From positions 1-33,974 of the forward strand of contig JAFVBP010000313.1 of NCBI GenBank assembly GCA_017479925.1: a stretch of 33,974 bases of DNA, in the 5' to 3' direction. Below, one piece after another: positions 1-33,974 of the stretch. The stretch comes from Selenomonadaceae bacterium (lineage in GTDB: Bacteria > Bacillota > Negativicutes > Selenomonadales > Selenomonadaceae). Position 1 is the stretch's first letter, and every line of letters starts with the position of its first letter. The notes beneath the pieces are model-generated. The model was not told the origin of the DNA, did no database searches, and saw only the letters and a program-made list of their open reading frames with translations. The translations under genes were made by a program, and so were the position numbers.

Positions 1-968
1 ACGCCCGCAATGTCTTTGATGCCTTCGACGAGCGCGCCCGTGAAAAGATTTATCGCCTGCGACGGACGCACGAGTATTGCCGCGTAAAACGACGCGAACA
101 AAAATCCGATTGTCGCCGCCGCAACGGGGTCAACTTTGCCGTCTTTGACGGAACCAAGCCCGACCGTGAAATTTATCACCGCGATTATCACGAGCGGCAA
201 AATCGGCGAAATCAACGCGGCTGTCGGCAACGATTGTTTCTTTTTGATGAGCGTCGACGACTTCTGCGCGAAAAGTTTGGCAATCGTCTTGACGAGGCTC
301 ACGGGCACGGTCAACAACCCGCCGAAAAATCCTTTCAGCAAGACGAGCATTGAATTGCCCGAACCTTCGCCGCGGGGAATATTTATCACGATATACGCGA
401 TTGTCACCGTCAGCGAAACTATTGCGCCGGGGACGAAGTAACGCAAAACGGCTTCCGAACCGAAAATGCCGATACCCGTCGCCATGCCCGCGAAGTTCAG
501 CGACGCGCCCGTCATCATGCCGAGCAAAATCAAAATTACCGCGTCAATCGGCTCAATGCCCGCGCTTGTCATAATCGGAATTGCAATCGAACCGATCATG
601 ATTATCGCGCCGAGTCCGCTCATGCCCAGGAAAATAAACGCAGTCGCCGCCGTCATTAAAATCGCAATGGCAATCGGTTTGTCGCCCGACAGTTCAGCGG
701 CTTTTTTGATAATCGCGTCCGAGATGCCCGTTTTCTGAATGACTTTGGCGAACATTGAGCCGAAGACGACAAGCGCAATCGGCATACTCAAGCGGAACGA
801 GCCTTTGAGCAAAATGTCGTTGAGCCACTCGAAAAACGGAATGCCGCACACGAAGGCAATCCAGCCCGCCATTAACGGGAGTGCCAAAAGCGTCGGCAAC
901 ACGCGCACGACCATTAACGCCGCGAAAATTGCGAATCCGACCAACAGTAAAATGCCCGATACAGTCAA
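1..968 (-). CDS. Ion-transporter-superfamily permease (CitMHS/GntP/DcuC type), 3' end cut by window
   Basis: Reading the minus strand from a TTG at 966-968 gives an uninterrupted, very hydrophobic protein of about 322 residues that runs off the window. The start is supported by GGAGG (977-981) 8 nt upstream. Several membrane segments are visible, among them residues 5-22, 62-75 and 99-130. A Gly/Ser-rich stretch FLGMSGLGAIIMIGS (about 113-127) followed by a polar turn resembles the re-entrant helix regions of citrate, gluconate and C4-dicarboxylate carriers. The family is assigned from overall pattern only and the substrate (probably an organic acid anion) cannot be told. It lies downstream of cspA on the same strand with 175 bp between, which contains one hairpin, so read-through from cspA is possible. 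The plus-strand open frames over it are antisense shadows. Confidence 0.6.
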   Translation of the reverse strand, partial: MTVSGILLLVGFAIFAALMVVRVLPTLLALPLMAGWIAFVCGIPFFEWLNDILLKGSFRLSMPIALVVFGSMFAKVIQKTGISDAIIKKAAELSGDKPIAIAILMTAATAFIFLGMSGLGAIIMIGSIAIPIMTSAGIEPIDAVILILLGMMTGASLNFAGMATGIGIFGSEAVLRYFVPGAIVSLTVTIAYIVINIPRGEGSGNSMLVLLKGFFGGLLTVPVSLVKTIAKLFAQKSSTLIKKKQSLPTAALISPILPLVIIAVINFTVGLGSVKDGKVDPVAAATIGFLFASFYAAILVRPSQAINLFTGALVEGIKDIAG

Positions 969-1084
969 TGTTGAATCCTCCGTAAAACTTTTTTTGCATA
1001 CTGCGGCGGGTATTTTAACTTGTCGCGCAGATTAAAGCAAGTTTCGTTGCCGCACGACAATCGTTCGGAAAATCAAAACGACCC

Positions 1085-1110
1085 GTTTCCGACAAACGCT
1101 CTTCGGAAAC
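1085..1110 (-). terminator. Hairpin downstream of cspA
   Basis: An 8-bp perfect inverted repeat, GTTTCCGA (1085-1092) and TCGGAAAC (1103-1110), with a 10-nt loop lies about 35 nt past the cspA stop. On the minus strand it is followed by only a broken T tract, so it could be a weak terminator or an mRNA-stabilising 3' hairpin. Confidence 0.35.
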
Positions 1111-1143
1111 GAGCCGCTTTGAAGCAAGATGTTGCAGTTCAGT

Positions 1144-1344
1144 TTAGAGTTTTTTGACGTTGGCCGCTTGGGGACCGCGTTCGCCTTCGATGATGTCGAA
1201 TGACACTTCCTGACCTTCGTCGAGAGTTTTGTAGCCGTCACTTTGAATGGCCGAGAAATGCACGAAGACATCGTCGCCTTCTTCGCGGGCAATGAAGCCG
1301 TAGCCTTTTTCCGCGCTGAACCACTTTACCTTACCAACTGCCAT
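1144..1344 (-). CDS. cspA: Cold-shock protein, CspA family
   Basis: A 66-residue single cold-shock domain protein of normal family length. It binds single-stranded RNA and DNA and acts as an RNA chaperone in the cytoplasm. Both RNA-binding motifs are present: RNP1 as KGYGFIA near residues 14-20 and RNP2 as VFVHFSAI near 26-33. The ATG at 1344 is chosen because GGAGG (1354-1358) is 9 nt upstream; the in-frame TTG at 1350 is too close to that site. The gene has its own consensus promoter (see 1393-1421). The roughly 50-nt leader is shorter than the long thermosensing leader of E. coli cspA, so cold induction by that mechanism is not evident. Confidence 0.95.
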
Positions 1345-1392
1345 GTCCAAATACCTCCAATGAATTTATCGCTCTTGTGCGCAAGCTTTCTA

Positions 1393-1421
1393 ATTATAGA
1401 CGCGTAAAATTTTTCTGTCAA
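1393..1421 (-). promoter_or_regulatory. cspA promoter, perfect sigma-A consensus
   Basis: On the minus strand TTGACA (1416-1421) and TATAAT (1393-1398) are separated by exactly 17 bp. Both hexamers match consensus at every base, predicting very strong constitutive expression of cspA. Confidence 0.85.
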
Positions 1422-1441
1422 CCAACAAAATTGACATAGGA

Positions 1442-1456
1442 CGTTGACGGTCAACG
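1442..1456. promoter_or_regulatory. Palindrome upstream of the cspA promoter
   Basis: CGTTGAC and GTCAACG are inverted around a single central base, a 7-bp-arm dyad about 20 bp upstream of the -35 box. It could be an operator, or a hairpin at the end of the GH25 transcript, but no T tract follows. The function is unknown. Confidence 0.3.
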
Positions 1457-1485
1457 AATACTGCGCGAGCGAACTCAAAGGCGGT

Positions 1486-2355
1486 TTACTTGCGGTTGCT
1501 AAGGATGTTGTGAATCAGACTTTGCGCCGATTGCGTCGACGATTGCGGTTTTGATTCGGCTGTCGGTTGTGCGGTTGACGGTTTACTGTCGCGGCGATTC
1601 AAAATGTTGCTGATTAAATTCTGCGCGTTTGACGGCGTCGACGGTGCTGCTGACGGAGTTGCCGTCGGTTGCGGCGTCGCGGTCGTAGTGTCGTCTTTGC
1701 GGTTGCTCAAAATCGTGTGAATCAGATCTTGCGTTGATTGCGGCGTCGACGGTGCGGCAGTCGGAGTTGCCGTCGGTTGTGAAGCAACTTGGTCGTACAA
1801 AGTATTGCCGTTGAAAGTTTGTCCGCCGACGGTGAGCGCGTCAGTGAATTGCCACATTTTGCCGTGCAACGAATCTTGGTCGCCCCACTGCGCGTTCCAA
1901 ACTTGACAACCGAGCGATTGCCAGTCAATGAAATCCGTCAACCACGAAGCAGTTGAGTAGACGCCGCAGTTGAGCGGTTTGATGTTGTCGAGGAAAGCGC
2001 GACAAATCGCCGTGACGTTGGCGCGGCTGAAATCGAAGCCGTTGCGTTTTTTGTAACCGTCGCTGTCGGCAACGTAAACCCAAACGGGCAGCTCCAGCAT
2101 GACGCCCGCACGTTCGATAATCGACTTGCAGAACCGAGCCTCTTCGGCGGCGGCGGCGGGATTGAGCGCGTACGAGTGATGATACGCTCCGCAAATCAAG
2201 CCGGCTTTGTGCGCGCCGTCAACTTGAGCGGCAAAAGTTTCGTCGGCGTCGGTGCGCCCGAAGCCCGTGCGGCAAATGGCGAAATCGATGCCCGCGGCTT
2301 TGAGAGCCTGCCAATCGATATTTTCGTTGAAAACCGAAACGTCAACTCCACGCAT
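1486..2355 (-). CDS. GH25-fold (lysozyme-like) protein with missing catalytic DxE and three C-terminal repeats
   Basis: A 289-residue protein. Residues 1-190 follow the glycoside hydrolase 25 (muramidase) barrel: GVDVSVFNENIDW at 3-15 with the first conserved Asp (D5), GAYHHSYA at 56-63, and a closing WQF/TD strand at 168-172. The usual catalytic pair in the LPVWxDxE strand is replaced: residues 89-97 read LPVWVYVAD, so Tyr94 and Ala96 stand where Asp and Glu are expected. Activity is therefore doubtful and a wall-binding role is possible. Residues 191-289 are a Thr/Pro/Ala-rich tail carrying three copies of a motif like QDLIHTILSNRK (209-220, 245-256, 278-289), the last forming the exact C-terminus. 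No signal peptide is visible. The start at 2355 is preferred over 2370 because GGAGGT lies just upstream of it. Confidence 0.85.
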   Translation of the reverse strand: MRGVDVSVFNENIDWQALKAAGIDFAICRTGFGRTDADETFAAQVDGAHKAGLICGAYHHSYALNPAAAAEEARFCKSIIERAGVMLELPVWVYVADSDGYKKRNGFDFSRANVTAICRAFLDNIKPLNCGVYSTASWLTDFIDWQSLGCQVWNAQWGDQDSLHGKMWQFTDALTVGGQTFNGNTLYDQVASQPTATPTAAPSTPQSTQDLIHTILSNRKDDTTTATPQPTATPSAAPSTPSNAQNLISNILNRRDSKPSTAQPTAESKPQSSTQSAQSLIHNILSNRK

Positions 2356-2374
2356 ATTCGTAACCTCCATAACT

Positions 2375-2443
2375 GCAATTAGGAATTTGGAATTAGCAAT
2401 TAGGAATTTGCACGCGATTTAATTTCACATTCCTAATTCCTAA
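2375..2443. repeat. Short direct and inverted AT-rich repeats upstream of the GH25 gene
   Basis: The 15-mer GCAATTAGGAATTTG occurs at 2375-2389 and 2396-2410, and its inverse core ATTCCTAA occurs at 2429-2436 and 2436-2443. The block can fold into a hairpin and fills the gap between the rpsI terminator and the GH25 start. Similar words occur near 6992-7010. No promoter is evident in it. Confidence 0.6.
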
Positions 2444-2456
2444 CTCCACATTGCTT

Positions 2457-2488
2457 AAAAAAGCTCCCGCGCTTGTGTGTGCGAGAGC
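2457..2488 (-). terminator. Terminator of the rplM-rpsI operon
   Basis: On the minus strand GCTCTCGC (2481-2488) pairs with the GC-rich arm at 2463-2472, with a small internal mismatch, and is followed by six T residues (2462-2457). It lies 11 nt past the rpsI stop. Confidence 0.7.
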
Positions 2489-2498
2489 CGAATAATCT

Positions 2499-2891
2499 TT
2501 AACGTTTCGAGAACTGTGAAGCCTTGCGCGCTTTCTTGAGGCCGTATTTGCGACGTTCCTTTTCACGCGGGTCGCGGGTAACGAAGCCTGCTTTTTTGAG
2601 CGCGGGACGAAGACCTTCGTCGAGTTCCATCAATGCGCGGGTGATTCCGTGACGAATTGCGCCCGCTTGACCTGTCGTGCCGCCGCCTTTGACGGAAGCG
2701 ATCACGTCGTACTTATCGTTCATCTCCGTCAAAACCAGCGGTTGACGAACGATAAGTTCAAGAGTTTTCAAGCCGAAATATTCTTCCATTGCGCGGTTGT
2801 TAATCGTGACTTTGCCGTCGCCGGGGACGAGGCGCACGCGGGCAACGGAACTTTTGCGGCGACCTGTGCCGTAGTAGCTGACTTGTGCCAT
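2499..2891 (-). CDS. rpsI: 30S ribosomal protein S9
   Basis: A 130-residue protein with the full S9 pattern: the N-terminal [16 protein letters not shown] stretch, [15 protein letters not shown] in the middle and the basic tail ending SKR that reaches the decoding site of the 30S subunit. Length is typical. AAGGAGA is correctly spaced upstream of ATG 2891. It follows rplM after 11 nt, the conserved bacterial L13-S9 operon, and is closed by the terminator at 2457-2488. Confidence 0.97.
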
Positions 2892-2902
2892 GGTATCTCT
2901 CC

Positions 2903-3343
2903 TTAACGCGTTTCGATTTTGAGTTCTTCGGGTTTCTGTGCGGCGTAGGGATGTTTGTCGCCCGCGAAGACGTGCAGTTTCCTGAACAGATCTGCGCCGA
3001 GTTTGTTTTTGGGCAACATGCCTTTAACCGCGTGTTCGAGGACGCGTTCGGGGTACTTTTGCATCCATTCGCCGGCAGTGGCGTATTTTCCGCCGCCGAG
3101 ATAGCCGGTGTGGTGGAAGTAGACTTTTTTGCGCAATTTCTTGCCCGTGAAAACGATTTTTTCCGCGTTGACGACGATAACGAAGTCGCCCGTATCGACG
3201 TGCGGCGTGAACACGGGTTTATTTTTGCCGCGCAGGACTTTGGCAATTTCGGAAGCCAAACGTCCGACGGTTTTTCCTGCGGCGTCGACGATGTACCATT
3301 TGCGCTCAACGTCGCCCGCCTTTGCCATGTACGTATCTTTCAC
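2903..3343 (-). CDS. rplM: 50S ribosomal protein L13
   Basis: A 146-residue L13 protein, an early-assembling component of the large subunit. Recognisable stretches are [19 protein letters not shown] near the N-terminus, the [12 protein letters not shown] core and [10 protein letters not shown]. The start is taken as GTG 3343, giving [16 protein letters not shown], which matches the usual L13 N-terminus and has GGAGG 7 nt upstream. The longer open frame to 3424 has no support. It is the first gene of the rplM-rpsI operon, with a near-consensus promoter at 3442-3470 and a leader of about 90 nt that could carry autoregulation. Confidence 0.97.
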
Positions 3344-3441
3344 GAAAATTCCTCCATGACTGTGACTTTTTGGAACGCACGACGAAGTTCGCTTTTGTCC
3401 GGGGCTAATGGAAACGAAAGGCAACCCGCCATACTCGTGCG
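3344..3441 (-). promoter_or_regulatory. Structured 5' leader of rplM (possible L13 autoregulatory leader)
   Basis: The leader predicted from the promoter is about 90 nt. Its 5' end, CGCACGA (plus positions 3435-3441), can pair perfectly with TCGTGCG (plus positions 3376-3382), enclosing about 52 nt and leaving the Shine-Dalgarno in the following single strand. Firmicutes are known to use L13-binding leaders here. Whether this one belongs to that class cannot be decided by eye. Confidence 0.4.
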
Positions 3442-3470
3442 ATTTTAATTGAAAGCCTTCAGCGTGTCAA
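3442..3470 (-). promoter_or_regulatory. rplM-rpsI promoter
   Basis: On the minus strand TTGACA (3465-3470) and TAAAAT (3442-3447) are separated by 17 bp, one mismatch from the sigma-A consensus. Confidence 0.8.
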
Positions 3471-3483
3471 GTGGCGTGTTTAT

Positions 3484-3667
3484 CTACTTTTCTTTTGGCG
3501 CAAAAGACCCGCTTTGAAAGCGGGGGAACAATTTGTTTGACCGCCTCGCCAATCGAAGTGACAACGCCAAACCAATTGGATGCAACGTCCACGTTGCCAA
3601 AAGAAAACAGCCCGCAGGTGAAACATCGTGTTTCAACTGCGGGCGGCGGCCGTCATCCGTGACGGCC
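3484..3667. repeat. Mosaic palindromic repeat, copy 1 (modules A-left, B, D, C)
   Basis: From left to right: a half of module A (ACTTTTCTTTTGGCG); hairpin B, CCCGCTTT (3508-3515) with AAAGCGGG (3517-3524); module D containing CCAATTGGATGCAACG (3554-3598); then hairpin C1, with outer arms CCCGCAG (3611-3617) and CTGCGGG (3637-3643) and inner arms TGAAAC and GTTTCA; and hairpin C2, GGCCGTCA (3648-3655) with TGACGGCC (3660-3667). The same modules recur elsewhere in different order and orientation. No convincing gene lies in it. Confidence 0.8.
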
Positions 3668-3706
3668 GAATTTTCGTCGTGTGTCGGCGGAACAATTTGT
3701 TGAGCG

Positions 3707-3997
3707 TCACGAAAACTTCAAGTTGTAAGCCGTCGCATAAATCACGTCTTTGTTTCGCGCCCAAATCGCATTGAACTGACTTTGCGGCACGGGACATAAA
3801 TAATCGCTGTTTTCGGCGGAAATTTCGTTCGCGAACTTTTGATAACTTATCGCCCGCTTGATGTGACAATCCTGCGTCAACCGAATCAACGCGGCGGCTT
3901 CGGACTCATTGCCGGGTGAAGTGCCTTTGTATCTTTCGGGCGACGGTTGCGGCGGCGCGTTGGTTTTTTGTCGTTGCGCACGACGGGCGTTTGAGTG
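3707..3997 (-). pseudogene. Possible 3' remnant of an exported or linker-rich protein
   Basis: A minus-strand frame stays open for 96 codons between a TAA at 3998-4000, which lies inside repeat module A, and a TGA at 3707-3709. It has protein-like composition: a Pro/Ser-rich start (NAPPQPSPERY), then a mixed amphipathic segment (EAAALIRLTQDCHIKRAIS), then NAIWARNKDVIYATAYNLKFS. No ATG or GTG start with a ribosome site is present. The only standard start is a TTG in the middle without a Shine-Dalgarno. It may be the tail of a gene truncated by insertion of the repeat, or a chance frame. Confidence 0.3.
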
Positions 3998-4145
3998 TTA
4001 CTTTTCTTTTGGCGTGGAAAGACCCGCTTTAAAAGCGGGGGAACAATTTGACAAGCCGTCTCGTTGCTGAAATGTTTTCATTACGCATTACGCATTTCGC
4101 ATTGCAGTTCACGTAGCGGCGACCGTCATCCATGACGGCCGAAAA
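3968..4145. repeat. Mosaic palindromic repeat, copy 2 (modules A-left, B, C2)
   Basis: It begins with GTCGTTGCGCACGACGGGCG, shared with the copy at 22335, then the left half of module A, then hairpin B with CCCGCTTT (4023-4030) and AAAGCGGG (4032-4039). After a short stretch of ATTACGCATT words it ends with hairpin C2, CCGTCAT (4123-4129) and ATGACGG (4132-4138). Hairpin C1 is absent. Together with copy 1 and the possible remnant this accounts for the long gap before the next gene. Confidence 0.75.
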
Positions 4146-4212
4146 CGCGACAAAACATGCACGCAAAAAAAATCGCCGCAATCATCACGGCGATAAACGA
4201 ATTTCCGCGCAA

Positions 4213-4500
4213 TCATTTTTCGGCGTCGTCGAGGTATCTTTTCAAAACGTAGCCGTACACACCGTTGTATCGAGTCGACACAAACTCGCCGTCATCGTAG
4301 TCGTCGGTAATCAAAATCAGCGTACCGAGCGGAATTCTAAGGATACGCCTGGCGTCATAATCAGGAGATACCCGCAACGTAATATACTCTTCGCAGTTGA
4401 CGACTTTGGCGTACCAAGAAGCCTCCGCAGTGTTGTCTTGCGCGCCGACGATGAACACCGCCGCAATCAGCAGAAACGACGCAAGAAATTTTTTGAACAT
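4213..4500 (-). CDS. Small exported SH3-like (SH3b-type) protein
   Basis: A 95-residue protein with a classical signal peptide: basic MFKKF, a hydrophobic core at about 6-24, and a likely cleavage after AEA near residue 32 by visible pattern. The mature part, ITLRVSPDYDARRILRIPLGT then EFVSTRYNGVYGYVLKRYL, follows the bacterial SH3b pattern of 'LR.sps....i..ip.G...' and '.vr..g..GYV...yl'. Such domains usually bind peptidoglycan or mediate protein contacts in the envelope. ATG 4500 is chosen because GAGGTG lies 6 nt upstream; the frame upstream to 4518 is not needed. It is a single gene downstream of a TATAAT-like sequence without a clear -35 box. Confidence 0.75.
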   Translation of the reverse strand: MFKKFLASFLLIAAVFIVGAQDNTAEASWYAKVVNCEEYITLRVSPDYDARRILRIPLGTLILITDDYDDGEFVSTRYNGVYGYVLKRYLDDAEK

Positions 4501-4687
4501 GTTAATCACCTCGTGCAACGATTATAATTGAATGGGCGTCAAGCTTAATAATCACTTTTGGGATTTTGACTGCAGTTTTCGGACAAAATGACTTCGCCAA
4601 ATTTCGGCAATCAAAAAGACGGGCAACGGTTAAGTTGCTCGCCTTTAAATTTGCGGGAGTCTGTTGAAACGTCGCGTCAACTGTCGA

Positions 4688-5830
4688 TTATTCTTCGGGC
4701 TGGTCGTATTGACGGCGGCGGGAATTGCCCGTACCGTCGCGACGCGCACGATTAATCGACAGCGAAATACGTTTGCGCTTGAGGTCAATGCGCATGATTT
4801 TGACTTTGACAACGTCGTTGACTTGAACGGCTTCGTCGGCGTTTTCGATTCGGCGGTCGCTGAGTTCGCCCATGGGAATCAAACCGTCAAAGCCGGGTTC
4901 AATTTCCATGAACGCGCCGAATTTCGCAAGCTTGACGATTTTGCCTTCGATAACTTCACCTTCGGAATATTTTTCGGCACGGTCAAGCCACGGGTCGCGT
5001 TGAGTTTGTTTGACGGACAGCGAAATTCTGTGCGCTTCGGGGTCGACATTTTTGACATAAACGTCAAGCTCCTGCCCGACTTGCAAAACGTCCGACGGGT
5101 GACTGACGCGTTCCCACGAAAGATCGGAGATGTGCGCAAGACCGTCGACGCCGCCGATGTCAATGAACGCGCCGTAGTCAACGAGACGTTTGACGACGCC
5201 TTTGCGAATGTCGCCTTCGTGCAGGGAGCCGAAAACTTCCTGCTGAGCGGCTTCGCGTTCGCGTTCCAAAATCGGGCGACGGCTCAACACGAGACGGCGT
5301 TTGTGCGATTCGATTTCAATCGGAATTGCCTTGACGGTTTGCCCGACGTAGACGCTCAAATCTTTGACGAAATGAAGTTCCATTTGCGAGGCGGGAATAA
5401 AGCCGCGCAGACCGTTGACGGTTGCGGTAAGTCCGCCTTTGACGACCTGAGTGACGTTCGCGTCGACGGTTTGCAAGTCTTCGGATTCGTCGTTGTGCGC
5501 TTTAATTTGGCGCAATTCGTCCCAAATGACTTCGTTGTCGGCTTTGACTTTGCTCAACATGCCGCCGTTTTCGCCGCCGAGACTTTGGATGTAGACTTTA
5601 ATTTTATCGCCCACTTTGACTACGTCGCCCGCATCTTCAGGTTCGGGATAGGCGAGTTCTTTTTTCGGAATGGCAATGTCCTGTTTGTGACGGATATTGA
5701 CATAGGCTTCGTTGTGATTGACCTGGGTGACGATGCCTTCGACAACTTCATGTTCATGAATGTCCGGAATAGAGTCGATAAGCGCACTCATGTCCTCTTC
5801 AGTTTCGACAGTTTTCAAATCATCTGACAC
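4688..5830 (-). CDS. Ribosomal protein S1-like protein with four S1 domains
   Basis: A 380-residue RNA-binding protein with four S1 (OB-fold) domains at about 28-96, 120-184, 204-274 and 291-361, and a basic tail rich in Arg. The third domain is the most canonical, with KRLVDYGAFIDIGGVDGLAHISDLSW. Low-GC Gram-positive S1 proteins of this size assist translation of certain mRNAs. The GTG at 5830 is preferred because GGGGAGG lies 10 nt upstream, inside the end of ispH. An ATG at 5779 is an alternative. The gene overlaps ispH by 16 nt in the -1 register. In many Firmicutes IspH and S1 are a single fused polypeptide, so here the fusion is either split or joined by frameshifting. Confidence 0.9.
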   Translation of the reverse strand: MSDDLKTVETEEDMSALIDSIPDIHEHEVVEGIVTQVNHNEAYVNIRHKQDIAIPKKELAYPEPEDAGDVVKVGDKIKVYIQSLGGENGGMLSKVKADNEVIWDELRQIKAHNDESEDLQTVDANVTQVVKGGLTATVNGLRGFIPASQMELHFVKDLSVYVGQTVKAIPIEIESHKRRLVLSRRPILEREREAAQQEVFGSLHEGDIRKGVVKRLVDYGAFIDIGGVDGLAHISDLSWERVSHPSDVLQVGQELDVYVKNVDPEAHRISLSVKQTQRDPWLDRAEKYSEGEVIEGKIVKLAKFGAFMEIEPGFDGLIPMGELSDRRIENADEAVQVNDVVKVKIMRIDLKRKRISLSINRARRDGTGNSRRRQYDQPEE

Positions 5831-6636
5831 TTTTTGTAAACCTCCCCGATAATCCAGTCCGGCGTTGAGGCTCCGGCTGTTATCCCGACTTTGTCGGCTT
5901 TTTCTAACCAAACGGGTTTGAGTTCCTGCGCGGTTTCGATATGATATGTGGTGCATTTTGTTCGGCAAAGCTGTGCGAGGCGCGTTGTGTTTGCGCTGTT
6001 TCGTCCGCCGATTACAATCATGACGTCGACTTTGCCCGCAAGCTCAAGAGCTGCTTTTTGTCTTTGATCGGTTGCCGTGCATATCGTTCGCAAGATTCGT
6101 ATGTCGTTTGACTTTCCGAGCAGGTGCGCGACCGTTTTGACGAAATTTTCGCCGCTGACGGTTGTTTGAGAGACGATTCCCAGTTTCGGGCACGGCGGCA
6201 AGTTTTGCGCGTCTTGTTCCGATTCCACGATAATCGCTCGGTTGTTTGACCATTCAAAGATGCCTTTGACTTCGGGATGATTTTTTTCGCCGATTATTAC
6301 GACCGTTCGTCCGTCCTGCGCCAAGTCTTTTGCCGACATTTGCGCTTTTTTGACGTGCGGGCATGTTGCGTCGACCAGATTTAGTCCCCGTGTTTTGGCT
6401 TCTTCGTAGACCTGCGGACCCACGCCGTGCGAGCGAATAATTATCGTGCCCTCCTCCATCGCCTTCAAATCTTCGACCGTGCCAACGCCTTTGGCTTTAA
6501 GTCGCTCAACCATTTGCGGATTATGGATTATAGGCCCCAATGTGCAACTTTTCCCATCCGCGTGCTCTTCGGCAATTTTTATCGCCCTTTTGACGCCGTA
6601 GCAAAATCCCAAACACTCCGATAAGATTACTTCCAT
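5815..6636 (-). CDS. ispH: 4-hydroxy-3-methylbut-2-enyl diphosphate reductase
   Basis: A 273-residue IspH, the last enzyme of the MEP isoprenoid pathway, which reduces HMBPP to IPP and DMAPP with a 4Fe-4S cluster. The three cluster cysteines are visible: Cys12 in GFCYGVKRA, Cys92 in DATCPHVKKA and Cys186 in TICTATDQRQ. Substrate-binding motifs RSHG, EKNHPEV and GITAGASTP are intact. The start is taken as ATG 6636 (MEVILSECLGFCYG, the normal N-terminus) with GGGTGG upstream, rather than the GTG at 6645. The S1-domain gene starts inside its last codons, so the two are translationally coupled. An extended -10 promoter is at 6700-6708. Confidence 0.96.
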   Translation of the reverse strand: MEVILSECLGFCYGVKRAIKIAEEHADGKSCTLGPIIHNPQMVERLKAKGVGTVEDLKAMEEGTIIIRSHGVGPQVYEEAKTRGLNLVDATCPHVKKAQMSAKDLAQDGRTVVIIGEKNHPEVKGIFEWSNNRAIIVESEQDAQNLPPCPKLGIVSQTTVSGENFVKTVAHLLGKSNDIRILRTICTATDQRQKAALELAGKVDVMIVIGGRNSANTTRLAQLCRTKCTTYHIETAQELKPVWLEKADKVGITAGASTPDWIIGEVYKKCQMI

Positions 6637-6699
6637 TTTGACCACCCGTTCGGTTGATTTTCGGCGAACTGCTTCCTCAACCGCCGATAACCGGCAGTT

Positions 6700-6708
6700 A
6701 ATATAGCA
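6700..6708 (-). promoter_or_regulatory. Extended -10 promoter for ispH
   Basis: On the minus strand TGcTATATT (-10 at 6700-6705) lies about 65 nt upstream of the ispH start. There is no good -35 box, so it is a candidate extended -10 promoter. Confidence 0.4.
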
Positions 6709-6822
6709 TAATCAAAACAAGCAAGCAATAACTTTGAGAAAAAATTTTCAATCTTTTGTGTCGGCGGATTTTGACGCGGTTTATTTGACGAAATTGTTAT
6801 ACTTCGCGGGCGGTGATTTTTT

Positions 6823-7040
6823 GTCGTTGCGCGGTTTGTGTTACTTTTCTTTTGGCGGTTTGTGTTACTTTTCTTTTGGCGCAAAAGAAAAGTAACCAAA
6901 AGAAAACAGCCCGCAGGTGATACATCCTGTATCAACTGCGGGCGCGGCCGTCATCAATGACGGCCGATTACCGTTGCGATTGTTGCCGTGCCAATTCCAA
7001 ATTGCAGTTCGGGCACAGGCGCGCTCGTCATCCATGACGG
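6823..7040. repeat. Mosaic palindromic repeat, copy 3 (complete module A, C1, C2)
   Basis: A 24-bp unit (6833-6856) is perfectly duplicated at 6857-6880. The second unit runs into a perfect 14-bp-arm palindrome, TTACTTTTCTTTTG (6865-6878), loop GCG, CAAAAGAAAAGTAA (6882-6895). Hairpin C1 follows, with outer arms CCCGCAG (6910-6916) and CTGCGGG (6936-6942) and inner arms TGATAC and GTATCA, then C2, GGCCGTCA (6946-6953) with TGACGGCC (6958-6965). A further C2-like hairpin, CGTCATccATGACG, is at 7026-7039. The open frames here are artefacts of the repeat. Confidence 0.8.
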
Positions 7041-7077
7041 TCTAATTTCGCTTGGCACCGAAGTTACGAAAAAACTG

Positions 7078-7106
7078 TTGCCTATTGCCTGCAAAACGGC
7101 TACAAT
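7078..7106 (+). promoter_or_regulatory. Promoter of the 7144-8067 gene pair
   Basis: TTGCCT (7078-7083) and TACAAT (7101-7106) with a 17-bp spacer, about 30 nt upstream of the Shine-Dalgarno of the first gene. Confidence 0.65.
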
Positions 7107-7143
7107 AGGCGCGCAAGTTTATTTCATTGGAGGTTGATTCTAA

Positions 7144-7482
7144 ATGATACCGCTTCTGATTGGATTGGGTGTTGCCTATTTGGTCTACTCAAATTGGCAA
7201 GAAGTCGAAAACTGGCTCAAAGAATTCCTGCCGAAACTTCAAAACGCGCTCAAAGAAACCGGCATTGTCGATTACGCCGCGAAACTTTTTTCAAGCGTCG
7301 AAGGCAACGTCATGCGTCTCGTTCACCGCCTCTATTACAAGGAGAACGGCAAGTGGGTCGAAAAAACCACCGTCCGCGAAATCGACGAGTCGGAAGTTCC
7401 CGCCTGGGCTAAAGAAGGTCTCACCGACAAAGAAAGCGACGTTACCGACCGTTACGAGAAAGAACTCGAACTTACCGTTTGA
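7144..7482 (+). CDS. Unrecognised small membrane-anchored protein
   Basis: A 112-residue protein from ATG 7144 with GGAGG 10 nt upstream. It begins with a short hydrophobic segment (residues 2-16), likely an uncleaved anchor, followed by an amphipathic helical stretch (WLKEFLPKLQNALKE). A charged C-terminal half follows, containing RLYYKENGKWVEKTTVREI. I do not recognise a family. The YxxENGKW segment resembles MYFQDEEGKWHKCANESEL in the next gene product, so the two may share a small domain. It is the first gene of a two-gene operon with its own promoter, 15 nt before the second gene. Confidence 0.8.
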   Translation: MIPLLIGLGVAYLVYSNWQEVENWLKEFLPKLQNALKETGIVDYAAKLFSSVEGNVMRLVHRLYYKENGKWVEKTTVREIDESEVPAWAKEGLTDKESDVTDRYEKELELTV

Positions 7483-7497
7483 GCGAGGTGAATTGAC

Positions 7498-8067
7498 ATG
7501 GCACTTGACAAAAAAATCGAAAAGGCCGCCGAATTGCTTGAGGCCGCCAAAAATTTCTTCGTCGATATGGTTCGCCCCGACATGACGCTCGAAAAGATTG
7601 CGGAAGTCGTTTCGCCGCGTTTGGACGACACCATCAAAAAATACGAAGCACGCGGGCTTAAATATTCCGCCGGCAAGTTCAGCATCAAATACGCCGACGA
7701 AAAGCATTTCAATTTGGAATTCGAGATGTACTTCCAAGACGAGGAAGGCAAGTGGCACAAGTGCGCCAACGAAAGCGAATTGCGTGACTCGATTCTTTTG
7801 GAAGACGGCGCGTGGAAGACGATTCAGGCGTTGAAAATCATCACGTTCCCGATTGAAAAGCCCCGCTACAAAGGCGGCGAAGTTCTTCAGCAGGACAAGC
7901 GACTCGAAGAGTACAACGCTGCCGAACGCGAACGCATGTTGGCTTTACCGCCGCTTGACGAAACTGTCACCGCCGCGTCCGTTGAAGCCGCAACGGTTGA
8001 CGAAACCGCCGATAAAGCCGCCGACAAACCTGCGGATAAGCCCGTCGACGAAACTGCAAAAAAATAA
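7498..8067 (+). CDS. Unrecognised protein with Ala/Asp/Lys-rich tail
   Basis: A 189-residue, highly charged, probably soluble protein from ATG 7498, with GAGGTG 7 nt upstream. Residues 1-25 form a heptad-like helix. A central region (about 50-120) contains KFSIKYADEKHFNLEFEMYF then EGKWHKCANESELRDSILLEDG, probably a beta-rich domain. From about residue 155 the chain is a low-complexity tail with repeated ADKPADKPVD-type units. No signal peptide or known motif is seen. It is co-transcribed with 7144 and ends at the strong terminator at 8096-8120. The function is unknown. Confidence 0.8.
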   Translation: MALDKKIEKAAELLEAAKNFFVDMVRPDMTLEKIAEVVSPRLDDTIKKYEARGLKYSAGKFSIKYADEKHFNLEFEMYFQDEEGKWHKCANESELRDSILLEDGAWKTIQALKIITFPIEKPRYKGGEVLQQDKRLEEYNAAERERMLALPPLDETVTAASVEAATVDETADKAADKPADKPVDETAKK

Positions 8068-8095
8068 TCGGTCGCCTTACGCAACCGACAAAAAA

Positions 8096-8120
8096 CCCGA
8101 CTTCGGTCGGGATTTTTTTT
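8096..8120. terminator. Bidirectional UUCG-tetraloop terminator
   Basis: CCCGAC (8096-8101), loop TTCG (8102-8105), GTCGGG (8106-8111), then A and eight T on the plus strand. A run of A on the left gives a T tract on the other strand. It serves the converging 7144-8067 operon and phoH-ybeY, and overlaps the ybeY stop codon. Confidence 0.9.
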
Positions 8121-8577
8121 ATCTCTCAATGCCGAGCGTCGACATGACGAATTTTTGTTCGGACTCCATTTCGTGGCGGTCTTCGTCATAAATGTGATCG
8201 TAGCCCAGCAAATGTAACAGCCCGTGCACTTCCAGAAAAATCACTTCGCGCAGGAATGAATGCCCGAATTCTTGAGCTTGAGCGGCCGCACGTTCCAATG
8301 AAATAATCACGTCGCCCAAAACGTCAACCGTCGCGTCCAAAATTTCAGGTTCGTCGCTTTCATAAAATGCGAAACTCAACACGTCCGTCGCACGGTCAAC
8401 GCCGCGAAATTTTTTATTCAGCGCGTGAATGTGTTCGTCGTCCGTCAACGTGATGCTCAACTCGGCATTTTCGACGCCGTAAATTTCGCCGACGGTATCC
8501 GCCGCCCGCAAAATCTGCGCGAACAAATTTTCGTCGACGGTCAAAGTTTCAGGCTCAAAGCCGATTGTCGTATTCAT
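8119..8577 (-). CDS. ybeY: Endoribonuclease YbeY
   Basis: A 152-residue zinc-dependent endoribonuclease involved in 16S rRNA 3'-end maturation and ribosome quality control. The signature metal motif [11 protein letters not shown] is at residues 118-128 with His118, His122 and His128. The upstream TDVLSFAF segment and the Arg near 59 are also typical. Length is normal. It overlaps the end of phoH by 4 nt (ATGA), the common phoH-ybeY arrangement. Its stop lies in the T tract of the shared terminator. Confidence 0.95.
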
Positions 8578-9266
8578 GTTGCCTCCTCGTGACGTTGGTA
8601 AGCTTCGACGATTCGCGAAACGACTTCATGACGCACAACGTCCGCCGAAGACAATTGAGCAATTCCGACGCCTTTGACGTTGCGCAGAATTTCGACCGCC
8701 TCCGACAAACCCGACGGTACGCCTCGCGGCAAGTCAATTTGCGACAGGTCGCCCGTGACAACCATGCGCGAACCGAAACCCAGTCGCGTCAGAAACATTT
8801 TCATTTGCTTTGACGTGGTGTTTTGCGCCTCGTCGAGGATGATGAACGCGTCGCTCAACGTCCGCCCGCGCATGTACGCAAGCGGTGCAATTTCGATTAC
8901 GCCGCGATTCCAAAATTTTTGGTACAGGTCGAAGCCCAAAATTTCTTTCAGCGCGTCGTAAAGCGGTCTCAAATACGGGTCAACTTTTTCCGTGATGTCG
9001 CCCGGCAGAAAGCCCAAACGTTCGCCCGCCTCGACGGCAGGTCGCGTCAAAATGATTTTTCGCACGTCTTTGACGCGCAGGTAATGTGCCGCCAACGCCA
9101 CCGCAAGGAAAGTTTTGCCCGTGCCCGCCGCGCCGACGCCGAAAGTCACCACGTGCCGCCGCATCGTGTCGACGTAATTTTGTTGCCCGACGCTTTTGGC
9201 TTGAATGTGCACGCCGCCCGACGTGACGATAATCGTTTCAGCGGAAAATTTGTCGTTCGTCAACAA
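8574..9266 (-). CDS. phoH: PhoH-like ATPase, short form lacking the N-terminal domain
   Basis: A 230-residue P-loop ATPase with Walker [11 protein letters not shown] (43-52), Walker [12 protein letters not shown] (141-151) and the PhoH signature [16 protein letters not shown]. It is thought to act in RNA metabolism with YbeY, whose gene overlaps it. Firmicute PhoH proteins are usually about 310-330 residues with an N-terminal KH-like region, and that part is absent here. The start is TTG at 9266 or 9263, with GGAGG at 9271-9275. No frame with PhoH-like sequence continues upstream, so the short form appears genuine. A candidate promoter, TTGCTT-N16-TGaTATACT-like, lies just upstream. Confidence 0.9.
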
Positions 9267-9332
9267 GTCGCCTCCTCGAAGATTTTCTGCGGCATGAGTA
9301 TATCAAAATTTCGCCGTCAAGCAAGCGTCGCG

Positions 9333-9361
9333 TTGACATTGCCGCCGCCAAACTTTAAAAT
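9333..9361 (+). promoter_or_regulatory. Flagellin promoter of sigma-A type
   Basis: TTGACA (9333-9338) and TAAAAT (9356-9361) with a 17-bp spacer, about 50 nt upstream of the flagellin Shine-Dalgarno. I could not find a sigma-28 type site (TAAA-N15-GCCGATAA) in this gap, which is unusual for flagellin. Confidence 0.65.
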
Positions 9362-9419
9362 TCTGTCAACGCAGTAGGATTCACGTTTCGACGCACCAAC
9401 GTTTCAAGGAGGAATTTTT

Positions 9420-10931
9420 ATGGCGACACGAGTCAAAAACAATCTCGGTGCAGTCCGTTCGCTCAACACGCTAAACAAAAATTCGCGGGCGGCGCAGAAA
9501 AATCTTCGCAAGGTTGCCACGGGCGAAAAAATCACGTCCGCCGCAGACGACGCCTCCGCTTGGGGCATTTCCGAACGCATGCGCGAAAAAATTCGTTCGC
9601 TCGACCAGGCGAATCAAAACACGCAAAACGATTTGGCTATGATGAACACCGCCGAAGAAGCCGTTGCCAACATCGTCGACATTTTGCGCACGCTCAAGCA
9701 AAAGGCGATTGACTCCGCCAACGACAGCAACACCGACGAAGACCGCCGAATCATGCAGAAAGAAGTTGACCAGCTGATTGACCAAATCGACGACAACGCG
9801 CTTGTCACCTTCAACGGCAAGTTTCTCGTCAACGGGCAGATGAGCGGCTTAACTAAAAACCTTATGTCCGTGTGGGTCTGCAACGGACTGGAAGCTCCGC
9901 CGCACGGATATTCTTCTGAACATTATATGCTCACAAAGATTACCGACCTAAAAGATCGCGACGGTGCCTCGCTTCAAATCCAATCAAGCGACAAAATGAT
10001 GTTCACGTGGACGCTGGACGGGAAAACCATGTCAACTATAACAACCGTCGGCAATGACAGCGATTCCACCTTACATTTTAAAATCATGCGTTGTGGGAAC
10101 CATGAAGTTTATCGTTACACCGGAACCCCTGGGGATCCATACGCTTTGACGGCACGTTGGGCCGCGTTCAACACAGTGGACGCAGACCCTGGCACCGGCT
10201 TTCCCGGCGGCTACGTCTTATGGCATGATAACAACTTCGATTTCAGTAGTCATAACGCCGGATGTGTTCCTTTGACTTTTATTAATAACCCTTACGCCTA
10301 CGCGATAACCGACCGTGAAGGCAAAGTGCTTCGCGTTCCGAATCCCGAAGATCATCCGTTCGTCGTCGCCGCTTTTAATGAGATCAGCTTGTCAAGCTTT
10401 AAAATCACCGTCATGGACGAAGGCGGACATATCAACGAACACGCGACCAATGCGTTAAGATTCGAGTTGCTTCAACGCGGCGAAAGTTCTTCAAGTAGTG
10501 ACGGGGGGGGGTTGGCATCTACTGCGGCAACTTTTCACGTCGGCGCGGGCGCGAATCAATCGATAACCGTCGGCTTGAGCGACATGCGCGCTTCGGCTCT
10601 CGGACTCAAAAGCAAAGACGGCGCGAATACAATCAGCATATTGACCCGCGACGATGCACTTGTTGCAATCGACGTATTCGACGGTGCGATTAAAGGTGCC
10701 CTTGACCAGTTGACCTCAATCGGCGCGGTTGAGGCTCGACTCGAATACACAATCGGAAATATCGACACGTCGACCGAAAATGTGCAGGCGTCCGAATCGA
10801 CAATCCGCGATGCCGACATGGCACGTGAGATGACAGCTTACACCCGCGACAACATTTTGACACAGGCGGCGCAAGCAATGTTGGCTCAAGCGAATCAAGA
10901 TGCGTCGTCGATACTCGGCTTGCTGTCGTAA
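9420..10931 (+). CDS. fliC: Flagellin with large variable central domain
   Basis: A 503-residue flagellin, the filament subunit. The conserved N-terminal D0/D1 helices (1-140; SAADDASAWGISERMREKIRSL) and C-terminal helices (about 380-503; ENVQASESTIRDADMAREM and a final SILGLLS) are typical. Residues about 145-375 are a variable surface domain whose base and codon use differs from the ends. It carries three cysteines (VCNG, RCGN, AGCV), rare in flagellins. A run of nine G (10503-10511), coding Gly362-364, interrupts the coding sequence; a one-base slip would truncate the protein before the C-terminal D1/D0. AAGGAGG precedes ATG 9420. No other flagellar gene is adjacent, so it is an orphan filament locus with a strong promoter and terminator. 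Confidence 0.95.
   Translation: MATRVKNNLGAVRSLNTLNKNSRAAQKNLRKVATGEKITSAADDASAWGISERMREKIRSLDQANQNTQNDLAMMNTAEEAVANIVDILRTLKQKAIDSANDSNTDEDRRIMQKEVDQLIDQIDDNALVTFNGKFLVNGQMSGLTKNLMSVWVCNGLEAPPHGYSSEHYMLTKITDLKDRDGASLQIQSSDKMMFTWTLDGKTMSTITTVGNDSDSTLHFKIMRCGNHEVYRYTGTPGDPYALTARWAAFNTVDADPGTGFPGGYVLWHDNNFDFSSHNAGCVPLTFINNPYAYAITDREGKVLRVPNPEDHPFVVAAFNEISLSSFKITVMDEGGHINEHATNALRFELLQRGESSSSSDGGGLASTAATFHVGAGANQSITVGLSDMRASALGLKSKDGANTISILTRDDALVAIDVFDGAIKGALDQLTSIGAVEARLEYTIGNIDTSTENVQASESTIRDADMAREMTAYTRDNILTQAAQAMLAQANQDASSILGLLS
10503..10511 (+). repeat. G9 homopolymer inside flagellin
   Basis: Nine consecutive G encode Gly-Gly-Gly. Loss of one G leads to a stop after about 20 codons, and gain of one G leads to a stop about 55 codons on. 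It is a candidate slipped-strand phase-variation tract, or a place where a sequencing length error would be likely. Confidence 0.7.
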
Positions 10932-10954
10932 AGATTTTGGCGTAAAAAAAATCA

Positions 10955-10984
10955 GCAACTCGCTCCTCGGAACGGGTTGCTTTT
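10955..10984. terminator. Bidirectional terminator after flagellin
   Basis: GCAACTCG (10955-10962) pairs with CGGGTTGC (10973-10980) with one G-U, followed by TTTT on the plus strand. Eight A upstream (10944-10951) provide a T tract on the minus strand for the converging aminotransferase operon. Confidence 0.8.
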
Positions 10985-11000
10985 CGTTTGCAAAAAATTT

Positions 11001-12164
11001 TTACGCATTCAGCACGGGACGAATCTGCGCGACAATTTCTTTCATGACGGCGGCGGTTTGAACCAAAGCCATGCGCACGAAACCTTCGCCGTTTTCGCCG
11101 AAAGCACTGCCGGGCGTCACCAAAACGTTCGCACGGTCAAACAAAGTTTCGACGAATTCAGCGGACGTGCCGAAACCTGCGGGGACGGGTGCCCATACAA
11201 ACATTGTCGCACGCGGTTTGTCGACGTGCCAGCCTGCCGCGTTCAAGCCGTCAATCAGCGCGTCAATCCGCTCGACGTAAGCCGCACGAGTTTTGTCGAT
11301 AACTTCACGCGGACTTTCGAGAGCCGCAATCGCCGCTTTTTGAATCGGCAGGAACAAGCCGTAATCGATATTGCTTTTGAGCAGTTTGACGCGCTTGACG
11401 ACTTCGCCGTTGCCCAGGCAAAAACCGATACGTGCACCCGCCAAGCCGTACGTCTTCGACAGCGAATTAAATTCGACGCCGACATCTTTGGCACCTTTGA
11501 AACTCAAAAAACTTCCGCCGCGTGTGCCGTCGAAAATCAGTTCGCTGTAGGCGTTGTCGTGCAGGACGACAATATCGTTGCGTTTGGCGAAGTGAATCAG
11601 CCGTTCGTAAAAATCTTCGGGCGCGACCGCCGTCGTCGGATTGTTCGGGTAAGACACAACCATAAACTTTGCACGTGCGGCGACATCTGCGGGAATTTCG
11701 TCAAGATTGATGACGTAATTGTTTTCGCGACGTTGCGGCATGAAGTAAAGTTCCGAGCCGGCAAGTTTTGCACCGTCCGCGAAAATCGGATAACACGGGT
11801 CGGGCACAAGCGTCAAGTCGCCGTCGTCAATCAGCGTCAACGCAATGTGCGACAGACCTTCCTGCGAGCCGTACAGCGAACAAATTTCCGTCGACGGGTC
11901 AAGCTCCACGCCGTAACGTCGGGCGTACCAACCGGCCGCGGCGGTCAACAATTCGTTCGTGTCGGTTATCGCGTACACGTAATTTTCGGGCTTGAGTGCT
12001 TCGTCCGACAAAACTTTCATGACGTGCGCGGGCGGCGGAATGTTCGGCGCGCCGATTGACAGATCGAAAACTTTTTCGCCTGCGGAAATTTTGTCGCGCT
12101 TCATTGTCGCAAGCCGTGCGAAAACTCCTTCGCCGAAAAGATTCATGCGCTTTGCAAAGTTCAA
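11001..12164 (-). CDS. PLP-dependent class I/II aminotransferase (LL-diaminopimelate aminotransferase-like)
   Basis: A 387-residue fold-type I aminotransferase. Visible motifs are the cofactor-contacting SYPNNPT (171-177), the aspartate region VVLHDNAYSELIFDG and the PLP-lysine segment NSLSKTYGLAGARIGF with Lys237. The sequence style matches the DapL/YugH branch that acts on amino-acid donors in lysine and aromatic amino-acid metabolism; the substrate cannot be fixed. The start is TTG 12164, with GGAGG 8 nt upstream, inside the last codons of the upstream gene (1-nt gap). The longer frame to 12281 would overlap that gene heavily. It is the last gene of the trpS operon. Confidence 0.9.
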   Translation of the reverse strand: MNFAKRMNLFGEGVFARLATMKRDKISAGEKVFDLSIGAPNIPPPAHVMKVLSDEALKPENYVYAITDTNELLTAAAGWYARRYGVELDPSTEICSLYGSQEGLSHIALTLIDDGDLTLVPDPCYPIFADGAKLAGSELYFMPQRRENNYVINLDEIPADVAARAKFMVVSYPNNPTTAVAPEDFYERLIHFAKRNDIVVLHDNAYSELIFDGTRGGSFLSFKGAKDVGVEFNSLSKTYGLAGARIGFCLGNGEVVKRVKLLKSNIDYGLFLPIQKAAIAALESPREVIDKTRAAYVERIDALIDGLNAAGWHVDKPRATMFVWAPVPAGFGTSAEFVETLFDRANVLVTPGSAFGENGEGFVRMALVQTAAVMKEIVAQIRPVLNA

Positions 12165-12165
12165 G

Positions 12166-13233
12166 TTACAGACCTCCAAAAATGTTTTTCCAATCAACGG
12201 GCGGTTCGCCGTCGAAAATGTTTTCGTCGAGCGCGGAAACGATTTTGACGTTCGTGTCCCAAAGCCAATCCAAAGCTTCAAGCGACGACATTTCGCGATT
12301 CGTGATGAAATGCGTCGCGTGCCTTAAAGCGTGCGGAGAAATTTTTTCGCCGCCGACAAGCAAAATGTTTTTGCCCGCGTCGGAGCCGAAACGTTTGACG
12401 AGCGTCGCCAGCAAGTCAAAATCCGCGTCCGAAGAATTTTCGTCAAGCCAAACGACAAGCACGGCGTCTTCAAAATTCGATTGACAAAAGCCCGCGACGA
12501 CCCGAAACAACAGCGGTTTGGGCGATTGAAAATCCGCGACGAAATTGTAAACCTTCATGCCGCTTGCAACCAATTCGTCGACATGCCGACCGATTTCGTC
12601 TTCGGGAATTTGTTCGAGTTCGGGCGACCAATGCCGCGACAAAAATTCTTCGACATCGGACATGAGCGGCAAGTTGGCTTTGATTTTGTCGAGCGACCAA
12701 TTCCACCACTTGACGGCAAGAAATTTTTTAATCGTCGCCGCGTCGAAACGATACTTGACGACACGCGCAGGATTTCCCGCGACAATCGCGTAAGGCGGCA
12801 CGTCTTTGGTGACGACGGCTTTTGTGCCGACAACCGCGCCGTTTGCAATGTGTACACCGCCGAGAATCGTCGCGTCGTAACCGATCCAAACGTCATGCCC
12901 GACGACAACTTGATAATGATTCGGGCACGTGTTCGGAATTGTTTCGACGTCGCCGAAAACGTTTCGGACAAATTTGTCAAAGTCGAACGGTGCAGTCGAA
13001 ACGCTTTTGTAGTCGTGATTGGCAGCCGTCAAAAAAGTTATCTTTTCCGCCAGCGACGAAAAGCGTCCGAACAAAACGTTCGGTATCCTGTCGGTATGCG
13101 GAAAAATCGTGAGCGTCGTTTCGCCAAAATAACTGCCCGTGCCGACCGTCAAACAGTGTTGCGTGCCGAGTCCTTCGATTTCGTAAGCAAGTCGACGGTC
13201 ATGCGGTTTCGGAACAATCGTGTCGAAAATCAA
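12166..13233 (-). CDS. CatB/Vat-type O-acetyltransferase fused to an unidentified C-terminal domain
   Basis: A 355-residue two-part protein. Residues 1-175 are a left-handed beta-helix xenobiotic/polysaccharide-type acetyltransferase: His73 in AANHDYKSVST fits the catalytic position. Hexapeptide turns run through VVGHDVWIGYDATILGG (110-126), closing with VTKDVPPYAIVAGNPARVVKYRF. Such enzymes transfer acetyl groups from acetyl-CoA to sugars or small hydroxylated molecules. Residues about 225-355 (VYNFVADFQSPKP... then FITNREMSSLEALDWLWD) form a separate domain I do not recognise; its pattern vaguely resembles nucleotide-sugar-handling folds. The start is TTG 13233 with GGGAGG 8 nt upstream. 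It lies in an operon next to flagellin, so glycan modification is conceivable but unproven. Confidence 0.85.
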   Translation of the reverse strand: MIFDTIVPKPHDRRLAYEIEGLGTQHCLTVGTGSYFGETTLTIFPHTDRIPNVLFGRFSSLAEKITFLTAANHDYKSVSTAPFDFDKFVRNVFGDVETIPNTCPNHYQVVVGHDVWIGYDATILGGVHIANGAVVGTKAVVTKDVPPYAIVAGNPARVVKYRFDAATIKKFLAVKWWNWSLDKIKANLPLMSDVEEFLSRHWSPELEQIPEDEIGRHVDELVASGMKVYNFVADFQSPKPLLFRVVAGFCQSNFEDAVLVVWLDENSSDADFDLLATLVKRFGSDAGKNILLVGGEKISPHALRHATHFITNREMSSLEALDWLWDTNVKIVSALDENIFDGEPPVDWKNIFGGL

Positions 13234-13251
13234 CGTGCGCGCCTCCCGAAA

Positions 13252-14463
13252 TTATTTCTTGATTTTGACGCAGGCGGAAAACTTGTCGTAATTCGCCTTG
13301 ACAGTCTCGTTGGTCGAGCTTTGTTTGGCGGCCTTCTGCAGGAAATTCCAGGCGTCCTCGTATTTTTTCTGGCGGAAGTAGGCGACGGCAATGTCGTTGT
13401 ACGCGTCGGGATTAATCGTTTCGATTTCAAGCGCGGCTTCAAAATCGCGAATTGCACCTTTGAAGTCGTCTTTGGCAAGCTTGAGCCGTCCGCGATTGTG
13501 CCACGCGTTGACAAATTTATCGTCGACGGTCAAAAGCTTGTCGTAAGTTTTAATCGCGTCGTCGAATTTTTTGAGCTGTTCCTGAGCAAGTGCCAAGTCG
13601 AACAGTGCTTCGGTAAGTTCGGGTTCCGTGTCGACGGCAGTTTGAAAATCGTCGCGTGCCGCGTAGAAATCTTCGCGTTCCATGTTGACAAGCCCGCGAT
13701 AAACATGCGCCGCCGCTTTGTCATCTTCGAGGAAAACTTTCATGTCCGCCGCGTCCAACGAGGCGTCGGAGCCGTCGGGCATTTGCGCTTCCATCCACAA
13801 ATTCAAAATGTCTTCGCCGTAATGGTTGCCGGGGACAGCCCAAACGCCGTTCAAGTCCGTCCACTTCGTGAGCTTGCCGAAAATCTGCGGGCGAAATTTT
13901 TTGATTAAATCGTAGCGCGGGTCGACAATGTCAACTTTCGGCGGGCGTTTCGACGCGTAAGACAGCAGATGTTGAATGTGCGCACGAATGCCGATTTGCG
14001 GTGACGGGAAAAATGCGCCTTTGACGCCGCCGCCCGTGGTGCCCAGTCCGCAGTAGTTGTTTTGTTCGGGGACAACGTCGCCGCCGTAAGCCCAAGTGCC
14101 GGTCTCCTTAATCGCCTGACAAATCGCAATGTCGGGACGAATGCCCTCGCGGCCGCCTTCGATATAGTACATGTTGACCAGCGCGGGCACGGTGCAGTTG
14201 ATTTTCGGATTCGGGTTGCGCTTGTTGATGAAGTTGACCATTTGCGCTTGCGACGCGACGGGTTCGCCGAAAAGCGGCACGTCCGAATAATCTTCGCGCA
14301 GGACAATCATCGGGCTGCCGTGTCGTTCGGAAGTGACCAGTTCAATCTTTTTGAGTTGACGCTTGTTGAATTTGACTTTCGGTTTTTTGTCCGCCGCGGA
14401 CGCGCACGCCGTCAACACGAACGTCAACACGAAAATTAACGCGACGCTTAAAAGTTTTTTCAC
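13252..14463 (-). CDS. Glucosaminidase-domain lipoprotein with TPR repeats
   Basis: A 403-residue envelope protein. The N-terminus is a lipoprotein signal with lipobox LTAC (Cys20). Residues about 90-225 match peptidoglycan-hydrolysing N-acetylglucosaminidases: GIRPDIAICQAIKETGTWAYGG with the probable catalytic Glu120, followed by EQNNYCGLGTTGGG. Residues about 245-395 are tetratricopeptide repeats (EALFDLALAQEQLKKFDDAIKTYDKLL, NPDAYNDIAVAYFRQKKYEDAW), a protein-interaction scaffold. It probably cuts glycan strands in the periplasm while held in a complex. GTG 14463 has GGAGG 8 nt upstream. It starts 13 nt after trpS and is followed 18 nt later by the acetyltransferase gene. Confidence 0.9.
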   Translation of the reverse strand: MKKLLSVALIFVLTFVLTACASAADKKPKVKFNKRQLKKIELVTSERHGSPMIVLREDYSDVPLFGEPVASQAQMVNFINKRNPNPKINCTVPALVNMYYIEGGREGIRPDIAICQAIKETGTWAYGGDVVPEQNNYCGLGTTGGGVKGAFFPSPQIGIRAHIQHLLSYASKRPPKVDIVDPRYDLIKKFRPQIFGKLTKWTDLNGVWAVPGNHYGEDILNLWMEAQMPDGSDASLDAADMKVFLEDDKAAAHVYRGLVNMEREDFYAARDDFQTAVDTEPELTEALFDLALAQEQLKKFDDAIKTYDKLLTVDDKFVNAWHNRGRLKLAKDDFKGAIRDFEAALEIETINPDAYNDIAVAYFRQKKYEDAWNFLQKAAKQSSTNETVKANYDKFSACVKIKK

Positions 14464-14476
14464 GCGGGTTGCCTCC

Positions 14477-15511
<1,035 letters not shown>

Positions 15512-15591
15512 TTAAAACTGCAATGCGTAATGCTTAATGCGTAATGCTTAATGAAAACCGAAGCCGTCAATCTGACAAGTCAAACGTCATT

Positions 15592-15720
15592 GCCGCGACC
15601 CGATTTAAACGGTTGATGTCGCCCGTGTTGTCGACGGTTCAAGTGCCGCGCCCGATTTAAACGGTTGATGTTGCCCGTGTTGTCGACAGTTCAAGTGTCG
15701 CGCCCTGCTTTAAAAGCGGC
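15592..15720. repeat. Tandem repeat of about 52 bp, two full units plus a partial
   Basis: Units at 15592-15644 and 15645-15696 share GATTTAAACGGTTGATGT and GCCCGTGTTGTCGAC with only a few differences. A third partial unit begins at 15697 and passes into a degenerate hairpin B, GCTTT (15707-15711) with AAAGC (15713-15717). The array fills the space between waaA-lpxK and trpS. A segment just before it (15574-15600) resembles units of the array at 18841. Confidence 0.75.
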
Positions 15721-15745
15721 GGAAACACCGTAACGTTTCGACAGC

Positions 15746-18238
15746 TTAAGCGTTGCCGCGATTGACCTTCGTCGTCAGAAGTTCGCGCAGGAAATTTTGG
15801 AACTTGTCCGCGCCCGTTTGAAATTGCACTTCGACGCAAACGACGTAAACGGGAATGTCGCGAATTTCTTTGGCGACCTCGTCGGGAATTTTGACGGCGT
15901 CTTTTTCGGTGACGACAATCATTTCCGCGCCGAACGAATCAGCCTGCCGCAGAATGTCGCTCATTTCGTCGGGCGTGTAATCGTGATGGTCGGGATAGCG
16001 AAGACTCGAAATAATTTCCGCGCCCAAGTCCCGAAGCGTGCGTTCAAACGACGCGGGGTTACCAATCGCCGAAACCGCCATGACTTTGCGACCGGAAATC
16101 GTGTCGACCGAAACGCCGTCGCCCGCCAAGTCAACCGTCCACTCGGCAAGCGGAATCAAGCAACGCGGGCGGTGAATGCTCTCGACAATCAGCGCGTCGG
16201 GATTGTACTTTTTGACTGTGTCGCGAATCAATTCCCGTGAACCTTCACGAGCCTGGTCAACTTTTGTCATCAAGCAAACGTCGGCGCGGCTTATGTGCGA
16301 AATCGATTCACGCAACGTTCCCCGCGGCAAAAGATGCCCGTTGCCGAAAACCGACACGGCGTCGACAAGCAAAATGTCAACGTCGCGGATAACCTGCCAA
16401 TGCTGATAGCCGTCGTCAAGAATGACAACCTGCGCGTCGAAATTTTCAATGGCGTATTGCCCCGTGACGGCTCGTCGCGCACCGATTAAAACGGGCACGT
16501 TCGGCAGGTGTTTGGCAAGCATGTAAGCTTCGTCGCCCGCTTCGGCAGCGTTCATGTGCAAAGTTTTGCCGTCCGACACAATGCCGACTTCGCCGCGAAA
16601 TTTTGCCCGATAGCCGCGATTCAAAATGACGACTCGATAGCCCATGTCGCGAATTTCTTTGGCAAGCCGTTGCGCCGTCGGAGTTTTGCCCGTGCCGCCG
16701 ACCGTGATGTTGCCCAAACTGATGACGAAACAGTTGAGCCGCTCCTTGCCCGAAAAACCGAGTTCGTAGCCGAGCAAACGCAAATCGACCAGCGACTTGT
16801 AAACCAGCGAGCCGAGGTACAGCACGAAAATTATCAGGCGATTAATCAGCCCGTAAACGTCTTCGTCGTGCATGAGCTTGAGGAAATACGTCTGCACGTT
16901 TTCGATTTTTTCCGTCGTGTTCAGGTGGCGACCGTTTTCGTTGGCTTCGTATTCGGTCAACATTTTGCGCAACAGGACGGCTGATTTTCGCGACGCGCCG
17001 CGATTTTCGTGGACAATCGCAATGGTTTCGCGTTCAAGGCGCAAACGTTCTTCGGGTTCGTCGAAAAGTTTTTTCGCCTGCGCGGCAAGTTCGTCGTCGT
17101 CGTTGACGGTGACGCAAGCGTTGCGGTTTTTGAACAGCGCGTGCAGGTCTTTGAAATTTTCCATGTGGTGCCCGACGATAATCGCCTTGCCGTGCGCCGC
17201 CGGTTCCAAAATGTTGTGCCCGCCGTGCGAAATCAAACTGCCGCCGACATAAATCACGTTGCCGATGCTGTAAACTTGACCGAGTTCGCCAATCGTGTCC
17301 AAAATGATTATGTCTTCGCCTGCGGGCGGACGTTTCTGCAATTCGGTTCGCGTGCCGACGGTAAAACCTGCCGACTTGCACAGCGCGACGACTTCACGGG
17401 TTCGCAAAAGTTCACGCGGGGCAATGACGAGCCGAGCTTTCGGGTGATTTTCGCGAATTGCCTTGAACGCTTTGAGCACGAAATTTTCTTCGCCGCGGTG
17501 AGTACTTCCCGCAAGAAAAATTTCCGTCGCGTCCGTCAAGCCCATGTCCGACAAAATTTTGGCACGTTGTTCGGGCGTGACATCGGTATACGTCTGGTCA
17601 AATTTCGTGTTGCCCGTGATTGTGACGAGTTCGGGCGGCGCGCCGAGTTCCATGACGTAGCCCGCGTCGACATTTGACGCCATTGCGAAAAGTTTCACCG
17701 TGCCGATCATGTCGCGCAGAATCGAAAACATGTACTTGTACCGCTTGACGCTTTTTTCCGAAATGCGACCGTTGACCATCATGACGGGCACGCGGTGAGC
17801 ACGTGCGGCTTTGAGGAAGTTCGGCCACAGTTCCGTTTCGACGTTCAAAAACACACGCGGCATGATTTTTTTGAACACCGACTCCGAGATAAACGGCAGG
17901 TCCAGCGGAAAGTAGATGATGCTGTCGGCGTCTTTGATGATTCGGTTCGCCATTTCGTAACCTGAAGCCGTCACGACCGAAACGAGTATCGGCGACTTCG
18001 GGAATTCGCGGCGAAATTCTTTGATGAGCGGGCTTGTCGCGACGATTTCGCCGACGGAGGCAGCGTGCACCCAAATGCAATTTTTCTTCGCGACGGGTTC
18101 AAGCGCGCTCTTCGGTATGAAGCCGAAACTCTGTTTGATTCGTTCGACAAAGCCGCGTTCGCGAATCGCTCGAATCATGAACACGGGGATAATCAGAATC
18201 ACGACGATTATCGCCGCGATGTTGTAAATTATTTGCAC
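15746..18238 (-). CDS. waaA-lpxK: Bifunctional Kdo transferase / tetraacyldisaccharide 4'-kinase (WaaA-LpxK fusion)
   Basis: An 830-residue fusion of two inner-membrane lipid A enzymes. Residues 1-430 are 3-deoxy-manno-octulosonate transferase: an N-terminal membrane anchor, WVHAASVGE with catalytic Glu64, NVETELWPN, and GGSLISHGGHNILEPA near 332-347. Residues about 448-830 are the lipid A 4'-kinase LpxK: a membrane-associated helix (465-483), Walker A GNITVGGTGKTPT (509-521), and DDGYQHWQVIRDVDILLVDA. The pathway order is LpxK before WaaA, so fusion could channel the lipid intermediate. Each half is full length and no frame break is seen. GTG 18238 has GGAGG 10 nt upstream and an extended -10 promoter at 18271-18279. 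It is strong evidence of an LPS outer membrane. Confidence 0.95.
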   Translation of the reverse strand: MQIIYNIAAIIVVILIIPVFMIRAIRERGFVERIKQSFGFIPKSALEPVAKKNCIWVHAASVGEIVATSPLIKEFRREFPKSPILVSVVTASGYEMANRIIKDADSIIYFPLDLPFISESVFKKIMPRVFLNVETELWPNFLKAARAHRVPVMMVNGRISEKSVKRYKYMFSILRDMIGTVKLFAMASNVDAGYVMELGAPPELVTITGNTKFDQTYTDVTPEQRAKILSDMGLTDATEIFLAGSTHRGEENFVLKAFKAIRENHPKARLVIAPRELLRTREVVALCKSAGFTVGTRTELQKRPPAGEDIIILDTIGELGQVYSIGNVIYVGGSLISHGGHNILEPAAHGKAIIVGHHMENFKDLHALFKNRNACVTVNDDDELAAQAKKLFDEPEERLRLERETIAIVHENRGASRKSAVLLRKMLTEYEANENGRHLNTTEKIENVQTYFLKLMHDEDVYGLINRLIIFVLYLGSLVYKSLVDLRLLGYELGFSGKERLNCFVISLGNITVGGTGKTPTAQRLAKEIRDMGYRVVILNRGYRAKFRGEVGIVSDGKTLHMNAAEAGDEAYMLAKHLPNVPVLIGARRAVTGQYAIENFDAQVVILDDGYQHWQVIRDVDILLVDAVSVFGNGHLLPRGTLRESISHISRADVCLMTKVDQAREGSRELIRDTVKKYNPDALIVESIHRPRCLIPLAEWTVDLAGDGVSVDTISGRKVMAVSAIGNPASFERTLRDLGAEIISSLRYPDHHDYTPDEMSDILRQADSFGAEMIVVTEKDAVKIPDEVAKEIRDIPVYVVCVEVQFQTGADKFQNFLRELLTTKVNRGNA

Positions 18239-18270
18239 CGAACGGGTTCCTCCGTAAAAAATTTTAGCCG

Positions 18271-18279
18271 ATTATAACA
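18271..18279 (-). promoter_or_regulatory. Extended -10 promoter for waaA-lpxK
   Basis: On the minus strand TGtTATAAT, with TATAAT at 18271-18276, lies 32 nt upstream of the start. No well-spaced -35 box is seen. Confidence 0.55.
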
Positions 18280-18309
18280 CACGCCAGAAATTTTTCATAC
18301 AACGCAAAA

Positions 18310-18340
18310 AAAATCTGCCGACCACTTTAAAAGTGGCAGA
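18310..18340 (-). terminator. Repeat-B hairpin followed by a T tract
   Basis: CCACTTT (18322-18328) and AAAGTGG (18330-18336) form a perfect hairpin, extended by CTGCC and GGCAG pairing alternatives. On the minus strand it is followed by eight T (18313-18306 region). It is both a copy of dispersed element B and a plausible second terminator for the gene at 18456. Confidence 0.6.
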
Positions 18341-18401
18341 ACAATTGGGCAAGCCGCATAATTTTCCGATGCTATCGTTAAGCCATGATGTTTGCGCAAA
18401 A

Positions 18402-18437
18402 AAATCCCGCGTCGTTGCCGACGGGGAATTTTTTTGT
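18402..18437. terminator. Terminator downstream of the small secreted gene
   Basis: A GC hairpin (CCCGCGTCG with CGACGGGG, one bulge) is flanked on both sides by runs of A or T, giving a T tract on either strand. It lies about 20 nt past the stop of the 18456 gene. Confidence 0.7.
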
Positions 18438-18455
18438 TCGCTCAGCCGATCGAAA

Positions 18456-18806
18456 TTAGAAACGGTTTTTCGCAACGTATTGACACATGTTCCACTCAAT
18501 CGGCGTGTCGTCAGGCGTCGCTTCACCGGAATAACCCGCCGAATTTTTAAAACGGCGCGTCCCGTTGTAACGAATCACCAATTCATAATCGAGGTACTGA
18601 ACGGTCTTGCCGACCATCTTCAGTCGCGCCGAAAAACCTTTGCCGGTTTCGGTAGTCCACAACTTTACTATCGTGTCGGTCATCAGGTAACATTCCATGC
18701 CCGTCGCGTCCGAGGTGCCGACGTAATAATCAGCCGCTTGAGCCGTCGATAACTGCGCGAACAGCAAGCCGCAGATCAAAGCGATTCCGAATACGAGATG
18801 TTTCAT
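18456..18806 (-). CDS. Small exported protein of unknown function
   Basis: A 116-residue protein with a clear signal peptide (MKHLVFGIALICGLLFAQLS, cleavage likely after AQA near residue 24). The mature part of about 92 residues begins ADYYVGTSDATGMECYLMTDTIVKLW and ends with NMCQYVAKNRF; its two cysteines could form a disulfide. I do not recognise a domain. The start of the mature region, alternating short strands with a 'tdtivk' segment, resembles that of the protein at 32956 (ADVWILTNFKGRDKCEWYVQPDRIV), so they may be distant paralogues. GAGGTG precedes ATG 18806. Two terminators follow. Confidence 0.75.
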   Translation of the reverse strand: MKHLVFGIALICGLLFAQLSTAQAADYYVGTSDATGMECYLMTDTIVKLWTTETGKGFSARLKMVGKTVQYLDYELVIRYNGTRRFKNSAGYSGEATPDDTPIEWNMCQYVAKNRF

Positions 18807-18840
18807 GATTCACACCTCCCGCAGAAAATTTTGTTAGCGG

Positions 18841-19061
18841 TAACGTTGCAGGTCAAACGTCACTTGTCGCCGACCGCTGAAATTTTCGTTGACGGTAACG
18901 TTGCGGGTCAAGCGTCACTCGTCGCCGACCGCAAAATTTTCGTTCGCGACAACGTCACGGGTCAAGCGTCACTTGTCGCCGACCGCTGAAATATTTCGTT
19001 AGCAGTAACGTCACGGGTCAAGCGTCACTTGTCCGCCGACAGAAAATTTTTGTTCGCAAGG
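18841..19061. repeat. Tandem array of four units of about 55 bp
   Basis: Units start at 18841, 18896, 18950 and 19006. Each contains a core like GGGTCAAGCGTCACTTGTCG followed by CCGACCGC and an A/T-rich end (AAATTTTCGTT). The last half-unit extends to 18819. The array fills the whole gap between two exported-protein genes and has no terminator or obvious promoter. An open frame across it is only a translation of the repeat. Confidence 0.8.
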
Positions 19062-19063
19062 TG

Positions 19064-20122
19064 TCAATTGCTCAGAATCACAACCCAGTAATATTTTTCG
19101 GCGGAATCGGGCTTGTAAAAATACGCAATGCCGATTGTCGTGTAATTGGTGCTCAAAATTTTGCTGTCATTTTGCTTAAGGTACCAATCGATGATTTCTT
19201 GCGGATTGTCGTAGCCGCTGTGAATGTATTCCCACGTCGATTTTTGTTGAAATGACGGCGGCAGAACAGTCCACCAACCGGAGCCGTCGGGACGTTTGTC
19301 CGACCATTTTTGAGTAAGCTCTTCGACGCGCACGCGGGCACCTTTGACCAGGACGCTGTTTCGAGTCAACGGTTTCTTGCCGACTTTGGCGCGTTCGTTG
19401 TTGATGAGTTCCATTAAGTCGCCGGTCTTAATTTGTTCGTCGCTGAGCCACGGTTTCGACGGCTCGGTACTCGGCGGCGTGACGGGTTCAATCGGCGTCG
19501 GCGGCTTAATCGGCTCAACGGGTTTCGGCGGTTCAATCGGCGTCGGCTGCTCAACGGGCGGTTTCGGTTGCTCGACGGGCGGTTTCGGTTGCTCGACGGG
19601 CGGTTTCGGTTGTTCGACAGGCGGCTTCGGCTTCGGTTCTTCGACGGGCGGTTTCGGTTGTGCGACGGGTTCGGGTCTGTCAAGCGGCTTTGGTCTGTCG
19701 ATTGGCGTTTTCGGCTCGTCTTTGGCTTTGCGTTTGTCGATTAGCCTGTCAATTTCGCGTTGCAGGGCGTCGGTGTCGATTTGCACGGTGACCGTCACGA
19801 AAACTTGAATGACGCCGTTGTCGCTCAAAGACTTGCGGATGTCCGTGTTTTGAATTTTCATGATGCCGCCGGTAATCGTTTCGACTTCGTCCTCGACAAG
19901 TTCAAGGTCGCGCATCCGCGATTGACTTTTAATATAAACGCCGGCTTGTTCCTGTGCGTGACGCAGTGCTTTTAACTTTGCGCGGTCGGTGGCCTTGTCT
20001 TGAGATTCGTCTTCGCTCATGGTTGCTTGACCTTCGCCGATGTAAACTTCAATCGCAGCTTCGGCAGCGGGCATGAAAAACAAACTCCCTGCAATGAGCG
20101 TAGTCACAAACAATTTCTTCAT
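19064..20122 (-). CDS. Exported protein: SIMPL/LPP20-like N-domain, Pro-rich linker, degenerate CAP domain
   Basis: A 352-residue exported protein. A signal peptide (1-22, ending AEA) is followed by a domain at about 24-118 with EVYIGEGQATMSEDESQDKATDRAKLKALRHAQEQAGVYI, typical of LPP20/FlgT-N-like envelope proteins. Residues 137-225 are a proline-rich spacer with tandem PPVEQPKP units (24-bp DNA repeats near 19546-19640). Residues about 232-352 resemble the CAP/SCP (YkwD) fold: LMELINNERAKVGKKPL, KRPDGSGWWTV, and a final YWVVILSN. Both histidines usual in this fold (FSH and GHR positions) are missing (KWSDKRPDG, QNDSKIL), so it is probably a binding rather than catalytic version. A candidate extended -10 promoter is at 20155-20163. 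Confidence 0.85.
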   Translation of the reverse strand: MKKLFVTTLIAGSLFFMPAAEAAIEVYIGEGQATMSEDESQDKATDRAKLKALRHAQEQAGVYIKSQSRMRDLELVEDEVETITGGIMKIQNTDIRKSLSDNGVIQVFVTVTVQIDTDALQREIDRLIDKRKAKDEPKTPIDRPKPLDRPEPVAQPKPPVEEPKPKPPVEQPKPPVEQPKPPVEQPKPPVEQPTPIEPPKPVEPIKPPTPIEPVTPPSTEPSKPWLSDEQIKTGDLMELINNERAKVGKKPLTRNSVLVKGARVRVEELTQKWSDKRPDGSGWWTVLPPSFQQKSTWEYIHSGYDNPQEIIDWYLKQNDSKILSTNYTTIGIAYFYKPDSAEKYYWVVILSN

Positions 20123-20154
20123 GACCGCTCGCCTCCCGTAAATTATTTTTGGCG

Positions 20155-20163
20155 ATTATATCA
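20155..20163 (-). promoter_or_regulatory. Extended -10 promoter for the 20122 gene
   Basis: On the minus strand TGaTATAAT (TATAAT at 20155-20160) lies about 33 nt upstream of ATG 20122; no good -35 box. Confidence 0.55.
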
Positions 20164-20220
20164 TAAGCGAAAAAGTTTTCACACACGGCGCACGAAAAAA
20201 AATCTGTTTCTAACAATCGA

Positions 20221-20249
20221 TTGACGCTGTTGCGGGCTTGTGATAAATT
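20221..20249 (+). promoter_or_regulatory. dhaKLM promoter
   Basis: TTGACG (20221-20226) and TAAATT (20244-20249) are 17 bp apart. The -10 box is only 20 nt before ATG 20270, so the mRNA leader is very short. No operator palindrome is evident. Confidence 0.6.
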
Positions 20250-20269
20250 CCCGTGCGGGAGGGATTCAC

Positions 20270-21262
20270 ATGAAAAAATTAATCAACGCGGTTGACGCCG
20301 TCGAAGAACAAATGATTCTCGGTCTTGTCAAGTCCGCGCCGAAGAAACTTGCCAAACTCGATTGCGGCAACGTCGTCGTTCGTGCGCAGAAAAAATCCGC
20401 CGACAAAGTCGCGCTCGTTTCGGGCGGCGGCTCGGGTCACGAACCTGCACACGGCGGCTTCGTCGGCACGGGCATGTTGGATTGCGCGGTTGCGGGAGCG
20501 GTTTTCACTTCACCCACGCCCGATAAAATTTTCGAGGGCATCAAAGCCGTCGCGACAGATCAAGGCGTGCTGTGTATCGTCAAAAATTACACGGGCGACG
20601 TTTTGAATTTCGAGATGGCAATGGACATGGCGTCCGACGAAGACATCAAAGTCGCGCACGTTGTTGTTAATGACGACGTTGCCGTTCAGGACAGCCTGTA
20701 TACCACGGGACGACGCGGCGTCGCGGGAACGATTCTCGTGCACAAAATCGCGGGTGCCAAAGCCGAAACGGGCGCGTCGCTCGACGAAGTCAAAGCCGTC
20801 GCCGAAAAAGTTATCGCCAACGTTCGCACAATGGGCATGGCAATTTCACCGTGCACCGTTCCCGCCGCGGGCAAACCGGGCTTTGAACTCAGCGACGACG
20901 AAATGGAAATCGGTATCGGCATTCACGGCGAACCGGGCACGCACCGCGACAAATTGCAATCCGCCGACGAAATCGCCAAAAGTTTGCTCGACAAAATTCT
21001 CGCCGACATCGACTTCAAAGGCAGCGAAGTTGTCGTTATGGTCAACGGCATGGGCGCAACTCCGCTCATGGAACTGTACATAATCAATAACTTCGTGCAG
21101 GATTATCTGGCTCAAGCGGGCATCAAAGTTTATGACACGATGGTCGGCAACTTCATGACTTCAATCGAAATGGCGGGCTTTTCGCTCACGTTGCTCAAAC
21201 TTGACGACGAACTCAAACAACTTTACGACGCGCCTGCGGATACTCCCGCGCTCAAGAGGTAA
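20270..21262 (+). CDS. dhaK: Dihydroxyacetone kinase subunit DhaK
   Basis: A 330-residue substrate-binding subunit of the PTS-dependent dihydroxyacetone kinase. His219 in GIGIHGEPG is the residue that forms a hemiaminal bond with dihydroxyacetone. SGGGSGHEPAHGGFVG (51-66) is the signature glycine-rich loop. ATG 20270 is chosen, with GGGAGG upstream; the ten upstream codons lie in the promoter. It is the first gene of the dhaK-dhaL-dhaM operon, 5 nt before dhaL. No DhaS/DhaR regulator or glycerol dehydrogenase lies within the window. Confidence 0.97.
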   Translation: MKKLINAVDAVEEQMILGLVKSAPKKLAKLDCGNVVVRAQKKSADKVALVSGGGSGHEPAHGGFVGTGMLDCAVAGAVFTSPTPDKIFEGIKAVATDQGVLCIVKNYTGDVLNFEMAMDMASDEDIKVAHVVVNDDVAVQDSLYTTGRRGVAGTILVHKIAGAKAETGASLDEVKAVAEKVIANVRTMGMAISPCTVPAAGKPGFELSDDEMEIGIGIHGEPGTHRDKLQSADEIAKSLLDKILADIDFKGSEVVVMVNGMGATPLMELYIINNFVQDYLAQAGIKVYDTMVGNFMTSIEMAGFSLTLLKLDDELKQLYDAPADTPALKR

Positions 21263-21267
21263 CCGAC

Positions 21268-21900
21268 ATGACCGACAGCAAACGGATTATCGCGATTGTT
21301 GAAGCCGTCGCGAACAAAATCGAAGCCGAAAAAGACTTCTTAACGCAACTCGACAACGAAATCGGCGACGGCGACCACGGAATTAATCTTGCACGCGGTT
21401 TCAAAGCAGTTCAGGCGAAGTTGCCGACTTTGGCGGACAAAGACATCGGCGCGATTTTAAAAGGCGTCGGCATGGAACTCGTTTCGACCGTCGGCGGCGC
21501 GTCGGGACCCCTGTACGGTACCGCGTTCATGAAGGCGGGCAACGTCACCAAAGGCAAGCTCGAATTGACGGATGCGGAATTTGCGGCGGCACTTGATGCG
21601 GCGATTAACGGCGTCAAAATGCGCGGTAAAGCCGTCGAAGGCGAAAAAACCATGCTCGACGCGCTTTGTCCCGCTTACAAAGCTCTCAAAGACGGGCTTG
21701 ACGCGGGCAAATCGTTGGTTGACGCTTTGGCTGACGGCGTGACTGCGGCTCAAAACTGCGTCGAATTCACCAAAACGATTATCGCCACGAAAGGACGCGC
21801 CAGTTACCTCAAAGAACGCAGTCTCGGACATCAAGACCCCGGCGCAACGTCGTCGCTGTTCATGTTGCAATGCGCACTTGAAACACTGCGGGAGGCGTGA
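21268..21900 (+). CDS. dhaL: Dihydroxyacetone kinase ADP-binding subunit DhaL
   Basis: A 210-residue subunit that holds ADP as a permanent cofactor and passes phosphate from DhaM to the DhaK-bound substrate. The Mg-ADP site DNEIGDGDHG near residues 29-38 is intact, as are GGASGPLYGT and GEKTMLDAL. Length is typical. ATG 21268 follows dhaK after 5 nt with GAGGT in the dhaK tail. It overlaps the GTG alternative start of dhaM. Confidence 0.97.
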   Translation: MTDSKRIIAIVEAVANKIEAEKDFLTQLDNEIGDGDHGINLARGFKAVQAKLPTLADKDIGAILKGVGMELVSTVGGASGPLYGTAFMKAGNVTKGKLELTDAEFAAALDAAINGVKMRGKAVEGEKTMLDALCPAYKALKDGLDAGKSLVDALADGVTAAQNCVEFTKTIIATKGRASYLKERSLGHQDPGATSSLFMLQCALETLREA

Positions 21901-21902
21901 CC

Positions 21903-22289
21903 ATGGTCGGTATCGTCATTGTTTCGCACAGTCAAAAACTTGCCGAAGGCGTCGTCGAACTTGCCAAAATGATGGCGTCCGAAGCTCCGATTGCGGCGGC
22001 GGGCGGTCTCGAAGACGGCAATTTCGGCACCAGTTACGAAAAAATTTCTGCGGCGATTGAGTCGGTTTATTCGGCTGACGGCGTCGCGGTGCTCATGGAC
22101 ATGGGTTCCGCCGTCATGACGACCGAAATGGTGCTTGAAGATCTTGAGCGCGACAACGTCAAAATGCTCGATTGCCCGCTCGTCGAAGGTGCAGTTTTGG
22201 CGGCTGTCGAATCTGTCGGCGGAATTTCTTTGGACGCGTTGTCCGAACGAATTGCCGAAGCCCGCGCCGTCAAAAAGCTCGACAACTAA
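21903..22289 (+). CDS. dhaM: Dihydroxyacetone kinase phosphotransfer subunit DhaM (EIIA-type only)
   Basis: A 128-residue EIIA-Man-like phosphocarrier. His9 in IVSHSQKLAEG is the phosphorylation site, and VLMDMGSAVMTTEM is the conserved core. It contains only the EIIA domain, without the HPr and EI-like extensions of E. coli DhaM, so it must receive phosphate from the general PTS protein HPr. ATG 21903 is preferred, with GGGAGG 7 nt upstream, over GTG 21897, which would overlap the dhaL stop. It is the last gene of the operon; the region behind it is repeat copy 4. Confidence 0.95.
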   Translation: MVGIVIVSHSQKLAEGVVELAKMMASEAPIAAAGGLEDGNFGTSYEKISAAIESVYSADGVAVLMDMGSAVMTTEMVLEDLERDNVKMLDCPLVEGAVLAAVESVGGISLDALSERIAEARAVKKLDN

Positions 22290-22332
22290 AAAAATCCGCC
22301 GTCGAAAAGCGGTATCACATAGCTTAATTCAG

Positions 22333-22577
22333 AGTCGTTGCGCACGACGGGCGTTATTAAATGTTACTTTCTTTCCGCGTGGAAAGAAAGTAACCAAAGA
22401 AAGCCGCGCCTACGCGGCGGGCGGCTACTCATTCGTCACCGAAATGTATTCGCTACGGTCAATCGCCTGTGCGCCGCATGATACATCCTGTATCATACGC
22501 GGCGCGTGGCCGACATCCATGTCGGCCGGCAACGTGACGTTGCATCCAATTGGTTTGACGTTTTCGCTTCAATCGGC
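22333..22577. repeat. Mosaic palindromic repeat, copy 4 (modules A', C1', C2', inverted D)
   Basis: GTCGTTGCGCACGACGGGCG is followed by a perfect palindrome, TTACTTTCTTTCC (22364-22376), GCGT, GGAAAGAAAGTAA (22381-22393). Then come C1, outer arms GCGCCGC (22471-22477) and GCGGCGC (22499-22505) with inner arms ATGATAC and GTATCAT, and C2, GGCCGACAT (22508-22516) and ATGTCGGCC (22519-22527). From 22528 module D is present in the reverse orientation relative to copy 1. Stem sequences differ from the other copies but remain paired. The gap between dhaM and pyrD holds nothing else except the terminator. Confidence 0.8.
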
Positions 22578-22626
22578 GGTTGACGGTTGCGCGTCGCATC
22601 AAATTAAGCATTACGCATTAAAAAAT

Positions 22627-22652
22627 CCCCGTCGGTCGTGACGGGGTTTTTT
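22627..22652. terminator. Bidirectional terminator between dhaKLM and pyrKD
   Basis: CCCCGTC (22627-22633) and GACGGGG (22640-22646) with a 6-nt loop, followed by six T on the plus strand and preceded by A residues that give a T tract on the minus strand just after the pyrD stop. Confidence 0.85.
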
Positions 22653-22653
22653 G

Positions 22654-23592
22654 TTATGTCTTGAGCTTGCCGACAAGTTCCGAAACGTTTTTCAAACCGC
22701 GTTGTCGCAGGTAAGTTTCCAGGTCGTCAGCGATTGTCATTGTGATTGACGGGTCGGCGAAATTCGCTGTCCCGACGGCAACGGCAGAGGCACCCGCAAG
22801 CAAAAATTCAATCGCGTCACGTGCCGAACGAATGCCGCCCATGCCGACAATCGGGATTTTGACAACCTGCGCGGTCTGCCAAACCATGCGAAGTGCGACG
22901 GGCTTAATCGCGCCGCCCGATAAGCCGCCCGTCACGTTGCCGAGAGTCGGTCGCCACGTGTCGATATTGATTTCCATGCCCATGAGCGTGTTAATCAGCG
23001 ACAAAGCGTCCGCGCCCGCCGATTCGACGGCAAGCGCAATTTTCGTGATGTCGGTGACGTTCGGGCTGAGTTTGACGATAACGGGCTTGCTTGTCGAACG
23101 TTTGGCAACGTCCGTGACTTTGGCGGCTTGCGTTTCGTCTGTGCCGAAAATAATTCCGCCGTCTTTGACGTTCGGGCAGGAAACGTTCAGCTCAATCGCC
23201 GCGACGCCGTCCGTGTCAAGCATTTTGGCAAGCGTGCCGTAATCTTCGACGCTTGAGCCGCTGATATTGACGACGACGGTCATGCGGTCTTTGATTCGCG
23301 GCAAGATGTCCGACAGAAATTTTTCGACGCCGGGATTTTCCAAGCCGATGCAATTCAACATGCCCGACGGAGTTTCGGCAATTCGCACGCCGTCATTTCC
23401 GCGCCGAGGCTTGAGCGTCGTGCATTTGACCATGACGCCGCCGAGACGTTTCAGGTCGACAAAGTCCGCAAATTCTTCGCCGAAACCGAAAGTGCCCGAC
23501 GCGGCAAAAATCGGCGTCGCAAGCTTGATACCGCAAAGTTCGGTTTGCAACAGTTCACCTGCCGCGGGAGTTTCAACAGAAATTTTCGACAC
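22654..23592 (-). CDS. pyrD: Dihydroorotate dehydrogenase, class 1B catalytic subunit
   Basis: A 312-residue FMN enzyme that oxidises dihydroorotate to orotate in pyrimidine synthesis. The catalytic base is Cys139 in LNVSCPNV, as in class 1 enzymes (class 2 has Ser). The FMN-contacting [12 protein letters not shown] and [27 protein letters not shown] segments are intact. It is class 1B because pyrK, which supplies the NAD-linked electron transfer, lies directly upstream (6-nt gap). The start is GTG 23592, with AGGTGATG upstream in the pyrK tail. It ends at the shared terminator. Confidence 0.97.
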
Positions 23593-23598
23593 GCCACA

Positions 23599-24351
23599 TC
23601 ACCTGCCTTGAACGAAAACTTTTCGGGCGTCGAACACAGGGCCGTCCTTGCAAACTTTTTTGCGACCGTCGACGGTGTCAATCGAACAGCTTAAACACGC
23701 GCCGAGCCCGCAAGCCATGCGTTTTTCGAATGAGACTTCGCACGGCAAATTTTTTTCGGCGGCAAGTTTGGCGACGCCGCGCATCATAATTTCGGGACCG
23801 CAAGTCAGCACGGCGGAATAATTTTTCTTCGCCAAAACGTCAGGCAAGGCGTCCGTGACGAAGCCGTATTTGCCGACGGAGCCGTCGTCCGTGGTAACGA
23901 AAATTTCTTCGACGTTGGGACGAAATTCCGCGCACCAGAATTCGACTTCGCTTGAATTTCGACCGCCGAGCAAGACGTCAGCCGAAAAAGTTTCCGCCGC
24001 GCACAGGAGCGGAGCAAGTCCCATGCCGCCGCCGACAAGAAGAATTTTTCCGTCGCGGGGCGTGAAACCGTTGCCGAGCGCACCCAAAACGTCAAGCTTT
24101 TCGCCCGCGTGCCGTGTCGACAAAACTTGAGTGCCGCGCCCGACAACACGATAAAAAATTTTCACTCGACAATCAGCCGTCGACGCAATGCCCAACGGTC
24201 TGCGCAAAGTGAAGGCATCCGAAATTTTCACTTGCACGAATTGCCCCGCCGAAGCGTTTGCGGACAATTCGGGTGCATCGAGTGTCATGCGGAAAATTTT
24301 TTCGGCGACTTGTTCGTTCGCCAAAATTGTAACGTTGAAATTTTTAATCAT
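23599..24351 (-). CDS. pyrK: Dihydroorotate dehydrogenase electron-transfer subunit
   Basis: A 250-residue FAD and 2Fe-2S protein that passes electrons from PyrD to NAD+. The FAD motif RRPLGI is at 50-55, the pyridine-nucleotide loop LVGGGMGLAPL at 105-115, and the four cluster cysteines are 214, 219, 222 and 234 (ACGLGACLSC and VCKDGP). Length is typical. ATG 24351 has GGAG upstream. The promoter is at 24412-24441. Other pyr genes are not adjacent; carB lies separately at 29701-32928. Confidence 0.96.
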   Translation of the reverse strand: MIKNFNVTILANEQVAEKIFRMTLDAPELSANASAGQFVQVKISDAFTLRRPLGIASTADCRVKIFYRVVGRGTQVLSTRHAGEKLDVLGALGNGFTPRDGKILLVGGGMGLAPLLCAAETFSADVLLGGRNSSEVEFWCAEFRPNVEEIFVTTDDGSVGKYGFVTDALPDVLAKKNYSAVLTCGPEIMMRGVAKLAAEKNLPCEVSFEKRMACGLGACLSCSIDTVDGRKKVCKDGPVFDARKVFVQGR

Positions 24352-24411
24352 CAGCTTGACTCCGTAAAAGCAATGTGGAATTAAACCGCGTCATTGAGTT
24401 AAAACTGTCGA

Positions 24412-24441
24412 ATGATAGCATGACAACGCGACGGTCGTCAA
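24412..24441 (-). promoter_or_regulatory. pyrKD promoter
   Basis: On the minus strand TTGACG (24436-24441) and TATCAT (24412-24417) are 18 bp apart, with TG one base before the -10 box. It is about 60 nt upstream of pyrK. Confidence 0.6.
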
Positions 24442-24496
24442 TTCGCCGCAATGGTGAACTTACGGCTGTGACACGAAAGATTAACTTTTCGCGCCG

Positions 24497-24525
24497 TTGC
24501 AAAGCAGTTGTAATTAATTTATAAT
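24497..24525 (+). promoter_or_regulatory. Promoter of the sugar-binding protein / cyclase operon
   Basis: TTGCAA (24497-24502) and a perfect TATAAT (24520-24525) with a 17-bp spacer, about 30 nt before the Shine-Dalgarno of the 24571 gene. Confidence 0.75.
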
Positions 24526-24570
24526 CCGTGCGAAACGGTTGTAAGTTGTTGCGTGCGGAGGTCGTTTGAA

Positions 24571-25542
24571 ATGAAAGCCAAGCTCTTTTTGAAAGTCGGC
24601 GTCCTGTTTGCCTTGTTGACGATTTTTTTCTGCGGCTGTTCGGAAACGCCCGACATTGTGGTTATCGAAGATTCGGCGCAGAAGAAATCGACAAATTTGC
24701 CCGCCGACAAAAGCGAATATAAAATTTACCTGATCACAATGGATTTGGCGGACGATTTTTGGAAGTCGATAGATTCGGGCTGTCGCAAGGCTGTCGCTGA
24801 ATTCGGCGGCATCGATTACAAGTGGATTGGTCCCGACGTCAACGAAGACCTGCCGCAAAGACGTTGCATTGAACAGGCAGTCGACGAAGGCGCGGATGCC
24901 ATTTTGCTTGCGGCAAGTTCGCCCGCCGGTGTCAACGAAAGTTTGCAAAAAGCCGCCAAAGCCGGCGTCAAAATAATTTACGTGGACAATGCCGCCGAAT
25001 TTGATTGCGTGGCGTTTTTGGCGACAGACAACGAATTGGCGGGCATGATTGCCGGCGAAACGATGAAAACCGCGCTGGTTGAGTCGCGAATTTTTTCGGG
25101 CAAAATCGGCTTGATGGTCAACAAAGACAACGTTACGAGTACCGCGCTGAGAGTCAAAGGCTTCCGCAAAGTTTTCGAAGGCACGGACTTTTACCTCGAC
25201 AAAACTTTTTTCATGGAAGACGACCCGCAACGCATAAAAACTTTCGTGAGCGAACATCCCGATTACGTTGCATTTTTCGGCTCGAATGAACGCACGGCTT
25301 TGGCATTGGGCGAACAAATGCGCGATTCCGGCTCCAAACAACTCGTTGTCGGCTTCGACACTTCCGACGCGGTTTTGGCTTTGCTTTATGACGGCGTCAT
25401 TTACGCCACCTTGCAACAGAAACCGCAAGTCATGGGCTACGACGGCATCAAAATCGCGCTTGAGGCGTTGAAAGGCACTTACAGCGGCAAAAGCGGCTTG
25501 ATCGATACCGGCGTCAAAGTTCTCTATAAAAATTCGATATAG
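24571..25542 (+). CDS. Periplasmic sugar-binding lipoprotein (RbsB/Peripla_BP_4-like)
   Basis: A 323-residue substrate-binding protein. The N-terminal signal (MKAKLFLKVGVLFALLTIFF) ends in a probable lipobox at Cys23 (FCGC). The mature part has the two-lobed type I pattern: KIYLITMDLADDFWKSIDSGCRKA, then AVDEGADAILLAASSPAG, then VDNAAEFDCVAFLATDNELAG, then the second-lobe VGFDTSDAVLALLYDGVIYATLQQKPQVMGYDGIKIALEAL. It probably binds a pentose or hexose outside the inner membrane. No permease or ATPase gene follows; instead a Cache-GGDEF cyclase begins 9 nt later, so a sensing role is suggested. ATG 24571 has GGAGG 9 nt upstream. Confidence 0.92.
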   Translation: MKAKLFLKVGVLFALLTIFFCGCSETPDIVVIEDSAQKKSTNLPADKSEYKIYLITMDLADDFWKSIDSGCRKAVAEFGGIDYKWIGPDVNEDLPQRRCIEQAVDEGADAILLAASSPAGVNESLQKAAKAGVKIIYVDNAAEFDCVAFLATDNELAGMIAGETMKTALVESRIFSGKIGLMVNKDNVTSTALRVKGFRKVFEGTDFYLDKTFFMEDDPQRIKTFVSEHPDYVAFFGSNERTALALGEQMRDSGSKQLVVGFDTSDAVLALLYDGVIYATLQQKPQVMGYDGIKIALEALKGTYSGKSGLIDTGVKVLYKNSI

Positions 25543-25551
25543 GTGAGCGCC

Positions 25552-26709
25552 ATGAAGTACAGCACGAAACTTTTAATCGCCAACTGCATACCGATTTTGG
25601 TTTTCGCGACGATTTCGCTGATTATCGGCTTCATGCAATTTCGCGCCAATCTCTACGACGAAAAGCAAGCTAATTTGAAGTCGACGGCTTTGGCGGCAAT
25701 GGCGTTGTACTCCAGTCACGGCTATGGCGATTACGGCAGGAAAGCCGACGGAAACATTTGGCGCGGCATGAATTTCAACGTGTCCGAAGAAACTTCCGTC
25801 GTCGACGACCTGAAACAACAGACCAATGTTGACGTGACGTTTTTTTTCGGTGACGCGGCGGCAATGACTTCGATTAAAAATCAAGATGACGTTCGCGCCG
25901 TCGACACGAATGCGCTTGACCACATCAAAAATTTCACCTTGGCTCACGGCGCACAACTTTGGTGCCGAAGCATCAAAATCAACGGGCGGACTTGTCAAGC
26001 TTACGTCATACCGATTCGGCAGGAGAGCGACAATGCCGTCGTCGGTGCGCTTATGACTTCGCAATCAATGAGCGGCTTTAATCGAATAATTGAAAATTAC
26101 ATTTTGACCACGGCAGTCACCGCGCTGGTGATTTTGTTCGCGGCTTTTTTGTTTATCCGCTGGTACGTCGCCCGTTTCTCGCAAGAATTCTACGACGCGA
26201 CGAACAAAAGCAAGCACGACCTGTTGACGGGGCTTTTAAACAAGCGTTCTTTCGAGGATGAAGTCAAAGCCGCCATTGCAAACAAAAAGCCGACTGATGT
26301 GTCCGTTTTGCTGATTTTGGACTTTGACAACTTCAAGCATGTCAACGACCATTACGGACATCAAATCGGCGACGAAGTTTTAAAAGCGTTCGGGCTGATT
26401 TTGGAACGCGCTTTCCGAACCAAAGACATTATCGGGCGTGTCGGCGGCGATGAATTTATGGTTTTCATGCCCGACATGACTGCGGAGTTTTTGCGTCGTT
26501 CGGAAGAAATTTCGCGTGAAATTTTGCATGAGCTGGCGGTCTTGAAAGTCGGCAAGGCTGAACATTTTTCCTGCAGTATCGGCATTGGCACCGACGCGGG
26601 CAATTACGACTTCAAGAAACTTTACCGTTTGGCGGACAAAGCACTTTACGAGTCGAAGGAACGCGGCAAAGCTTGCTTCGTTCGATTCTCTTCCGACGAA
26701 GTGCACGAT
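25552..26709 (+). CDS. Membrane diguanylate cyclase with periplasmic Cache-like sensor
   Basis: A 386-residue protein ending at the TAA at 26710-26712. TM1 is at about 8-29, a periplasmic domain at 30-180 has the single-Cache pattern (LKQQTNVDVTFFFGDAAAMTS, YVIPIRQESDNAVVGALM), and TM2 is at about 182-204. There is no HAMP. The C-terminal domain makes c-di-GMP from two GTP: the active site GGDEF is at 298-302, and the product-inhibition I-site RTKD (289-292) lies exactly five residues before it, so it looks active and feedback-controlled. ATG 25552 has AGGTG 6 nt upstream. It is co-transcribed with the binding lipoprotein, which may dock on its periplasmic domain. Its stop overlaps the stop of the converging gene. 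Confidence 0.95.
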
Positions 26710-27734
26710 TAACGGAAGTCTTTGACGATGTCGACGTTCGTGCTGTCGACGATAATCGGAATGCACAGGTACGACGGAATTGTCTTTACGTCGTTGCGGA
26801 TGTTTGTCACGTCGTTGATTGCGGGTTGGCTGCCTTCGACGACGGCTTTAACCATGCGAACAATTTTGCCGCAGAGAATTTCGGGGTCTTTGTAAATCGT
26901 CATTGACTGCTTGCCGGCTTTGATGTTCGCGATACCGTTGGCACCGGCGTCCTGCCCCGTCAAAATTGTCGGCGTGCCTTTGTAACCGACGCTTTCTTGA
27001 GCGCGAATCAAAGCTTCCGCCAAGTCGTCATTTGCCGCGACAACGACGTTAAGCGACTTGCCGTCCGCGTAATATTTCTGCAGAATTTCGGTCATGCGGC
27101 GTTGAGCGTTGTCGGGCTTCCAACCGTCGGTTGCCACGGATTGAAAATCTTTTTGCCCCGAAGGAACGACGAGTTGTCCTTTGTCAATGTACGGCTTCAG
27201 GTAATTGAAAGCCCCGTTGAAAAACAGCGGCGCGTTGGTGTCGTCGGGCGAACCGGCGATAAATTCTATCGTGAAAGGTCCCGCGCCGTTTTTGAGACCG
27301 AGTTTTTCCTCGACGTAACGCGCTTGAAATTCACCGACCGAATTGTTTTCGAACGATGCGTAATACGAAATGGCGTCGGTGTGCATAATCAACCTGTCGT
27401 AAGCAATGACGGGTATATTTTTTTCTTTGGCAAGAGTGAGCGGCTCGCCCAAAGCGTTGGCGTCCTGTGCGCCGATGACTATCGCGGCGGGATTTTTTTC
27501 GACGGCGGCTTTAAGCTGTTCGACTTGTTCGGCGGCGTTGGTGCAGTGGTGAAGTTCAACTTCGTAATTGGCTTCGCGCATGAGTTGGGCGCAAAGTTGA
27601 CCGATATATTTCCAAATGCCGCTGTCGGGATTCGGGAACAAAAGTTGCACGGTGCTTTTGGAATTGCCTTCGTCCGCGCAACCGCTCAAAACGACGCAAA
27701 AAGCAAGACACAAGCTCAAGAAAATTTTTCGCAC
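26709..27734 (-). CDS. ChvE/XylF-like sugar-binding lipoprotein
   Basis: A 341-residue periplasmic binding protein. GTG 27734 (GAGGTG 6 nt upstream) gives a lipoprotein signal with lipobox LSGC (Cys19); the longer frame to 27890 overlaps the receptor gene. The mature part follows multiple-sugar/xylose-binding proteins: AAIVIGAQDANALGEPL, the hallmark VIAYDRLIMHTDAISYYASF, and the second-lobe VVAANDDLAEALI followed by TGQDA. In Agrobacterium ChvE binds monosaccharides and signals through membrane receptors. Here the gene follows a chemoreceptor gene after 10 nt and no transporter genes are present, suggesting a chemotaxis co-receptor. Its stop overlaps by 2-3 nt that of the cyclase gene (TTAA at 26709-26712). 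Confidence 0.93.
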   Translation of the reverse strand: MRKIFLSLCLAFCVVLSGCADEGNSKSTVQLLFPNPDSGIWKYIGQLCAQLMREANYEVELHHCTNAAEQVEQLKAAVEKNPAAIVIGAQDANALGEPLTLAKEKNIPVIAYDRLIMHTDAISYYASFENNSVGEFQARYVEEKLGLKNGAGPFTIEFIAGSPDDTNAPLFFNGAFNYLKPYIDKGQLVVPSGQKDFQSVATDGWKPDNAQRRMTEILQKYYADGKSLNVVVAANDDLAEALIRAQESVGYKGTPTILTGQDAGANGIANIKAGKQSMTIYKDPEILCGKIVRMVKAVVEGSQPAINDVTNIRNDVKTIPSYLCIPIIVDSTNVDIVKDFR

Positions 27735-27744
27735 GATAAACACC

Positions 27745-29442
27745 TCACAACTTGAACATGGCAGTCGAATCCTGCAACTTTTGCGCCATGTCGGACATAT
27801 TTTTACTTGCGCCGGCGATTTCGTCCATTGATGCCGAAAGTTGTTGTGTCGCGGCGGAAACGGATTCGGCTTCCTGCGAAACTGCGGCACTGGTTTTGTT
27901 CAATTCGTCCATGACGGCGACGAGTTTGTTGATTTTTTCGGCGGAGGAACGGGCGGCGCGCAAAATAATTTCGGCGTTTTCGGTAAGACCGATTACGGCT
28001 TTGACGATTGTGCCGAAGGAATTGCCCGCCTTGTCAACGACGCTTTTTCCGCTTTGAACGTCGAGCGTGCCTTGCTCCATGCGTTCAACGGCCTTGGTCG
28101 TGTCGCTTTGAATGACGCGAATCAAGTCGGCAATTTGAGCGGCAGCTAACGCTGAACCTTCGGCAAGCTTGCGAACTTCGTCGGCGACAACCGCAAAGCC
28201 GCGACCGTGTTCGCCCGCACGAGCCGCTTCTATTGCCGCGTTCAACGCCAAAAGATTGGTTTGTTCGGCAATGCCCGAAATTGTGTCGGAAATGTTGCTG
28301 ATTTCTTCGGAACGCGCCGCAAGTTGACGAATCACTTCGGCGGATTCGGTGACGGACTCGGCTATCGTTTCCATTTGCGAAATTGCTTCGGAAACGGCTG
28401 TGCGCCCGTTTTGAGCAATGTCGGCAACGTCGTGCGCGGCTTTGGAAGATTGTTCCGACAGCTTTTCAAACGCGGCAATGTCGTTGGTCATGTCGTTTAT
28501 TTCGCGCACGGAAGAATTCACCTGTTCGCCTTGATTGGTCATGTTGAAGGCGACGTTGCTTATCGAGTTGGCGACTTGTTGCGTTGCTTGCGCGGACTGA
28601 TCGGCGTTTGAAGTCAACTGGTCGGAAAACGTCACCAAATTTTCCGCGGTTGAAGTAATGCCCTTGATTAAACCTTTGAGTTGCGTGACGGTTTCGGCAA
28701 AAGCTTTGGTGAGCATACCGAATTCGTCTTTCGTTTTGGGCGTGACGTCCGCCGTCAAATTGCCCTGCGCAATGTTTTCGGCAATTTCGATGAGGTAGCG
28801 AATCGAAGTGTTTATCGAGCGGCTCAAGTAAAACGCCATTGTCACGGAAATCAAAATGACGACAAGCACCGACGCAATCAAAATAAATTTCGTTCGATCG
28901 TATTCGGCTTCGGCGGCGACGGTTTCGGCGTGTATGAAATCTTTGCGGGCGTCAATGACTTTGACGAGCAAATTATCGAGTTCTTCAAACTGATTCAACG
29001 AGTTGTCAAGAATCAAAGCCGCCTGTGCCGATTGATTGTTGTTCGACATATCAACGATATTGTTCAGCTGACTTCTGTACGCTGACCACTTTTGCCGCAA
29101 CGAAGTAAGATTCGAGTCAAGGTTGCCCTGCAAACTTTTTTCCAGCGTGTCAAACGTAATGTCGATTTGGTCGGCAAGTTTGACGGCTTTTTTTTCGGCG
29201 TAAGAGCGACTGATTAAATTCGGCGCGGTGACGATTGAATATTCCAGTTGCCGATATTGCTCCATTGCCTTGCCGTTGTCGTTTGCGACAAGCACGCTGA
29301 GCAGGTGAGTTGTGGCGATTCGCATTGCGCCTTCGTTTATCTTGTTGAGCGCGTACGCCGAATAAACGCTGACCGAAACAAAGACCAAAATCAACGCGAC
29401 GAAAATTAAGTTGAGTTTTTGGCGGATGGTTAAACCGTTCAA
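27745..29442 (-). CDS. Methyl-accepting chemotaxis protein
   Basis: A 565-residue chemoreceptor. TM1 is at 9-31, a helical four-helix-bundle type periplasmic domain at about 32-185, TM2 at 186-206, HAMP at about 207-260, and the cytoplasmic signalling helices to the C-terminus. The conserved hairpin tip that contacts CheA and CheW is [20 protein letters not shown] followed by [16 protein letters not shown]. There is no C-terminal CheR-binding pentapeptide. The start is TTG 29442 with GGAGG 9 nt upstream. It is co-transcribed with the ChvE-like lipoprotein gene, its likely periplasmic partner, because a 4HB domain can sense either small ligands or binding proteins. Confidence 0.95.
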
Positions 29443-29496
29443 GTGAATTCGCCTCCTTGAAGTTGCCCGATTGTAAATGTTTATTTCTGCGGAAGA

Positions 29497-29525
29497 ATTA
29501 TCACATGCTTTATCGACAAAAGCAA
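29497..29525 (-). promoter_or_regulatory. Promoter of the chemoreceptor operon
   Basis: On the minus strand TTGCTT (29520-29525) and GATAAT (29497-29502) are 17 bp apart with TG one base before the -10 box. A GTCGATAA word resembling a sigma-28 -10 is nearby, but no correctly spaced -35 was found. Confidence 0.45.
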
Positions 29526-29586
29526 GCAGTAATGCGTTTCATTTGAACGCAAGCAAGCGTAAATTGTCGAGACGAATCACGCGAAA

Positions 29587-29668
29587 AAAAATCCCGCACT
29601 CGTTGAAGCCGCCGCCGAAAAATTCAATTTCGGTGATTATGCAGACTTGAGCGAATGCGGGAATGTCG
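29587..29668 (-). terminator. Large branched terminator after carB
   Basis: On the minus strand CCCGCATTCG and CGAGTGCGGG form a 10-bp stem (one G-U) enclosing about 55 nt. That interval contains a second hairpin with CCGAAA and TTTCGG arms. Eight T follow the outer stem. The size is unusual for an intrinsic terminator. The rest of 29443-29700 holds only the receptor promoter. Confidence 0.6.
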
Positions 29669-29700
29669 CGTGCCCGACGAAATAAATTTCTACTTGCAGT

Positions 29701-32700
29701 TCATGCCAGAGCGTCACCGCCGCCGACGTAATCTTGAATCGCCAGCGAATAGACAAGTCGACGGTCACGCATGAAGGTCAACACGCGCATGACTTCCCAA
29801 GCGGTGTCCAAACTTGTGAAGCAGGGCACGCCCAATTCGACGGTGGCGCGACGAATGCGGAAGCCGTCTTTGGCGACGTGTTTGCCGGGTGCCTGCGTAT
29901 TGATAACCATGTGAATCTTGCCGAGCTTAATCATTTGGATGATGTCGGAGCTGCGTTGGTGCACTTTGCCGACAACTTCAGCGTTAATGCCGATTGACTG
30001 CAGAGCGCGTGCGGTGCCTTCGGTGGCGACGATTTTAAAGCCGAGTTCGGAAAACGCTTTGGCAAGTTGTTTCATTTCGTCTTTGTCTTTGTCGGCGACG
30101 GTGAACAGAATGCAACCGTTTTTCGGGATGACGATACCCGCGCCCGTAATCGCCTTGTACAGCGCACGAGCGTAGTGGTAATCGATGCCCATGACTTCGC
30201 CCGTCGACTTCATTTCGGGACCGAGCGAAATGTCAACGTCCTGCATCTTCGCGAACGAAAACACGGGAGCTTTGACCGCGACATAAGGTTTCGGCTCAAC
30301 CAGACCCGAATAGTAGCCCATTTCGCGCAGAGTTTTGCCGAGAGCCGCACGCGTCGCGACGTTGACCATTTTAATATCGGTGACTTTGCTCAAAAACGGA
30401 ACCGTGCGACTTGAACGCGGATTGACTTCGATAACGTAAACTTTGCCTTCCGCAACGACATATTGAATGTTGAGCAGACCTTTGACGTGCAGGGCAAGCG
30501 CAAGCCGTTTCGTGTAGTCGGTTATCGTGTAAATCGTTTTCGACGGCAAGGTTTGCGGCGGATACACGGCGATTGAGTCACCGCTGTGAACACCTGCGCG
30601 TTCGACGTGTTCCATAATGCCGGGAATTACAACGTCAACGCCGTCGGAAATGGCGTCAACTTCGACTTCCGTGCCCTGCATGTACCTGTCGACAAGCACG
30701 GGATGATCGGGCGTGACTTTGACGGCGCGGCTCATGTAGTCGCGGAGTTCTTCCTCGTTGTAGACGATTTCCATTGCACGGCCGCCCAAAACGTAACTCG
30801 GACGAACCATGACGGGATAGCCGATTTCAGCGGCACCGTTAATCGCGTCGTCCAAATTCGTGACGGAAATTCCACGCGGTCGGGGAATGTTTAACTCGGT
30901 CAACATTTCGTCGAAACGTTCGCGGTCTTCGGCGCGGTCAATGTCGTCAACGCTCGTGCCGAAAATTTTCACGCCCGCTTCAGCCAAAGACGCCGACAAG
31001 TTAATCGCGGTTTGTCCGCCGAATTGCACGATGACGCCTTCGGGCTTTTCCTTGTCGACGATGTTCAAAACGTCTTCGGTCGTGAGCGGCTCGAAATAAA
31101 GTTTGTCGGAGATGTCAAAGTCCGTCGACACGGTTTCGGGGTTGTTGTTGATGATAATCGCCTCGATGCCCGCCTCACGCAGTGCCCAAACCGAATGCAC
31201 GGAGCAGTAATCGAATTCGACGCCTTGCCCGATGCGAATCGGACCGGAGCCAAGCACGATAATTTTGCGTTTGTCGCTGACGGTGACTTCGTCGACTTCG
31301 CCGCGATACGTCGAATAGTAGTAAGGCGTCATTGCCTCGAATTCCGCCGCGCAGGTGTCGACCATTTTGTACACGGGCACAATCCGATTTTGCTTGCGAA
31401 GGGCACGAACGTCGCGAACTTTCGTGTTCGTCAATTCAGCGATTGACACGTCCGACAAGCCGACAAGTTTCGCCTCGCGCAGAATTTTCGCGTTGAGTTC
31501 AGTTTTCGACAGGCGAACTTCCATGTCGGTGATGTTTTTGATTTTGTCGATAAACCAGCGGTCAATTTTCGTGATGTCGGCAATTTCCTGCGTCGTGGCG
31601 ATGTTGCGGCGAAGTGCCTCGGCAATCAAAAACAGTCGCTCGTCGTTGACGCGGTTCAAGCGGCTTTTGATTTTGTCGTCGTCCCAGTCGTCCATTTTGT
31701 CCATGTGCAGACGATTGACGCCGATTTCAAGACTGCGAACGGCTTTGAGAATCGCGCCTTCAAACGTGCGGTCAAGGCTCATGACTTCGCCCGTCGCCTT
31801 CATCTGCGTGCCCAAAGTTTTGTCGGCGTAAACGAATTTGTCGAACGGCCAGCGCGGGAACTTGACGACGATATAATCAACCGACGGCTCGAAACAAGCT
31901 TTGGTTTTCTTCGTGACGGCGTTGACAATCTCGTCAAGTTGGTAGCCTATGGCGATTTTGACGCTGACTTTCGCAATCGGGTAACCCGTCGCCTTCGACG
32001 CAAGCGCGGAACTTCTGCTGACACGCGGATTGACTTCGATGACGTAATAATCGTCGCTGTTCGGGTCGAGCGCGAATTGGATGTTGCAGCCGCCTTCGAT
32101 TTTGAGCGCACGAATAATTTTCAAGCTTGCCGAACGCAAAAGTTGATATTCGTGGTCGTTGAGCGTTTGAGTCGGAGCGACGACGATTGAATCGCCCGTG
32201 TGCACGCCGACGGGGTCGAAATTTTCCATTGAGCAAATCGTTATGCAGGTGTCGTTGGCGTCGCGCATGACTTCGTACTCGATTTCTTTCCAGCCGGCGA
32301 TTGAGCGTTCAATCAAAACTTGTCCGATCATTGAGTATTTCAAACCGCGCAGGGTCGTTTCGATGAGTTCTTCCTCGTTGTTGACGATGCCGCCGCCCGT
32401 GCCGCCGAGCGTGTACGCGGGTCGGACAATCAGCGGGTAACCGATTTCGTTTGCGAAGTCAACCGCGCTGTGAATATCTTCGACAATCGTCGATTCGGGT
32501 ATCGGTTCGCCGATTTGCTCCATGGTCTCTTTAAAAAGTTCGCGGTCTTCGGCGCGCTTGATGGCTTCAATCGACGTGCCCAAAAGTTCGACGTTGTTTT
32601 TGGCAAGCACGCCGCTTTCGGCAAGTTGAACTGCGAGATTCAAGCCCGCCTGTCCGCCGAGCGTCGCAAGCAAACCGTCGGGGCGTTCCTTTTCGATTAT

Positions 32701-32928
32701 CGCCGACAAAAAGTCAACCGTGAGCGGCTCAATATACACGCGGTCGGCAATGTTGGCGTCCGTCATAATCGTCGCGGGATTGGAGTTGACCAGCACGACT
32801 TCGAGACCTTCCTCTTTGAGCGAACGGCAAGCCTGCGAGCCTGCGTAATCGAATTCGGCCGCCTGCCCGATGACAATCGGTCCGGAACCGATAACAATAA
32901 TTTTGTTGAGATTCTTTTTCTTAGGCAA
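29701..32928 (-). CDS. carB: Carbamoyl-phosphate synthase large subunit
   Basis: A 1075-residue enzyme that makes carbamoyl phosphate from bicarbonate, ammonia (from CarA) and two ATP, for pyrimidines and arginine. The two homologous halves are plain: the first opens with [22 protein letters not shown] and the second with [22 protein letters not shown]. Each has an ATP-grasp domain ([26 protein letters not shown]). A C-terminal MGS-like allosteric domain spans about 935-1075. Length is normal. The start is TTG 32928 with GGAGG 9 nt upstream. carA is not adjacent in this window. The upstream neighbour is a small exported protein 27 nt away, an odd operon partner. Confidence 0.97.
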
Positions 32929-32955
32929 TGTGTTATGCCTCCTTAAATGCGTTAG

Positions 32956-33315
32956 TTATCGCGGGTAAGTCTGCGCAAGTTTGCAATTCGGTATGCACGC
33001 GTCGAACATCCTGCGGTACAGTTCGCGGCTGTTGACTTCCTGCGGCTCTTGACCCGAATTCGTCGGCTTGACATACCAAACGTCGCCGACAAGCATAAAC
33101 GTTTGACGCCGATTGTCGCCGAATTTGTTGTTGATGACGAGTATAAGCGGCACATCGAAAGTTTGTTTGTCGAAGTCCTCAACAATGCGGTCGGGCTGAA
33201 CGTACCACTCGCATTTGTCGCGACCTTTAAAATTGGTCAAAATCCAAACGTCCGCCGCAAAAGCCGTCGACGAAAAAATCAGCAACACGAACGTTGCAAA
33301 AAAAAATTTTCGCAT
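32956..33315 (-). CDS. Small exported cysteine-containing protein of unknown function
   Basis: A 119-residue protein with a signal peptide (MRKFFFATFVLLIFSSTAFA, cleavage after AFA). The mature part begins ADVWILTNFKGRDKCEWYVQPDRIV and contains PLILVINNKF and GDVWYVKPTNSG, and ends with a Cys pair (DACIPNCKLAQ). No known domain is recognised. It resembles the mature start of the 18456 product in pattern. ATG 33315 has AAGGTG 6 nt upstream; the frame to 33324 is not needed. It lies 22 nt after the truncated exported-protein gene and 27 nt before carB, so the three may be one transcript. Confidence 0.75.
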   Translation of the reverse strand: MRKFFFATFVLLIFSSTAFAADVWILTNFKGRDKCEWYVQPDRIVEDFDKQTFDVPLILVINNKFGDNRRQTFMLVGDVWYVKPTNSGQEPQEVNSRELYRRMFDACIPNCKLAQTYPR

Positions 33316-33337
33316 GTGAATCACCTTGGATTGAATT

Positions 33338-33974
33338 TCACTGCGGCGACCAAATATTTTTCGTGTACGCGGGAATCAAAATCAAGTTGTCCGCGTCGAG
33401 CATGTAAACCGTCGCGTAAGTTCCCACGTCGGGCACGGTGTTTGTGTGCCACGTCAAAGAAATCGTGCCGTCGTCGAGATAAGTCATCGGGCGGAAATCC
33501 GAATCGCGGCTGTCCTGCAACGTGCCCTTGTCGTTTTGGAACTTCACGAGCTGAAGTCGCCCGTCTTTGACGACGAAAATTTTCACGGCGAAGGCGAAAC
33601 TTGTAATCTGAATTTTGCTGACGAGCAGGTCGGGCAAGTTGTTGACGCCGCGCACAAAATAAAAGCCGTCGTGATTGTCCCGCGTGACGTTGATTCGTTG
33701 CGGATAATTTTTGTCGTGATCGTCCGCGAAAAGTTCAACGTCCTGACGGCTGAACGTGTCGGAATTCGCCGCAGTTAAGTAAGCCGAATAATCGCCCGCA
33801 TAAATCGTATCTTCGGGTGCCCGAAACCAATCTGTCACAAGTTTTTCGTCGTCGCCGACAATGCGCACGTCAAAAATTTTCCCGTCGACGGCACGCAACT
33901 CAAAACTCTGTCGGGCTTGCGAATCGGCGTCCGAACGATTGAGCGTCGACGTTGCGGCGAAACAAAGCTGCGCG
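33338..33974 (-). CDS. Exported protein of unknown function, 5' end beyond window
   Basis: The minus-strand frame is open from the window edge to 33338 (about 211 codons). The first visible residues, AQLCFAATSTLNRSDADSQ, look like the end of a signal peptide and its cleavage site, so only a few N-terminal residues are missing. The mature part is beta-rich: QSFELRAVDGKIFDVRIVGDDEK, a DNHDGFYFVRGVNN segment and MTYLDDGTISLTWHTNTV. I do not recognise a family. It precedes the small exported protein by 22 nt and is probably co-transcribed with it. Confidence 0.75.
   Translation of the reverse strand, partial: AQLCFAATSTLNRSDADSQARQSFELRAVDGKIFDVRIVGDDEKLVTDWFRAPEDTIYAGDYSAYLTAANSDTFSRQDVELFADDHDKNYPQRINVTRDNHDGFYFVRGVNNLPDLLVSKIQITSFAFAVKIFVVKDGRLQLVKFQNDKGTLQDSRDSDFRPMTYLDDGTISLTWHTNTVPDVGTYATVYMLDADNLILIPAYTKNIWSPQ

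Follow-up and report, generated by a model that had tools for sequence, protein, structure and literature searches.

Gating by substrate-binding proteins (SBPs) is known for chemoreceptors, for kinases, and for c-di-GMP enzymes (PMC9602780). The closest precedent for a route from an SBP to c-di-GMP is NspS-MbaA of Vibrio cholerae and Sinorhizobium meliloti (PMC8967002, PMC9993111), in which NspS acts on MbaA and links an external compound to c-di-GMP; an earlier reading of the DNA described here, made from the sequence only, did not name this system. Sugar SBPs without ABC genes that bind the extracellular part of a receptor have been described in XylFII-LytS from Clostridium beijerinckii (5XSD, 5XSJ, 5XSS) and in CuaDSR (PMC10384115). 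In a review of c-di-GMP sensing (PMC8846402), carbohydrate input is represented only by the PTS protein EIIA-Glc, and one of the 27 families of the binding-protein clan has been studied in c-di-GMP networks. In the literature searched for pairs of a sugar SBP and a cyclase, nothing turned up beyond NspS-MbaA, EIIA-Glc/PdeS, and reviews of a general kind.

The locus analyzed here probably (at a rough probability of 0.8) encodes two independent, transporter-less, SBP-gated signalling pairs, one of which includes a portable input consisting of SBP1 and the TM1-sCache-TM2 part of its receptor. The surprising part is the exchangeable input cassette; SBP-gated receptors themselves are already known.

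Organization of the locus

The window (the whole stretch of 33,974 nucleotides that was analyzed; contig C92) belongs to a metagenome-assembled genome of 2.82 Mb with 98.8% completeness and 5.99% contamination, whose named relatives are Selenomonadaceae of rumen origin. The interval between carB and pyrK holds four genes and nothing else: SBP1 (24571..25542) and a transmembrane diguanylate cyclase (25552..26712) on the plus strand, and a chemoreceptor (27745..29442) and SBP2 (26709..27734) on the minus strand. The sequence-only reading had described two convergent two-gene units, SBP1-cyclase and chemoreceptor-SBP2, without ABC genes; all four genes were confirmed in position and strand, and no ABC genes were found near either pair in the window. 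The stop codons of the cyclase (26710-26712) and SBP2 (26709-26711) overlap. Both SBPs carry lipoprotein signal peptides, with the lipobox Cys23 of SBP1 at 24637-24639 and an LSGC lipobox in SBP2. A possible sigma-70-like promoter (TTGCAA-17-TATAAT; 24497..24525, plus strand) precedes SBP1 and is suggestive by position alone, as sites of this kind are no more numerous here than in shuffled sequences. A simple pattern search upstream of the MCP genes found no FliA-type promoter.

The four genes lie in a 5.3-kb block (24359..29685) that two relatives do not have at their carB-pyrK junction; homology at the nucleotide level stops at 24358 on one side and at 29686-29701 on the other. This junction is 83 bp long in G016, and in G021 it contains a small BrnT-type toxin gene and a short downstream ORF. 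No clear tRNA or repeats were found to mark an insertion of the block.

The contiguous, convergent arrangement of four genes alone in one block favors the view that they form a single sugar-sensing module for swimming and settling, kept by selection, as does the presence of GGDEF genes of another type beside the near MCP-SBP2 unit in G016 and G080 (three of the ten near loci, counting the window). Nevertheless, this view is unlikely. Among 66 genomes of the genus (fragmented assemblies, with gene calls made mechanically in the relatives), the four-gene layout occurred only in this window, the two pairs were located on different contigs in G020, G019, G004, and G051, and most genomes with one pair were without the other. 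Thus, the four-gene order was rejected as a conserved unit, and the earlier proposal that one module co-ordinates swimming and sessility was not borne out; such co-ordination by the block is a guess. On the other hand, each pair taken by itself is found again in many genomes, between different flanking genes, which is more than chance.

Diguanylate cyclase and its linkage to SBP1

The cyclase contains an sCache_3_3 domain (Pfam E-value, 7.5e-17) and a GGDEF domain (2.8e-39), and no EAL domain was detected by Pfam; the order TM1-sCache_3_3-TM2-GGDEF was obtained from Pfam, the alignment, and an AlphaFold2 model (mean pLDDT, 84). A fold search with this model returned a list filled by the GGDEF domain, which says nothing on sCache. 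Sequence and alignment placed the GGDEF active-site motif at 26443..26457 and the I-site RxxD (RTKD) at 26416..26427 (both plus strand). The earlier description of a kept GGDEF motif with an I-site five residues before it was therefore correct, the GGDEF domain being complete, but the start codon had to be revised: translation most likely begins at ATG 25552, 9 bp after the stop of SBP1 (25542), and not at GTG 25543, because the orthologues begin there (MKYST...). A readthrough fusion of SBP1 and the cyclase, suggested by the SBP1 stop abutting GTG 25543 in frame, was ruled out by the same methionine of the orthologues. The protein carries the motifs expected of a diguanylate cyclase and is predicted to be active. 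In the source genome, there were three EAL proteins, and no PilZ effector was found.

The periplasmic sCache domain (25636..26112, plus strand), the proposed docking site of SBP1, was closely linked to SBP1 in other genomes. When the periplasmic part was compared with the 66 genus genomes, 16 matches were obtained (57-100% identity, E<1e-55), the next best showing at most 27% identity, and an SBP1 orthologue adjoined all 16 in varied surroundings; a few relatives of SBP1 (L061, L062, and L223) were found without the cyclase. A scan with the SBP1 alignment, using one genome per species, gave at least 65 loci and was not exhaustive because it relied on two conserved peptides. In the Selenomonadaceae loci, the next gene encoded the sCache-GGDEF cyclase, whereas in approximately 25 Lachnospiraceae loci the SBP1 orthologue was followed, usually 6-14 bp downstream, by an MCP with sCache_3_3 and MCPsignal domains (Pfam). 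Two contigs assigned to Treponema (L294) and Muribaculaceae (L320) are probably mis-binned.

The cyclases and these MCPs share the domain found in the window: they were aligned by hhalign without gaps over 216 residues comprising TM1, sCache, and TM2 (52% identity, E-value of 3e-80), and the alignment ended after TM2, the proteins diverging just inside the membrane. Identity between the cyclase- and MCP-linked forms of sCache was 53%, and 62 of 159 positions were conserved at 90% or more in both. SBP1 together with TM1-sCache-TM2 thus looks like one portable input cassette, whose outputs have been exchanged on the cytoplasmic side of the membrane. In a phylogenetic tree of SBP1, the cyclase-, MCP-, and ABC-linked proteins formed separate groups, and the two sensor groups were sisters when the ABC group was used as the outgroup. 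The ABC-borne relatives (about a dozen; 43-48% identity over the mature protein) occur in operons of CUT2 ATPase, permease, and SBP. The simplest history for the tree would be a passage from an ABC-borne SBP to a sensor, followed by one change of output.

The periplasmic domains of receptors are normally the part that drifts fastest. Among the Lachnospiraceae MCPs, conservation was higher in sCache (74%) than in the signalling domain (67%), the opposite of this usual pattern. Such conservation fits docking to a co-inherited protein, and contact between SBP1 and sCache is likely; it could alternatively be due to direct binding of a small ligand by sCache. Since ligand binding without a helper protein is common for Cache and 4HB domains, the two receptors might need their SBPs only as scavengers or accessories that raise the local concentration of the ligand. 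This explanation is improbable in view of the strict linkage of SBP1 to sCache in two families with different outputs, and of the retention of the sCache sequence though the output changes. A mirror-tree analysis was not discriminating: all segments of the receptor correlated with SBP1 at about 0.8-0.9, the periplasmic part not being favored over the cytoplasmic one, so that co-variation alone is no proof of contact, and the analysis was dropped as such a proof.

Ligand of SBP1

SBP1 belongs to Peripla_BP_4 (Pfam E-value, 5.5e-40) and not to the PotD-type polyamine-binding class. Proteins that bind glucose, ribose, or xylose are among its profile relatives in PDB, as is XylFII; the best fold matches of its AlphaFold2 model (mean pLDDT, 86) were binders of these three sugars together with GanP and XylFII. 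Five candidate pocket residues (D139, R194, N239, D263, and Q283), which we take to correspond to the pocket of RbsB, were invariant among the orthologues. From homology and fold, the ligand is most likely an extracytoplasmic monosaccharide.

LuxP and LsrB are members of the same SBP superfamily, and SBP1 might report a signal molecule, such as AI-2 in the case of LuxP and LuxQ, rather than a nutrient sugar. Communication by AI-2 has also been studied in rumen communities (PMC9540692). This possibility is quite doubtful because the nearest solved relatives of SBP1, by both sequence and fold, are binders of glucose, ribose, xylose, and arabinose, and its ABC-borne relatives accompany a CUT2 sugar ATPase and permease.

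SBP2 and the chemoreceptor

SBP2, whose start is most likely GTG 27734, is also a Peripla_BP_4 protein (1.5e-51) and matched the profile of ChvE (3URM; 4.7e-68 over 309 residues), with conservation of the YDR, GSPDD, and GQDA motifs. The adjoining chemoreceptor consists of 4HB_MCP_1, HAMP, and MCPsignal domains (Pfam) with the conserved hairpin (EAARAGE), and is a methyl-accepting chemotaxis protein by these features. The MCP-SBP2 pair was found at 30 loci among the 66 genus genomes, in varied surroundings, and within the genus the relatives of SBP2, near (about 80% identity) as well as distant (about 45%), come after an MCP gene. The identity of the 4HB domain tracked that of SBP2 (70-86% in the near group and 32-42% in the distant one), and the other MCPs in these loci showed no similarity in the 4HB region.

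In other families of the class, members of the SBP2 family (about 43-45% identity) are found in ABC operons with a CUT2 ATPase and permease, and one such operon (in G039) includes a gene read as L-arabinose isomerase. By sequence relationship, SBP2 derives from a ChvE/arabinose-type ABC family. Because of the homology with ChvE and these relatives in ABC operons, its ligand is probably a ChvE-type pentose or hexose, e.g., arabinose, galactose, or xylose.

Transport or sensing

The source genome contains only three Peripla_BP_4 genes. No sugar-type PF02653 permease was found in it, the only PF02653 members being a pair of neighbouring genes (contig C308) interpreted as LivH and LivM, which belong to a branched-chain amino-acid system; of 40 candidates for a CUT2-type two-domain sugar ATPase, the 22 best were scored and none qualified at E<=1e-30. 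Neither the cognate permease nor the ATPase with which SBP1 and SBP2 could function as CUT2 transporter components was thus found in the genome. The third Peripla_BP_4 gene (contig C63) is preceded by sorbose-family PTS genes and followed by genes for a HisKA_3 kinase and a NarL-type regulator. Accordingly, the three sugar-class SBPs each lie beside a different output: a cyclase, a chemoreceptor, and a two-component system.

This distribution was extended to the genus by a survey of the DNA around nearly all Peripla_BP_4 matches in the 66 genomes, in which neighbours were classed mechanically and the partners of representative SBPs were checked with Pfam. Of 132 distinct SBPs, 97 were encoded in one operon with a gene for an MCP, a GGDEF protein, or a histidine kinase/response regulator (MCP, 48; GGDEF, 18; both, 1; kinase/regulator, 30). 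The ABC class comprised 6 SBPs, or about a dozen together with a handful scored as having no partner but located in these ABC loci at a greater distance from the next gene; about 20 had no classed partner. A CUT2 ATPase was present in only about 7-10 of the 66 genomes. In this genus, the annotation "sugar ABC transporter substrate-binding protein" therefore appears to stand mostly for sensors.

The sequence-only reading had assigned each binding protein its own output in signalling rather than transport, and had asked whether matching ABC genes exist elsewhere in the genome. The conserved pairs and the lack of any ABC genes of the sugar class agree with this assignment. Nor had ABC genes been lost only here: the close orthologues were without ABC genes wherever they were found, and the ABC-borne relatives were more distant (under 50% identity for SBP1 and about 45% for SBP2). 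SBPs are sometimes encoded apart from their permeases, but continued service of a permease located elsewhere is very improbable in a genome that is 98.8% complete and yielded neither a sugar-type PF02653 permease nor a CUT2 ATPase, an enzyme that is itself infrequent in the genus.

Proposed mechanism and significance

The proposal of two independent pairs draws on what can be read in the DNA, i.e., the pairing and its conservation, the lack of a sugar ABC system, the exchange of outputs, and the retained catalytic motifs. We infer from there to physical SBP-receptor contact, sugar ligands, the sign of the response, and any co-operation between the pairs. In the first pair, the lipoprotein SBP1 would bind an extracytoplasmic ligand and dock on the sCache domain of the membrane cyclase, altering c-di-GMP synthesis via TM2; in Lachnospiraceae, the same SBP1 and TM1-sCache-TM2 cassette would end in a chemotaxis signalling domain. 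In the second pair, SBP2 would dock at the chemoreceptor's 4HB domain, biasing swimming.

On balance, we lean toward a broader interpretation, in which a lineage of rumen Selenomonadaceae has redirected nearly all of its class-I sugar-binding proteins to sensing instead of uptake, and one of them has become half of a transferable cassette (SBP1 and TM1-sCache-TM2) with c-di-GMP and chemotaxis outputs exchanged across families. The cyclase form would lead directly from a sugar outside the cell, by way of a separate binding protein, to c-di-GMP, a route that none of the papers searched was found to describe. Action of a sugar SBP on a cyclase would, if true, fill a gap in the known c-di-GMP inputs. 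The natural exchange of outputs makes the input mechanism directly testable, since one and the same SBP with its sCache should be able to control c-di-GMP in one case and chemotaxis in the other, and chimeras between the two families are ready-made.

Comparison with known systems

SBP1-cyclase and NspS-MbaA have in common a transporter-less SBP gene directly upstream of the gene for a membrane GGDEF receptor. NspS is a PotD-type polyamine binder, whereas SBP1 is a sugar-class Peripla_BP_4 protein; MbaA is a GGDEF-EAL protein, whereas the cyclase has a single sCache between two TMs and GGDEF without EAL. Unlike NspS-MbaA, the SBP1-type input also occurs with an MCP output. SBP1-cyclase would therefore work like NspS-MbaA without being a member of that system, because the SBP family and the EAL domain do not correspond.

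The output of XylFII-LytS and CuaDSR is a histidine kinase, an arrangement found with the third SBP of the genome and not with the pairs in the window. In E. coli, the sugar SBPs RbsB and MglB act on Trg, a 4HB-type chemoreceptor. RbsB and MglB also feed an ABC transporter, whereas SBP2 forms its own operon with the MCP and no sugar ABC system was found. Agrobacterium ChvE, of which SBP2 is a clear homologue over the mature protein, acts with a GguAB-type transporter or VirA; no such transporter was found in the genome, and SBP2 is partnered by a chemoreceptor with no VirA-like kinase adjoining. The combination of an SBP with a receptor carrying a Cache/PAS-type periplasmic domain resembles LuxP-LuxQ. 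LuxQ is a hybrid histidine kinase with AI-2 as the ligand of the system, whereas the output of the cyclase in the window is GGDEF.

Genomic context of the four-gene block

The content of the carB-pyrK junction varied among relatives: in the window (24358-29701), it is occupied by the four-gene block, whereas that of the genus genome G021 (L256:1024-1501) contains a BrnT toxin gene and a short ORF, and that of another genus genome, G016, is 83 bp. A flagellin gene with Flagellin_N and Flagellin_C domains is located in the window (9420-10931, plus strand), which is consistent with a swimming organism. No PilZ protein was detected in the genome to which the window belongs by a search with PF07238, although this genome encodes three EAL proteins as well as the cyclase.

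Units of a chemoreceptor gene and SBP2 adjoin dCache-HAMP-GGDEF genes in G016 (L066:3734-9995), with a DctP-type binding protein between the two, and in the genus genome G080 (L170:5214-9501). Tandem SBP genes were also observed: three SBP1 genes precede one sCache-GGDEF cyclase (L325:109-4428), and five SBP2-like genes surround mnmE in the genus genome G061 (L146:3489-10540), where no adjoining receptor or transporter was recognised. In the ABC operons of SBP1 relatives (L329-L338), the first gene in each is apparently degenerate and ABC-ATPase-like, and lies ahead of an intact ATPase. On contigs L294 (named Treponema) and L320 (named Muribaculaceae), the versions of these genes closely resemble those of Selenomonadaceae or Blautia, and both contigs are probably mis-binned.

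SBP genes beside kinases and response regulators

At L165:2734-6727 and similar loci (approximately 11 in the genus), an SBP gene has a YesM-like kinase gene on one side and the gene of an AraC-type response regulator on the other. Besides SBP1 and SBP2, the genome of the window encodes one further Peripla_BP_4 SBP, its third (contig C63; L063:7011-12330), which is preceded by sorbose-family PTS genes and followed by a HisKA_3 kinase and NarL-type regulator; this layout, found at approximately 19 loci in the genus, likely represents an SBP-PTS three-component system.
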